Positions 1 through 64,000 of a stretch of DNA of 64,000 nt are shown here, piece by piece. The DNA is from Oceanospirillaceae bacterium (lineage in GTDB: Bacteria > Pseudomonadota > Gammaproteobacteria > Pseudomonadales > Balneatricaceae). A model generated the notes under the pieces. The model was given only the letters and a program-made list of their open reading frames with translations, was not told the DNA's origin and searched no databases. The stretch is taken from contig JABXIM010000032.1 in assembly GCA_013373085.1 (NCBI GenBank), forward strand, positions 1-64,000, in the 5' to 3' direction. A program made the translations under genes and the position numbers. Within the stretch, counting starts at the first letter, position 1. Every line of letters starts with the position of its first letter.

Positions 1-26
1 TGCTCTACCGACTGAGCTATCTGGGC
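1..26 (-). tRNA. 5' part of a tRNA gene, probably tRNA-Phe (truncated by window edge)
   Basis: The minus strand reads GCCCAGATAGCTCAGTCGGT followed by AGAGCA, which is the acceptor 5' strand plus the D-arm of a bacterial tRNA. The acceptor and D-arm match what I remember of gammaproteobacterial tRNA-Phe. The anticodon lies outside the window, so the isotype is an inference. A good sigma-70 promoter sits immediately upstream. Confidence 0.75.
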
Positions 27-42
27 AACTCAAGTGGCGCGT

Positions 43-71
43 ATTTTGCCCCGCTGGCGGGCAGCTGTCAA
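43..71 (-). promoter_or_regulatory. Sigma-70 promoter of the tRNA gene
   Basis: On the minus strand a perfect -35 (TTGACA, 66-71) is followed after exactly 17 bp by CAAAAT (43-48). The tRNA 5' end at 26 follows a GC-rich discriminator, as is usual for stable-RNA promoters under stringent control. Confidence 0.75.
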
Positions 72-132
72 CGCAATTTCTTCAATTTTTTCAGAGACTT
101 TGCGATTTTCTTCCAAAGCCGTCCGCGGTTGG

Positions 133-483
133 TTATTCCTTGTGCATCGGTTCTTCGATCAGGTGCGGATTGCCGGTCTTTTCTGCGTGCTTGAGGCGGT
201 GGTGCAGACCGCTTTTGGCGAGCATATGGGCGCTAACCGGTGCCGTGATGAACAGGAAGATGGTGATCAGCAGCTCGTGGATACTGAGGGCGCCGCTGAC
301 CCAGGTCGACAGAATCATCGAGCCGATCAGCAGGCAGCCGACGCCCAGGGTCGTGGCTTTGGTGGGGGCGTGCAGCCGGGTGTAGAAGTCCGGCAGGCGC
401 GCGAGGCCCACCGACCCCAGCAGCACGAAGACGCCGCCAACGAGCAAAAACAGCGAGACGATCAGTTCGATCCAGAAAGGCAT
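133..483 (-). CDS. mnhG: Mrp Na+/H+ antiporter subunit G
   Basis: This 116-residue membrane protein of the MnhG/PhaG family has three predicted transmembrane stretches and the family segment LPDFYTRLHAPTKATTLGVG near residues 30-49. It is the last gene of the mrp operon and starts 9 bp after mnhF ends. MrpG is a small subunit needed for assembly of the multisubunit secondary Na+/H+ antiporter in the inner membrane. The length is normal for the family. No convincing terminator is seen between it and the tRNA promoter downstream. Confidence 0.93.
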   Translation of the reverse strand: MPFWIELIVSLFLLVGGVFVLLGSVGLARLPDFYTRLHAPTKATTLGVGCLLIGSMILSTWVSGALSIHELLITIFLFITAPVSAHMLAKSGLHHRLKHAEKTGNPHLIEEPMHKE

Positions 484-492
484 AGCGAACTC

Positions 493-762
493 CTATTCGA
501 TAATGTCGCCGCGAAGCAGGAACTTGCACACCGCCACAGTGCCGATGAAGCCCAGCATCGCGATCAGCAGTGCGGCCTCGAAATACAGCGAGGTGCCCTG
601 CCAGATACCGAACAGGATGATCAGCGCACTGCTGTTGATGTACATGGTATCCAGCGCCAGGGTCCGGTCCGGCAGGCCCGGGCCGGACTGGAGGCTCCAG
701 AAGTTCAGGATCAGCGCGATGCTGACCATGGCGAAAACGAGCGGCAGTACCCAGCTCAGCAT
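493..762 (-). CDS. mnhF: Mrp Na+/H+ antiporter subunit F
   Basis: This 89-residue, three-helix protein belongs to the MnhF/PhaF family. It contains the family-typical stretch GPGLPDRTLALDTMYINSSA around residues 27-46. Its ATG overlaps the end of mnhE by 7 bp, so translational coupling is likely. MrpF is a structural subunit of the Mrp complex and is required for Na+ extrusion in characterised systems. Confidence 0.93.
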   Translation of the reverse strand: MLSWVLPLVFAMVSIALILNFWSLQSGPGLPDRTLALDTMYINSSALIILFGIWQGTSLYFEAALLIAMLGFIGTVAVCKFLLRGDIIE

Positions 763-1244
763 CCGAAAATCTCCTTCAGCGGCGTTTCGTAGCGCGCCTT
801 GACGGTGCGGATCAGTTCCTCCTCGTCTTCGACGTGAAGCGCGTGCAGCAGCAGACGGGACCGGTCGTCCGAGACGTCGGCGCTGACGGTGCCCGGGGTC
901 AGGGTGATGGTGCTGGCCAGTATGGTGATCGGCAGGTCGCCGGTGATATCCAGTGGCACCGATACAAACGAGGGCTTCAACGCCATGCGTGGCCTGATGA
1001 TCAGTAACGCCACCTGGAGGTTGGCGACCAGGATATCGATCAGGACGCGCATCAGGTAAAGAAGTGCCTTAAATGGCCTGCGGATGCCGGGATGGGGATT
1101 GCGCAGGCGGTTGGTGAGTAGCGGAATCAGGATCGCCAGCACGGCGCCGAGCAACAGGTGGCCGGGCGATGTCGACTGGTTCAGCAACAGCCAGACGACG
1201 AACAGCAACAGGCTGTGAAAGGGTGTCGGGAATAGCATGCGCAT
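756..1244 (-). CDS. mnhE: Mrp Na+/H+ antiporter subunit E
   Basis: This 162-residue protein of the MnhE family has two N-terminal hydrophobic helices and a longer cytoplasmic C-terminal part with the family segment LTLTPGTVSADVSDD. The start ATG lies 3 bp after the mnhD stop and the end overlaps mnhF. MrpE stabilises the antiporter complex. Size and position are normal for an mrp operon. Confidence 0.92.
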   Translation of the reverse strand: MRMLFPTPFHSLLLFVVWLLLNQSTSPGHLLLGAVLAILIPLLTNRLRNPHPGIRRPFKALLYLMRVLIDILVANLQVALLIIRPRMALKPSFVSVPLDITGDLPITILASTITLTPGTVSADVSDDRSRLLLHALHVEDEEELIRTVKARYETPLKEIFGC

Positions 1245-1247
1245 TGG

Positions 1248-2765
1248 TTAGAGTCCTCCAGGATCAGCTGTCTGGAGCACGCCGTTGATCTGTGCCGGCA
1301 CGTCATGCAACTGCTGCGCGGTGGCATCGGTCAGGGCCGTCAGCGGGCCGCCGAGCAGAGACATCAGCAACGGTGTCGACAGCAGCAGCACGACAGCGGT
1401 CAGCTGTGCCGGATTGACCGGTGTGGCGACCGGTGTTTCGCCATTGATGTTCCAGAACAGGTTGGAGCCCGCGCGTGACAGTGCCATCAGTGCGATCAGG
1501 CTGCTGATCAGCAGGACTGGCCAGAGCCACTGCATTTCACTGACCGCCAGCGCCGACTTCATCAGCAGTGCCTTGCCGACGAAGCCGGACAGCGGCGGCA
1601 TGCCGATCACCGCCAGGGCTCCGATGAAGAACAGGATACCGAGCCACTTGCCCTGGTGCATCGGCCGTGCGGCAATCAGGCGGTCGTCGGCTTTGCCGCG
1701 CTGGCGGCCGATCAGGTCGGCGAGCAGGAACAGGCCGGCGCTGACCAGGGTGGTGTGGATCAGGTAGTAGAGCGCCGCGGAGGTGGCGGCCTCGCGTTCC
1801 AGACCGAGGCCCGCCAGCAGGGTGCCGACGGAGATGATGATCAGGTGCGCCACCAGGCGGCGCATGTTCTTCGCGGCAAGGGTGCCAAGGCCACCGATCA
1901 TCAGGGTGAGAAGCGACAGCCACCAGAGCCAGGGGCCGGCCAGGCCCGACAGGTCGCCGGCGCTGTCGCCGAAGATCACGGTGAATACCCGCAGGATGGC
2001 GTAGACGCCCACCTTGGTCATGATGGCGAACAACGCCGCCACCGGCGGCGCCGCTGCCGAGTAGGCCGCCGGCAGCCAGAACTGCAGCGGCAGGATGGCG
2101 GCCTTGAGTCCGAATACGATCAGCAGCATCAGGCCACCGGCCTTGACCAGCGGCAGGTCGGTTTCGTTCACCAGCTGAACCTGCCGCGCCATGTCGGCGA
2201 TATTCAGCGTGCCGAGGGTGCCGTAAAGGATACCCAGCGCAAACAGGAAGATCGCCGAACCGGCGAGGTTCAGGATCACGTAGTGCAGACCCGCGCGGGT
2301 ACGCTGTTTGCCGCCGCCGAACATCAACAGACCGTAGGAGGCGATCAGCAGCACCTCGAAGAACACGAACAGGTTGAAGATATCGCCGGTCAGAAAGGCG
2401 CCGTTGATGCCCAGCAACTGGAACTGCATCAGGGGCTGGAAGAAGGAGCCTTGCTCGTCGGCCGGGCCAAAGGTATAGAGCAGCGAGCAGAATGCCAGCA
2501 CCGCGGTCAGCAGTACCATCAGGGTGCTGAGGCGGTCGCCCACCAGCACGATGCCGAACGGCGGCGCCCAGTTGCCCAGCGTGTAGACGATGATCTGCCC
2601 CGAATGCGATTGCACCAGCAGCAGGATAGCGATCAGGACCCCGGCCGCGGCCAGCGACAGTGCGAAGTTGCGCTGACGCACGCGGCTCTGGGTCAATGGC
2701 GGCAGCAGCATCAGCAGGCCGCCGAGCAGCGGCAGAATCAGCGGTAGTATCAGCAGGTGGTCCAT
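1248..2765 (-). CDS. mnhD: Mrp Na+/H+ antiporter subunit D
   Basis: This 505-residue polytopic protein is homologous to the proton-pumping antenna subunits of respiratory complex I (NuoM/NuoN type). It shows about 14 hydrophobic segments, including the LTGDIFNLFVFFEVLLIASY region around residue 130 and the lysine/proline-containing helix AAILPLQFWLPAAY near 225. MrpD provides one of the ion-translocating channels of the antiporter. Its ATG overlaps the mnhC stop as ATGA, typical of tight coupling. Confidence 0.95.
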   Translation of the reverse strand: MDHLLILPLILPLLGGLLMLLPPLTQSRVRQRNFALSLAAAGVLIAILLLVQSHSGQIIVYTLGNWAPPFGIVLVGDRLSTLMVLLTAVLAFCSLLYTFGPADEQGSFFQPLMQFQLLGINGAFLTGDIFNLFVFFEVLLIASYGLLMFGGGKQRTRAGLHYVILNLAGSAIFLFALGILYGTLGTLNIADMARQVQLVNETDLPLVKAGGLMLLIVFGLKAAILPLQFWLPAAYSAAAPPVAALFAIMTKVGVYAILRVFTVIFGDSAGDLSGLAGPWLWWLSLLTLMIGGLGTLAAKNMRRLVAHLIIISVGTLLAGLGLEREAATSAALYYLIHTTLVSAGLFLLADLIGRQRGKADDRLIAARPMHQGKWLGILFFIGALAVIGMPPLSGFVGKALLMKSALAVSEMQWLWPVLLISSLIALMALSRAGSNLFWNINGETPVATPVNPAQLTAVVLLLSTPLLMSLLGGPLTALTDATAQQLHDVPAQINGVLQTADPGGL

Positions 2766-3112
2766 CAGCTGCGATCCCCTCCGGTGCTCTCGGGCAGCTT
2801 GCCGTCGACGTGGTCATTGCCGAGGTCGCCGCGCGCACGCATTGCCAGGATGACGACGAAGGCGGTCATGGCGAAACCGATGACGATGGCGGTCAGCACC
2901 AGTGCCTGCGGCAGCGGGTCGGCGTAGTTCTCTGACGTGCCGAGAACCGCGGCACCGCTGACGGTGAGACGGCCCGAGGCGAACAGGAACAGGTTCACCG
3001 CGTAGGACAACAGGGTCAGGCCGACGACCACCGGGAAGGTACGGCCGCGCAGCGTCAGGAAAATGCCACAGGCGGTCAGCAGGCCGACACAGAAGGCATA
3101 CAGGGCTTCCAT
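2765..3112 (-). CDS. mnhC: Mrp Na+/H+ antiporter subunit C
   Basis: This 115-residue protein is homologous to NuoK. It has three transmembrane helices, and the conserved segment DPLPQALVLTAIVIGFAMTA lies near residues 65-84. The ATG at 3112 overlaps the stop of the upstream A/B fusion gene as ATGA, so this start is preferred over an upstream in-frame start that would lie inside the preceding gene. MnhC is a core membrane subunit of the Mrp complex. Confidence 0.93.
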   Translation of the reverse strand: MEALYAFCVGLLTACGIFLTLRGRTFPVVVGLTLLSYAVNLFLFASGRLTVSGAAVLGTSENYADPLPQALVLTAIVIGFAMTAFVVILAMRARGDLGNDHVDGKLPESTGGDRS

Positions 3113-5907
3113 CAATCTTGCTCCTTGGTCACGGGACGCTCGCTGGTGGTCATCTGGCCCAGATTCGCCAGAATCAGCAGGGTGGCTCCAACCACCGTGA
3201 GATAGACGCCGAGGTCGAACATCATGGCGCTGGCGAGCTCGAATTTGCCCACCACCGGCCAGTAGAAATAATCGAACCAGGATGTCAGGAAGGGACGCCC
3301 GAACAGCCAGCTGGCGATACCGGTGAGGGCTGAAATCATCACGCCGCAGGCAATCAGGCGGTGATAGCGGATATCCAGCCGAGCCTTCATCCAGTCGACG
3401 CCGTGGGCCATATACTGCAGGATCAGCGCCACCGCCGTGACCAGTCCGGCAATGAAGCCGCCGCCGGGCAGGTTGTGACCGCGCAGGAAAATGAACACCG
3501 ACACCAGCAGCGCCAGCGGCAGCAGGCTCTGGGAGATGACCGCCAGGATCATCGGGTGGCGATCCACCGCCCACTGACGTCCTTCGCTGTCGCCGGACGG
3601 CATGAACAGGCGCAGGCCTGCGAGCAGGTTGTAGATGCCGAGCGCGGCGATGCCGAGCACGGTGATCTCGCCCAGGGTATCGAAGCCACGGAAGTCGACC
3701 AGGATCACGTTGACGACGTTGGTACCGCCGCCGCCGGTCTTGCTATTGGTGAGGAAGTAATCGGAGATGGTTTCCAGCGGCCGCGTCATCAACGCGTAGC
3801 TGATGGTGCCGACGATGCCGCCTATCAGGCCGGCGATGCAGATATCACGCAGGATGCGACGCGGGCTCGACTCCTTCGGCGTTTTCTGCGGCAGGAAGAA
3901 CAGCGCCAGCATCAGCAGGATAATGGTCACGACTTCCACCGCCAGCTGGGTCAGCGCCAGGTCCGGCGCGGAGAAACGCGCGAACGCCAGCGATACGATC
4001 AGGCCGACCACCGACAGCATCAGCAGCGCCACGATACGGTTGCGGTTGCAGATCACGGTGGCGAGACCGCCGACCACCAGCAGGCCGCCGGCAATCAGGC
4101 TGGGGCCGTCGAGCGGCAGATGGGCACGGCTGCCGTTGAGAACCGACAGCTCGGTCAGCGCCGGCCAGACCATCAGAATCAGCAGCACCAGCATCAGCAG
4201 CAGGTAGCGCTGCAGCGAGCCGTTTTCGAGTCGCTCCAGCAGCCAGTTGGCCGCCTGCTGGACACGCCGCATCGCCATTTCGTAGGACTCGCTGGCATTC
4301 CACTCGGGGAACTGTTTCTGGAAACGGAACAGGTGCGCGCGGTTGAAGTAGATGAACAGTCCGCCGGCCATCGCCACCATGCTCATCACCAGCGGCAGAT
4401 TGAAGCCGTGCCAGATCGCCAGACTGTAGTCCGGCAGTTCGCTGCCGAGCACCGCTGCAGATGCCACATTGAGCAGCGGGCCCACGACCACGTTCGGCAG
4501 GATGCCGACCAGCAGGCAGAGCGCCACCAGGATTTCCACCGGTACCTTCATGTAGCGCGGCGGTTCGTGGGGCGTTTTCGGCAGGTTGATCGGTTCGCCG
4601 TTGAAGAAAACGTCGTGGATGAAGCGCACCGAGTAGGCCACCGAGAAGACGCCGGCAAGGGTCGCCAGCACCGGGATCATCCAGGAAAGCGAGCCGAGGA
4701 ACTCCTGCTCCAGGGTTTCGGCGAAGAACATTTCCTTCGACAGGAAACCGTTGAGCAGCGGCACGCCGGCCATCGCCGAGGCGGCTATCATCGCCAGCGC
4801 GGCGGTATAGGGCATGTACTTCCAGAGGCCGTTGATGCGGCGCATGTCACGCGAGCCACACTCGTGATCGATGATCCCGGCAGCCATGAACAGCGAGGCC
4901 TTGAAGGTGGCGTGGTTGATGATATGGAACACCGCGGCGACCGCTGCGAGCTTGGTGCCGAGACCGAATAGCAGGGTGATCAGCCCCAGGTGGCTGATGG
5001 TCGAGTAGGCCAGCAGCCCCTTGAGGTCATGCTTGAAGTTGGCGAAGTAAGCGCCCACTAACAGCGTGGTCAGACCGGTCATGCTGACCACGATGAACCA
5101 GAGCTCGGTACCGGAGAGTGCAGGATAAAGCCGCGCCAGCAGGAAGATGCCGGCTTTTACCATGGTGGCCGAATGCAGGTAGGCGCTGACCGGGGTCGGC
5201 GCGGCCATCGCGTGCGGCAGCCAGGAATGGAACGGGAACTGGGCCGACTTGGTGAAGACGCCGGCCAGGATCAGCAGCAGGGCAACCGGATACCAGCGGT
5301 GCGCGCGAATCAAATCCCCGCTCTGCAGGATGACGTCGAGATCGAAGCTGGTGGCGATCCGTCCCAGCAGCAGGATGCCGGCCAGCAGTGCCAGGCCGCC
5401 GGCGCCGGTGACCGTCAGCGCCAGCCGGGCGCCGCGCCGCGCCTCGGGCTTGTGCCACCAGAAACTGATCAGCAGGTAAGAACTGATGCTGGTCAGCTCC
5501 CAGAACAGCCACAGCTGCAGCAGGTTGCCGGACAGCACGATGCCGAGCATCGCGGTCATGAACAGCATCAGGTACGAATAGAAACGCCCCATCGAGTCCT
5601 TGGCGGACAGGTAATAGCGGGCGTACAGGATGACCAGCAGGCCGATGCCGAGAATCAGGATCGAGAACAGCAGTGCCAGGCCGTCGAAACGAAAGCTGAG
5701 GTCCAGGCCCAGCGAAGGAATCCAGGGCAGCGTCGCCTTGATGCTGCCACTTTCAGCCATTTGCGGGATCAGGCTTAGAATCAGAGCCAGCGCCAGCGCG
5801 GGCAATGCCGCGGTAGCCCAGGCGCATCGCGTCCGCCCCCAGCTAGCCGTCAGTAGTGGAACAAGCGCGCCCAGCAATGGCAGCAGTGGTATCCACATCA
5901 AGGTCAT
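3112..5907 (-). CDS. mnhA: Mrp Na+/H+ antiporter, fused subunits A and B
   Basis: This 931-residue protein begins with a NuoL-like MrpA domain (roughly 1-650) and continues into the MrpA C-terminal extension. It ends in an MnhB domain (about 780-931, with the segment [20 protein letters not shown]). Fusion of A and B with no separate mnhB gene defines the group-2 Mrp operons, as in Sinorhizobium pha and many marine gammaproteobacteria. It opens the six-gene operon. The ATG at 5907 is preceded by AGGAAAG. The complex exchanges internal Na+ for external H+ and supports salt and alkali tolerance. Confidence 0.95.
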
Positions 5908-5966
5908 GCCGAATTCTTTCCTGCTTCAGACTTGTTGATTCGTCCCTGGGATAGCGGGGCGCGGGC

Positions 5967-6248
5967 TCAGGACTCGTCTTTGCTGGGCGGCACGTAGCCG
6001 TCCGCCTTGGCATAGTCTTCGCCGCTCATGAATTTTTCCATCTCCTGCTGCAGAAACTCGCGCGTCGACGGGTCCATCATGCTCAGATGCTTTTCGTTGA
6101 TCAGCATGGTCTGGTGCTCGGTCCACTCGATCCAGGCTTTCTTGGAGACGTTTTCGTAGATGTCCATGCCTTTCGGGCCGGGGTACGGCGGGCGCTCGAG
6201 CCCTTCGAGTTCCTGTTTGTACTTGCGGCAGAAAACGGTACGGGTCAT
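5967..6248 (-). CDS. yggX: Fe(2+)-trafficking protein YggX
   Basis: This 93-residue protein starts [17 protein letters not shown], the hallmark N-terminus of YggX with its single conserved Cys7. The family protects Fe-S clusters against oxidation and helps iron supply. The ATG at 6248 has GGAGAT upstream, and an upstream in-frame ATG would overlap mutY. It sits directly downstream of mutY, whose product carries a 4Fe-4S cluster. The same pairing is known in E. coli. Confidence 0.95.
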
Positions 6249-6267
6249 CAGTATCTCCGATCGGGGA

Positions 6268-7311
6268 TTAAGCATTGGGTAGGCATTCCAGCAACCGTTT
6301 TACCGGGGCGGCAAGGCCGATGCTGGATTGCTGGCCTAAGTTATACCAGAGTCGTGGCGCGCCTTCCATGACAGCCCCGTCATCGCGCAACTCGACGAGA
6401 ACCGGCGTGATATCGAGGTGAAAGTGGCTAAATGTGTGGCGTAATGGAGATAGCGGCCGGGCCGAATTTAGGTCTAGCGCCAACCCGGTTTCGCCCTCGG
6501 CATCGCGCAGGTCGGCTGATTCCGGCAGGCTCCATAGCCCGCCCCAGATACCGCTCGGCGGACGCTGTTGCAGCAGCACCTCGCCGTCGCTGTTGCGCAC
6601 CAGCAGCATCAATGTCTGGCGCACAGGCAGCGTCTTTTTCGGTCGCGGTGCCGGCAGCTCGCCGGTACGGCCCTGGGCAAAGGCTTCGCAGTGTTGCTGC
6701 AGCGGGCATAGCAGGCAGCCTGGCTTGCTCCGGGTGCAGAGCGTGGCGCCCAGGTCCATCATCGCCTGGGTGTAATCGCCGGCCCGCCGCTGTGGGGTGT
6801 TGCGTTCGGCGTACTGCCAGAGTTCCTTCATGACCGCCGGAGCCCCGGGCCAGCCGTCGACGGCGTAGAAGCGGGCCAGCACCCGCTTGACGTTGCCGTC
6901 GAGGATGGCAGCGCGCTTGCCGGTCGAAATCGACAGGATGGCGCCGGCGGTGGAGCGGCCGATCCCGGGCAACGCCTCCAGCCCCTCGACGCTGTCGGGA
7001 AACGCGCCGCCGAAGTCGCTGGCGACGATACGCGCGGCCTTGTGCAGGTTGCGCGCACGGGCGTAATAGCCAAGGCCGGTCCAGAGGTGCAGCACCTCGT
7101 CCTGGGGGGCTTCGGCAAGGCTGTGAACGTCCGGAAAGCGAGCGATGAAACGCTCGAAGTACGGAATCACCGTCGCCACCTGAGTCTGCTGCAGCATGAT
7201 CTCGGAGACCCAGGTGTGGTAGGCGGTCTTCTGCGCCTGCCAGGGCAGGTCGTGGCGGCCGTGGCGCTCGAACCAGTCGAGCACTGCATCGTGAAACTGT
7301 TGCGGTGTCAT
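6268..7311 (-). CDS. mutY: A/G-specific adenine DNA glycosylase
   Basis: MutY removes adenine mispaired with 8-oxoguanine. The 347-residue product has the helix-hairpin-helix [13 protein letters not shown] (114-126), catalytic Glu37 in SEIML and Asp138 in LDGNV. The 4Fe-4S ligands Cys192, Cys199, Cys202 and Cys208 follow the C-x6-C-x2-C-x5-C pattern, at the same numbering as in E. coli. The C-terminal third is the NUDIX-like 8-oxoG recognition domain. The ATG at 7311 overlaps the asmA stop as ATGA, so the three genes asmA-mutY-yggX are probably co-transcribed. Confidence 0.97.
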
Positions 7312-9497
7312 CAGTTGCCAAACAGCCCCTTGATCAGATCCTTGGCCTTCTTGGCTTCCTCGCCGAGCCGGTCCTGAAGCTTCTGGTCCACCTCCTCTTC
7401 GACTTTTGCCTGGACTTCCTGTTTGAGCTGCTGCTTCACCAGGTCCTCGAACACGCTGAGGTCGGGGCGGCACAGTTTCGCCGGGGGGGTATCGAAGCTG
7501 CCCTTGCAGTTCACCGGCCACTCGACGCCCTGGATCTTGTTGTTGACCGAGCAGCTCTGCTTGAACAGGTTTTCCTCGATCGACAGACCGAGACGGTAGT
7601 CGAGCGAGCGCTGCGGCAGGTTCACCGAGCCGCGGCCCTTGAGCGCCATGGCGTCGAGGGAGGCCGCGAGGTCCTGGTTGCTGATGACACCGTTGCTGAT
7701 CCGGAAGTTGCCACCGAGATTGGCGAAGGGGGTCGAGCGGTCCACCTGCTGGGTGTTGACGCCGAGGCTGCCGAGGGTATTGAAGCCCTGGCAAATGGTC
7801 TGCGCCATGCTGATGCCCTCGACGGTACCGTCGCTGACGTTGAAGTTGGCGTTGCCGCTGAGGCTGTTGACGATGGCATCTACAGAGCGGCCTCGGGCGC
7901 TGACATCGGCTTGGCTGCTGAGGGTGCCGGTGAGGCGTGGCGGTTCGCCGGTCAGCGTCTGCAGCAGCGTGCCGATCTGCAGTCCGCTGATATTCTTCTT
8001 CACACTCAGCCGTACCGGTTGCTGGCGCATATCCAGAACCGCGCTGCTGCGCACGCCGCCACCGAACAGGTTGGCATTGATGCGGCTGAAGTTGGCGACG
8101 CCGCCGTGGGCGCTGACCGCGAGTTCGACGTCGCGCATGGCGATGCCCGAGGCCGTGAGCTGCTTGAGCCCGAGACTGGCATCGAGTTCAAGATTCTGCA
8201 GCGCCTCGACCGGGATCACCGGCTCCTTGGAATAGGCGCCGCCGGCGGGTTTCGCGTCCTGGGCACCGGTGTCGCCGGCTTGTGACGGGGCGGCCTTGGC
8301 GGACTTGGGCGGCAGGTAGCGATCGGCGTCGAGCTGGTCGCCATCGAGTTGGAGGCTCAGGGCGCCACTGCCAAGATCGAAACCAAGGCGGCCGTTGAAG
8401 TGGCTGTCGTCGAGGGTCAGCGTCAGCGGCGCCAGCGACAGGGTGTTGGCGGGGCCGTTGATCGCGGTGCCGAGGGAAACCCGGGTCAGGGCGTTGGCGT
8501 CGGCGGTTTCCGGCACCGGCTGCCCCAGGCTGGCCAGCAGCGCTCTGGCGTCGAATTGCGCCACCTTGAGTTCGCCGCCGAATTTCGGCGCCTTGAAATC
8601 CTGCACCGAAACCGAGCCGGCGGCACTGAGGTTCGCGAGTTTCAGGCTCAGGTTGTCGATGCGCGCGAGTTCGGTGCCGAGATCCGCCGACAGGTCGCCG
8701 CCGAGGCGCACCTCGACCGGTTGGTCGCCGAGAGACGCGGTTTGTACACCGATGGTGCTGTCGAGGCCACGCAGGCGGTACTGCTGCGCCCGCGGGTCGA
8801 GCTGGGCCTCCGCCTGCAGCTGTATGCTGGCGTCCAGTTCCTGGCCCCCAGCGTTTTTCTGCAGACTGAAGGCGATTTCGAGCGGGAACCAGGCTCCGGC
8901 CTGAACCTGTCCGGTGGTGACGGACAGGTTCAGCAGCGTCAACTGGCTTTGGGCCTGGCGGTCGTCGAGGCTCAGGCGGCCATCACTGATCTGGATGCCT
9001 TCGATGTCGAGGGAGACGGGCTCGACGGTCGGTTCGCTCGGCTTGCCTGCGACCGACGCGGTACCTGGCTGGGCAGCGGAGGCCTCGCCGGCTGCTGCTG
9101 CTGCGGCGGCTGCCGGTGTCCAGTTGTCGCTGCCGTCGGCCTGGCGCACCAGACTCAGATCGAGGCCGGTGACTTCAACGCTGCTCATCTCGACCTGGCG
9201 CGACAGCAGGGGCAGCAGCTTGACGGCTACTTTAGCCTGCTCCAGCCGGGCCAGCTGCGGCCGGTCCGGGTAACGCGCCTGCACGCCGTTGAGCTCGAGT
9301 CCCAGCCAGGGGAACAGCGTCCAGTCGATGTCGCCGTCGATCGACAGCTCCAGACCGGCCTTGTCCAGTGCCAGTTTCTCGATATCGGCCTTGTAATCGT
9401 TTGGGTCGATGAAGAATCCGAGCAGGACTCCCGCCGCCACAATCAGGATGACCACCAGGCCAACCAGACCCAGTATCAGCTTCGCCATGCCTTTCAT
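7311..9497 (-). CDS. asmA: AsmA family protein (envelope lipid-transfer/assembly)
   Basis: This 728-residue protein has one N-terminal transmembrane anchor (about residues 5-27) followed by a long periplasmic beta-rich AsmA domain. It begins with the family-typical [16 protein letters not shown] and ends in a charged, possibly coiled-coil tail (last 60 residues rich in K, E and Q). AsmA-like proteins belong to the bridge-like lipid-transfer superfamily and affect outer-membrane homeostasis. The ATG at 9497 is preceded by GGAGG, so this start is preferred over one 138 bp upstream. An Ala-rich low-complexity linker lies near residue 140. Confidence 0.9.
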
Positions 9498-9613
9498 GCC
9501 TGCCTCCGTTCGCATTCTGTGGCCGCCAGCATAATCAGATCCTGTTAAGATGCAATGCCTGTGCCGTTTCTTCCGCAGGACGCCCGGCTCGTGCGCCGCC
9601 GCGGACTTAGATG

Positions 9614-9619
9614 TATAAT
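9614..9619 (+). promoter_or_regulatory. -10 element of the his operon
   Basis: A perfect TATAAT lies 34 bp upstream of the hisB ATG in the divergent asmA-hisB spacer. The -35 region is weak (GTGCGC at 17 bp). I see no His-rich leader peptide or attenuator in the short leader. Confidence 0.45.
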
Positions 9620-9652
9620 CCCCCGCCTGATTCAAGCTATCCGGAGAGCCCC

Positions 9653-10246
9653 ATGGCAGAGCGTACCGCCACGGTCACCCGCAACACCCTGGAGACGAAG
9701 ATCACCGTCTCCGTCAACCTGGACGGCAGCGGTAAGCTGAAAGCCGATACCGGAGTGCCCTTTCTCGAGCACATGCTGGACCAGATAGCGCGTCATGGCC
9801 TGATCGATCTCGATATCCACTGTGACGGCGACATCCATATCGACGACCATCACAGCGTCGAGGATATCGGCATCACCATGGGCCAGGCGTTCGCCAAGGC
9901 AGTCGGAGACAAAAAAGGCATCATGCGCTACGGCCATGCCTACGTGCCGCTGGACGAGGCGCTGTCACGCGTCGTCATAGACTTCTCCGGCCGCCCGGGC
10001 CTGCATATGGACGTCGAGTTCACCCGCGCCGCCATTGGCAAGATGGACACCCAATTGTTCTGGGAGTTCTTCCAGGGCTTCGTCAATCATGCCGCCGTGA
10101 CGCTGCATATCGACAACCTCAAGGGATTTAACGCGCATCACCAGGCCGAAACCATTTTCAAGGGATTCGGCCGGGCGCTGCGTTTCGCGCTGCAGATCGA
10201 CGAGCGCGCCGCCGATCAGATGCCTTCGACAAAAGGGAGCCTGTAA
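9653..10246 (+). CDS. hisB: Imidazoleglycerol-phosphate dehydratase
   Basis: HisB converts imidazoleglycerol phosphate to imidazoleacetol phosphate in histidine synthesis. The 197-residue product is the monofunctional type, without the phosphatase domain fused in enterobacteria. It carries the two metal-binding histidine motifs, the first in [15 protein letters not shown] (near residue 65) and the second in [16 protein letters not shown] (near 160). The chosen ATG is preceded by CCGGAGAG. hisH follows immediately after the stop. Confidence 0.97.
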
Positions 10247-10897
10247 ATGTCGTCTATCGCCGTTATCGACTATGGCATGGGCAACCTGCACTCGGTGGCC
10301 AAGGCGCTGGAGTTCGTTCAGCCGGGCATAGAGGTTCGGGTGACCGCCGATCCTGAGCAGGTGCGCACCGCGGACCGGGTGTTGCTGCCGGGTGTGGGCG
10401 CGATCCGGGACTGCATGGCCGAAATCAGGCGTCTCGGCGTCGATCGCGAGGTGGCCGAGGCGATCGCCTCCGGTAAGCCGTTCCTTGGGATCTGCGTCGG
10501 CTATCAGGCGCTGATGCAGGACTCCGAGGAGAACGGCGGTGTTCCCTGCCTTGGCCAGTTCGACGGCCACGTGCGCTTTTTCGGCGACGACCTGCGCGAC
10601 GCGAGCGGCGACAAGCTCAAGGTGCCGCACATGGGCTGGAACTGCGTCGAGCAGAGCCTCGACCATCCACTCTGGGCCGGCATCGAAAATGGCAGCCGTT
10701 TCTATTTCGTCCATAGCTACTATGTGAAGCTGGATCAGCGCGACCAGGTCGCGGCGACCTGCAATTACGGCCTGGACTTCGATGTGGCGCTGCATCACAA
10801 GAACGTGTTCGCGGTACAGTTCCACCCGGAAAAGAGCGCCAAGCCGGGGCTGCAGCTGCTGAAGAACTTCCTTAACTGGGACGGCAAGAGCAGTTAA
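10247..10897 (+). CDS. hisH: Imidazole glycerol phosphate synthase, glutamine amidotransferase subunit
   Basis: HisH is the class-I glutaminase that supplies ammonia to HisF. The 216-residue product has the nucleophile Cys83 in LGICVGYQ and the His193/Glu195 pair in QFHPEKS. The nucleophile elbow reads CVGYQ rather than the common CLGMQ, a conservative variant. The ATG abuts the hisB stop with no spacer. Confidence 0.97.
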
Positions 10898-10953
10898 CAG
10901 TTAACCGTTAATGGGTGGCCTGCGCCGCCGGTTAAACAATCAGTGAGACCCAA

Positions 10954-11691
10954 ATGCTTATTATCCCTGCGATCGATCTGAAAGACGGCAAATGCGTGCG
11001 CCTGCGCCAGGGCCGCATGGACGACTCCACCGTCTTTTCCGACAACCCGGTCGATATGGCCGCCAAGTGGGTCGAGGCCGGCTGCCGTCGCCTGCACCTG
11101 GTGGACCTCAACGGCGCCTTTGCCGGCACCCCGGTCAATGGCGAGATCGTCAGCGCCATCGCCAAGGCCTATCCGAATCTGCCGATCCAGATCGGCGGCG
11201 GTATTCGCAGCGCCGATACCATCGAAGCCTACCTGCAGGCCGGCGTCGACTACGTGATCATCGGCACCAAGGCGGTGAAGGAACCGGATTTCGTTACCGA
11301 GATGTGCAAGCAGTTTCCGGGACACATTATCGTCGGCCTCGACGCCCAGGATGGTTACGTGGCCACCGATGGCTGGGCCGAGGTGTCGCAGGTCAAGGCG
11401 GTGGACCTGGCCAAGCGTTTCCGCAACGACGGCGTCTCGTCCATTGTCTATACCGATATCAGCCGTGACGGCATGATGCAGGGCGTCAACGTCGAGGCGA
11501 CCGTGGAGCTGGCCCGCGAAGGCGGCATCCCGGTCATCGCCTCCGGCGGCGTCACCAACATGGACGACATCCGCGCGCTGGCCGCGGTCGCCGACCAGGG
11601 CATCCTCGGCGCCATTACCGGACGTGCCATCTACGAAGGCACGCTCGACGTGGCCGAGGCCCAGACCTACTGCGACCAGTCCGGCAACTGA
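10954..11691 (+). CDS. hisA: ProFAR isomerase (phosphoribosylformimino-AICAR-P isomerase)
   Basis: HisA performs the Amadori rearrangement preceding the HisF/H step. The 245-residue (beta/alpha)8 barrel has the catalytic Asp8 in AIDLKDG, the partner Asp in YTDISRDGM near residue 169, and phosphate-binding loops GGGIRS and ASGGVTN. It lies 56 bp downstream of hisH and 11 bp upstream of hisF. Length and motifs are normal. Confidence 0.97.
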
Positions 11692-11702
11692 GGAGAGATT
11701 TC

Positions 11703-12476
11703 ATGGCTCTGGCGAAACGCATCATCCCCTGCCTCGACGTCGAGAACGGCCGCGTGGTCAAGGGTGTCCAGTTCGTCGACATCCGCGATGCCGGCGACCC
11801 GGTGGAAATCGCCCGCAAGTACGACGAGCAGGGCGCGGACGAAATCACCTTCCTCGACATCACCGCCAGCCATGAAGGCCGCGACACCATGGTGAACACC
11901 GTGGAGCGCATGGCGTCCCAGGTGTTCATCCCGCTGACCGTCGGCGGCGGCATCCGCACCTGCGAGGACATCCGAAAGCTGCTCAACGCCGGTGCCGACA
12001 AGGTGTCGATCAACACCGCTGCGGTGTTCAATCCCGAGTTCGTGCGCGAGGCCGCCGAGCGTTTCGGTTCCCAGTGCATCGTCGTGGCGATCGATGCCAA
12101 GAAGGTGTCCCGCCCGGACGAAGAGGACAAGTGGGAGATCTTCACCCACGGCGGCCGCAAGCCGACCGGCCTCGACGCCGTTGAGTGGGCGCGCAAGATG
12201 GTCGACTACGGCGCCGGTGAAATCCTGCTGACCTCGATGGACCGCGACGGCACCAAGAACGGTTTCGACCTCGGCGTTACCCGTGCCATCTCCGAGGCGG
12301 TCCATGTGCCGGTGATCGCCTCCGGCGGCGTCGGCAACCTGGATCACCTGGTCGACGGCTGTATCGAGGGCAAGGCCGATGCCGTACTGGCGGCGTCGAT
12401 CTTCCACTTCAACGAATACACCATTCCGCAGGCCAAGGCCTATATGCGCGAGCGGGGTATCGAGGTCCGGCTCTGA
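11703..12476 (+). CDS. hisF: Imidazole glycerol phosphate synthase, cyclase subunit
   Basis: HisF is the cyclase that joins HisH-derived ammonia to PRFAR, giving imidazoleglycerol phosphate and AICAR. The 257-residue barrel begins [21 protein letters not shown]-like with catalytic Asp12. It has the second catalytic Asp in [12 protein letters not shown] and phosphate loops GGGIRT and ASGGVGN. It ends the hisBHAF cluster and is followed by a strong terminator at 12505-12539. Confidence 0.97.
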
Positions 12477-12504
12477 TCAGTTAAGTCTGGAAGCACGTAG
12501 AAAA

Positions 12505-12539
12505 GGCCGCGACTGCATCAGCCGTCGCGGCTTTTTTTT
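12505..12539 (+). terminator. Rho-independent terminator of hisBHAF
   Basis: An 8-bp perfect stem GCCGCGAC/GTCGCGGC (12506-12513 with 12524-12531) closes a 10-nt loop and is followed by eight T residues. Confidence 0.92.
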
Positions 12540-12599
12540 GTACAGGGAACCTCTTATTCTCTTGGCTCCAGCGTTAACCGCAAAGCTGAAGGACTAGTA

Positions 12600-13592
12600 A
12601 TGCATCGTCTCGGGTTGTTACCGCTCATCTTGGGCCTGCTGGCCACGGCCGCGCAGGCGGTCACGGTACGCGTCGCGACGGTCGAGAGCCTGGTCGAGGC
12701 GGTGGAATACAGCGCCCCCGCACGGGTGGTGGCCGAAGATCACAGTCTGCTCAGCGCCCAGATCAGTGGCCTGATCGACGCGATCAGGGTACGGGTCGGG
12801 GAGCGCGTTGTCGCCGGACAGGCGCTGGTACAGCTCGAGTGCCATGACTACGATCTGGCATTGCAGCAGGCACGCAGCAATCTCGATTCTCTCGACGCCC
12901 GTATCCGGCTGGCGCATCAGCAACTCGAACGCGCCAAAACATTGGTCAAGCAACGTAATGCCTCTGTCGAATTGCGCGACCAGCGCCAGAGCGAGCTGGA
13001 CCAGCAGGTCGCCGAGCGCGCCGGAGCGGTTCTGGTTATCGACAAGGCCCAGCTGGCGGTCAAACGTTGCAGCGTCAATGCCCCGTTTGATGGCGTCGTT
13101 ACTGAGCGGCTGGCATCCGAAGGCAGCCTCGCAAGCCCCGGAACGCCCCTGCTGAAACTGCTGCGAGACCAGGCGCTGGAAGTCGAGGCGGAGGTGCCCC
13201 TGGAACAGGTCGAGAGTCTGCGGCGAGCTCAGCAGCGTGCGTTCGTCAACGACGGGCGTCGCTATCCGTTGACGCTGCGCAGCGTGGTGCCGCTGGTGGA
13301 CAGCCGTACCCGCACCCGCCCGATCCGGCTCGTTTTCGGCGACGATGCGGCGCTGGCCGGCAGCAGCGGACGGCTGGTCTGGCAGGCGCCGCAGCCGCGC
13401 CTTCCGGCATCGCTGATGGTGCGCCGCGGCGGTCAGCTGGGGCTGATGTTGTATGACGGCGGGCGTGCCCGTTTTGCCCCGCTGCCCGACGCCCGCGAGG
13501 GCCAGGCCGCGGAGGTGGACTTACCTCGGGGTAGCCTGGTGATCGTCGAGGGGCAACAGGTGCTCAACGATGGCGACGAGGTCGAGCGATAG
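12600..13592 (+). CDS. RND efflux periplasmic adaptor (membrane fusion protein)
   Basis: This 330-residue protein has a Sec signal peptide (MHRLGLLPLILGLLATAAQA). It has the split lipoyl half-motifs (VRVGERVVAGQALVQLE near residues 63-79 and VNAPFDGVVTERL near 158-170) around an alpha-helical hairpin of about 70 residues. This is the HlyD/AcrA adaptor architecture, although it is shorter than AcrA. It lacks a lipobox cysteine, so it is probably a soluble or membrane-associated periplasmic protein. It precedes the pump gene by 62 bp. AAGGA lies before the ATG. The substrate is unknown. Confidence 0.88.
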   Translation: MHRLGLLPLILGLLATAAQAVTVRVATVESLVEAVEYSAPARVVAEDHSLLSAQISGLIDAIRVRVGERVVAGQALVQLECHDYDLALQQARSNLDSLDARIRLAHQQLERAKTLVKQRNASVELRDQRQSELDQQVAERAGAVLVIDKAQLAVKRCSVNAPFDGVVTERLASEGSLASPGTPLLKLLRDQALEVEAEVPLEQVESLRRAQQRAFVNDGRRYPLTLRSVVPLVDSRTRTRPIRLVFGDDAALAGSSGRLVWQAPQPRLPASLMVRRGGQLGLMLYDGGRARFAPLPDAREGQAAEVDLPRGSLVIVEGQQVLNDGDEVER

Positions 13593-13654
13593 GGATGTCG
13601 TTTGTCACAGGTCCCGCGGCGTCTGCCGCTGCGGACAACTCGAAGGAGTAGGGA

Positions 13655-16600
13655 ATGCTCAAGCGCCTGATCGGTCATCATGTCCTGGCCAACCTGCTGT
13701 TCGTACTGGTGCTGGTGGTCGGCGTGCTGGCCTACAACCTGCTGCCGCGGCAGCAGGATCCCAGCATCAACTTCAACTGGATCGTCGTCACAACGGCGCT
13801 CCCGGGCGCCTCGGCTGAAGATGTGGAAAAACGCGTCACCGAGCCGCTGGAGCAGGCGATCCGGGGGATCCCCGATATCAAGTTCGCCTCGTCGAACAGC
13901 CGCGAGGGTGTATCCAGCCTGCTGGTGCGGTTCGAGGATATCGACGCCCGCACCTTCGATAAGCGAGTCAGCGACCTGCGCCGCGAAATACAGGATGCCG
14001 AGGACGAGCTGCCGGAGGCGGTGGTGGATCCGCTGATCGTCGAACTGACCACCGCCAATGCCTTCCCCAGCGTCACGCTGGCGGTGGTCGGCGAAGCCGA
14101 CGATGAAAACCTGCGCCTGCAGGCGCGCAGCATCGAGCGTGATCTCGAGGCGCTGGCCGGCGTCGACCGCGTCGACCCGATCGGGCTGGACGATCCCGAG
14201 CTTCAGATCAACTTCCAACCCGAGACGCTGGAGGCATTCGGTCTGTCGCCGACCCAGGTGGCCGACAGCGTCGCGCTCTGGTTCCAGGATATCTCGGCCG
14301 GCAGCGTCGACGTCGGCGGCACCTCCTGGCTGGTGCGCCTGGCTGGTCGCGATGCCTCGCCGGACCGGGTCAAGCAGATCCCGCTGGTGGGGCTCGGCGG
14401 TGAGGAGGTCACACTGGACCGCATCGCCGCCGTGGTGCAGGCACGGGAAAAGCCAAGCCAGGAGGCGATTATCGACGGCCGCCCGGCGGTGGTGATGGCG
14501 GTGATGAAACAGGGCGAGACCAACACCCTGGAGCTGGTCGAGCGCGTGCGCCTTTACATGGACGAACGCAACGCGCTGCGGGTGCAGACCGGTGTCGAAC
14601 TGGTGATGGTCGATGACCAGACCGTGCCGACCCGCGACGCCATCCGGCTGATGCAGAACAATGCTCTGATCGGCCTGCTGCTGGTGCTGCTGGTCGCCTG
14701 GTTGTTCCTCGGCGCCCGGATCGCGCTGCTGACGGCGATTGGCATACCCTTCGTGCTCGCCGGTACCTTCTGGGTGCTCTGGGTCAGTGGCGAAACGCTC
14801 AACGTGACGGTGCTGCTCGGCGTGGTGATCGTGCTGGGGATGCTGGTCGACGACGCCGTGGTGGTGGTCGAGGCGATCTATTACCGGTTGCAGCAGGGCG
14901 AGCCGGCGCTGGACGCGGCGGTGGCCTCGCTGAAGGAGGTCGGCTGGCCCGTCACCAGTGCGGTTCTGACGACGATGGCGGCCTTTCTGCCGCTGATGCT
15001 GCTGCCCGGCATTCTCGGCGACTTTATGCGGGTGATCCCGATGGTGGTCACTATCGCGCTGGCGATCTCGCTGATCGAGGCGTTCTGGATGCTGCCGGCC
15101 CACGTCTCCGTGGCCCGAATCGACCTGCGCAATCCCGGCCGCCTGCAGCGCTGGCGTATTCGCGCCACCCGCCGCCTGCAGGTGTTCTATATACGCGTAC
15201 TGATTCGGGCGCTGCGCCGGCCGGTACTGACACTTTCGCTGATGGTGGCGCTGTTCGCGGGTTCCCTCGGCGTGGTCGGTGCCGGGCTGATCAAGCTGGA
15301 CTTCTTCGCATCGGACCCGCTGCGGCTGTTCTACGTCAATATCGAGATGCCGCCGCAGACGCCGCTGGGGCGCACCCTGGACAAGGTGCGCGAGGCCGAG
15401 CAACTGGTGCGACGCCAGCTCGGCGACGAGGATCTGCGTGCGGTGGTGGGTTACGCCGGACAGCAGTTCACCGAGACCGCGCCGCAATTTGGCGACCATT
15501 ACGGCCAGATCCTGGTCGGGCTCAAGCCCAAGACCGAGGACAACCGCTCGGTCGAGGCGCTGATCGAGGCGGTGCGGCCCGATGTCGAACGGCTCGCGGG
15601 CCCTGTTAACGTTTCTTTCCTGCGCCTGGCCGGGGGGCCGCCGGTCTCAAAGCCGATCAGCATCAAGGTGCGCGGCGACGATTACGGCCGCATCCGTGCG
15701 GCGGCGGACGCGCTGCTGGCGAAGATGGCCGAGGTGGACGCGATCGTCGATATCAGCGACGATGCCGGCGGCGGCCGCATGACGCTGGTGCTGACGCCCG
15801 ACTACGACGCCATCAACCGTGCCGGGCTGATGCCGGCCGAGGTGTTGCGCAGCGCCCTGTTACTGGTCGATGGCGAAATCGTTGCCGACATGCAATACCG
15901 CGGCGACAAGCTCGAAGTGCGGGTGCGCGCGCAGCCGCGCCGCTACGACGATATCGACCGGCTGCTCGACTTCCGCCTGCCGACGCCGGACGGCGGTCAG
16001 GTGCCGCTGTCGACGCTGGTACACGCCGAGCGTACACCGGGCCTCGGCAATATCCGGCATTACAATTTCCGTCGCGCCATCACGGTGGAAGCGGCCCTGG
16101 CGCCGGACGGCGACCTCGACACGGTCGCGGCCAACCGGTTGCTGCAGGCGTACTGGGACGGCGAGCTGCAGCGGGACTATCCCAACGTCAACCTGGATTT
16201 CTCCGGCGAGCTGGACGATATCCAGGAGGGAATCGACGCCATCGCGGTGCTGTTCGTGTTCGGCGTCGGCCTGATGTACCTGATACTCGGCACGCAGTTC
16301 CGCAGCTACTGGCAGCCGGTGATGATCCTGGCGACGGTGCCGATGGCGTTTACCGGTGTGGTGCTCGGGTTGCTGCTGACCCAGAACCCGCTGAGCCTGT
16401 TCACGATGTACGGGGTGGTGGCGCTGGCGGGTATCGCGGTCAACGCCGCCATCGTGCTGATTTCGGCTGCCAACAGCCGTATCGCAGAAGGCATGAGCGT
16501 GCTGCACGCAACCCTCTACGCGGCACGGCGTCGGGTGATTCCGATCCTGATCACCTCGCTGACCACCATTGCCGGCCTGTTTTCACTGGCCACCGGTCTA

Positions 16601-16765
16601 GGTGGCGCTTCGCTGGTGTGGGGGCCTGTGGCGACCGCCATCGTCAGTGGTCTGGTGTTCTCGACCCTGCTGACGCTACTGGTGATCCCGACGCTGTACC
16701 GGATGTCGATGGGGCGGGCCGCAAAGCGGGCGGGCGAGAGGTTACGCTTAACGCCTGACGCCTGA
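13655..16765 (+). CDS. RND-family efflux transporter, inner-membrane pump
   Basis: This 1036-residue protein has the AcrB/HAE1 layout: a transmembrane helix at the N-terminus, two large periplasmic loops, and two six-helix bundles. The proton-relay Asp pair is in GMLVDDAVVVVEAIYY (Asp399-Asp400). The TM10 lysine of AcrB is replaced by a GIAVNAAIVL sequence, as in the branch of RND pumps annotated as HAE1-like or multidrug/cation pumps of uncertain substrate. It is preceded by a strong Shine-Dalgarno (AAGGAG). No outer-membrane factor gene and no regulator adjoin it, so a TolC-like channel must be encoded elsewhere. Confidence 0.92.
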   Translation: MLKRLIGHHVLANLLFVLVLVVGVLAYNLLPRQQDPSINFNWIVVTTALPGASAEDVEKRVTEPLEQAIRGIPDIKFASSNSREGVSSLLVRFEDIDARTFDKRVSDLRREIQDAEDELPEAVVDPLIVELTTANAFPSVTLAVVGEADDENLRLQARSIERDLEALAGVDRVDPIGLDDPELQINFQPETLEAFGLSPTQVADSVALWFQDISAGSVDVGGTSWLVRLAGRDASPDRVKQIPLVGLGGEEVTLDRIAAVVQAREKPSQEAIIDGRPAVVMAVMKQGETNTLELVERVRLYMDERNALRVQTGVELVMVDDQTVPTRDAIRLMQNNALIGLLLVLLVAWLFLGARIALLTAIGIPFVLAGTFWVLWVSGETLNVTVLLGVVIVLGMLVDDAVVVVEAIYYRLQQGEPALDAAVASLKEVGWPVTSAVLTTMAAFLPLMLLPGILGDFMRVIPMVVTIALAISLIEAFWMLPAHVSVARIDLRNPGRLQRWRIRATRRLQVFYIRVLIRALRRPVLTLSLMVALFAGSLGVVGAGLIKLDFFASDPLRLFYVNIEMPPQTPLGRTLDKVREAEQLVRRQLGDEDLRAVVGYAGQQFTETAPQFGDHYGQILVGLKPKTEDNRSVEALIEAVRPDVERLAGPVNVSFLRLAGGPPVSKPISIKVRGDDYGRIRAAADALLAKMAEVDAIVDISDDAGGGRMTLVLTPDYDAINRAGLMPAEVLRSALLLVDGEIVADMQYRGDKLEVRVRAQPRRYDDIDRLLDFRLPTPDGGQVPLSTLVHAERTPGLGNIRHYNFRRAITVEAALAPDGDLDTVAANRLLQAYWDGELQRDYPNVNLDFSGELDDIQEGIDAIAVLFVFGVGLMYLILGTQFRSYWQPVMILATVPMAFTGVVLGLLLTQNPLSLFTMYGVVALAGIAVNAAIVLISAANSRIAEGMSVLHATLYAARRRVIPILITSLTTIAGLFSLATGLGGASLVWGPVATAIVSGLVFSTLLTLLVIPTLYRMSMGRAAKRAGERLRLTPDA

Positions 16766-17081
16766 CGAGGATCGAATGCGTTCAGGCCACCATAGACGCA
16801 ACGCCCCGTTTCGAATTGCCCTTCCGGCTGCCAAACCTGTTCGCCGCGGGGCGCGGCTACGCGTAGCAGGCTATAGGGTTTAGCGAGCCTGCGAATTCCG
16901 CCGGGCATATCACTAGGGGCTGTTTTCGCACAATCCGGCGTTGCTCGTCGCTTATGTGGTGCAACCAAACCGCGCAACTCGCGCCTTGCTTTGGGCGAAA
17001 ACAGTCCCGGCAGGACATATCCACAAACGTCAACAGTCCCTGGGCCGCGGGGCTGAGATCAACCCCGCCTGTCGCGGCCTA
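16766..17081. other. Intergenic region holding an imperfect inverted repeat
   Basis: No credible gene lies between the convergent RND pump and elbB genes. The region contains a long-spaced inverted repeat (see 16901-17022), and its G+C is otherwise like its neighbours. No clear terminator with a T-run is seen. Confidence 0.6.
16901..17022. repeat. Imperfect inverted repeat, possible MITE-like element
   Basis: The left arm ends GGGGCTGTTTTCGC (16916-16929) and the right arm begins GCGAAAACAGTCCC (16995-17008). They pair at 13 of 14 positions. Outside these arms the outer flanks GGCATATCAC and GGACATATCC also resemble each other in inverted orientation. The spacer is 65 bp. Confidence 0.55.
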
Positions 17082-17735
17082 TCAAGCCAGTTCGAGCACG
17101 CGGTCGACCAGCTTGCTGATACCGGCCTGGGCCTCGAGCATGGAGCCGGCGACCATATAGGCCGGGGTGGTAACCACTTTCGCCTCGGCATCCTCGACGA
17201 TGGCATCGACGCCGCATTCCTGGTGTACACCGCCCATGCGCTCAATGGCGCCGGCGACCTCGGCGTCGTTGCCGATGGTGCAGCGGATACCCTTGCCGAG
17301 CAACTGCGGAATCATGGCCGGCGCGATGCAGATCAGCCCGACCGGCTTGCCGGCTGCGTGGATGGCGCGGGCAAAGGCGGCAACATCCTCATTGACCGTG
17401 CACTCATCGCCCCTGAGCGCGAAGTCTGACAGGTTCTTGGCAGCCCCGAAGCCGCCCGGCAGGATCAGTGCGTCGTAGTCGGCGGGGCTGGCGGTGCTGA
17501 TATCGACGATGCGGCCTCGCGCCAGCCGGGCCGACTCCTGCAACACGTTGCGGCTCTCGCCGAGGACCGGCTCTCCGCTCTGGTGGTCGATGACGTGCAA
17601 TTGCGGCACGTCGGGCGCCATGCACTGGTACTTGGCGCCCTGCTGCTCGAGGCGCAGCAGCGTCAGCACCGACTCGTAGATTTCGGAACCGTCGTACACA
17701 CCGCAACCCGAAAGAATGACGGCGACCTTTTTCAT
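17082..17735 (-). CDS. elbB: DJ-1/PfpI family glyoxalase-like protein ElbB
   Basis: This 217-residue protein starts MKKVAVILSGCGVYDGSEIY, the signature N-terminus of ElbB (also called GlxIII-type or isoprenoid biosynthesis protein with amidotransferase-like domain). The nucleophile-elbow Cys is in GLICIAPAM, about residue 135. ElbB is a cytosolic class-I amidotransferase-like protein with reported glyoxalase activity in E. coli. Its physiological role is unsettled. AGGAGG precedes the ATG at 17735, so this start is preferred over an upstream in-frame one. It is transcribed divergently from hemB. Confidence 0.92.
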   Translation of the reverse strand: MKKVAVILSGCGVYDGSEIYESVLTLLRLEQQGAKYQCMAPDVPQLHVIDHQSGEPVLGESRNVLQESARLARGRIVDISTASPADYDALILPGGFGAAKNLSDFALRGDECTVNEDVAAFARAIHAAGKPVGLICIAPAMIPQLLGKGIRCTIGNDAEVAGAIERMGGVHQECGVDAIVEDAEAKVVTTPAYMVAGSMLEAQAGISKLVDRVLELA

Positions 17736-19119
<1,384 letters not shown>

Positions 19120-19154
19120 CCTTCCGTCGCTCGACGGACAGAGCGATGGAACGC

Positions 19155-19280
19155 ACGGAGACGATGGAATGAACAAAGTAATCGAAGAGCCAGCCGTCGA
19201 GGCTGTCGCCAAACTGCGCGGAGACGATGGAATGAGCCAAACGACCGAAGAGCCGGTACTGGATCAGACCGAAGCCACCC
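19155..19280 (+). repeat. Imperfect tandem duplication of the ppk translation start (63-bp unit)
   Basis: The string CGGAGACGATGGAATGA occurs ending at 19172 and again ending at 19235, and GAAGAGCC recurs about 17 bp after each ATG. Both copies keep a Shine-Dalgarno and an in-frame ATG. The duplication encodes a 21-residue N-terminal extension that has no counterpart in the PPK1 fold. Confidence 0.75.
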
Positions 19281-21400
19281 AGGCGTTACTGGAGAGCCGC
19301 GAGAGCCTGGCGATCACCGAGCCGGTGGAGCAGCCGCCGGTCGATCTCAAGGCGCCGGAACTCTACATCAACCGCGAGCTCAGCCACCTGCAGTTCAACG
19401 TGCGGGTGCTGGAGCAGGCGCTCGATCCCGGCTACCCGCTGCTCGAGCGGCTGATGTTCCTGCTGATCTTCTCCAGCAACCTCGACGAGTTCTTCGAGAT
19501 CCGCGTTGCCGAGCAGCTGCGCCAGCTCAAGTACGGCCGCGAGGCGGTTGGCCCCGATGCCATGCACCCGCAGAAGGTGCTGGAGCGCATCCGTGAGATC
19601 TGCGATCTCAACGTCACGCGCCAGTACAAGATTCTCAACGACATTATCTTCCCTGAGATGGCTACGCAGGGGATCCGCTTCATCCGCCGCGGCGACTGGA
19701 CCGAGGCGCAGCGCGTCTGGGTCAAGGATTATTTCGAGCAGAACGTGGTACCGGTCATCAGTCCGATCGGTCTGGACCCGTCGCACCCATTCCCACGGCT
19801 AGTCAACAAGAGCCTCAACTTCATCGTGAAGCTCGATGGCAAGGACGCCTTCGGCCGGGAAACCGGGCTGGCGATCATTCCGGCGCCGCGTTCGCTGCCG
19901 CGTCTGATCCGGCTGCCGGACGAGCTATGCGACGGCGGTGACAACCTGGTCTTCCTGTCATCGATGATCCACGAGTTCGCCGATGACCTTTTCCCGGGCA
20001 TGACGGTGGAAGGCTGCTATCAGTTCCGCATCACCCGCAATGCCGACCTGACCTTCGATTTCGAGGAGATCGAGGATCTGGCGCGAACACTCAAGGGCGA
20101 GCTGCACTCGCGCAAGTATGGGGATGCGGTGCGTCTTGAGGTGGACAACCGTACTCCCGAGGAATACATCCGCTTCCTGCAGGAGGAGTTCACCCTCAAT
20201 GACAGCCAGGTCTACCGCGTCGACGGACCGGTCAACCTCACCCGGCTGATGGCGGTGCGCGAACTGGTCGAACGCCCGGACCTGCGCTGGAAGCCGTTCT
20301 CGCCGGGTATTCCGAACAAGCTCAAGAACGAAAAGACGGTATTCGAGAGCATTTCCGCCAACGACCAGCTGCTGCTGCATCCCTTCCAGTCCTTCTCGCC
20401 GGTGGTCGATCTGCTACGCCAGGCGGCCAAGGATCCCAAAGTGGTGGCGATCAAGCAGACGCTGTACCGCACCGGTGACAAGTCCGACATCGTCACCGCC
20501 CTGGTCGAAGCGGCGCGCAGCGGCAAGGAGGTCACGGTAGTGATCGAGCTGCGCGCCCGTTTCGACGAGGAGAGCAACCTGCACCTGGCGAGTCGCCTGC
20601 AGGAGGCCGGTTGCCTGGTGGTCTACGGCGTGGTCGGCTACAAGTGCCACGCCAAGGCGATGTTGATCGTGCGCCAGGAAGGCAACAAGCTGGTGCGCTA
20701 CTGTCATCTGGGGACCGGCAACTACCACTCCGGCACGGCGCGCCTGTACACGGATTACAGCTTCATCACCGCCGACAAGGAAATGGGCGAGGATGTACAC
20801 AAGGTGTTCCAGCAACTGACCGGCATGGGCAAGATCCAGCGGCTGAAAAAACTCTACAACGCTCCCTTCACGCTGCATGCCAAGATGCTCGAACTGATCC
20901 AGCGCGAAGCCAAGAACGCCAAGGCCGGCAAGACTGCGCGGGTTATCGTCAAGGTCAACGGATTGACCGAGCCGAAGTTGATTCGCACCCTCTACGAAGC
21001 GTCTCAGGCGGGCGTGCAGATCGACCTGGTGGTACGCGGCATGTGCCGGCTGCGTCCGGGGATCGAAGGGATTTCTGAAAATATTCGCGTGGTTTCGATC
21101 ATCGGCCGCTTCCTCGAGCATACCCGCGTCTACTACTTCGAGAACGCTGGCGGCAAGCCCGAGGTGTTCTGTTCCAGCGCCGACTGGATGGAGCGCAATA
21201 TGCTGCATCGCGTCGAGACCGGTTTCCCGCTCTTCGGCAAGCACGCCGACCGCATCAAGCGCGAGCTGGATTACTACCTGCAGGACAACACCCAGAGCTG
21301 GGAGCTGGCGTCCGATGGCAGCTATACGCTGCGCCAGCCGGCCAAGGGCGAAGAGCCGTTCAGCGCCCAACAGCAACTGCTGAGTGATTACGCCAGCTAA
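19169..21400 (+). CDS. ppk: Polyphosphate kinase 1
   Basis: PPK1 reversibly polymerises ATP gamma-phosphate into polyphosphate. The 743-residue product has the N-domain signatures NRELSHLQFNVRVLEQA and SNLDEFFEIR. It also has the catalytic-domain segments KQTLYRTGDKS, the autophosphorylated-histidine motif YKCHAKAMLIV, and HLGTGNYHSGTARLYTDYS. It lies downstream of hemB, as in Pseudomonas. Its 5' end is peculiar. The ribosome-binding and start region GGAGACGATGGAATGA occurs twice, 63 bp apart and in frame (ATG at 19169 and 19232), so two start sites are possible. Confidence 0.96.
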   Translation: MNKVIEEPAVEAVAKLRGDDGMSQTTEEPVLDQTEATQALLESRESLAITEPVEQPPVDLKAPELYINRELSHLQFNVRVLEQALDPGYPLLERLMFLLIFSSNLDEFFEIRVAEQLRQLKYGREAVGPDAMHPQKVLERIREICDLNVTRQYKILNDIIFPEMATQGIRFIRRGDWTEAQRVWVKDYFEQNVVPVISPIGLDPSHPFPRLVNKSLNFIVKLDGKDAFGRETGLAIIPAPRSLPRLIRLPDELCDGGDNLVFLSSMIHEFADDLFPGMTVEGCYQFRITRNADLTFDFEEIEDLARTLKGELHSRKYGDAVRLEVDNRTPEEYIRFLQEEFTLNDSQVYRVDGPVNLTRLMAVRELVERPDLRWKPFSPGIPNKLKNEKTVFESISANDQLLLHPFQSFSPVVDLLRQAAKDPKVVAIKQTLYRTGDKSDIVTALVEAARSGKEVTVVIELRARFDEESNLHLASRLQEAGCLVVYGVVGYKCHAKAMLIVRQEGNKLVRYCHLGTGNYHSGTARLYTDYSFITADKEMGEDVHKVFQQLTGMGKIQRLKKLYNAPFTLHAKMLELIQREAKNAKAGKTARVIVKVNGLTEPKLIRTLYEASQAGVQIDLVVRGMCRLRPGIEGISENIRVVSIIGRFLEHTRVYYFENAGGKPEVFCSSADWMERNMLHRVETGFPLFGKHADRIKRELDYYLQDNTQSWELASDGSYTLRQPAKGEEPFSAQQQLLSDYAS

Positions 21401-21910
21401 TGGGTGGTGAGTGGTGAGGCGCAAGGGGCGGGTTCTGGAGGCGTAGAAGCTCGCTCCGCGCGTCATGTAGGTTGGCTCAAGCGACGCAGGAGCGGACCCA
21501 ACACCAAATGTTTCGGGATGGTACCTTGCCACCCGAAACCAATCGATCTGTACGGCGGTCGATATGATGGGTACGCGATGCCCTTGCGGCGAGGCCAAGG
21601 CTGAAGCCCTGCGGTTGCATCGCTTGCCCCACCCTGAGGCCCTCATGCCTCACGCTTTCCACTTCGTCGTACCCTAGCTACACTGCTTTCGACGGCAGAC
21701 GGATTGATCCTCATTTTGTACATCCGATTGCCTTTTGACGAAATTTAAGGACAATGGCGTCCCATGCCCGGTCGTTACCCACTTGTATCGCTCCGGGAAC
21801 TGCTTATTCAGAGGGCGCGGGCGTTCATCAGGAACTGCGCGTCATCGGAGACGGTTCGGCAGTGATCCTGTCTGAGCGTCGCGAAAACTGGCGATTACGG
21901 AATCTACAAG
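21401..21910. other. Intergenic region with repeat sequences
   Basis: No credible gene is visible. The region contains one copy of the dispersed intergenic repeat on the minus strand (21539-21634). Beside it is a stretch beginning GTAGGTTGGCTCAAGCGACG at 21467 that looks like another REP-type sequence. The last 250 bp before the ABC transporter gene hold its presumed promoter, which I could not define. Confidence 0.6.
21539..21634 (-). repeat. Dispersed intergenic repeat, copy A
   Basis: Read on the minus strand it starts GGGTGGGGCAAGCGATGCAA, contains GGGCATCGCGTACCCATCAT, and ends in a small hairpin ATCGACCG...GATCGATTG. The same order of blocks occurs at 30957-31053, 56194-56290 and 60443-60539. 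Copy A shares an additional flank GGTTTCGG-TGGCA with copy B. Confidence 0.75.
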
Positions 21911-22687
21911 ATGTCCCAGGCGCAAACAGCTTTGGAGCTGGTCGACATTCACAAGTCCTATGGAGAGCTGGAAGTGCTGAAGGGCATTTCCCTGCAGGCG
22001 AAGGATGGCGATGTTATTTCCATTCTCGGTTCCAGCGGCTCCGGTAAAAGCACTCTGCTGCGGTGCATCAACCTTCTCGAACGCCCGAACTCCGGGCAGA
22101 TCCGCGTTTCCGGCGAAGAGCTGGTGCTGAAGCGGGCAAAGGACGGTTCGCTCGATGCGGCCAGCCGCCGCCAGCTTGAATCGATGCGCTCGCGCATCGG
22201 TTTCGTGTTCCAGAGTTTCAATCTCTGGCCCCACAAAACCATTCTCGACAACATCATCGAAGCGCCGGTGCAGGTGCTCAGACAGTCCCGTGACCAGGCG
22301 GTTGCGCGTGCCGAAGAACTGCTCAAGCGTGTCGGTCTGCTGGACAAGGCGAAGGCGTATCCGGGCAACCTGTCGGGCGGCCAGCAACAGCGCATCGCCA
22401 TTGCCCGTGCGTTGGCGATGGATCCCCAGGTCCTGCTGTTCGATGAGCCGACTTCGGCGCTGGACCCCGAGCTGGTCAACGAGGTGCTGGCGGTCATGCG
22501 CTCGCTGGCCGACGAAGGCCGCACCATGCTGATCGTGACCCATGAAATGCGCTTTGCGCGCGAGGTATCCAGCCAGGTGGTGTTCCTGCATCAGGGCCAG
22601 GTCGAAGAAATGGGGCCACCGGAGCAGCTGTTCGGCAATCCCACCTCGCAGCGCGTGCGCGACTTCATGTCGAGCCACCTGTCCTGA
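21911..22687 (+). CDS. Polar amino-acid ABC transporter, ATP-binding protein
   Basis: This 258-residue ATPase is of the HisP/GlnQ/ArtP type. It shows Walker A GSSGSGKST (about 43-51), Q-loop FQSFNLWPHKT, signature LSGGQQQR, Walker B VLLFDEPTSALD and the switch histidine in IVTHEM. It begins a four-gene operon with a binding protein and two permeases. The extended insertion after the Walker A helix (RVSGEELVLKRAKDG) resembles HisP/AotP, so a basic amino acid (Arg, Orn, His, Lys) is a reasonable but unproven substrate. Confidence 0.93.
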   Translation: MSQAQTALELVDIHKSYGELEVLKGISLQAKDGDVISILGSSGSGKSTLLRCINLLERPNSGQIRVSGEELVLKRAKDGSLDAASRRQLESMRSRIGFVFQSFNLWPHKTILDNIIEAPVQVLRQSRDQAVARAEELLKRVGLLDKAKAYPGNLSGGQQQRIAIARALAMDPQVLLFDEPTSALDPELVNEVLAVMRSLADEGRTMLIVTHEMRFAREVSSQVVFLHQGQVEEMGPPEQLFGNPTSQRVRDFMSSHLS

Positions 22688-22844
22688 CCAGGGCTTTTTA
22701 CCACTGGATTTTGTCGGCCCGTAACGGGCATTCCCGATTAAGGGATCGCACTTATTCGGACAGCATCCGGCAGGGGATCTATTCTGAAGGGAAAGCGTGT
22801 CAGGGACGGCAGCTAACAAAAATCACCATCGAGAGACCAGAACC

Positions 22845-23600
22845 ATGACCATGCGCAAACTGATCGTCACGCTGACACTGGCTGCAAGCAGCCTGATGGC
22901 GGCGTTGCCGGCCCAGGCCGAAAGTATCCGCATTGCCACCGAAGGCGCCTATGCGCCCTTCAACATGAAAGACGAGAGTGGCGAACTCAAGGGCTTCGAT
23001 GTCGATATCGCCAATGCCCTCTGTGAACAGATGCAGGCGGAATGTGAAATCGTGGCACAGGACTGGGAAGGCATCATTCCGGGACTGATGACCCGCAAGT
23101 ACGATGCCATCATCGCCTCGATGTCGATTACCGACGAGCGCCTGCGCGTAGTTGATTTCACTGACCGTTACTATTCCAACGTGCTCGCTTTCGTCGCGCC
23201 CAAGGGGGCGCAGCTGGATACATCCAAAGAGGGGCTCAAGGGCAAGACCGTCGGTGCCCAGCGCGCCACCATTGCCGGTCAGTACCTCGAAGACGAGCTG
23301 GCCGATATCGTCGACGTGAAGCTCTATGACACCCAGGATAATGCCTACCTCGACCTGGCGGCCGGCCGACTCGATGCTTTGCTGTCCGACAAGTTCCCGG
23401 CCTACGACTGGATGCAGACCGAATCCGGCCAGGGCTTCGAGTTCCAGGGCGACGACATCGACATCGACGACAAGATCGCCATTGCCGTGCGCAAGGGCGA
23501 TCCGCTGAAGGAGAAGTTCAACGCCGCCATCAAGGCGATCGTGGAAAACGGCACCTACAAGGCAATCAACGACAAGTATTTCCCGTTCTCCATTTACTGA
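22845..23600 (+). CDS. Polar amino-acid ABC transporter, periplasmic binding protein
   Basis: This 251-residue family-3 solute-binding protein has a Sec signal peptide ending in PAQA (around residue 26). The mature N-terminus is IRIATEGAYAPFNMKDESGE. The family signature GFDVDIANALC lies near residue 50, with the conserved YDAIIASMSITDER motif later. That signature is typical of Lys/Arg/Orn-binding (LAO/HisJ/ArtJ) proteins, so a cationic amino acid is the likely ligand. The ATG at 22845 is chosen because it directly precedes the signal peptide. Confidence 0.92.
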   Translation: MTMRKLIVTLTLAASSLMAALPAQAESIRIATEGAYAPFNMKDESGELKGFDVDIANALCEQMQAECEIVAQDWEGIIPGLMTRKYDAIIASMSITDERLRVVDFTDRYYSNVLAFVAPKGAQLDTSKEGLKGKTVGAQRATIAGQYLEDELADIVDVKLYDTQDNAYLDLAAGRLDALLSDKFPAYDWMQTESGQGFEFQGDDIDIDDKIAIAVRKGDPLKEKFNAAIKAIVENGTYKAINDKYFPFSIY

Positions 23601-23608
23601 CACGCTGA

Positions 23609-23628
23609 CGGGGCTCTGACGAGCCCCG
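23609..23628 (+). terminator. Intercistronic stem-loop after the binding-protein gene
   Basis: A perfect 7-bp stem CGGGGCT/AGCCCCG with a 6-nt loop and no T-run lies between the binding-protein gene and the first permease. Such hairpins commonly stabilise the upstream message, which would give an excess of binding protein over membrane subunits. It is probably not a full terminator. Confidence 0.55.
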
Positions 23629-23654
23629 CTGAACTCTGACAGGATTTTCTGCCA

Positions 23655-24347
23655 ATGGATCTACAAGGGTTTGGGCATCTCCTGCTCGCAGGGGCCTGGA
23701 TGACGGTCAAGTTGGCGCTGGCAAGCCTCTGCGTAGGGCTGGTGTTCGGGCTGATCGGCGCCTCGGCGAAGCTGTCCCGCTTCGGGATCGCCCGCTGGCT
23801 GGGGATGCTCTATACCACCTTCGTGCGCGGTATTCCCGAGCTGCTGCTGGTGCTGACGATCTACTTCGGCGGCTCGATGCTGCTGATGGGGATCGGAGGC
23901 TGGTTCGGTTACGACCAGTACATCGAGGTGAACGCCTTTGTCGCCGGCGTGGCGGCGCTGTCGATCGCTTTCGGCGCCTACGCCACCGAGGTGTTCCGGG
24001 CGGCAATCCAGGAACTGCCCAAGGGACAGTGGGAATCGGCCTACGCCCTCGGCATGACACGCGGGAAAACCTTCTTCCGCATCATTCTGCCGCAGGTCTG
24101 GCGACTGGCCTTGCCGGGCCTCGGCAACCTGTTTCAGGTGCTGCTCAAGGATACCGCGCTGGTGTCGGTGGTCGGGCTCGACGATTTGATGCGACAGGCC
24201 TATGTGGCGTCGGGTTACACCAAGGAGCCCTTTACCTTCTATATGGCGGCGGCCTTTATCTATCTGGGGCTGACGATCATCGCCACCACCATCACGATGC
24301 TGCTGGAGCGTGCCAGCAATCCGGTGACACGGGGAGCGCGGGCATGA
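23655..24347 (+). CDS. Polar amino-acid ABC transporter, permease (HisQ/ArtQ type)
   Basis: This 230-residue inner-membrane protein has about five hydrophobic helices. The EAA-type coupling motif ESAYALGMTRGKTFFRIILPQ (positions about 130-150, abbreviated here) includes the conserved Glu-Ala-Gly pattern. The N-terminal FVRGIPELLLVL stretch is typical of His/Glu/Gln/Arg permeases. It pairs with the next gene to form the channel. Confidence 0.92.
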   Translation: MDLQGFGHLLLAGAWMTVKLALASLCVGLVFGLIGASAKLSRFGIARWLGMLYTTFVRGIPELLLVLTIYFGGSMLLMGIGGWFGYDQYIEVNAFVAGVAALSIAFGAYATEVFRAAIQELPKGQWESAYALGMTRGKTFFRIILPQVWRLALPGLGNLFQVLLKDTALVSVVGLDDLMRQAYVASGYTKEPFTFYMAAAFIYLGLTIIATTITMLLERASNPVTRGARA

Positions 24348-24375
24348 CGAAACGAAATCGCATGGGGACAGGGCA

Positions 24376-25116
24376 ATGAGCTGGGACTGGAGCATTATCT
24401 GGCAGTATCTGCCGCGGCTTCTCGATGGCGCGCTGCTGACACTGGAGCTGGTGGCCATTTCCGGCCTGATCGGGTTTGCCCTGGCGGTCCCGCTCGCGCT
24501 GCTGCGGGTCTCGTCGAATCCCTGGGTGCGGGCGCTGCCGTTCGCCTACATCTTCTTCTTTCGCGGCACACCGCTGCTGGTGCAGATATTCCTGATCTAC
24601 TACGGCGCGTCCCAGTTCGAAGCCATCAAGCAGTCGGTGTTGTGGAACGTGCTGAGCCAGCCGTACTGGTGCGCGATCATCGCCTTCTCGATGAATACCG
24701 CCGCTTACAGCGCCGAGTTGATCCGCGGCGCTATCCAGGCGATCCCGCGCGGTGAACTCGAAGCCGCCGAGGCGCTGGGCATGAGCCGGCCGTTGCAGGT
24801 CCGGCGTATCGTGCTGCCGCGGGCCTTCGGTATTGTACTGCCGGCCTACGGCAACGAGCTGATCCTGATGCTCAAGGGCAGCTCGCTGGCCTCGACCATC
24901 ACGCTGCTGGACCTCACCGGCATGGCGCGGACCATCATCGCCCGAACCTATACGCCGCTGGAAATCTTCTTCGCCGCCGGCATGATCTACCTGCTGATCA
25001 GCGCCTGCTTCATCGGCGGTTTCCGGCTGCTGGAACGGCGCCTGAATCGCTATCAGCACTACCGCCACCATATCGCCCACGAAATGACCGACATCGACCC
25101 CCGACTGCAGGACTAG
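24376..25116 (+). CDS. Polar amino-acid ABC transporter, permease (HisM/ArtM type)
   Basis: This 246-residue polytopic protein carries the family motifs FFFRGTPLLVQIFLIYYG (about 56-73) and the coupling loop EAAEALGMSRPLQVRRIVLP (about 134-153). It is the last gene of the transporter operon. A REP-type hairpin follows 72 bp downstream instead of a classical terminator. Confidence 0.92.
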   Translation: MSWDWSIIWQYLPRLLDGALLTLELVAISGLIGFALAVPLALLRVSSNPWVRALPFAYIFFFRGTPLLVQIFLIYYGASQFEAIKQSVLWNVLSQPYWCAIIAFSMNTAAYSAELIRGAIQAIPRGELEAAEALGMSRPLQVRRIVLPRAFGIVLPAYGNELILMLKGSSLASTITLLDLTGMARTIIARTYTPLEIFFAAGMIYLLISACFIGGFRLLERRLNRYQHYRHHIAHEMTDIDPRLQD

Positions 25117-25416
25117 GGCCAGGGAAGGCGGGGTCCACCGCCGCTTGTTTCAGACCCTTCGCACATTATTGGGGAAAAGCGAAATCCGTAGGATGGGTGG
25201 AACGACGCCGTGGCACGACGTAACCGCTGCTGATGCGGTCAGGGCGTCGTGCAACCCATCGTGGGGTGTCAGTTCAGCATATGCAAGCCTAGTCATTGAC
25301 CGGTTATGCCCAGTTCAGCTCGGGCTCGGTAGCGATTCGCGGCGAGGCTCTGCTCCCATGGAAGGTGTTGGTTCACCGTGGAGGCCGTTCCTGCGACACA
25401 CGCAGAGTGTCATGCA
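25117..25416. other. Convergent intergenic region with REP-like hairpins
   Basis: No gene is seen. The region holds the hairpin element at 25188-25261. Around 25334-25362 the minus strand has a GGGAGCAGAGCCTCGCCGCG stretch that resembles REP sequences common in pseudomonads (from memory). Confidence 0.55.
25188..25261. repeat. REP-type hairpin element (copy E)
   Basis: The element begins GTAGGATGGGTGGAACGACG and ends GGGCGTCGTGCAACCCATC. The two ends form an inverted repeat of 18-19 bp with about three mismatches around a 37-nt centre. The outer GGATGGGTNGAACGA block resembles the left end of the dispersed repeat at 56194. It sits just after the transporter operon, so it may act in transcript stabilisation or termination. 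Confidence 0.7.
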
Positions 25417-26253
25417 TTAGAGGTGATCCAGGATTGCGCGGTACCCGGCCTTATAGTCAGGATAGCGGAAACGGTAGCCGCTGGCTTTGAGGCGGGTGTT
25501 GCGACAGCGCTTGCTGCCGCCGCGGCGTATCGAGCGGCGTTCGCCGATCGTGATTCCCAGTTCCGCGGCCAGCCACTCCATCACTTCGTGCAACGGCGCC
25601 GGCGCATCGTCGCTGGCCAGATACAGGGGTTCCAGCGGGCGCTCTTCCAGCACACGTGCGATCAGATGTGCCAGCACGCCGGCGCAGTCATCGCGGTGAA
25701 TCCGGTTGCCATAATGGGGCGGTTCGGCCGGCGCGGCGATGCCGCTACGGACCTGGTTCAGCAGATGGTTGCGTCCGGGGCCATAGATACCGCTGAAGCG
25801 CACCACGGTGGCCGGAATGCCGCTGTTCAATGCGAGCTGTTCCGCTTCCAGCATGATGCGGCCGCTGAAACGATCGGGTTCGGTGGCGCTGGCTTCGTCC
25901 ACCCAGCGTCCGTCCGCCTGATGGTAGACGCCGCTGCTGGAGGTGAAAATCAGGTGTCGGGGCGGCGCTGGCAGCGCCTGCAGCAGGTTCGACAGACCAT
26001 CGACATAGGCCGCCCGGTATCCCGCCTCGTCATGCTGGCTTGCCGCCGTGCAGTAGACTAGCAGATCGCACGGAGGCAGCTCCCGCAGGCTTTGCGGGTC
26101 GGTCAGATCGGCGGCGATGCCGTGGATGCCCGCCGGTAGCTGGTTTATAGTACGGCGCAGGCCCTGCACGAAATGGCCTGCCTCGATCAGCTCGAGGCCC
26201 AGGGCGCTGCCGACATCGCCGCAGCCGGCGATCAGTATCCGTTGCGTGTGCAT
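25417..26253 (-). CDS. NAD(P)-dependent epimerase/dehydratase family protein (YeeZ-like)
   Basis: This 278-residue extended short-chain dehydrogenase-like protein begins with the Rossmann motif ILIAGCGDVGSALG (residues 6-19). It has a TSSSGVYHQADGRWVDE segment near 110. The catalytic YxxxK of true epimerases is replaced: the equivalent region reads RIMLEAEQLAL. It therefore resembles E. coli YeeZ and is not an obvious sugar-nucleotide epimerase. The substrate is unknown. It is transcribed divergently from oxyR with an 80-bp spacer. Confidence 0.82.
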   Translation of the reverse strand: MHTQRILIAGCGDVGSALGLELIEAGHFVQGLRRTINQLPAGIHGIAADLTDPQSLRELPPCDLLVYCTAASQHDEAGYRAAYVDGLSNLLQALPAPPRHLIFTSSSGVYHQADGRWVDEASATEPDRFSGRIMLEAEQLALNSGIPATVVRFSGIYGPGRNHLLNQVRSGIAAPAEPPHYGNRIHRDDCAGVLAHLIARVLEERPLEPLYLASDDAPAPLHEVMEWLAAELGITIGERRSIRRGGSKRCRNTRLKASGYRFRYPDYKAGYRAILDHL

Positions 26254-26333
26254 CGACCATTCTCCGTCAGGTTATGGCGGCAAATGGTAACCCGAGCCGG
26301 ACCTGCAGGGCCAATAGAGAAAGGAACCCTTCG

Positions 26334-27248
26334 ATGACGCTCACAGAGCTGCGCTATATCGTCACCCTCGCCCGCGAACAGCATTTCGGGCGGGCGGCCG
26401 AACGCTGTTTCGTCAGCCAGCCGACGCTGTCCATCGCAGTCAAGAAGCTCGAGGACGAGCTTGGTATCGCACTTTTCGAACGCAGCAAGAACTCGGTGCG
26501 GCTGACGCCCACCGGCGAGCGCATCGTGCAGCAGGCACAGAAGGTGCTGGAGCAGGCCGAGTCGATCAAGGATCTGGCCCAGCAGGGCAAGGACCAGCTC
26601 TCCAGCCCGCTGCGGGTCGGCGCCATTTACACTATCGGTCCCTATCTGTTCCCGCATCTGGTACCGGAGGTGCAGCGCCTGGCGCCGCAGATGCCGCTGT
26701 ATATCGAGGAGAACTTCACCGAAACGCTGCGCGGCAAGATCCGTAACGGTGATCTGGATGCCATCATCGTCGCGTTGCCCTTCAGCGAACCGGATGTACT
26801 GACCCGCCCCCTCTACGACGAACCCTTCCGGATGCTGCTGCCCAAAAAGCATCCCTGGGCTCAGCTCGACGAGATCGACAGCTCGCGTCTCGGCGAAACC
26901 GAAGTGCTGCTGCTCGGTGAAGGCCACTGTTTTCGGGAGCATGTGCTTGAGGCCTGCCCGACGCTCTCGCAGGCGTTGCATCACCAGCATCATGTCACCG
27001 AGGGCAGTTCGCTGGAAACCATTCGCATGATGGTGGCATCCGGTCTCGGCACCAGCGTGCTGCCGCTGTCGGCCGTCGAGGGGCATTATCGCTCCGATCT
27101 GGTCGTTAGCCGCCCGTTCTGCCATCCGCAGCCGATGCGCACCGTGGCGATTGCCTGGCGTGCCAGCTTTCCCCGGCCTAAGGCGATCGATGTGCTGGTC
27201 GAAGCGCTGAGCCGGTGCCAGCTCGCGGAGGCTGATAAGGCTTCATGA
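26334..27248 (+). CDS. oxyR: Hydrogen-peroxide-sensing LysR-type regulator OxyR
   Basis: This 304-residue LysR protein has an N-terminal winged helix (FGRAAERCFVSQPTLSIAVK, 18-37). The sensing motif GHCFREHVLEAC places Cys199 and Cys208 exactly at the E. coli OxyR disulfide positions. This identifies it as OxyR and not a generic LysR member. It activates peroxide-defence genes as a tetramer. AAAGGA precedes the chosen ATG. The stop overlaps recG as ATGA, a linkage also known in Pseudomonas. Confidence 0.96.
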   Translation: MTLTELRYIVTLAREQHFGRAAERCFVSQPTLSIAVKKLEDELGIALFERSKNSVRLTPTGERIVQQAQKVLEQAESIKDLAQQGKDQLSSPLRVGAIYTIGPYLFPHLVPEVQRLAPQMPLYIEENFTETLRGKIRNGDLDAIIVALPFSEPDVLTRPLYDEPFRMLLPKKHPWAQLDEIDSSRLGETEVLLLGEGHCFREHVLEACPTLSQALHHQHHVTEGSSLETIRMMVASGLGTSVLPLSAVEGHYRSDLVVSRPFCHPQPMRTVAIAWRASFPRPKAIDVLVEALSRCQLAEADKAS

Positions 27249-29323
27249 GTCTGCCGCTTTCGGAACGGCCGGTTACCGACCTCAAGGGCGTCGGCGCGGC
27301 GCTCGACCTGAAACTCGAGCGTCTCGGTATCCGCACCCTCCAGGATCTGCTGTTCCACCTGCCGCTGCGCTACCAGGACCGCACCCGGGTCGTGCCCATC
27401 GGAGCGCTCAGGCCCGGCGACGAGGCGGTGATCAGCGGCGAGATCAAGGTCGCCGACCTGGTGCAGGGCCGGCGACGTGCACTGTTGTGCCGGATTCAGG
27501 ACGGTACCGGGATCATCAGCCTGCGCTTTTTCCATTTCTCTGCGACGCAGAAGAATCAGCTGCGCCCAGGCGTACATTTACGGTGTTTCGGCGAAGCGCG
27601 GCCAGGACCCGCCGGTCTGGAGATGGTGCACCCCGAATACCGACGCATCGAGTCCGACGCCGCGGTGCCGGTGGACGATGCGCTGACGCCGATCTATCCG
27701 GCCACCGAGGGTCTGCACCAGACGCGCCTGCGCAGTCTTGTAACATTGGCGCTGCAATCTTTGGAGCCTGGCGTGCTGCCGGACCTGCTTCCGGAAACAT
27801 TGCGAGCTCAATGGAAGTTGCCGGAGCTCGAGTCGTCGATCCGCTACCTGCATCACCCGCCGGTCGACGCCGATCAGGCGCTGTTGCTCGATGGACGTCA
27901 TCCGGCGCAGCGCCGGCTGGCGTTCGAGGAGTTACTGGCGCATCACCTGTCGTTGCTCAAGCTGCGTCACCAGGCCCAGCGGCAGGGCGCGCCGGCGTTG
28001 CCGTATCGCGGCGAATTGGTGCGGCCCTTCCTGGAAGCGCTGCCGTTCCCGCTGACCGGTGCCCAGAAGCGGGTCTGCAACGAGGTGGCTCGGGATCTGG
28101 CAAAGTCGGTGCCGATGTTGCGGCTGGTGCAGGGGGATGTTGGTTCCGGCAAGACGGTGGTGGCCGCGATGGCGGCGCTGCAGGCGGTCGAAAACGGGTA
28201 TCAGGCGGCCGTGATGGCACCGACCGAGATACTGGCCGAACAGCACCATATCAATTTCAGCGCCTGGCTCGAGCCGCTGGGGATCGAGGTTGCCTGGCTC
28301 GCCGGCAAGGTGAAGGGCAAGGCACGGGAAAAACAGCTCGGCACTATCGCCGACGGCAGCGCCCGGGTGGTGGTCGGCACCCATGCCCTGTTCCAGGACG
28401 ACGTTCACTTCCACGACCTCGGGCTGGTGGTGGTCGATGAGCAGCATCGCTTCGGCGTGCACCAGCGCCTGAGCCTGCGCGAGAAGGGGTGCGACGGCGA
28501 GCGCGCGCCACACCAGTTGATCATGACGGCGACGCCGATTCCGCGGACGTTGACGATGAGCGCCTATGCCGACCTTGACTGCTCCATCATCGACGAGCTG
28601 CCGCCGGGTCGCACGCCCGTCAGCACGGTGGTGATTGCCGACAGCCGGCGCGCCGAGGTGGTCGAGCGGGTGCGTTTGGCCTGTGCCCAGGGGCGTCAGG
28701 CGTACTGGGTCTGCACCCTGATCGAGGAGTCCGAGGCGCTGCAGTGCCAGGCCGCCGAGGTCACTGAGGAGTCGCTGCGCGAAGCGCTGCCGGGGTTGCG
28801 CATCGGACTGGTCCACGGGCGTATGAAAGCGGCGGAAAAGGCCGCCGTGATGGCGCAGTTCAAGGCCGCGGAGCTCGATCTGCTGGTGGCGACGACGGTG
28901 ATCGAGGTGGGCGTTGACGTTCCCAACGCCAGCCTGATGATCATCGAGAATCCGGAACGCCTCGGCCTGGCACAGCTGCACCAGCTACGGGGCCGGGTCG
29001 GGCGTGGATCGGTCGAAAGCTATTGCGTGCTGATGTACCAGGCGCCGTTGTCGAAACAGGGCCGCGAGCGGCTCGGCGTGATGCGTGAAACCAGCGACGG
29101 CTTCCGCATCGCCGAGAAGGATCTCGAGCTGAGGGGCCCCGGAGAGGTGCTCGGTACCCGCCAGACCGGCATGATGCAGTTCCGCATCGCCAACCTGCAA
29201 CGGGATGCCGATCTGCTGCCGCGGGTGCGTCAGGTGGCAACCCAGATCGAGCACGATATCGAACTCAACAGCGCAGTGATCCGGCGCTGGCTCGGCACCG
29301 GCGAGGAGTACGGGCAGGTCTGA
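27245..29323 (+). CDS. recG: ATP-dependent DNA helicase RecG
   Basis: RecG remodels stalled forks and branched recombination intermediates. The 692-residue product has the N-terminal wedge/OB domain (about 1-150), Walker A GDVGSGKTVVA (near 295), the DEQH box VVDEQHRFGVHQR, and motif VI QLRGRVGRG. The C-terminal RecG motif is also present. Length equals that of E. coli RecG. Translation is probably coupled to oxyR. Confidence 0.97.
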   Translation: MSLPLSERPVTDLKGVGAALDLKLERLGIRTLQDLLFHLPLRYQDRTRVVPIGALRPGDEAVISGEIKVADLVQGRRRALLCRIQDGTGIISLRFFHFSATQKNQLRPGVHLRCFGEARPGPAGLEMVHPEYRRIESDAAVPVDDALTPIYPATEGLHQTRLRSLVTLALQSLEPGVLPDLLPETLRAQWKLPELESSIRYLHHPPVDADQALLLDGRHPAQRRLAFEELLAHHLSLLKLRHQAQRQGAPALPYRGELVRPFLEALPFPLTGAQKRVCNEVARDLAKSVPMLRLVQGDVGSGKTVVAAMAALQAVENGYQAAVMAPTEILAEQHHINFSAWLEPLGIEVAWLAGKVKGKAREKQLGTIADGSARVVVGTHALFQDDVHFHDLGLVVVDEQHRFGVHQRLSLREKGCDGERAPHQLIMTATPIPRTLTMSAYADLDCSIIDELPPGRTPVSTVVIADSRRAEVVERVRLACAQGRQAYWVCTLIEESEALQCQAAEVTEESLREALPGLRIGLVHGRMKAAEKAAVMAQFKAAELDLLVATTVIEVGVDVPNASLMIIENPERLGLAQLHQLRGRVGRGSVESYCVLMYQAPLSKQGRERLGVMRETSDGFRIAEKDLELRGPGEVLGTRQTGMMQFRIANLQRDADLLPRVRQVATQIEHDIELNSAVIRRWLGTGEEYGQV

Positions 29324-29441
29324 GGGTTTGCAGGCGACCGGCGGCCGGTCATAAGCTGCAGGCCAAAAGATGGAGACTTGGTGCTTACCGCTTGCGGCCT
29401 TTTCACGGTAAACTTTGCGGGTACCAAGCGACCCGAACACG

Positions 29442-30404
29442 ATGAACGATCAGCCTTCCCTTCTTGCGCCCGAGCAGCCACTGGAGCTGCTGCCCCTCGA
29501 CATCGGGGCCTATCGCCACGGTAATACCGGTGTCGATTACTGCCATCGTTTCGACTCCGGTCGCGACGGCCCGGACATGGTGGTTGTCGGTCTCACCCAT
29601 GGTAACGAGTTCTGCGGCGCCCATGCGCTGTGCGAGTTACTTGAGCAGGACGTGCGTCCCTTGCGCGGCAGCCTGACGCTGATCTTCAACAACGTCGAGG
29701 CCTACCGGCGGTTCGATCCGCAGCGTCCCTTCGCCAGCCGCTTTGTCGACGAAGACGGCAACCGTGCCTGGCTGCCGGAGCGCCTGAAACACCCGAACAG
29801 CGAGGAAACCCGTCGCGCGGCCCGTATCGCGCCGCTATTGCAGGAGGCCGACTTCGTGCTGGACCTGCATTCAACCAGCCACCCGGTTGCGCCGATGCTG
29901 ATCTATCCGGAGCTGCCGGACTGCACCGCACTGGCGGCGACGCTGGCGTTCCCGTTTCCGCAGTTGCTGTACAAGCTGGGCAGTTACCATCCCGGCATGC
30001 TGATCTCGTACGCGATGCAGCATGGCCGTCGCGGCAGCCACGGCATGGTGGCGGAGTGCGGCGCCCATTTCGCCCTCGAAAGCGCACAGCAGGCGCATGC
30101 TATTACGCGTCGGCTGTTGCACCGTTTCGGATTGCTCGCCGAGGACGCGATCGTCCCACCCTGGGGTTATGAGCCCGACCACAGTGCCGGCCACTACCGT
30201 ATCCGCGACGTCATTGAGGCCCGCACCGAGCATTTCCGTTTTGCCGGCAACTATCGCGGCTTCGAGCGGATCGCGCGCGGCGAGGTTTTTGCCCGCGACC
30301 CGGATCCGCTGTACGCGCCCTTCGACAACTGTACCCTGATCATGCCAGCCCGTGTCCCCGTCTGTGGCACCGAAGCGGTGACTCTGGCGGAGTTCCTAGG
30401 ATAA
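29442..30404 (+). CDS. Succinylglutamate desuccinylase/aspartoacylase family zinc hydrolase
   Basis: This 320-residue M14-type carboxypeptidase-like protein has the zinc ligands in GLTHGNEFCG (His and Glu, near residues 54-57) and DLHSTSHP (His). It also has a substrate-loop-like DEDGNRAWL near 107. The sequence looks closer to the aspartoacylase/AspA branch than to AstE, whose DLNRxF motif is not present. It is not adjacent to the ast operon, yet no astE lies in that operon, so an AstE-like role cannot be excluded. The Shine-Dalgarno is weak. Confidence 0.8.
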   Translation: MNDQPSLLAPEQPLELLPLDIGAYRHGNTGVDYCHRFDSGRDGPDMVVVGLTHGNEFCGAHALCELLEQDVRPLRGSLTLIFNNVEAYRRFDPQRPFASRFVDEDGNRAWLPERLKHPNSEETRRAARIAPLLQEADFVLDLHSTSHPVAPMLIYPELPDCTALAATLAFPFPQLLYKLGSYHPGMLISYAMQHGRRGSHGMVAECGAHFALESAQQAHAITRRLLHRFGLLAEDAIVPPWGYEPDHSAGHYRIRDVIEARTEHFRFAGNYRGFERIARGEVFARDPDPLYAPFDNCTLIMPARVPVCGTEAVTLAEFLG

Positions 30405-30914
30405 ATGATGTTGACCCAGGCCCAGAATGACCTTATCGAGCGCCAGATCGGCCGCAAGCCGCGCGGTATCGTATGCATCGCGCATCAGACGGCCGACGGC
30501 ATCCCAACAGTGCTGCAGATGCGCTCATTGGTGGACAAACGCCCCTTTCCGACACTGTACTGGCTGTGTTCGCGCGACTTATACCGGGCCATTGCCGAGA
30601 TCGAGACTTCGGGCTGGGTCAAACAGATCGAGCGCGAGCTGCAACAGGATGAAAGCCTGCGCAATGCCTATCGCAAAAACCATGAGGATTACGTCGCGCT
30701 GCGTTGGCAGCTGATGGACAAGGGCGATCGCGAATGCATCGAACGCCTGGGCTTCATCCACCTGTTCGACCAGTACGGTATCGGCGGTATTGCCCAGTGG
30801 GACAAGGTTCGCTGCCTGCATATGCAGTATGCGCATCATCTGTGCGGCGAGAACGTTATCGGGCAGCGGATGGATGCGGAATTCGGGCTCAAGGAGCTCG
30901 CGATTTCGATCTGA
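30405..30914 (+). CDS. DUF501 domain-containing protein
   Basis: This 169-residue cytosolic protein carries the DUF501 signature RPFPTLYWLCSRDLYRAIAE (46-65). It also has the C-terminal His/Cys-containing segment KVRCLHMQYAHHL. No function is known for the family. It starts immediately after the upstream hydrolase stop, so the two are likely co-transcribed. A dispersed repeat copy follows 42 bp downstream. Confidence 0.85.
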   Translation: MMLTQAQNDLIERQIGRKPRGIVCIAHQTADGIPTVLQMRSLVDKRPFPTLYWLCSRDLYRAIAEIETSGWVKQIERELQQDESLRNAYRKNHEDYVALRWQLMDKGDRECIERLGFIHLFDQYGIGGIAQWDKVRCLHMQYAHHLCGENVIGQRMDAEFGLKELAISI

Positions 30915-30956
30915 CGCCGCAGTACCGCACCCAACCATACCGGATGCACCAAGCGA

Positions 30957-31053
30957 GGATGGGTGGAGCGTTACATCCCGACGAATTTAAACGGTTCCCT
31001 GCGACCGCGGGCATCGCGTAACCCGTCAAATCGATCGCAGTACAGATCGATTG
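30957..31053 (+). repeat. Dispersed intergenic repeat, copy C
   Basis: It starts GGATGGGTGGAGCG, contains GGGCATCGCGTAACCCGTCA and ends with the hairpin ATCGATCG...AGATCGATTG. Spacing and block order match copies A, B and D. Confidence 0.75.
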
Positions 31054-31090
31054 CCTTCAGCTGGCGCTGTGGTCGCCCATACTGCGCTCC

Positions 31091-31139
31091 GATACCCGAT
31101 ACCCGATACCCGATACCCGATACCCGATACCCGATACCC
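31091..31139. repeat. Heptanucleotide tandem repeat (GATACCC)x7
   Basis: Seven perfect, uninterrupted copies of GATACCC lie between the DUF501 gene and the ferredoxin terminator. No open reading frame or promoter hexamer is set by the array. Confidence 0.97.
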
Positions 31140-31155
31140 GAAGTCTGGGCACAAA

Positions 31156-31180
31156 AAAAGCAGCCACGAAGGCTGCTTTT
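31156..31180 (-). terminator. Bidirectional terminator after the coaD-ferredoxin unit
   Basis: A 10-bp perfect inverted repeat AAAAGCAGCC/GGCTGCTTTT encloses a 5-nt loop. It is flanked by A-runs and T-runs on both sides, so it can stop transcription from either direction. It lies 18 bp downstream of the ferredoxin stop. Confidence 0.9.
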
Positions 31181-31197
31181 TCACCAAGACCGCCGGC

Positions 31198-31452
<255 letters not shown>

Positions 31453-31479
31453 CTACCTCACTGACTACGGTAAAAAACG

Positions 31480-32340
<861 letters not shown>

Positions 32341-32967
32341 ATGGCCAGACGTACGCCGGAGGAGGCCGCAAAGACGCGACGGGCTTTGTTGCAGGCCGCA
32401 CTTGATGTGTTCAGCGAACGGGGTGCGGCCAACGGAACACTCAAGGAAGTGGCGGCCCGGGCAGACGTGACCCACGGAGCGCTTTACTGGCACTTCAAGG
32501 ATCGCGAGGTGCTTTTAAGGGAGCTGTTCATCGATTCGGAATTGCCGTTCGAACGGCATTACCTGGAACAGCTGCAGGCGGCGCGGCAGGATGCGCTGAT
32601 GGCGCTCGAAAGCTATGTGCTTGCCGTGCTGCAGGAGATCACAGGCAATGAGCAGTCGCGCAAGGTCTTTCGTCTTTTTTATACCGGCAGTGACACCTGC
32701 AAGGAGCTGGCGGCGCTGGCACCGTTGAGGTGCGAGGCGCTGGAGCAGCCTCTGGAGCATATCCGCCAGTTCCTCAAACTGGCGCGAAAGCAGGGCCAGA
32801 CCGGCTTGAAAAAACGCCAGATCGAGCCGATGTCCCGCGCTCTATTCTCTCTCCTGTTTGGCCTGCTGCAGTCATCGCAGCTGGCACCGGACCTTTTTTC
32901 CTACGCCCAGCAAGGACCTTTGCTGGTGCGCAACTGCCTCGATGGACTGCGTGCAGCGGCGAAGTGA
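32341..32967 (+). CDS. TetR/AcrR-family transcriptional regulator
   Basis: This 208-residue regulator has the AcrR-like N-terminus MARRTPEEAAKTRRALLQAA and the recognition helix VTHGALYWHFKDREVLL (about 43-59). The start MARRT and C-terminal domain resemble AcrR/TtgR/NalC-type repressors of RND efflux pumps. No pump gene adjoins it, and the RND pair at 12600-16765 is 16 kb away, so its target is unknown. It lies in the coaD-rsmD interval, where Pseudomonas also has a TetR gene. Confidence 0.9.
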   Translation: MARRTPEEAAKTRRALLQAALDVFSERGAANGTLKEVAARADVTHGALYWHFKDREVLLRELFIDSELPFERHYLEQLQAARQDALMALESYVLAVLQEITGNEQSRKVFRLFYTGSDTCKELAALAPLRCEALEQPLEHIRQFLKLARKQGQTGLKKRQIEPMSRALFSLLFGLLQSSQLAPDLFSYAQQGPLLVRNCLDGLRAAAK

Positions 32968-33025
32968 GGATGCCGCTTTGCGTGCTCCTCCCGGCGCGGT
33001 GCAGGCGCGCCGCTGGCGGCACGTT

Positions 33026-33652
33026 TTACTGTTCCGGCTCCGTTTCACGTATAAAGAGCCGGTAGCTGACCTGGCCCGCAGTCTTGCTGCGCAGCTCCCG
33101 CCAGTTGTCGGGCAGTCGCGGCATCCCCAGCTCCGATTCCGCCTCTATATAGATCAGAGCCTGGTCGGCGAGCAGCTTGCGCGACTCGAGCAGCTCGCAG
33201 GCCAGTGGCAGCAGGTCGCAGCGAAAGGGCGGGTCGAGGAACACCAGGTCGTAGCGAGGCTCCAAGTCGGTCTGGCGCTGGCCTAGCCACTCCATCGCCG
33301 CAGCCTGCACGACCTCGGCGTTGCCGGCCTTGAGCAGGTGCAGGTTCTCGCGCAGGCGCTGCGTCACCGCCGGTGCATTGTCGACGAAGGTGACGCTTTC
33401 GGCGCCGCGCGACAGTGCTTCCAGCCCCAGGGCGCCGCTGCCGGCGAACAGATCCAGGCAGCGTGCGCCGGGCACGTAGGTCTGGAGCCAGTTGAACAGG
33501 GTTTCCCTGACCCGGTCGGGGGTCGGGCGCAGGCCCTGGATGGCGGGAAAGCCGAGACGGCGGCCGCGCCAGTCGCCGGCGATAATGCGCAGCTCGCCTT
33601 CATCCGCTATGGCCGGCCTGGTCTGGCTTCGGCGTCTGTTGTGTCGTCCCAT
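33026..33652 (-). CDS. rsmD: 16S rRNA (guanine(966)-N2)-methyltransferase
   Basis: RsmD methylates G966 of 16S rRNA in assembled 30S particles. The 208-residue product has the family signature RIIAGDWRGRRL (22-33) and RPTPDRVRETLFNWL. It also has the SAM motif DLFAGSGALGLEALSRGA and the catalytic LDPPF in place of the NPPY of other N-methyltransferases. It is the downstream partner of the M16-like gene. Confidence 0.96.
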   Translation of the reverse strand: MGRHNRRRSQTRPAIADEGELRIIAGDWRGRRLGFPAIQGLRPTPDRVRETLFNWLQTYVPGARCLDLFAGSGALGLEALSRGAESVTFVDNAPAVTQRLRENLHLLKAGNAEVVQAAAMEWLGQRQTDLEPRYDLVFLDPPFRCDLLPLACELLESRKLLADQALIYIEAESELGMPRLPDNWRELRSKTAGQVSYRLFIRETEPEQ

Positions 33653-33729
33653 GGGTATTCCAGTTGATCGTTATCCGCTCGAGGTGGCCAAGGGCCACAC
33701 TCCTTTGCACACATCTTTCCCTCGCGGCG

Positions 33730-34905
33730 TCACGGGTCGTTGAGATCGATGCGAATCCAGGGTTCGGGGTCGAGATAGTGCGACATCCGTGCGGCGATGT
33801 CATCTTTTGCCGCGCTTTGCAAAGCGTCGGCGAGGGCATCCAGGCGGCGGTCCGGTAGCCGGTAGAAGGCGATGTCGGCCAGCAGGTCCAGCTGGCCGTC
33901 GGCGCTATCCAGCCGCGATCGGTATTCGCGCTCGAGTTGTTCCCGGGCCGTGCCGACCGGCGCTTCGGCTTCACGCAGTAGCGCCCGTGGGTCGCCGATG
34001 CTGGCCGGCAGGATCAGCGCCCGGAACCCGCCCCGGTGCAAGGGCTGCCACAGCAGCCGGTACTGCAGTCCGGGCTGCCGGTCGAGCAAACGCTGGAGAC
34101 TGCCGAAGGCGATCAGTTCGGCGGCATAGCCGGCGTTGTCACGGCCTGGCGCCGGGCCACCCAGAAGCCGCATAGCGGGCTGGCGGGCGTCTTCCAGGAC
34201 CAGGCGCAGACGAGGTTCCGGTGGCAGTCGGGCGGCGCTGACCGGTTCCCGCGACATGCCCGCGGGTAGTGCTGCGGCAGCACGTGCGGCAAAGGCGTCG
34301 GCGTCGGGGCCGCCGATCAGCACCAGAGGTACCTGCTCGGCCAGCAAGGTCTGGCGTGCCTGCAGCCACTGGACGGAAACGTCCTGAACCGGCGTGGTCA
34401 GCAGGTTGAGGCGGTAACTGTTAAGCAAAAGCTGGTCCGGGGACCGGCTTTCGAGATAGTCGCGCGCCCGCAACCGCTGCAACTGTCTTGCCAGCGGTGC
34501 CGGTGCCAGCGGTGCCGCGAGCTCGTCGAGCAGCGCGCTGAGGTCGGGCCCTTCGCCGCCGGCCGGCCAGCGAATGCTCACCTCCAGGCGGTCCGTCCGG
34601 GGGCTTACCGTAACCGGGCGGTCTGTTTTTGACAGACGGGACTCGAGTTCCGCGGCCAGGGCCTGTTGGGCGGTCAGCTGATCGGGTGTGATCGCAATAT
34701 CGGTCGCGAATAGCAGCCGGACTTGGTTGGCCGGGCTGTCGGGCTGATGCAGCCAGTACAGTGCGCGGCCCGGTTCCTGGTGAATTGCCGGTGCACTGTT
34801 CTCGTCCGGGCCGAGCGATGCCAGCAGCAGAATCAGTCCCGGCAGAAGCCAGAGCAGCACCTTCAGGGTCCGGCGGCTGAAGCGCGGCCGGTAAATCTCG
34901 GGCAT
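33730..34905 (-). CDS. M16 (insulinase) family-like protein lacking the zinc-binding motif
   Basis: This 391-residue protein has an N-terminal membrane anchor (about 13-31, LKVLLWLLPGLILLLASLG). The remainder resembles the non-catalytic beta-type subunit of M16 peptidases. I find no HxxEH zinc motif, so it is probably not itself a protease. In Pseudomonas two M16 genes, one catalytic and one not, lie between rsmD and ftsY. Here only this one is present, transcribed away from ftsY toward rsmD. Family assignment rests mainly on position and overall composition. Confidence 0.65.
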   Translation of the reverse strand: MPEIYRPRFSRRTLKVLLWLLPGLILLLASLGPDENSAPAIHQEPGRALYWLHQPDSPANQVRLLFATDIAITPDQLTAQQALAAELESRLSKTDRPVTVSPRTDRLEVSIRWPAGGEGPDLSALLDELAAPLAPAPLARQLQRLRARDYLESRSPDQLLLNSYRLNLLTTPVQDVSVQWLQARQTLLAEQVPLVLIGGPDADAFAARAAAALPAGMSREPVSAARLPPEPRLRLVLEDARQPAMRLLGGPAPGRDNAGYAAELIAFGSLQRLLDRQPGLQYRLLWQPLHRGGFRALILPASIGDPRALLREAEAPVGTAREQLEREYRSRLDSADGQLDLLADIAFYRLPDRRLDALADALQSAAKDDIAARMSHYLDPEPWIRIDLNDP

Positions 34906-35072
34906 GGGTCTTACCTGTTATCGTCCGGTGGCACCGGCGCACTTTGTGGCAGGAAAAAATTCCCTTTCGTGCAGTGCCGCGACGGCAAAAATGGGCAAAC
35001 TCCTATGATAAGATATCGCGCTCGACGGGTAAGCTGTACAGGATACTTCAGGTGGAAGTTTTATTTAGATGG

Positions 35073-36446
35073 ATGGTCGACAACGGATTGAATCCTTCGA
35101 TCGTAACCTGGGTCGGAGCGGCCGTGTTCCTGGCGATCATGCTCGGAATCTATTTCTACATCCGGGGTGACAAGGACTCGGGCGTCGAGGCCGGCCAAAC
35201 TGCCAAGGCGCAGAAAAAGCATGCCGCCAAAACGGACAAGCCCGCGGCGGTGAAGCAGACGTCTGCCGAGCCGGCTGCAGCGGCAAAAACCGCTGAGTCG
35301 AAAACAACCGAGTCGGGCGAGGCCGAGCCCACAATCGAGCAGCCGGCCGCGGCAGCCGCCGCTGCTTTAGAGCTGGAGCCCAAACCGGAACCCGAAACCA
35401 AGCCGGAACCGGAACTCGAAACCAAACCGGAACCCGAAGCCAAACCGGAACCGGAACCGGAACCGGAACCGGAACCGGTGGCTGCCGCCGCGCCGCCGGT
35501 CGCTGCTGACAGCGCCGAGAAACCGCGCAGTATGCTCGCCCGGATCCGGGCCGGTCTGAGCCGCACCAAGTCCAATCTCGGTGAGAAGCTCGGTAATCTC
35601 TTTCTCGGCGCCAAGGAGATCGATGACGAACTGCTCGAGGATATCGAGACCCTGCTGCTGACCGCCGACGTCGGCATGGAAGCGACCACTGAGATCATCA
35701 AGCGTCTCACCGACCGGGTCGAGCGCAATCAGCTGTCCGACCCTGCCGCGCTGCAGCAGGCGCTGCAGGAAGAGCTGGCGTCGCTGCTGCATGAAGTCGA
35801 GCAGCCGCTGGACGTGTCGATGGCCAAGGAAAAGCGTCCCTACGTCATCCTGATGGTGGGCGTAAACGGCGTCGGCAAGACCACCACCATCGGCAAACTG
35901 GCCAAGCGTTACCAGGCCGAAGGCAAGTCGGTGATGCTGGCGGCAGGGGATACCTTCCGAGCCGCGGCGGTCGAGCAGCTGCAGGTATGGGGTGAGCGCA
36001 ATGCCGTGCCGGTGGTGGCGCAGCACACCGGCGCCGACTCGGCTTCGGTGCTGTACGACGCGCTGCAGTCCGCCAAGGCACGCGACGTCGATGTGCTGAT
36101 CGCCGATACCGCCGGACGCCTGCAGAACAAGGACAACCTGATGCAGGAGTTGCAAAAGGTCGTGCGCGTGATGCAGAAGCTGGATCCGGAAGCTCCGCAC
36201 GAGGTGATGCTGGTGCTGGATGCCGGTACCGGCCAGAACGCCCTGAGCCAGGCACGGATCTTCCGCGAGGCGGTCGGCGTCAGCGGTATCACCCTGACCA
36301 AGCTCGACGGCACCGCCAAGGGCGGTATTATTTTTGCCATCGCCAAGCAGCTTGGCCTGCCGATCCGTTATATCGGCGTGGGTGAACAGGCGGAGGACCT
36401 GCGGCCCTTTGCCGCCGACGACTTCGTCAAGGCGTTGTTCGACTGA
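35073..36446 (+). CDS. ftsY: Signal recognition particle receptor FtsY with N-terminal membrane segment
   Basis: FtsY is the SRP receptor GTPase that delivers ribosome-nascent chains to SecYEG. The 457-residue product has an N-terminal hydrophobic helix (9-30), unusual for proteobacterial FtsY. A long acidic and Pro/Glu/Lys-rich A domain follows (about 35-155, with PEPE-type repeats at 99-136), and then the NG domain with G1 GVNGVGKTT near 263, DTAGR, TKLDGTAKGG and the C-terminal GVGEQAEDLRPF. I prefer the ATG at 35073. Longer starts only add intergenic sequence. It heads ftsYEX. Confidence 0.92.
   Translation: MVDNGLNPSIVTWVGAAVFLAIMLGIYFYIRGDKDSGVEAGQTAKAQKKHAAKTDKPAAVKQTSAEPAAAAKTAESKTTESGEAEPTIEQPAAAAAAALELEPKPEPETKPEPELETKPEPEAKPEPEPEPEPEPVAAAAPPVAADSAEKPRSMLARIRAGLSRTKSNLGEKLGNLFLGAKEIDDELLEDIETLLLTADVGMEATTEIIKRLTDRVERNQLSDPAALQQALQEELASLLHEVEQPLDVSMAKEKRPYVILMVGVNGVGKTTTIGKLAKRYQAEGKSVMLAAGDTFRAAAVEQLQVWGERNAVPVVAQHTGADSASVLYDALQSAKARDVDVLIADTAGRLQNKDNLMQELQKVVRVMQKLDPEAPHEVMLVLDAGTGQNALSQARIFREAVGVSGITLTKLDGTAKGGIIFAIAKQLGLPIRYIGVGEQAEDLRPFAADDFVKALFD
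35445..35474 (+). repeat. In-frame hexanucleotide repeat (CCGGAA)x5 in ftsY
   Basis: Five perfect CCGGAA units encode alternating Pro-Glu residues in the A domain, preceded by degenerate units back to about 35380. Gain or loss of units keeps the frame and would only change the linker length. Confidence 0.9.
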
Positions 36447-36472
36447 CCCGCTACACCTGAAGGGAATCTGCC

Positions 36473-37144
36473 ATGGCACTGATCAGCTTCGACAATGTCA
36501 GCAAGCGCTATCCCAGCGGCCAGGAGGCGTTGAGTAACGTCTCGTTCACGCTGCGGGAGGGGGAAATGGCTTTCCTGACCGGTCACTCGGGGGCCGGCAA
36601 GAGCACCCTGCTACGCATGATCATGCTGATGGAGCGCCCGTCACAGGGGGATGTCGTGGTCGGCGAGCAGAACCTGTCGCGGCTGGCGCGGCGCGAGCTG
36701 CCATACCACCGACGTCGCATCGGCGTGGTGTTTCAGAACCATCAGCTGCTGTTCGATCGCAGTGTCTTCGAGAATGTCGTGCTGCCGCTGCAGATCTGTG
36801 GCTATGGCGCCGAGGATGCGGCTCGCCGGGTCCGGGCGGCACTGAACAAGGTCGGGCTGCTGGACAAGGAAAAGTTCAATCCGATCAGCCTGTCGAGCGG
36901 TGAGCAGCAGCGCGTCGGTATCGCGCGGGCCATCGTGCACAAGCCGCAGGTATTGCTGGCGGACGAGCCTACGGGCAACCTGGACCCGCAGCTGTCGGAA
37001 GAAATCATGAAGCTGTTTCAGCAATTCAACCGGGTCGGCACCACGGTGCTGATCGCCAGCCACGACCTGGGGCTGATCGAACGCATGCGCCACCGCACGC
37101 TGGTGCTGCGCAACGGGAGGTTGATCGCCGATGGCCGTGGATAA
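36473..37144 (+). CDS. ftsE: Cell-division ABC transporter-like ATPase FtsE
   Basis: FtsE with FtsX activates septal peptidoglycan hydrolysis via EnvC-type partners. The 223-residue ATPase has Walker A GHSGAGKST (about 36-44), Q-loop VVFQNHQLLFD, signature LSSGEQQRVGIARA and Walker B VLLADEPTGNLD. It lies 26 bp after ftsY and overlaps ftsX by 14 bp. Confidence 0.97.
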   Translation: MALISFDNVSKRYPSGQEALSNVSFTLREGEMAFLTGHSGAGKSTLLRMIMLMERPSQGDVVVGEQNLSRLARRELPYHRRRIGVVFQNHQLLFDRSVFENVVLPLQICGYGAEDAARRVRAALNKVGLLDKEKFNPISLSSGEQQRVGIARAIVHKPQVLLADEPTGNLDPQLSEEIMKLFQQFNRVGTTVLIASHDLGLIERMRHRTLVLRNGRLIADGRG

Positions 37145-38138
37145 CCGTAATGCCCGGCCGGAGCGCCGTGAGCCCCCCGCGCCGGTTCGCCGCGGCGCCG
37201 AACAGCACCGGATTGCGCTGCGTGACCGTAACCGCAACTGGCGCCGACATCACCTTCTGGTCGCCCGCCAGAGCTGGTCACGGCTCTTCGCCACGCCGCT
37301 GCCGACGCTGATCACGCTGGCGGTACTGGCGATTGCGCTGGCGCTGCCGGGCTTTCTGCTGACCGGACTCGCCAACGTCCAGCGCCTGAGCGACGGCTGG
37401 GATCACGAGCCGCGTATCAGTCTCTATCTGCGTGCCGATCTCGATGACGCCGCCGCGGACCGTTTCAGCCGCAGTCTGCTGCTGCGCGATGACCTCGCTT
37501 CGGTGGAACTTGTTAGCCGGGAACAGGGGCTTATCGAATTCCGACAGCTGTCAGGCTTCGGCAATATCGTCGATCTGCTGGACGAGAATCCGTTGCCGGC
37601 GGTGATCCTGGCACAGCCGGCCAGGACCGGCCTGACCGAGCTGCCGCTGATCAAGGCCCGCCTGCAGGAGTTGCCGGAAGTGGATGAAGCGGTGCTGGAT
37701 ATGGAATGGCTGCAACGCCTCAATGCCTTCGTCCTGCTGGCCGAGCGAACCGTACTGGTGCTGGGGCTGCTGTTGGCGCTGGCGGTGCTGCTGGTGGTCG
37801 GCAATACCATCCGGCTGGCGATCGAAAGCCGTCGCGACGAAATCGTGGTCGCCAAGCTGGTGGGGGGGACCGATGCCTGGGTACGCCGCCCCTTCCTTTA
37901 CAGCGGCGTCTGGTACGGTCTGCTCGGCGCGGTGCTGGCCTGGTGCCTGATTCAGTTCAGCCTGCTGCTGCTGCAGGAGCCGGTGACCGAACTGGCGCGC
38001 CTGTACCGCAGCGACTTCGAACCCTCGGGGCTGGGCTTCGCCGGTGCCCTGCTGCTGCTCGGCTGCAGCCTGGTGCTGGGCTGGCTCGGTGCCTGGCTGG
38101 CGGTCGGCCACCATATGCGGGAAATCGAGCCGTCATGA
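37131..38138 (+). CDS. ftsX: Cell-division protein FtsX
   Basis: This 335-residue membrane protein has a basic cytoplasmic N-terminus (1-60) and a first transmembrane helix (about 62-82). A periplasmic loop of about 110 residues contains SREQGLIEFRQLSGFG, and three C-terminal helices follow (FtsX/MacB fold). It partners FtsE. The ATG at 37131 lies inside the end of ftsE, so the two are translationally coupled. Confidence 0.96.
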   Translation: MAVDNRNARPERREPPAPVRRGAEQHRIALRDRNRNWRRHHLLVARQSWSRLFATPLPTLITLAVLAIALALPGFLLTGLANVQRLSDGWDHEPRISLYLRADLDDAAADRFSRSLLLRDDLASVELVSREQGLIEFRQLSGFGNIVDLLDENPLPAVILAQPARTGLTELPLIKARLQELPEVDEAVLDMEWLQRLNAFVLLAERTVLVLGLLLALAVLLVVGNTIRLAIESRRDEIVVAKLVGGTDAWVRRPFLYSGVWYGLLGAVLAWCLIQFSLLLLQEPVTELARLYRSDFEPSGLGFAGALLLLGCSLVLGWLGAWLAVGHHMREIEPS

Positions 38139-38149
38139 ATCCTGCACAC

Positions 38150-38178
38150 TTGCGGTTTAAAGTGGTTATCGCTAAGTT
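38150..38178 (+). promoter_or_regulatory. Candidate sigma-70 promoter of rpoH
   Basis: TTGCGG (38150-38155) and TAAGTT (38173-38178) are separated by 17 bp in the ftsX-rpoH spacer. The -10 is only a moderate match. Confidence 0.35.
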
Positions 38179-38206
38179 ATCTCGTCCGCTGGCGGAATAT
38201 TCGGCC

Positions 38207-38234
38207 GGAACTTAACGCTTTAGGCCCGGTCATA
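38207..38234 (+). promoter_or_regulatory. Sigma-E (RpoE/AlgU)-type promoter of rpoH
   Basis: GGAACTT (38207-38213) and TCATA (38230-38234) are separated by 16 bp. This matches the extracytoplasmic sigma-E consensus (GGAACTT, about 16 bp, TCAAA/TCTGA) in both sequence and spacing. E. coli and Pseudomonas rpoH are known to have a sigma-E promoter, so the position is as expected, 44 bp before the start codon. Confidence 0.7.
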
Positions 38235-38277
38235 GCAGCGGATTCAACGTGTTACTGTATCTGTGAGGTCAAACTGA

Positions 38278-39135
38278 ATGGGCAAGAGCCTGCAACTCGT
38301 CGAACACCTCTCTCCGGGTCGTAACCTGGATGCCTACATGCAGTCGGTCAGCTCGATCGCTGTGCTGTCGGCCGAGGAAGAGCGAGAGCTGGCGGAGCGC
38401 CTGTACTACCAGAATGATCTGGAAGCGGCGCGCCGGCTGGTCATGTCGCATCTGCGTTTCGTCGTACACATTGCCAAGACCTATTCCGGTTATGGCTTGC
38501 AGCTGGGTGATCTGATCCAGGAAGGTAACGTCGGCCTGATGAAGGCGGTCAAGCGTTTCGACCCGAACATGGGGGTACGCCTGGTGTCCTTCGCCGTGCA
38601 CTGGATCAAGGCCGAGATGCACGAATTCATCCTGCGCAACTGGCGCATCGTCAAGATCGCCACCACCAAGGCGCAGCGCAAACTGTTCTTCAACCTGCGT
38701 TCGCAGAAGAAGAGCCTGGGCTGGATGACCAATGAAGAGGTCAAGGCCGTGGCCGAGGATCTGGGTGTCGAAACCACCGTGGTACGGCAAATGGAAGGCC
38801 GCCTGGCGTCCGCCGACACCGCCTTCGACGCGCCGGTTGACGAGGACGAAGACCGTGCCTACCTGGCGCCTGCCAGCTACCTCGAGGACCACAGTGCCGA
38901 TCCGGCGCTGCAGCTCGAAAACGCCGACTGGGAACAGCAGTCGCAGCAGAAGCTGGTGGCGGCGATGCAGCAGCTCGACGAACGCAGCCAGGATATCCTG
39001 GTGCAACGCTGGCTGCAGGAGGAAAAGGCCACCCTGCACGAGCTGGCCGCGAAGTACCAGGTGTCCGCCGAACGGATCCGGCAGCTGGAAAAGAATGCGA
39101 TGAAGAAAATCAAGGGCTCGCTGCTTCAGGCCTGA
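38278..39135 (+). CDS. rpoH: RNA polymerase heat-shock sigma factor RpoH (sigma-32)
   Basis: This 285-residue group-3 sigma factor has region 2 ([39 protein letters not shown]). The RpoH box QRKLFFNLR is near residue 136. Region 4 ends with a recognition helix [20 protein letters not shown]. It directs heat-shock gene transcription. It follows ftsX with a 139-bp spacer containing two promoter candidates, and a terminator follows. Confidence 0.97.
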
Positions 39136-39156
39136 AGCTGACCCGAACCGCTCCAG

Positions 39157-39180
39157 GGCCGCCTCAGGGCGGCCTTGTCG
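39157..39180 (+). terminator. Terminator after rpoH
   Basis: A 7-bp stem GGCCGCC/GGCGGCC with a 4-nt loop (39157-39174) is followed by the moderately T-rich TTGTCGTTT. Confidence 0.6.
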
Positions 39181-39420
39181 TTTGCAATCCCCCAACCGAC
39201 GCAACTTTCGTTTACAATAGGCGCCCATTTTGTCGGCAAGCGCGACGTTAGTCGTCCGGCAGCCGAAGAAGACCTGCGTATCGCGGCAAGCATGAGCGCA
39301 TCGTTATTGGCCGGGAGGGGATCTGCCCGCACAGCCAGGCATTGCGCGAAGACCGGGGGCGGCAATGGGCCTCCTTCCGTCGTCCATGTCGCGGCCGGAC
39401 CCAGAGTGACGGAAGCCAAC

Positions 39421-39828
39421 TTGAAACCAGCCATTCATCTGCGCCTGGCGGCGTGCAGCGGTTTTTTCGCGGTAGCGCTCGGCGCCTTCGGTGCCCATGG
39501 GCTGAAGGCACGGCTCGGGCCCGAGATGCTCGGCATTTTCCAGACTGCGGTCCAATACCAGTTCTATCACAGCCTGGCCTGGTTGCTGGTCGCGGTACTG
39601 GCGCTACGGGGGCCTGTCGCAACCGCGTTGCGTCTCAGTGGCTATTGTTTCGGTGCCGGAATCCTGCTGTTCAGCGGCAGCCTTTATGTGCTGGCGCTCA
39701 GCGGCGCTCACTGGCTCGGCGCCGTGACCCCGCTCGGGGGCATTGCCTTTCTGCTGGGCTGGCTGTCTCTGGCCGTTGCGGCGGGCGCGCTGACGGACCG
39801 GACATCCCATCACGGTGCTGGTGACTGA
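39421..39828 (+). CDS. DUF423 family membrane protein (YgdD-like)
   Basis: The 135-residue product has four hydrophobic helices and the family segment VALGAFGAHGLKARLG (18-33). Further on it has AVQYQFYHSLAWLL. I place the start at the TTG of 39421, which has GGAAG 6-10 bp upstream and gives the normal DUF423 length. A longer frame from 39175 would absorb an unrelated 80-residue stretch. The function is unknown; it is an inner-membrane protein. It lies between rpoH and thiS. Confidence 0.8.
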   Translation: MKPAIHLRLAACSGFFAVALGAFGAHGLKARLGPEMLGIFQTAVQYQFYHSLAWLLVAVLALRGPVATALRLSGYCFGAGILLFSGSLYVLALSGAHWLGAVTPLGGIAFLLGWLSLAVAAGALTDRTSHHGAGD

Positions 39829-39862
39829 TCGCTGGCGTAATTGAAAGATCGGAAGTGGATCA

Positions 39863-40063
39863 ATGCGTATTCAGGTAAATGGTGACAACATGGATCTTCG
39901 CGACGGCGCCAGCCTCGCGGAACTGGTCGAACAACTCGGACTCGCCGGTAAGCGTATCGCCGCCGAGGTCAACCTGGAGATCGTGCCGCGCAGCGAGCAC
40001 GCCGGGCTGTCGCTGAAGGATGGCGACCGGGTCGAGATCGTGCACGCGATCGGGGGCGGCTGA
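39863..40063 (+). CDS. thiS: Thiamine biosynthesis sulfur-carrier protein ThiS
   Basis: This 66-residue ubiquitin-like protein ends in the diagnostic Gly-Gly (HAIGGG). The C-terminal glycine is thiocarboxylated by ThiF/IscS-type enzymes and delivers sulfur to ThiG. It is the typical length. thiG follows after 180 bp, an unusually long gap for this pair, and the gap carries a perfect inverted repeat. Confidence 0.95.
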   Translation: MRIQVNGDNMDLRDGASLAELVEQLGLAGKRIAAEVNLEIVPRSEHAGLSLKDGDRVEIVHAIGGG

Positions 40064-40105
40064 GCTCGCACGGGACGTCCCGAAGGCGAGGCATGAACGC
40101 ATCAA

Positions 40106-40133
40106 AACCGGACCGATGCCCTTGCGTCCGGTT
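40106..40133. repeat. Inverted repeat between thiS and thiG
   Basis: AACCGGAC (40106-40113) and GTCCGGTT (40126-40133) form a perfect 8-bp stem around a 12-nt loop. No T-run follows, and no TPP-riboswitch (THI-box) motif is seen. Confidence 0.6.
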
Positions 40134-40243
40134 GCATTAAGCGGGGGATTCGACAGATTCCCGTCGATGCACAGGGGTAGACGATCGGGCGGGCGGCGAT
40201 GCCTGCGCGATTGCCGGATTAACAGAATAAACGGTGTAGACGA

Positions 40244-41038
40244 ATGTCAGAGCAAAAGCGTCATGACCCGCTGATCATTGCGGGCAAGGAATACAACTCC
40301 CGACTGCTGGTCGGTACCGGCAAGTACAAGGATCTGGACGAGACCCGTCGTGCCATCGAGGCCAGTGGTGCGGAGATCGTGACGGTCGCGGTTCGCCGTA
40401 CCAATATCGGACAGCACGCCGACGAGCCGAACCTGCTCGAAGCCGTCTCGCCGGACAAGTACACCATCCTGCCCAACACCGCCGGCTGCTATACCGCAGA
40501 GGACGCGGTGCGCACCTGCCGCCTGGCGCGGGAGCTGCTGGACGGCCACGATCTTGTGAAGCTTGAGGTACTGGGTGACCAGAAAACCCTGTACCCGAAC
40601 ATCGTCGAGACTCTGAAGGCCACCGAAACCCTGATCAAGGACGGTTTCAAGGTGATGGTCTACACCAATGACGACCCGATCGTCGCCAAGCAGCTCGAAG
40701 AGATGGGCTGTGTCGCGGTGATGCCGCTCGGTTCCCTGATCGGCTCCGGTCTTGGCATTCTCAACCCGCACAATATACGTCTCATCATGGAAGCGGCCGA
40801 AGTGCCGATCCTGGTCGACGCCGGCGTCGGCACCGCCTCCGATGCAGCCATCGCGATGGAAATGGGTTGCGAGGGGGTGCTGATGAATACCGCCATCGCC
40901 GCGGCCAAGGATCCGATCCTGATGGCATCGGCGATGCGCAAGGCGATCGAAGCCGGCCGCGAGGCCTTCCTGGCCGGTCGCATGCCGCGCAAAAAGTACG
41001 CCAGCGCCTCGTCGCCGCTGGACGGCACCATCATCTAA
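40244..41038 (+). CDS. thiG: Thiazole synthase
   Basis: ThiG forms the thiazole phosphate of thiamine from 1-deoxyxylulose 5-phosphate, dehydroglycine and ThiS-thiocarboxylate. The 264-residue barrel has the Schiff-base lysine in LVKLEVLGD (about residue 106). It also has the phosphate loops [13 protein letters not shown] and [11 protein letters not shown]. It is followed by trmB, as in Pseudomonas. Confidence 0.96.
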
Positions 41039-41101
41039 TCGAAGCCATTGGGCCGCCGCCGATATCTCGGTCGCGGCCCAATGCGCACAAGCCAAAAGAC
41101 A

Positions 41102-41794
41102 ATGACTGACGAACAGAAACCGATGCGCCGCGTGCGCAGCTTTGTATTGCGTGCCGGTCGCATGACCGAGGGTCAGCAGCGAGGTCTCGAAGTCGCCTGG
41201 CCCAGGATGGGGCTGGAAAAAGCCGGCGGCATGATCGATCCGGCGCAGGTGTTTGGCCGAGAGGCGCCGCTGGTGCTCGAGATCGGCTTCGGCATGGGCG
41301 ACTCGCTGCTGCAGATGGCGCGGCAGATGCCGGAGAAGAACTACATTGGCATCGAGGTGCACAAGCCCGGTGTCGGCCGGTTGCTGAACAATGCGCTGAA
41401 CGAAGGCATCGACAATATCCGCGTTTACTGCGATGACGCCGTCGAGGTTCTCGCCGAGTGCATCCCGGATGGCAGCCTTGACTGCCTGCAGCTGTTTTTC
41501 CCGGACCCCTGGCACAAGAAACGCCACCACAAACGCCGCATCGTGCAGCCGGAATTCGTCCAGGCGATCCGCAGGAAGCTGAAGATCGGCGGCCAGTTCC
41601 ATATGGCGACGGACTGGGAAAACTATGCCGAGCACATGATGGAAGTGATGAGCGCCGCCGAGGGCTACCGCAATGCCGCCGGTGAAGGCCAGTTCTCGCC
41701 GCAGCCGGATTTCCGTCCGGTAACCAAGTTCCAGAACCGCGGCGAAAAGCTCGGCCACGGCGTCTGGGATCTGATCTTCGAGCGTACCGAGTAA
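41102..41794 (+). CDS. trmB: tRNA (guanine(46)-N7)-methyltransferase
   Basis: TrmB makes m7G46 in the variable loop of tRNAs. The 230-residue product has the SAM motif [12 protein letters not shown] (near 60), the family signature [14 protein letters not shown], and the diagnostic [16 protein letters not shown]. The ATG at 41102 fits the family length. Longer in-frame starts overlap the spacer after thiG. Confidence 0.96.
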
Positions 41795-41806
41795 CGGTGC
41801 CGCGTT

Positions 41807-41836
41807 CGCAGGGGGAGCCCCCCCTGCGCCTTTCCT
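41807..41836 (+). terminator. Terminator after trmB
   Basis: CGCAGGGGG and CCCCCTGCG (41807-41815 with about 41820-41828) form a very stable stem, followed by the T-rich CCTTTCCTT. Confidence 0.65.
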
Positions 41837-41891
41837 TGCGCCCGGTACGGTCCAGATACTCGTTGCTCCGCTGCAGGTCTGGAGTTAACCG

Positions 41892-42203
41892 TTGCATGAC
41901 CCGGTGATGATGGACCGCGGTGTCCTGGCCGACCGCACGACGACCCGGCACAGCTTTATCCATGCCGGCTGGATAATCTCGCTGGCGATACTGGCTTTGA
42001 CATCTCTCGATGTTAATGCCGGCAGCAACGTGTTGGCTGGCGACGACCTGAATCAGGCCCTCGGTCGTATCCTCGGCGAGTGGCCGTTGCTGTTCTCCTG
42101 CCCCTCGATGATATCCGGAAGAGCCGGATATGACTTCACGCTGCCCAACCGCCGGCTTTCTGTTGGGTCAACGCGGGAATCTCGTGCGTACGTTAGGCTT
42201 TAG
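41892..42203 (+). CDS. Small hypothetical open reading frame, possibly a secreted protein or remnant
   Basis: This frame runs 103 codons from a TTG with GGAG 7 bp upstream (or from ATG at 41907). It encodes a hydrophobic segment (WIISLAILALTSLDVNAGS) that looks like a signal peptide with an AxA-like cleavage site. The rest has no recognisable domain. It could be a decayed gene in the 527-bp trmB-gdh spacer or a chance frame. I see no further gene in that spacer. Confidence 0.25.
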   Translation: MHDPVMMDRGVLADRTTTRHSFIHAGWIISLAILALTSLDVNAGSNVLAGDDLNQALGRILGEWPLLFSCPSMISGRAGYDFTLPNRRLSVGSTRESRAYVRL

Positions 42204-42321
42204 GCTACGCAGTGCTATCCGCGACAGTCACTTCGACAGCCTGGCGCTCGGGTCGCCTGGCTGCGTTGCGGATGCATGAGTCGCGCCGGTATATGCATGC
42301 CACGATCTTTCGGGAGGCCAT

Positions 42322-43629
42322 ATGAACGCTCAAGACGTGCTTGAAGATGCGCAGCAGCGAATTCGGGAACTGGGGGAGGATGCCGGCATCCGCGCGGATG
42401 TGGTGGAGGCGCTGCTGCACCCCGACGCCTTGCTGGAAACGAGTCTGCGGGTGCGGATGGATGATGGCTCCACCCGGCATTTTCGTGGCTTTCGCTGTCG
42501 CTACAACAGCACCCTGGGGCCGGCCAAGGGCGGGGTGCGTTTCCACCCCAACGTAACGCGGGCCGAGGTGCAGGCGCTGGCGCTGTGGATGACCGTCAAG
42601 TGCGCTCTGGTAGGCCTGCCGTTCGGCGGCGCCAAGGGCGGGGTTGAGGTGCAGCCGAAGACGCTATCGCCGATGGAGCTGGAGCGCCTGTCGCGTGCGT
42701 ACATGCGCTCCATGGCCGATTTCGTGGGTCCGGACACCGATATTCCGGCACCGGACGTCTATACCAACGCGATGGTGATGGGCTGGATGGCCGATGAATA
42801 TGAAGCGATTCGACGCATCAAGGCGCCGGCAGTGATCACCGGCAAGCCGATCGCGCTGGGTGGCAGCCAGGGGCGGGAAGAGGCCACCGGACGCGGCGCC
42901 TATCTCTGTATCCGCGAGCTGGCTCGCCGCAAGCGCTGGCAGCCCGATAAGCTGCGTGTCGCGATCCAGGGGTTCGGTAATGCCGCCTACCATGTCGCGC
43001 GTCTGTTGCAGGACGATGGCTACCGGATCGTCGCCATCAGCGATTCCAAGGGGGGAATCTACTCGGACAAGGGCTTCAATATCGATAGCCTTTGGCAAGA
43101 GAAACAAAAAACCCGCAAGGTCCGCGCCGTATACTGCGAGCAATCCGTCTGCCAGTTGGTGAAGCATGACGAAATCAGTAATGACGAGCTGCTGGCGCTG
43201 GATGTGGATCTGCTGATACCGGCGGCGCTGGAGGGCGTTATCGGGCCGGACAACGTCGATGCGGTTCGCGCCGGCACAATCGTCGAGGTCGCCAACGGTC
43301 CTATCCGGACCGAGGCCGAGAAAGCGCTTTGCGAGCGAGGGATCACCATCGTTCCGGATGTACTGGCCAATGCGGGCGGCGTCACCGTGAGCTATTTCGA
43401 GTGGGTGCAAAATCGCTCGGGCTATTTCTGGTCGCTGGACAGGGTCAGGTCGGAGCTCGAAACGTTCATGAAGCGGGCTTTCGAGGACACCTTTCGCATT
43501 GCCGATGAGGAGCAGCGCAGCCTGCGTAACGCCGCCTACGTGCTGGCGTTGCGCCGCATTGGCGAGGCCTTGGCGGCCCACGGCACCAAGGAATATTTCC
43601 AGAACGGCGAATTCGGTCACGACAGCTAA
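42322..43629 (+). CDS. Glutamate dehydrogenase family (Glu/Leu/Phe/Val dehydrogenase)
   Basis: This 435-residue enzyme belongs to the hexameric Glu/Leu/Phe/Val dehydrogenase family. It has the GPAKGGVRFHP substrate segment and the catalytic lysine in PFGGAKGGV (about residue 105). The GPDTDIPAPDVYT loop and the Rossmann motif IQGFGNAAYHVA are also present. The pattern favours glutamate dehydrogenase, but cofactor preference cannot be told. It interconverts glutamate with 2-oxoglutarate and ammonia, fitting with the arginine-catabolism genes nearby. It appears monocistronic. Confidence 0.9.
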   Translation: MNAQDVLEDAQQRIRELGEDAGIRADVVEALLHPDALLETSLRVRMDDGSTRHFRGFRCRYNSTLGPAKGGVRFHPNVTRAEVQALALWMTVKCALVGLPFGGAKGGVEVQPKTLSPMELERLSRAYMRSMADFVGPDTDIPAPDVYTNAMVMGWMADEYEAIRRIKAPAVITGKPIALGGSQGREEATGRGAYLCIRELARRKRWQPDKLRVAIQGFGNAAYHVARLLQDDGYRIVAISDSKGGIYSDKGFNIDSLWQEKQKTRKVRAVYCEQSVCQLVKHDEISNDELLALDVDLLIPAALEGVIGPDNVDAVRAGTIVEVANGPIRTEAEKALCERGITIVPDVLANAGGVTVSYFEWVQNRSGYFWSLDRVRSELETFMKRAFEDTFRIADEEQRSLRNAAYVLALRRIGEALAAHGTKEYFQNGEFGHDS

Positions 43630-43727
43630 GCATCTGCCACCGGATGAGTGACAGGCGGGCCGTCGAGTCGGGGGCTATCGACGCGGCCGGCCGGCCGCGT
43701 CTCTGTAGCGGGGGACGTTTGGGACGC

Positions 43728-44228
43728 TTAGGCCTCGTTGTCGCAGTCACCGTGATGGCGGCCGCCGTGGTGGTCACCTTTGCCGTGGTGTTCTTTCCAG
43801 CCTTCGCGACGCTCCGCCTTCCAGTCTTTCAGTTTCTGCTCCTGCTCGTCGGTTAGGATTTCGGCCACGGCCGCGCGATGGGCGGCGCGGGCGCGGATGC
43901 GTTCACCCACCTGGTCCTGTGCCTGCTTGACCAGTTCATCGAGCTGCTGCTGGTAGTCGGCGGCGCTCGGGTCGAGGTTACGCAGTTTGCGGAAGGTCTC
44001 GCGGCCTGAGCCGCGTTCCGTGCGCTGCCCGTGCTCCTGCTCCATCAGCGCCTGCATCTGGCTGCGCTGCTCGTCGCTCAGGCCCAGCTCTTCGGCCATG
44101 CGCTGCATACGTTTTTCCGGGTTGTGCCGGCCCCAGCCGCCGTCGCCCTTTTCGTGGGCGGCGGCGATACCGGCGGTGGCGGCGCTCAGGGTCAGGGCGG
44201 TAAGTGCGATCATCAGTGGCTTGCGCAT
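43728..44228 (-). CDS. CpxP/Spy-like periplasmic stress protein with His-rich tail
   Basis: The 166-residue product has a Sec signal peptide (about 1-24, ending IAAAHE) and two LTxxQ-type motifs (LSDEQRSQMQ and LTDEQEQKLKDW). Its C-terminus has eight histidines and one cysteine in the last 24 residues, suggesting metal binding. Spy/CpxP proteins act as periplasmic chaperones or as inhibitors of CpxA. It is divergent from the cpxRA-like genes, with a CpxR box between them, as in E. coli. Confidence 0.88.
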   Translation of the reverse strand: MRKPLMIALTALTLSAATAGIAAAHEKGDGGWGRHNPEKRMQRMAEELGLSDEQRSQMQALMEQEHGQRTERGSGRETFRKLRNLDPSAADYQQQLDELVKQAQDQVGERIRARAAHRAAVAEILTDEQEQKLKDWKAERREGWKEHHGKGDHHGGRHHGDCDNEA

Positions 44229-44300
44229 GGGTCTGTCTCCGTGTCTCGATTCGATGGCTGCAGTATGGGCAAACGAAATGCAAACTTGGGTTGCGCCACT

Positions 44301-44315
44301 GTAAAGATTGGTAAA
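44301..44315. promoter_or_regulatory. CpxR-binding site
   Basis: GTAAA-N5-GTAAA is a perfect match to the known CpxR box. It lies in the divergent spacer, 72 bp upstream of the cpxP/spy-like ATG and 61 bp upstream of the response-regulator ATG, so it can serve both. Confidence 0.8.
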
Positions 44316-44376
44316 GCCCGCCAGCATTGGTATGGCCGGGGTTATCATGGAAGCCATCAAGACATGGGGAAGATCA

Positions 44377-45081
44377 ATGAAAGAACGCCTGCTGCTGGTG
44401 GATGACGATATCGAGCTGTGCCAGCTGCTTGGGGACTACCTGCGCCACGAGGGTTACGAGGTCGATTATGCCCATAACGCCGACGAAGCCGAGCAGCGGA
44501 TCGCTGCTGGCAAGGCTTATGACCTGATGGTGCTCGACATCATGATGCCGGGGCAGAGCGGGCTGGAGTTTCTGCAGCAACTGCGACCGCGGGTGCAACT
44601 GCCGGTCATCATGCTGACCGGCCGCGGCGAGGAAATCGACCGTATCCTGGGCCTCGAGATGGGGGCCGACGATTATCTCGGCAAACCCTGCAATCCGCGC
44701 GAGCTGCTGGCGCGGATTCGCGCCGTGCGCCGGCGTAGCGAAAGCGCCGGCGCGCAGACGCGCTTTCCCGACCAGCCGCTGACGCTGCATGGCATTCGAC
44801 TGGACCCGGGGCTGCGACAGCTGACCTGCGGCAGCGCGACGGTCGAGCTGACCAGCGCCGAGTTCAACGTGCTGGGCTACCTGATGCAGAATGCCGGCAA
44901 GATCATGACCAAGGCCGAACTTACCGAGCTGGTACTGCACCGCCCGCTGACCGCCTATGACCGCGCCATCGATGTCCATATCAGCCGGGTACGGCAGAAG
45001 CTCGGCGCGGTGCTGGGTGGCCGGGAGCTGATCAAGACGGTGCGCGGCGAAGGCTATCTGCTGGTGCGGGAAACGCCATGA
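44377..45081 (+). CDS. cpxR: Response regulator, CpxR-like (OmpR family)
   Basis: This 234-residue regulator has a receiver domain with acidic pair DDD (8-10), phospho-acceptor Asp in LMVLDIMMPGQSG (about residue 52), Thr in MLTGRGEE and Lys in LGKPCNPREL. A winged-helix output domain follows (LTSAEFNVLGYLMQ; DRAIDVHISRVRQKLG). A CpxR box in its own promoter supports the cpxR identity. The start has GGGGAAG upstream, and the stop overlaps cpxA as ATGA. Confidence 0.92.
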   Translation: MKERLLLVDDDIELCQLLGDYLRHEGYEVDYAHNADEAEQRIAAGKAYDLMVLDIMMPGQSGLEFLQQLRPRVQLPVIMLTGRGEEIDRILGLEMGADDYLGKPCNPRELLARIRAVRRRSESAGAQTRFPDQPLTLHGIRLDPGLRQLTCGSATVELTSAEFNVLGYLMQNAGKIMTKAELTELVLHRPLTAYDRAIDVHISRVRQKLGAVLGGRELIKTVRGEGYLLVRETP

Positions 45082-46370
45082 AGTGGTATCGCAGCCTGTA
45101 CTGGAAGATATTTCTGACGCTCTGGGTCAGCAGCATCCTGATCGTGCTGGCGACGGTGCTCATTGTCGAGGGTATCGCCGACCGACAGCGTGATGCCGAT
45201 GTGCAGGAAGCCCGTGCCCGCGCCGTGGCCGAGCGCGTGCTGGAGCGCTACGAGCGTGCCGACCAGGACTGGCACGACCCCTCTCGCGAAGAGCGGCGGC
45301 GCAAGCGCTATCCGGGAATCCGGCTGACCGACGAGCAGAGCGGGCAGGTGATTTACGACAGCATGCCGCGCCGGGGTCCCGGTGCCGTCGCCGAGCGCAC
45401 GTTGCGCTTTGTCAGCGACACCGGCCGGGACTACCGCCTGGAGCTGTCGCCGCGCCCGCGCAGCCATCAGCTCGACAGGCTGCTGGGACTGCTGGTATCG
45501 GTGCAGTTCGTACTGATCCTGTTGTTCGCGGCGCTGACAAGCCTGCTCCTCAGTTTCCTGGTGATACGGCCGGTCAACCGGCTGCGGCAGCACGTGAGGG
45601 CGCTTTACCAGGGGGACCTGGCCGCCCGCAGCGAACGGCGCCTGATCCAACGGGGTGATGAAATCGGCGAACTGGCTCGGGAGTTCAACGCCATGGCCGA
45701 CTACGTCGAGCGCACTCTGGGCGCGAGCCAGCGACTGATGCAGGATGTTTCCCATGAATTGCGGGCGCCGCTGGCGCGGATGCAGGCCGCGACGGGTCTG
45801 CTGGAGCAGCGACTGGGCGAGGACGACAGCCTGGTTACGCGTCTCAACCGTGAATGCGCGCGCATCAACCGGCTCATCGACGAGATCCTGTCGCTGTCCC
45901 GGCTGGAGGCGCTGGAAGCGGGCAGCGAGCCGTTCGACATCGGTGCACAGGTCAGCGAACTGATCGAAGACGTGCGTTTCCAGGCGCCGCAGCGACCGTT
46001 GCGCAGCCGCATCACCAAAGGGTTGAGGGTCGAGGGCAGTCGCCAGCTGCTCGAACGTGCCCTCGGCAATGTGCTGAACAACGCACTCAAGCACACGCCC
46101 GAAGATGTCGCCATCGACGTCGAACTCGCCCGCGATGGTACGCAGGCGCTGCTGCGGGTGCGGGACGCCGGGCCAGGGGTCGAAGCGGCGCAGTTGTCGC
46201 GCCTGTTCGAACCCTTCTTTCGCAGCGGCAGCGGCGGCGACAGCGATGGCTACGGCCTTGGGCTCAGCATTGCCCGGCGCGCCATCTCCCGGCTAGGCGG
46301 GTCGATCGAGGCGCGCAACCACCCCGCCGGCGGTCTGGAAATCCTGATTCGGCTGCCGTTGGCTTCCTGA
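45078..46370 (+). CDS. cpxA: Sensor histidine kinase, CpxA-like
   Basis: This 430-residue membrane kinase has transmembrane helices at about 8-30 and 135-160 flanking a periplasmic sensor of about 100 residues. A HAMP linker, the H-box QDVSHELRAPLARMQ (His near 227), and the ATPase boxes N (NALKHTP), G1 (DAGPGV) and G2 (GYGLGLSIARR) follow. Translation is coupled to the regulator. It is expected to sense envelope stress under negative control by the divergent CpxP-like protein. Confidence 0.93.
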   Translation: MKWYRSLYWKIFLTLWVSSILIVLATVLIVEGIADRQRDADVQEARARAVAERVLERYERADQDWHDPSREERRRKRYPGIRLTDEQSGQVIYDSMPRRGPGAVAERTLRFVSDTGRDYRLELSPRPRSHQLDRLLGLLVSVQFVLILLFAALTSLLLSFLVIRPVNRLRQHVRALYQGDLAARSERRLIQRGDEIGELAREFNAMADYVERTLGASQRLMQDVSHELRAPLARMQAATGLLEQRLGEDDSLVTRLNRECARINRLIDEILSLSRLEALEAGSEPFDIGAQVSELIEDVRFQAPQRPLRSRITKGLRVEGSRQLLERALGNVLNNALKHTPEDVAIDVELARDGTQALLRVRDAGPGVEAAQLSRLFEPFFRSGSGGDSDGYGLGLSIARRAISRLGGSIEARNHPAGGLEILIRLPLAS

Positions 46371-46429
46371 GGCGAACGGGTAGGGAGCTGGCGTGCCGAA
46401 GGCATAACCCGGCAGAACGACAATCCGCC

Positions 46430-47755
46430 TCAGCGCTGAAATTCGTACAGGCTACCGAGCTGCAGAATACGTGTCAGTTCGTCGAGCGCAGTACGTGATT
46501 CGTTGATCAGTGCCGGGTCGCGCAGGTCGTCCGGCGTCAGGCGGTCGCGATAGTGCCGCATGATCCAGGCGCCAAGCTGCTCGTAGAGCGGCGCGTCGAG
46601 CAGCACCCCCTGGTGCATCGCCACCAGCTGCTCCTCGCTGAGAACCACCCGCAGACGCAGGCATGCGGGGCCGCCGCCGTTGCGCATGCTCTGGCGCAGG
46701 TCGAAGAATTTCACCCGCCGCAGCGGATTGTCGCCGTGCAGCAGGCGCTTGATGGCGGCCTTGGCGGGCTCGTTATTCCGGCACTCCTGGGGACATATCA
46801 GTGCCATTCCGCCATCCGGCAGGCTGACCAGCTGGCTGTTGAACAGATAGCTGGCGATGGCGTCGGACAGAGGCAGTTCGGCGTTGCTGAACTGCTCGAT
46901 ATACAGCGGGGTGTCGTCGCCCCAGCTCTCGCGGATGCGGGCCAGCGCGGCCGGCTGATCCATCAGCGCCTGTTCGTGAATGAGCAGCAGGTTGCGATGC
47001 CCCACCGCGATCACATCATTGTGAAAAACGCCCTGGTCGATCGCTTCGGGATTCTGATAAAGCAAAAGCGTATTTTTATCATGCAGTAGATGCTGACGCT
47101 GGATCGCCCTCGATGCCTGGGCCGACTGGCGCGCCGGAAAGCGCTTTGGCGGGTGCCGCTCGTCGCCGCAGACCAGCAGCGTCAGGCCGCGCAGACCGTG
47201 CTCGGGCGCCAGCCGGGTATGGTTGGCGGCACCCTCGTCGCTGAAGGCGGCCAGCGCCGGCAGCGCCGGATGGTGGCAGAAGTGGTCGGCGTCCGCGAAC
47301 AGTTGCCGCAGCAGCCGGCTGGTACCTTCGGCTTCGAGCGAGCGGTGCAGGTGGCTGACGAGGTTGGCGGGTGTGAAGTGCACCCGACCGTCGCGGGTAT
47401 CGGCGCCGGCACTGACCGTGGCGCTGTTGGCCGCCCACATTGCCGATGCCGAGTAGCAGCAGGCGAGCAGGCCCGGGTCCTCGGCATGTACCCGGGCGAC
47501 GATCTCGGCGTCGCTGCCGACAAAGCCCAGACGTCGCAGCAGTTCGGTCGCCGGCCGTGCTTGCGGCGGCAAGACCCCCTGCGGCAACCCCAGTTCGTGC
47601 AGCGCCCACATCTTGTCCAGCCCCTGCAAAGCGGCATCGCGCGGCGAAGAGGGCTGGCCGCCGTGAAGTTGGGAGGCTAGGTTGCCGGGCGCCAGACCGG
47701 CGTAGTTGTGGGTCGGGCCGACCAGGCCGTCAAAGTTGACTTCGAAGCTTAGCAT
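46430..47755 (-). CDS. astB: N-succinylarginine dihydrolase
   Basis: AstB hydrolyses N2-succinylarginine to N2-succinylornithine, two ammonia and CO2. The 441-residue product begins FEVNFDGLVGPTHNYAGL, the family's N-terminal signature, with SMRNGGGPACLRLRVVLS containing the catalytic Cys near residue 368. Length matches E. coli AstB (447). It is the last visible gene of the ast operon, 15 bp after astD. astC and astE are not in this cluster. Confidence 0.96.
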   Translation of the reverse strand: MLSFEVNFDGLVGPTHNYAGLAPGNLASQLHGGQPSSPRDAALQGLDKMWALHELGLPQGVLPPQARPATELLRRLGFVGSDAEIVARVHAEDPGLLACCYSASAMWAANSATVSAGADTRDGRVHFTPANLVSHLHRSLEAEGTSRLLRQLFADADHFCHHPALPALAAFSDEGAANHTRLAPEHGLRGLTLLVCGDERHPPKRFPARQSAQASRAIQRQHLLHDKNTLLLYQNPEAIDQGVFHNDVIAVGHRNLLLIHEQALMDQPAALARIRESWGDDTPLYIEQFSNAELPLSDAIASYLFNSQLVSLPDGGMALICPQECRNNEPAKAAIKRLLHGDNPLRRVKFFDLRQSMRNGGGPACLRLRVVLSEEQLVAMHQGVLLDAPLYEQLGAWIMRHYRDRLTPDDLRDPALINESRTALDELTRILQLGSLYEFQR

Positions 47756-47770
47756 CGCGGTTCCTTCCGG

Positions 47771-50274
<2,504 letters not shown>

Positions 50275-50280
50275 CGGCGT

Positions 50281-51096
50281 TCAGTATCCCGGCGGGCGGA
50301 AGCCACCACTGTCGAGCACCTGGTCGGCAGATACGGCCACGAATCCCTGGTATAGCCTGCCGTCGGGGCGCGGGTAGCGCCGGACGAACTCGTAACGGCC
50401 GCCCGGCAACAGGGCGCTGCGATCGCTGAAGCCTACTTCGACCGGATCCGGCAGCGTCGACGACTGCTCCAGATATTCGTCCGGAGCTCCCTTGACGAGC
50501 CCGCCCGAGGTGTCGAGATGAAACCCCCGTTGCAGCAAAAAATCATTGATTTCATCGATGCCGCGGTGCGACTGCAGGGCATTGACCAGCACGGTGAAAT
50601 GATCGGCTCGGAAACCGAAGGCGGCGACCCAGGCGGCATGTTCCGACAGTGCCAGCAGTTGCTGGTAGGTACCGAAGTCGATCTTCCAGTGTCGGCCGGA
50701 ACAGCTGAAGTCGTCGCGCTGGAGTTCGGTGTCCGCGATCTGGCTGACAAGCTGATGAACGATGTTGCGGGCCTCGTCGTCGAGGGAGTCGACATGGAAA
50801 GCGGATATGAACAGCTTGGGCAAATCCGGGTCGGGATGTTCGTAGTGACGGGCGAACAGCTGTTCGACCGGAAAATGGTATTCGCCGCAGGCACCGTAGC
50901 CGGCTTCCTCGAATGGGCGCGCGAGCTGCTCGATGCCAACCCTCGGCAGGTCGAAGGTGCGCAATGCGATATGGTCGGTGACGACCTGCGGGTTGCACGA
51001 CGCGAGCAGGTCATGAATTTGCCGAGCCTGGGGCGTAAGCGTCAGGTAATCCTGCCAGATCGCTTCCAGTGTCGGTCTCAGTTGTTCCTGGTTCAT
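50281..51096 (-). CDS. DUF1338 family protein (2-oxoadipate dioxygenase/decarboxylase-like)
   Basis: The 271-residue product belongs to the DUF1338/HglS/YdcJ family. That family includes Pseudomonas putida HglS, a non-haem iron enzyme converting 2-oxoadipate to 2-hydroxyglutarate. Metal-ligand candidates are His42 (TDHIALRTF) and His166 (ADHFTVLVN). It is much shorter than full-length HglS, so its substrate may differ. It heads the ast operon and has a strong Shine-Dalgarno (GGGAGG). Its role in arginine breakdown is unknown. Confidence 0.82.
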   Translation of the reverse strand: MNQEQLRPTLEAIWQDYLTLTPQARQIHDLLASCNPQVVTDHIALRTFDLPRVGIEQLARPFEEAGYGACGEYHFPVEQLFARHYEHPDPDLPKLFISAFHVDSLDDEARNIVHQLVSQIADTELQRDDFSCSGRHWKIDFGTYQQLLALSEHAAWVAAFGFRADHFTVLVNALQSHRGIDEINDFLLQRGFHLDTSGGLVKGAPDEYLEQSSTLPDPVEVGFSDRSALLPGGRYEFVRRYPRPDGRLYQGFVAVSADQVLDSGGFRPPGY

Positions 51097-51163
51097 TTGC
51101 AGCCTCCCGCGGATCAGCCTCCGCCCGGGTTGGAACGCCATCGATCGATTGTCTGAGCGTTGC

Positions 51164-51179
51164 TGCCCTCTTGGTGCCG
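51164..51179 (-). promoter_or_regulatory. Weak sigma-54-like promoter candidate before the ast operon
   Basis: On the minus strand CGGCACCAAGAGGGCA has GG and GC with the obligatory 10-bp spacing and a GGCAC block. The -12 element departs from TTGCA. The ast operons of enterobacteria are sigma-54 dependent, which makes this plausible but unproven. Confidence 0.3.
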
Positions 51180-51379
51180 GGCTCGCCGCTGATGCCGCGC
51201 CAAGTCCCGGTGGTCACTGGGTTTCAGTGTAGACGGTCCCCCGTTGATTGGTTGCCGATGTTGTATCGCGTTCGCTGGCTTCTCTGCGCGAAACTGGAGC
51301 ATCGTGGCCGACGCCGTGGCGCAAGTGTGAAGCGCCTGTGTGAGTCGCTTTGTGGGTAAAGTGTTGAATAACGGGTATA

Positions 51380-51400
51380 TTTGATTTTTATTCAATCAAA
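51380..51400. promoter_or_regulatory. Palindromic operator candidate in AT-rich island
   Basis: TTTGATT-N7-AATCAAA is a perfect inverted repeat. The embedded TTTATTCAATC resembles one half of an ArgR box (TGAAT-N4-ATTCA), so arginine-responsive control of the ast genes is one possibility. Confidence 0.35.
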
Positions 51401-51415
51401 ACAATTAGTTAAAAT

Positions 51416-51424
51416 TTATCCACA
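51416..51424 (+). promoter_or_regulatory. DnaA box (perfect consensus)
   Basis: TTATCCACA matches the DnaA box consensus exactly and directly adjoins an AT-rich island. One such box can occur by chance, but a second near-match (TGTGGGTAA, 51351-51359) in inverted orientation flanks the other side. Confidence 0.45.
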
Positions 51425-51686
51425 GTTGTTCGAAAGGCGTTTTCCCCAGCAACGAATGCGTTTCCGGTTGTGAAAAAGCTTATGGGAGGGCAATTCCAGG
51501 CGGTGTGGCGACTTTGAATAGACGGCTAGCGGCATCCGGAGGATACCGTTCGACGCGGCCTAACCGGGATTGCGTCTTCGCTGTTGAAGCGCGGTTGCAG
51601 CAGCGGTCGATTTCGGAGAGTCAGCGAGGGGGTAAGCCCGACAGCATCGATTCGACTCGTCAAGTCCAGGTGCGAACAAGCAATAA

Positions 51687-51712
51687 AAAAGCACTCCGGG
51701 GAGTGCTTTTTC
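51687..51712 (-). terminator. Terminator after glnK
   Basis: A perfect GCACTCC/GGAGTGC stem (51691-51697 with 51700-51706) is flanked by A- and T-runs. On the minus strand it ends in a run of T residues. It lies 20 bp downstream of the glnK stop. Confidence 0.88.
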
Positions 51713-51731
51713 GAACCGCGATGGAATCGGA

Positions 51732-52082
<351 letters not shown>

Positions 52083-52257
52083 TCAGGCATCCCCGGCAGA
52101 GGGTGCTGCTATGGATGAGTTTGAACCCGTGCGACGGGCGGCGGGCTGGCTGTATCGAGCGCAGAACCGTCCTGTCATTCCCTGGCACGGACATACTTTA
52201 AGTTGACGCCAGTATAACTGCATTGCGCTCTGGTCGCACAATGCTCACCGGAAACGG

Positions 52258-52288
52258 CAAAAAGGCGCCCCGTCGGGGGCGCCTTTTC
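52258..52288 (-). terminator. Terminator after amtB
   Basis: A GC-rich stem AAGGCGCCCC/GGGGCGCCTT with a short loop is flanked by A-runs and T-runs on both strands. It lies 15 bp downstream of the amtB stop. Confidence 0.88.
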
Positions 52289-52302
52289 TTGGTATCAGCG
52301 CA

Positions 52303-53577
<1,275 letters not shown>

Positions 53578-53618
53578 CTCGTCAGCCCTCCGTTAAGGCG
53601 CGATTGGTAAAGTTATAT

Positions 53619-53987
<369 letters not shown>

Positions 53988-54036
53988 TCACAAGCCGCCC
54001 CGGCAGCTAGTGACCCGAAACGGTTGCTCATGAATT

Positions 54037-54052
54037 AGCTAATCTCGTGCCA
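54037..54052 (-). promoter_or_regulatory. Sigma-54 promoter of glnK-amtB
   Basis: On the minus strand TGGCACGAGATTAGCT matches the sigma-54 consensus TGGCACG-N4-TTGCW at all but one of the defined positions. It lies about 80 bp upstream of the glnK start. It is the expected promoter class for a nitrogen-starvation operon. Confidence 0.85.
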
Positions 54053-54128
54053 TGTTTATTTATTCTTTTTAAAATCAATAGTTTATTTGTTTTTGTGGTG
54101 GCATGGGGCAGCTGTGCCCAAGAATGAG

Positions 54129-54168
54129 GCACCAGAAAGGGACTGTAGAGTGCACAAAATTTGTGCAC
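54129..54168. promoter_or_regulatory. NtrC-binding enhancer of glnK-amtB
   Basis: GTGCACAAAATTTGTGCAC (54150-54168) is a perfect palindrome with the GCAC-N7-GTGC layout of NtrC sites. A second, one-mismatch site (GCAC-N7-GGAC) lies at 54129-54143. Both are roughly 100-140 bp upstream of the predicted sigma-54 start site, a typical enhancer distance. Confidence 0.75.
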
Positions 54169-54277
54169 GCCCCATTCGGGTGCCTCTTTGGCAGGCACGG
54201 TAACGCTGCGGTGCTATCCGCACTGCGGGCGGACGGCGAAAATGCTAAGCTGCAGCCAAATATCCGGAGTTGGAATC

Positions 54278-54547
54278 ATGTTGAATCAAAAGCTGATAGA
54301 AACCCTCTCGAGCCAGCTCAGCGAGCTGTTTGCCGGTGGCCGTGAGCTGCCGGGGCAGGAAGCGATGCGCCAGCAGGTACGGTCATTGCTGCAAAGCAGT
54401 TTCGCTCGTCTGGACCTGGTGACGCGGGAGGAATTCGACGCCCAGGCCGCGGTGCTGGCGCGTACCCGCGAGAAGGTCGATCAGATGGAAGTGAAGCTGG
54501 CCGAACTCGAGGAGCGTCTTTCACAGGGTGGTACGCGCAGCGATTGA
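54278..54547 (+). CDS. ubiK: Ubiquinone biosynthesis accessory factor UbiK (YqiC)
   Basis: This 89-residue protein has a hydrophobic/amphipathic N-terminus (MLNQKLIETLSSQLSELF) and a C-terminal coiled coil (REEFDAQAAVLARTREKVDQ onward). This is the layout of UbiK, a trimeric factor that binds UbiJ and lipids and helps ubiquinone synthesis. CGGAG lies upstream of the ATG, supporting this start. comM follows after 115 bp. Confidence 0.92.
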   Translation: MLNQKLIETLSSQLSELFAGGRELPGQEAMRQQVRSLLQSSFARLDLVTREEFDAQAAVLARTREKVDQMEVKLAELEERLSQGGTRSD

Positions 54548-54662
54548 GCGATGCTTCCGATGGAACGGGACTTCGCCTACGTTGGTTATTGAGTGCACAG
54601 TGATGGTGCATTGAGTGTCGGTCGCTGCTTGCGACCGATGCCCATTCCCAGGGAGGGTGATT

Positions 54663-56174
54663 ATGTCGCTAGCGGTGGTGCATGCGCGCGCAGTGTTCGG
54701 TGTCGCGGCTCCGGCCGTTACCGTTGAGGTGCATCTTTCCGGTGGATTGCCGTCGCTATCGATCGTCGGTTTGCCGGAAGCAGCGGTGCGCGAATCCAAG
54801 GACCGGGTACGCAGCGCACTGATCAATGCCGGGTTCGACTACCCGCAGCGGCGCATTACCGTCAACCTGGCCCCCGCAGACCTGCCCAAGGAAGGCGGCC
54901 GCTATGATCTGGCCATCGCACTGGGTGTGCTGGCCGCGTCGCAACAGGTGCCCGGGAACGGGCTGAACGACTGGGAGGTGCTGGGCGAGCTGACGCTGTC
55001 CGGGCAGTTAAGGCCGGTCAGCGGCGTCTTGCCGGCAGCCGTTGCCTGTCGCGATATTCGGCGACGTTTGCTGATACCGCGTGATAACGGAGATGAAGCG
55101 GCGCTGGTGCGCGATGTCGACATCCGCGTCGCCTCACACCTGCTGGAGGTCTGCGCTGCGCTGCGGGGCGAGTCCGAGCTGGAACCTGCCTGTGTGACTG
55201 CGGCCGAGGTGCCGTCCGGGCTTCCGGATCTTGCCGACGTCAAGGGACAGTTTCAGGCAAGGCGGGCGCTGGAAGTCGCAGCGGCCGGCGGACACAATCT
55301 GCTGTTCAGCGGCACGCCAGGCAGCGGCAAGAGCATGCTCGCCGCCCGCCTGCCATCACTGTTGCCGCCGCTCGATGAACGCGAGCGACTGGAGGTCGCG
55401 GCGGTCTATTCCGTCGCGGGCCGGCCGGTCGCCGGGCTCGCCAGGGGCGAACGGCCTTTTCGTAATCCTCACCATACCGCTTCGGCGGCAGCCCTCGTCG
55501 GCGGTGGCAGCCAGCCGCGTCCGGGCGAGATTTCCCTGGCGCACCGGGGCGTGCTGTTTCTCGACGAGCTGCCCGAATTCCCGCGCGCCGTGCTCGAGGT
55601 CCTGCGCGAACCGCTGGAGACCGGCGAGATCCTCATTTCCCGCGCCGCGCGCCAGACGCAATTTCCGGCCCGGTTCCAGTTGCTGGCGGCGATGAACCCC
55701 TGTCCCTGCGGCTATTTCGGCGATGCCTCCGGGCGCTGCCGCTGCACGCCGGATCAGATCCAGCGCTACCAGGCGCGGATCTCGGGTCCGCTGCTCGATC
55801 GCTTCGACATGCTGCTCCATGTCGCTCCGCTGCCGCCGGACCAGCTGCTGCAAACCGGCGGTGGAGGGGAGTCGAGCGAGCGGGTGGCACAGCGGGTCGC
55901 TGCTGCACTGGGGATCCAGCAGCGCCGTCAGGGTTGTCCGAACAGGGAGTTGTCCGGCAGCGCGCTGGACGATGCCTGCGACCTGGAACAGGCGGAGCGG
56001 GCGCTGCTGGTGCAGGCGGCATCGCGGCTGGGCCTGTCGGCGCGGGCCTGCCACCGGGTGCTGCGGGTGGCGCGGACGCTGGCGGATCTCGCCGGTTCGG
56101 CGCGAGTCGAGCAGGCACAACTGCTCGAGGCAATCGGGTTTCGTCAGGGGCTGGCGGATCGGGGGAACCGGTGA
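54663..56174 (+). CDS. comM: Mg-chelatase-like AAA+ ATPase ComM (YifB)
   Basis: ComM is a hexameric helicase promoting branch migration during natural transformation and recombination. The 503-residue product has the N-terminal Lon-like ChlI domain (GLPSLSIVGLPEAAVRES), Walker A SGTPGSGKS (about 216-224), and Walker B GVLFLDELPEF. It also has a Cys-rich zinc element (NPCPCGYFG...CRC). GGGAGGG lies before the ATG at 54663, supporting that start over one 48 bp upstream. Confidence 0.95.
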   Translation: MSLAVVHARAVFGVAAPAVTVEVHLSGGLPSLSIVGLPEAAVRESKDRVRSALINAGFDYPQRRITVNLAPADLPKEGGRYDLAIALGVLAASQQVPGNGLNDWEVLGELTLSGQLRPVSGVLPAAVACRDIRRRLLIPRDNGDEAALVRDVDIRVASHLLEVCAALRGESELEPACVTAAEVPSGLPDLADVKGQFQARRALEVAAAGGHNLLFSGTPGSGKSMLAARLPSLLPPLDERERLEVAAVYSVAGRPVAGLARGERPFRNPHHTASAAALVGGGSQPRPGEISLAHRGVLFLDELPEFPRAVLEVLREPLETGEILISRAARQTQFPARFQLLAAMNPCPCGYFGDASGRCRCTPDQIQRYQARISGPLLDRFDMLLHVAPLPPDQLLQTGGGGESSERVAQRVAAALGIQQRRQGCPNRELSGSALDDACDLEQAERALLVQAASRLGLSARACHRVLRVARTLADLAGSARVEQAQLLEAIGFRQGLADRGNR

Positions 56175-56193
56175 CGCGTAACCGATCGGAGGG

Positions 56194-56290
56194 TAGGATG
56201 GGTCGAACGATGCAACTGCACGGGTTTCTCTTTTGCCGTGCTGCTCGGGCATCGTGGACCCCTCATATCGATCGTATTACAGATCGATTG
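56194..56290 (+). repeat. Dispersed intergenic repeat, copy D
   Basis: It runs TAGGATGGGTCGAACGATGC through GGGCATCGTGGACCCCTCAT to the terminal hairpin ATCGATCG...AGATCGATTG. It lies 20 bp after the comM stop, between convergent genes. Confidence 0.75.
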
Positions 56291-56337
56291 CTCGCGGATG
56301 GCACGAGGACCGGTAAGACACCGATGTCAGCGACTGT

Positions 56338-58050
56338 TCAATTGTTTCTGAGCATCCGCATGAAGTCCTCCACGGGTACCGGAGGACTGAAGAAATAGCC
56401 CTGCACCTGGTCGCATTCGTGACGGATCAGGAACTCCAGCTGAGCCTTGTTCTCCACGCCTTCGGCGATGACCTTCTTGTGGAGGTTATGGGCGAGATTG
56501 ATGACGGCGCGCACGATCTCCTCGTCGTCCTTGGACTGGTTGACCCCGGCGACGAAGGACTTGTCGATCTTGAGGGTGCTGATCGGCAGCTTCTGCAACA
56601 GCGCGAACGATGAATAGCCGGTGCCGAAGTCATCCAGCGAGAAGTCGATCCCCAGTTCGCTGAGTTCCTTCAGGCAGCTCTGGACATGGGCCTCGTCCGA
56701 GAACAGCGCGGTTTCGGTGAGTTCGAACTCCAGTCGGGTCGGATCGATTTCATTCTTGTCGATAATGCGGCGGATGGTCCTGGTGAGGAAGTCGTCCTTG
56801 AACTGGCGGAACGACAGGTTCACGCCGATGCTGCCGTAACGGAAGCCCGCTTCGCGAAAGCGGCGCATGTCCAGGCCGGCCCGGTGGATCGCCCAGTAGC
56901 CCATGGGGACGATCAGTCCTGTTTTTTCCGCCACCGGAATGAATTCATCGGGCTGGACCAGACCGCGCTCGGGGTGCTGCCACCGCATCAGCGCTTCGGC
57001 GCCGATTATCTTGCCGGTACGGAGGTCGATGCGCGGCTGATAGAAAAGCACGAACTGCTCCTGCCGCAGCGCGGCCCAGAGCTCCGGCTCCAGCGTGATC
57101 TGGGTCGCGGGATCGGAGTCCTTGTCAGCTTCGAAGATGGCATAACTGCAGCCGTGGATCTGCTTGGCCCGCTGGCGTGCCTGCGAGGCCTGGCGAATGA
57201 GCGCATCGAGTTCGCGACTGTGTTCGGGAGCGAAGGCGACGCCAATACTGCTCGGCAGCATCGGGTCCCGCTCACCGGTACGATAAGGTTCGCAGACCCG
57301 CATCATCAGGTTGCCGATCAGTTCCTTGGTCGCGGCGCGCAGGTCGGTATCCTGATCCGTTTCGAAGATGATGGCGAACTCGTCACCGCCGATTCGGGCC
57401 AGTATTTCGCCGTCCAGGGCGCTTTTCAGGCGCTGGCTCAACTGCTTGACCACGTCGTCACCGGCGGAATGCCCCATGCTGTTATTGAACTGGCGAAAGT
57501 CATCCAGGTCGACGGTGATCAGGGCTACGCGGCGGTTGTCGCTGTCGATGCGTGCGAGGGATTCCAGCAGCTGCCGGTAAAAGTATTGCCGGTTGCCGAT
57601 CTCGGTCAGCGGGTCGGCGTGACGCAGATAGTCGATTTCCTCGTCCTGGCGCTTTGTGCCGATAACGTAACGTATCGCTCGCTGCAGAGTATCGGTGGTC
57701 AGCTTTCTCAGCGGCAGATGGTCTGAGGCCGACTGGTTCAGCAGTCGGCGTCCGGTGAAATCGTCGATATCGTCATCCAGCACGATGATCGGCAGGCAGC
57801 TGTTGCAGCGCTTGAACGCCAGCAGGGTGGCATTTTCGAGCAGCTCGCCTGCGGGCAGGCAGAGAAACAGCAGATCCACCCGTTCCCGCTCCAATAGCCT
57901 CAGCGCCTGGTCCACGGCGCTGCAGTTTAGCAGCTCGTAACCCGGGTCGGGCCCGAGCAGTTGGCCGATACGATCGGACGTTTGCTGCTCCCGGGCCACG
58001 ATCAGCAGGCGGGTGCTGGACTCATTGGGTTGCCGCTGGGCGGACTGCAT
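56338..58050 (-). CDS. GGDEF-EAL cyclic-di-GMP protein with degenerate receiver domain
   Basis: The 570-residue product has an N-terminal receiver-like domain (about 12-125), a GGDEF domain with intact active site RIGGDEF (221-225) and an EAL domain with EALMRW (352-357), ELTET, DDFGTGYSS, AEGVE and QGYFFSPP. The catalytic residues of both output domains appear present. In the receiver the phospho-acceptor Asp is replaced by Cys64 (DLLFLCLPAGE) and the acidic pair is missing. I prefer the ATG at 58050 over an upstream TTG. It is convergent with comM. Confidence 0.9.
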   Translation of the reverse strand: MQSAQRQPNESSTRLLIVAREQQTSDRIGQLLGPDPGYELLNCSAVDQALRLLERERVDLLFLCLPAGELLENATLLAFKRCNSCLPIIVLDDDIDDFTGRRLLNQSASDHLPLRKLTTDTLQRAIRYVIGTKRQDEEIDYLRHADPLTEIGNRQYFYRQLLESLARIDSDNRRVALITVDLDDFRQFNNSMGHSAGDDVVKQLSQRLKSALDGEILARIGGDEFAIIFETDQDTDLRAATKELIGNLMMRVCEPYRTGERDPMLPSSIGVAFAPEHSRELDALIRQASQARQRAKQIHGCSYAIFEADKDSDPATQITLEPELWAALRQEQFVLFYQPRIDLRTGKIIGAEALMRWQHPERGLVQPDEFIPVAEKTGLIVPMGYWAIHRAGLDMRRFREAGFRYGSIGVNLSFRQFKDDFLTRTIRRIIDKNEIDPTRLEFELTETALFSDEAHVQSCLKELSELGIDFSLDDFGTGYSSFALLQKLPISTLKIDKSFVAGVNQSKDDEEIVRAVINLAHNLHKKVIAEGVENKAQLEFLIRHECDQVQGYFFSPPVPVEDFMRMLRNN

Positions 58051-58372
58051 CAGATCGTACCCCACTGAAGATTGCCCGGCAGGTGCCGGGCGCAGTTGAA
58101 TATTGTTCAACCTTTGAGCATGCCGGAACGGCGTCGATCATGGCATAATGTGCCGCTTCGCGCCGCGAAGCCACGAACTTATCACGAAGCTTTCCGATTA
58201 CACAGGTATCTTTTATTCGTGTAATCAGAGATTTGCCTCGGTTAGTTTAGACGGTTTCCGGTTTTTTGCCGGGCTGAGAGACGGTTCCGGTCTCGCCTTT
58301 TGTTTCTACCGTTAGCGGCCGCCTCGCGGACCGCTTTAGCACTTTCGAATATTAATCCTCGAATACTGATGC
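58051..58372. other. Structured leader region upstream of rep
   Basis: No gene is seen in the divergent spacer. It contains several perfect short inverted repeats: GCTTCGC/GCGAAGC (58155-58171), GATTACAC/GTGTAATC (58196-58226), GAGAC/GTCTC, and an AGCGG/CCGCT stem near 58313-58337. These may form leader RNA structures or an unannotated small RNA. Confidence 0.5.
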
Positions 58373-60385
<2,013 letters not shown>

Positions 60386-60442
60386 TCGGGCGATCGGGTG
60401 GAGGGCCGCGGGGACGCAACCCAACAAGGTGCCAGCCGAAAC

Positions 60443-60539
60443 CAATCGATCTTGAATATGATCGACATGATGGGTTTTGCGGTGCCCCTGTGATGAGGAA
60501 AACGTCCGGTTTCGATGGGATGCATCGCGCCACCGATCC
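60443..60539 (-). repeat. Dispersed intergenic repeat, copy B
   Basis: On the minus strand it begins GGATCGGTGGCGCGATGCAT directly at the stop codon of the kinase-nuclease fusion gene. It contains GGGCACCGCAAAACCCATCA and ends AGATCGATTGGTTTCGG. With copy A it shares the extra flank GGTTTCGG-TGGCA. Confidence 0.75.
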
Positions 60540-62479
60540 TATGCGCTCCCAGCCGTCACCAGCTCTATCTGGCTATCTCCTGTCGCCTGTCGAATCTCGT
60601 TGTAGAGTTCGTCCTCATGTTCCTCATAGCGCTTCGAGAAGTGGAAGGGTACCAGTTGGCGTACGCCGGCCATGGCGGCGATCTCGCCGCAGGCGCGGGT
60701 GGTCAGGTGACTGTGCTCGCGAGCCCGGGTTTCGTCGTTACGGGTGAAACAGGCTTCGCAGAACAGGGTGTCGGCATCGCGGGCAAGCGCGGTCAGGCGC
60801 CGGCGATTGTCCGGCGTGTCGGCAAGATCGGTGGCGTAGGCCAGCCGGGCCACCGGCTTGGCCACCAGTAGCTGTTGCGCCAGTGGTCCGGCCGCCAGGC
60901 GACGACCGTCCGGCAACTGCAGCGGTCGTTGCAGATCGTCCTCACGCCAGGCCTCCAGCAGCTGTCCCAGCCAGGGGCCGTGCGGCAGGGCCGAGCGCGC
61001 CAGCGCTGCGGTGTCCACCTGCCAGTCCGGCGTCGGCTCGAAGGCGTAGGCAAGCACCGGCGTGCCGTGATCCAGTTCGGTGGCGCGGATGCGGAAATCG
61101 TCCTCGGCAAGCAGAATGCCATCTATGATCGGCCTGTCCGGCAGTGCCTGCGGATTTTCGATTCCGGCCTGCAGACGGCAGCATACCAGCCGGTCACCCT
61201 GCCATTCGTGGATGTCGAACAACGGGCCGCGGTCGTCGATACGGTCCCAGAGCATGCCCCGCAACATGCCGGCGATATGTCCGGCGAGCCCGGGCGGGCC
61301 GTACAGGCGGCAGAGACTGTTGTCGCTGACGAGGCGGGCACGCAGCAGGCCGATAAAGCCGCCGATATGGTCGAGGTGGGCGTGACTGATGAAGACGTCC
61401 GTGACCCGGTGCGCGCAGCGCAGTGGCAGATGGCGGGTATTGCCCAGATCGAACAGCAGACAGCGTCGCGACTGCTGCAGACTCAGCAACAGCAGCGGGT
61501 CACCGAATACGCCATTGATCAATTCGGCTTCGACGCCGGCGACCTTTATCCGCAGAGACTCGCCGGCATAGCGGGGAGCGGGTACCGGCCGGGACGGGAG
61601 ACGGTTTGGCCGTACGGGTTCCCGTGTCGACAGGCCGCCGTTGTCGACCACCGCATCACGGACCGTTAGCCGGTGCGGGGAGCCGGTCAGTGCAGGCCCA
61701 CACAGTTGCAGCTGCAAGCCTCCGCTGGCGGTGTGCCGGGCCGCACGAATTTCGGCCATGGCGGTGGTGCCGCGACGATCGCTGAGTGCCACGATACGAC
61801 CCTGCCAGGCCGATGCCAGGTCGAGCGGCGGCGGGGTTCCCAGCCGGACAAGTTCCGCCGCATCTACGCACAGCTCGACCGCGTTGCCCAGGTACTTGCG
61901 CCATAGCAGGGTGCGCTGGTCGCGCCGTTCCTTCCGGGTTGGCGTACGGCTTTGATCGGCCAGGCGAAGGTCCAGCTGCGGCAGGTCAAGGCTCCTGAGT
62001 TCGTCCGGCAGACAGGTCGTAGCCCCATCCGGAATCAGGTTTACAAGCCAGTCTGGTTGCAGCGTGCGGGTCAGGGCGCAGAGCAGCTCGGCGGCGGCGA
62101 CGCCGCGCACCAGGCCGGGCATGTCGAGCAACAGCGTCCCCGCCGGGGCCTGTGCCAGAAGTGCCTTGGCAGCCTCCAGCAGCGGCAGTCGAAATCGGGC
62201 CGCATCGAGGCTGCAAAGCGGCTCGAACGCCAGTGGCTGCCAATGGGTTTTACACCAGGTGCCGAGGTTGAGCGCGGCCGGTACCCCGAACGAGGGTGAG
62301 CCCGGGTCCAGATTCAGGCAGTGGCAGCGTTCGGGGATCGGCGCCAGCAACGCCGCCAGCGTGCTCTTGCCGCTGCCGGGCGGTCCGAACAGCAGCACGC
62401 GGGCCGGTTTGTGTTCGAGCTCCTGCCGCAGCCGCTGCAGCCCCTTGGCGAAGCTCTGCCGGGAAGCGTTGATGGACAT
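60539..62479 (-). CDS. Clp1/Grc3-like P-loop kinase fused to a tRNase Z-like metallo-beta-lactamase nuclease
   Basis: The N-terminal half (about 25-280) has Walker A GPPGSGKST (32-40), LNLDPGSPSFGVP (55-67) and LLLDMPGLVRG (116-126), in the order of the Clp1/Grc3/Nol9 polynucleotide 5'-kinase motifs. The C-terminal half (about 305-646) has the zinc motif SHAHLDHIGG (365-374), a tRNase Z-like RATELDHGTPVLAYAF (465-480), ATDLADT and a HSHLTT segment, and the tRNase Z hallmark HFSKRY (613-618). A proline-rich linker joins them. I infer an RNA end-processing enzyme. Kinase and nuclease activities are untested. Divergent from the methyltransferase gene, convergent with rep. Confidence 0.82.
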   Translation of the reverse strand: MSINASRQSFAKGLQRLRQELEHKPARVLLFGPPGSGKSTLAALLAPIPERCHCLNLDPGSPSFGVPAALNLGTWCKTHWQPLAFEPLCSLDAARFRLPLLEAAKALLAQAPAGTLLLDMPGLVRGVAAAELLCALTRTLQPDWLVNLIPDGATTCLPDELRSLDLPQLDLRLADQSRTPTRKERRDQRTLLWRKYLGNAVELCVDAAELVRLGTPPPLDLASAWQGRIVALSDRRGTTAMAEIRAARHTASGGLQLQLCGPALTGSPHRLTVRDAVVDNGGLSTREPVRPNRLPSRPVPAPRYAGESLRIKVAGVEAELINGVFGDPLLLLSLQQSRRCLLFDLGNTRHLPLRCAHRVTDVFISHAHLDHIGGFIGLLRARLVSDNSLCRLYGPPGLAGHIAGMLRGMLWDRIDDRGPLFDIHEWQGDRLVCCRLQAGIENPQALPDRPIIDGILLAEDDFRIRATELDHGTPVLAYAFEPTPDWQVDTAALARSALPHGPWLGQLLEAWREDDLQRPLQLPDGRRLAAGPLAQQLLVAKPVARLAYATDLADTPDNRRRLTALARDADTLFCEACFTRNDETRAREHSHLTTRACGEIAAMAGVRQLVPFHFSKRYEEHEDELYNEIRQATGDSQIELVTAGSA

Positions 62480-62554
62480 GATTGCCTGCGCGATACTCGT
62501 GGCCTGCTTTCACTATAGGCAGCCGGACAAAGAAGCGGCGGGGGGACATTGGCG

Positions 62555-63118
62555 ATGCAGGGCGTGCGAGACAAGTGGAACCGGCGTTATCGCGAGCGTG
62601 AGCCGCAGCCGCCGGCGGTGCCGGAATTCCTGCCTGAGCTGGCCGGTCGTCTCCGGCCTGGCCGCGTGCTCGATGTCGGCGCCGGCGATGGTGCTGCCAG
62701 CCTGTGGCTGGCCGAACAGGGATTCGACGTTACCGCTGTGGATATCGCCGAGGCGGGGCTGGAGCGACTCGAGCGCTTCGCCGGGGAGCGGCAGCTGCAG
62801 ATCCGGACCGCCTGTCTCGATCTGGGCTCCGACAATGGCATCGGGGCATTGGGCACTTTCGACAGTGTTCTGGTCTGCCGCTACAAACCTGACGCCAGGC
62901 TCTGGCCACAGCTTGCCGCCGTGCTGGTACCCGGCGGGACGCTGGCACTGGTGACCTTCAACCTGGAGCACCATCGTCGCACGGGTTTTTCCGAGCGTTT
63001 CTGCCTGGCGCCGGGGGAGCTGCTGGCAGTCGAGCCGCGACTGGAGGTGGTCGAGTACGGTTCCCTCGAGTGCGACGGTGCCTGTCTCGACCGTTACCTG
63101 TTTCGCAACAAGGGGTGA
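62555..63118 (+). CDS. Class I SAM-dependent methyltransferase (TehB-like)
   Basis: This 187-residue methyltransferase has the SAM motif I VLDVGAGDGAASLWLA (about 38-53) and AVDIAEAGLERL. It starts MQGVRDKWNRRYRERE, the N-terminus typical of TehB-like/small-molecule methyltransferases. Acceptor substrate is unknown. The ATG at 62555 has GGGGGGA 8 bp upstream. It is divergent from the kinase-nuclease fusion, a 75-bp spacer apart, so co-regulation is possible but not shown. Confidence 0.85.
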   Translation: MQGVRDKWNRRYREREPQPPAVPEFLPELAGRLRPGRVLDVGAGDGAASLWLAEQGFDVTAVDIAEAGLERLERFAGERQLQIRTACLDLGSDNGIGALGTFDSVLVCRYKPDARLWPQLAAVLVPGGTLALVTFNLEHHRRTGFSERFCLAPGELLAVEPRLEVVEYGSLECDGACLDRYLFRNKG

Positions 63119-63127
63119 TCACAGAAG

Positions 63128-63526
63128 TTATTCGTCGAACAGCCTCTCCACCGCCGGTGAAATATAGGGCCGGCCGCGTTCGTTCAGCGCGGTGCCAACG
63201 ACCAGCCCATCGAGCACGACCTTGTCGTCCCGCAGGCGCACGATGCGCTGGCGGAAGCCGAACTTCACCTTGCTCAGGCGCTCGGTCGTGACTTCGACGA
63301 CGAAACGGTCGCCGCTGGTCAGCGATGCCTTGTAATCGAGCTCCGAACGGATCACCACCAGATGGATGCCGTCCCGGGTCAGGGCCGCGAAATCGACGCC
63401 CCTGTGCAGCAAATACTCGTGACGGGCATGCTCCAGGTAGTTGAAATAGATACCGTTATTGACGATGCCCTGCATATCCAGCTCGTAGTCCCGGACCTGC
63501 ATTTCGATGCGAAAGGGTTGGCTCAT
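63128..63526 (-). CDS. Acyl-CoA thioesterase, 4HBT/YbgC-like
   Basis: This 132-residue hot-dog-fold protein has the family segment VRDYELDMQGIVNNGIYFNY (near residues 12-31). This is the 4-hydroxybenzoyl-CoA thioesterase/YbgC motif, with Asn where YbgC has the catalytic Asp region DxxGxVxHxxY. It probably hydrolyses an acyl-CoA, substrate unknown. It starts 15 bp after the HAD gene stop, so the two are likely co-transcribed. Confidence 0.85.
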   Translation of the reverse strand: MSQPFRIEMQVRDYELDMQGIVNNGIYFNYLEHARHEYLLHRGVDFAALTRDGIHLVVIRSELDYKASLTSGDRFVVEVTTERLSKVKFGFRQRIVRLRDDKVVLDGLVVGTALNERGRPYISPAVERLFDE

Positions 63527-63540
63527 GGGCACGGTGTTCC

Positions 63541-64000
63541 TCAAATACTAAATTCACTGCGGATCCAGTCGTGGGCGGCCTTCAGGCTGTCGACCACCGC
63601 CGTCGCCGGCGAAAAGTCGTGTCCGCTGGATAACGGGTTGCGGATGGCGACGACCGGCAGCCCCGCGGCACGGGCCGCCTGGACGCCGACCTCGGTATCC
63701 TCGACCGCGACGCAGTCGCCGGCGTCGAGCTGCATCAGTTCGAGCGCCTTCAGGTAGCCGTCCGGCTGCGGCTTGTTGCGGTTGACGTCGTCGCCGGTGA
63801 CGACCTGCTCGAACAGCGGCGTCCAGCCGTGACCGCGCAGCGACGCCTCCACGCAATTGCGCTGCGAGCCGCTCACCAGGCCCAGCCGAAGCCGGTCGGC
63901 GAATGTCTTCAGGACGTCACTGGCGTGGGGCATCGCCGGAAAGAAGCCACCTGTCAGGAATCGCGCGTTGGCGTCGAGCTTGGCGCGGATCAGCACCTCG
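63541..64000 (-). CDS. HAD-superfamily phosphatase (partial, N-terminus beyond window)
   Basis: The visible C-terminal part shows the HAD motifs II (LGLVSGSQR), III (NKPQPDGY) and IV (VAVEDTEVGVQAA). These indicate a beta-phosphoglucomutase/phosphoglycolate phosphatase-like subfamily I HAD enzyme. The catalytic DxDGT motif I would be upstream of 64000 and cannot be seen. Substrate unknown. Confidence 0.85.
   Translation of the reverse strand, partial: EVLIRAKLDANARFLTGGFFPAMPHASDVLKTFADRLRLGLVSGSQRNCVEASLRGHGWTPLFEQVVTGDDVNRNKPQPDGYLKALELMQLDAGDCVAVEDTEVGVQAARAAGLPVVAIRNPLSSGHDFSPATAVVDSLKAAHDWIRSEFSI

Follow-up and report, generated by a model that had tools for sequence, protein, structure and literature searches.

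The window, that is the whole stretch of 64,000 nucleotides that was analysed, contains a single ORF in which a Clp1-type kinase half is followed by an RNase Z-type nuclease half (Table 1). The boundaries given for this ORF in the original prediction were exact, and its strand, which had been left unspecified, is minus. The gene is flanked by a Rep/UvrD helicase and a methyltransferase and stands alone: no RNA-repair gene was found beside it among the ORFs of the window, Pfam matches included. A search of the window genome showed that the fusion gene is present as a single copy. Sixteen further single-ORF homologues from other genomes align with it over both halves at 41–50% identity (one of them is clipped by a contig end). 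Judged from these homologues along both halves, the frame is not a chance ORF.

Table 1. Position of the fusion gene and of its parts in the window, with the basis of each assignment.
Feature	Position	Strand	Basis
Kinase–nuclease fusion, single ORF, 646 aa	60539..62479	minus	ATG start; stop codon 60539-60541
Clp1-type polynucleotide kinase with Clp1 C-terminal region, residues 7-280 (predicted)	61640..62461	minus	PF16575 36.2 bits; 8hmy_E Z 25.8 over 7-279, 4ohy_A Z 25.6
Walker A GPPGSGKST, residues 32-40	62360..62386	minus	K38 in 17/17
DPGSPSFG, residues 58-65, aligned with DVGQGSVS of human CLP1	62285..62308	minus	D58 in 17/17
Walker B region LLLDMPGLVRG, residues 116-126	62102..62134	minus	Alignment of homologues and human CLP1
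Lid motif RRDQR (R185, R189)	61913..61927	minus	R189 17/17, R185 16/17
Low-confidence interdomain linker, residues 291-305	61565..61609	minus	pLDDT under 50
RNase Z-type metallo-beta-lactamase nuclease, residues 312-646 (predicted)	60542..61546	minus	NF002558 276 bits, TIGR02651 109 bits, both below cut-off (315, 293); 4gcw_A Z 26.9
Metal-binding SHAHLDH, residues 365-371	61367..61387	minus	Ligands in 17/17
Predicted flexible arm/exosite with GP motif PHGP, about residues 482-540	60860..61036	minus	Aligned to arm region of B. subtilis RNase Z
HEAT-like CEAC, residues 574-577; E575 kept, His replaced	60749..60760	minus	Motif search of aligned fusions
HST-like HLT, residues 591-593	60701..60709	minus	Motif search of aligned fusions
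HFSKRY, residues 613-618	60626..60643	minus	Aligned with HISARY of B. subtilis RNase Z

The motifs named in the original prediction are present in the translation. GPPGSGKST, DPGSPSFG, SHAHLDH and HFSKRY were found at residues 32, 58, 365 and 613, respectively, and LLLDMPGLVRG, LNLDPGSPSFGVP and LDHGTPVLAYAF were read in the same frame. An AlphaFold model was built from 17 fusion sequences. Its mean pLDDT is 87.5 and its pTM 0.62, with low-confidence stretches at residues 1–7 and in the linker between the halves.

Clp1-type RNA-end kinases have been described chiefly in animals, fungi and archaea. The N-terminal half of the fusion matches the Pfam CLP1_P model (PF16575) with 36.2 bits, against a cut-off of 26.6, and two relatives score 51.9 and 81.1 bits. 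The same half of the model superimposes on human CLP1 in the TSEN complex (8hmy_E, Z 25.8, 262 residues aligned), on worm Clp1 with RNA (4ohy_A, Z 25.6) and on Grc3 (8puw_B, Z 21.8). Profile and fold thus bear out the Clp1/Grc3-like character proposed for this half. Residues K38, D58, D119 and R189 are identical in 17/17 fusions and R185 in 16/17, and D58, which belongs to a clasp-like DPG motif, aligns with the Asp of DVGQ in human CLP1. Walker A, a clasp-like D-x-G, the Walker B region and an R-x-x-x-R lid are common to the fusion and to the Clp1/Nol9-Grc3 kinases, bacterial Ts-Clp1 included. Together, alignment and model indicate that the Clp1-type kinase site is intact in the fusion, and 5'-kinase activity is predicted. 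Kinase core and Clp1 C-terminal region align with Clp1 structures over 262–265 residues. The first residue of the human and worm chains aligned to the fusion is residue 81–86, hence the eukaryotic N-terminal part is missing from it. The Clp1 family had been taken to be eukaryotic and archaeal in the original prediction; this restriction does not hold, as bacterial Clp1 has been reported in 14 of 1,543 genomes (PMC6777427).

The C-terminal half contains a Lactamase_B_2 domain (Pfam, 56.4 bits). It scores 276.4 bits with the 'ribonuclease Z' model NF002558 (PRK02126) and 108.9 bits with the TIGR02651 equivalog, in both cases without reaching the cut-off (315 and 292.95 bits). The best structural matches of this half (model residues 315–646) are RNase Z entries, two of them with tRNA; Z is 26.9 over 280 aligned residues for RNase Z/pre-tRNA (4gcw_A) and 26.1 for E. 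coli ZiPD. By NCBIfam and structure comparison, it is thus nearest to RNase Z and not to glyoxalase II, in agreement with the tRNase Z-like assignment proposed for it. Pfam, NCBIfam and structure comparison led us to reject both alternatives for the protein as a whole, a mere GTPase and a glyoxalase II.

Residues H366, H368, D370, H371, H471, D551, E575, H591 and H613 of the nuclease half are identical in 17/17 fusions. The flexible arm with its GP motif, PxKxRN, HEAT and HST were defined according to PMC3161902. The GP motif of the arm reads PHGP at residue 499 (G501 in 17/17, P502 in 16/17), and the arm consensus of the fusion family, GLxPGP, is slightly unlike the published GxPxGP. By the same definitions, the fusion lacks the CCA-guard motif PxKxRN, retains of HEAT only Glu-Ala (CEAC) and has HLT in place of HST. 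These alignments, together with the model, indicate that an RNase Z-type di-metal site is intact and lies with a tRNA-binding arm on the same polypeptide as the kinase; its activity is predicted. When four standalone relatives were scanned with NF002558, they scored 410–464 bits, above the cut-off. On sequence grounds, the fusion nucleases are placed as a divergent sister group of PRK02126. They share the metal ligands, the GP-motif arm and the Glu-His pair of HEAT/HST with RNase Z (TIGR02651) and PRK02126 (NF002558), but differ from them in falling below both curated cut-offs, in the PxKxRN and HEAT changes described above and in the added N-terminal kinase.

Fold, arm and catalytic residues would all suit an RNase Z proper acting in tRNA 3'-maturation, with a kinase domain that serves unrelated 5'-OH RNAs or merely binds nucleotides in a regulatory manner. 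This reading also draws on the observation that the best other match to the RNase Z model is at most 64 bits in 15 of the 18 kinase–nuclease genomes. However, the window genome and genomes G026 and G473 have a separate RNase Z of 260–276 bits (cut-off of 293 not reached). The second gene of the window genome (G000, contig C197), which scores 260 bits, carries RYRN, HEAT and HFSPRY. Since it is much nearer to the canonical model than the fusion is (260 versus 108 bits), the fusion probably does not serve as the housekeeping tRNA 3' processor. The missing PxKxRN and the lack of a fusion in the congeners (see below) also argue against such a function, which moreover leaves the linkage to RtcA and MJ1316 unexplained. 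We consider it improbable. The original prediction had offered tRNA maturation or RNA repair; the former, as housekeeping 3' maturation, is the weaker idea.

A survey of fusion frequency, proposed together with the original prediction, was carried out on a class sample of 369 genomes, window genome included; from the named carriers given below, the class is taken as Gammaproteobacteria. The fusion is encoded as a single ORF in 14 of them, the window genome counted. In two more genomes, G345 and G368, the reading frame of a fusion-type nuclease is truncated by a contig end. In the kinase search of the 369 genomes, E 0.001 gives weak P-loop matches in 142, and fusion-type kinases were delimited at E 1e-47 or below. 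Named carriers among the matches listed are a Thioalkalivibrio MAG, a Chromatiaceae MAG, Halospina denitrificans and Vreelandella rituensis. Among 56 relatives searched alongside the window genome, G018, of the same family, has a full-length fusion, and in G026, also of this family, the halves are two separate genes with an ATGA overlap. The fusion is found in 0/6 congeners (one, G001, gives just a weak match to another gene) and is therefore not fixed in the genus.

In the kinase tree, the fusions form one group (100/100), a deep clade of their own that contains the split G026 kinase and lies apart from ten other bacterial Clp1 (100/100). They also form one group in the nuclease tree (SH-aLRT 100), where supports come from a quick tree. 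Fission compared with an ancestral split of the G026 genes gave an AU p of 0.246. Standalone forms of the nuclease were collected in a contig scan with an alignment-based query; the same scan with a single protein gave no match. Among the best 80 of 98 confirmed loci, the standalone nuclease is widespread, occurring in Nitrospirota, Nitrospinota, Desulfobacterota, alpha- and betaproteobacteria and others.

Kinase and nuclease are also associated outside the fusion. Genome G227 has a Clp1 gene with a nuclease gene next in line on the same strand. Neither belongs to the fusion clade: the kinase groups with other bacterial Clp1, the nuclease with the standalone forms. Gene order and tree position indicate that the pairing was reached by two routes, with a split version in G026 and an independent pair in G227. 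Standalone Clp1 was recognised in four class genomes (48.7–56.1 bits, full-length Clp1 alignment; a contig-edge kinase fragment of 47.8 bits in G218 was counted separately), three of which have the standalone nuclease, versus 15/365 other genomes. For the named standalone-nuclease loci listed, mostly from other classes or phyla, a convincing Clp1 (96–147 bits, full-length) is encoded elsewhere in 6/49 genomes, which may be compared with the published bacterial rate cited above, obtained by another method (PMC6777427). The CLP1_P cut-off was exceeded in 9/50 genomes: these six, two with P-loop fragments that were dropped (27.4 and 26.9 bits) and G473, a fusion genome.

Full gene lists were inspected for 8 fusion loci. 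No conserved neighbour was found across the fusion loci; the most-shared clusters are the fusion itself and ORFs in other frames, and the next shared neighbour is, by eye, a GGDEF/EAL-type protein (6 loci, window included). A toxin or phage-defence role, for example destruction of host tRNA on a signal, would be compatible with the patchy presence of the fusion and with the RNA-repair context of its relatives. One fusion neighbourhood, L151 in G415, does include a HicB-like antitoxin, an HTH protein and a C5 DNA methylase. PADLOC, however, gives only P-loop matches of 15.6 bits or less, no phage record matches, viral contigs give two weak matches only, and no common neighbour of the fusion loci marks a defence island. 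We regard such a role as very improbable. Phage or plasmid origins of the gene were also considered and set aside: no phage record matched, and in the 17 plasmid records that match, no place covers 80% of the query.

The distribution of the nuclease was then compared with that of RNA-repair genes. In the class sample, RtcA is present in 16/34 nuclease-bearing genomes versus 21/335 others (Fisher p 2e-9, ignoring shared ancestry). Long-type RtcB (a score of at least 540 bits, all others being under 450, a split set after the scores had been seen) is present in 26/34 versus 46/335 (Fisher p 3e-14, again ignoring shared ancestry). For the 14 fusion genomes alone, the values are 7/14 for RtcA (p 1e-4), 10/14 for long-type RtcB (p 2e-5) and 12/14 for any RtcB; RtcA is missing from the other seven, the window genome among them, and any RtcB match from G123 and G392. 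Contrasts inside 15 families, with genomes that appeared in some listing as the nuclease-free side, come out at 7:0 for RtcA (8 ties; one-sided sign p 0.008) and at 7:1 for RtcB (7 ties; p 0.035). Archease adjoins RtcB in 11/11 RtcB loci fetched, including that of the window genome, which encodes archease–RtcB on another contig. Pfam Archease was confirmed on both loci scanned (L191 and L192). RtcB was also detected in 38/49 standalone-nuclease genomes, in 22 of these with a score of at least 540 bits, for the named loci listed and without a matched control. As genomes with a solo nuclease show the RtcB/RtcA association too, the kinase may be an add-on. The MJ1316 domain is described as recognising 2',3'-cyclic RNA ends (PMC6514570). 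It is present in 12/36 nuclease genomes versus 5/44 controls (p 0.017), the latter not being a random sample because they were hand-picked and are mostly RtcB carriers; it is missing from the window genome.

Physical linkage was observed in single genomes. In G101, the RtcA stop codon lies 40 nt before the first ATG of the fusion. In G108, a stretch of about 14 kb contains the fusion, RtcA and RtcB, and in G340 about 8 kb separate RtcA from the nuclease. In G239, the fusion has two likely start codons, 10 or 28 nt beyond the end of an MJ1316 gene. An in-frame ATG further upstream in G239 would make the fusion overlap the MJ1316 gene. A seemingly broken remnant of the fusion kinase half is located about 1 kb from archease–RtcB in G218, at a contig end. 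On the betaproteobacterial contig L054, archease (6123-6545), rtcB (6538-7983) and the standalone nuclease (7989-9002) form an operon. The profiles used to scan neighbourhoods were derived from loci of this analysis (9 for archease, 5 for RtcA and 7 for RtcB). Among the matches listed for 76 named standalone-nuclease loci, archease was found in the flanks of L054 only, RtcB in those of L054 and L086 only (in L086 a weaker relative on the opposite strand), and neither RtcA nor a Clp1 kinase in any. Co-occurrence and linkage with RtcB/archease are therefore both observed, the latter in the L054 operon, but linkage is missing in the window and at most of the loci inspected. The statement that the gene is 'not near a ligase' is correct for the window; elsewhere, the window genome has its archease–RtcB, and relatives adjoin RtcA (G101) or, for the nuclease half, archease–RtcB (L054).

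Given these relatives beside RNA-repair genes, our results suggest a single-chain enzyme for handling broken tRNAs. With a probability of roughly 0.5, the gene encodes a single-chain RNA nuclease–kinase for broken or unfinished RNA ends, most likely of tRNA, within the archease–RtcB(–RtcA) repair network, where it would most probably prevent religation by RtcB through phosphorylation of 5'-OH ends. RtcB joins 2',3'-cyclic phosphate or 3'-phosphate ends to 5'-OH ends (PMC3973293). An end-healing enzyme comparable to T4 Pnkp was considered as well: the nuclease would trim or open the 3' (cyclic phosphate) end, the kinase would produce a 5'-phosphate and a 5'-P/3'-OH ligase would seal. One chain would then treat both ends of a broken RNA, and the nuclease half does match the cyclic-nucleotide phosphodiesterase model NF041851, at 52.6 bits for a cut-off of 400. 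The window genome has ORFs with an RNA_ligase domain (105 and 34 bits), so that healing could take place there. Against this, the RNA_ligase (T4-type) domain exceeds its cut-off in just 3/18 kinase–nuclease genomes, RtcB, which needs 5'-OH, is found in most fusion genomes of the class sample (counts above), and RNase Z arm and modelled fold favour an endonuclease on tRNA. We judge end healing unlikely.

Within the nuclease–kinase reading, a more specific and tentative proposal, to which we give less than even odds, is that the fusion is a bacterial single-chain counterpart of TSEN–CLP1 or Las1–Grc3 that would gate RtcB repair. RNase Z cleavage leaves a 3'-OH. The arm would dock a tRNA or a tRNA half, and the nuclease would cut on the 3' side leaving such an end, possibly also at CCA since the CCA-guard motif is missing. 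The kinase would phosphorylate 5'-OH ends and, as RtcB joins only 5'-OH ends, would veto religation; the 5'-P fragment would be taken from RtcB and marked for 5'-phosphate-dependent decay. Phosphorylation of the 5' end blocks RtcB, and tRNA ligation in animals is under negative regulation by CLP1 kinase (PMC8935212). This block and the rarity of T4-type ligases in the kinase–nuclease genomes favour a fusion acting as quality-control partner of RtcB and not as healing enzyme for a T4-type ligase.

Full-text literature searches, mainly of open papers, returned no description of a Clp1–RNase Z fusion and no link between PRK02126 and archease–RtcB repair, although earlier mentions are possible. 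The words 'fusion' and 'lactamase' are absent from the main text of the 2019 survey of the Clp1 family (PMC6777427). The archease–RtcB–RtcA repair operon often occurs in the same genomes as the fusion or the nuclease, and in a few relatives in the same neighbourhood; in the part of PMC3973293 available to us, neither a kinase nor an RNase Z is named as its component. The in vivo link of human CLP1 to the tRNA-splicing endonuclease with which it copurifies has been called unclear (PMC8935212). A bacterial Clp1–nuclease fusion, present mostly in archease–RtcB genomes, would be a small and genetically tractable model for the link between CLP1 and endonuclease. Bacterial Clp1 and the widespread 'ribonuclease Z' subfamily PRK02126 would thereby gain a possible role as well. 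According to the titles of the structure entries, eukaryotic Clp1 and Grc3 partner an RNA endonuclease (TSEN and Las1, respectively). The nuclease is TSEN itself in TSEN–CLP1 and of the HEPN type in Las1–Grc3. Like the fusion, both systems couple an RNA endonuclease with a Clp1-family 5'-kinase; whereas they are complexes, the fusion is bacterial and joins its predicted kinase to an RNase Z-type metallo-beta-lactamase nuclease in one chain.

A gene of the DUF6763 family (PF20549) lies directly upstream of two fusions (single-ORF Clp1-type kinase and RNase Z-type nuclease) and of two standalone nucleases, which lack the kinase. Another copy is close to RtcA. Locations of these and the following features are summarized in the table.

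In genome G101, RtcA and the fusion come after a gene for a PEP-utilising enzyme, and upstream of this lie a pyruvate-kinase-like gene and a CHAD gene. In three genomes, all of one family, such a gene also comes immediately after the standalone nuclease. THUMP-like protein genes were observed just ahead of RtcA in G108 (27.6 bits, above the 20.6 cut-off) and close to MJ1316 and the fusion in G239 (19.3 bits, below it). In G415, the genes around the fusion include those for a HicB-like antitoxin, an HTH protein and a C5 DNA methylase.

A tight operon of archease, rtcB and a standalone PRK02126 nuclease, all on one strand, occurs in contig JACPYS010000041.1 (L054) of a betaproteobacterial MAG; its genes are separated by an 8 nt overlap and then a 5 nt gap. 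What seems to be a broken remnant of a fusion-type kinase half was detected at a contig end of G218, about 1 kb downstream of archease-RtcB.

Two ORFs matching RNA_ligase (PF09414) at 105 and 34 bits are carried by contigs C88 and C117 of the window's genome (L213, L216). In the window itself, an AmtB-like ORF lies between two P-II-like ORFs. These ORFs, named by eye and grouped by similarity to locus L144, represent ordinary nitrogen regulation.

Coordinates of the genes and gene groups described in the text
Feature	Location	Strand	Assigned by
DUF6763	L148:10742-11065	same as downstream fusion/nuclease	Pfam run
DUF6763	L149:2190-2495	same as downstream fusion/nuclease	Pfam run
DUF6763	L249:10329-10676	same as downstream fusion/nuclease	BLAST
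DUF6763	L259:8050-8580	same as downstream fusion/nuclease	Pfam run
DUF6763 near RtcA	L256:5821-6279		
PEP-utilising-enzyme gene group (G101)	L146:2221-8816		
PEP-utilising enzyme after nuclease	L251:2873-4159; L252:8135-9433; L261:7646-8935		
THUMP-like (G108)	L148:19034-19639		
THUMP-like (G239)	L157:7432-8031		
HicB-like, HTH, methylase (G415)	L151:6713-8332 and 16929-18311		
Archease-rtcB-nuclease operon	L054:6123-9002		
Seemingly broken kinase-half remnant (G218)	L192:83-507		
AmtB-like/P-II-like group	window 51735-53987	-
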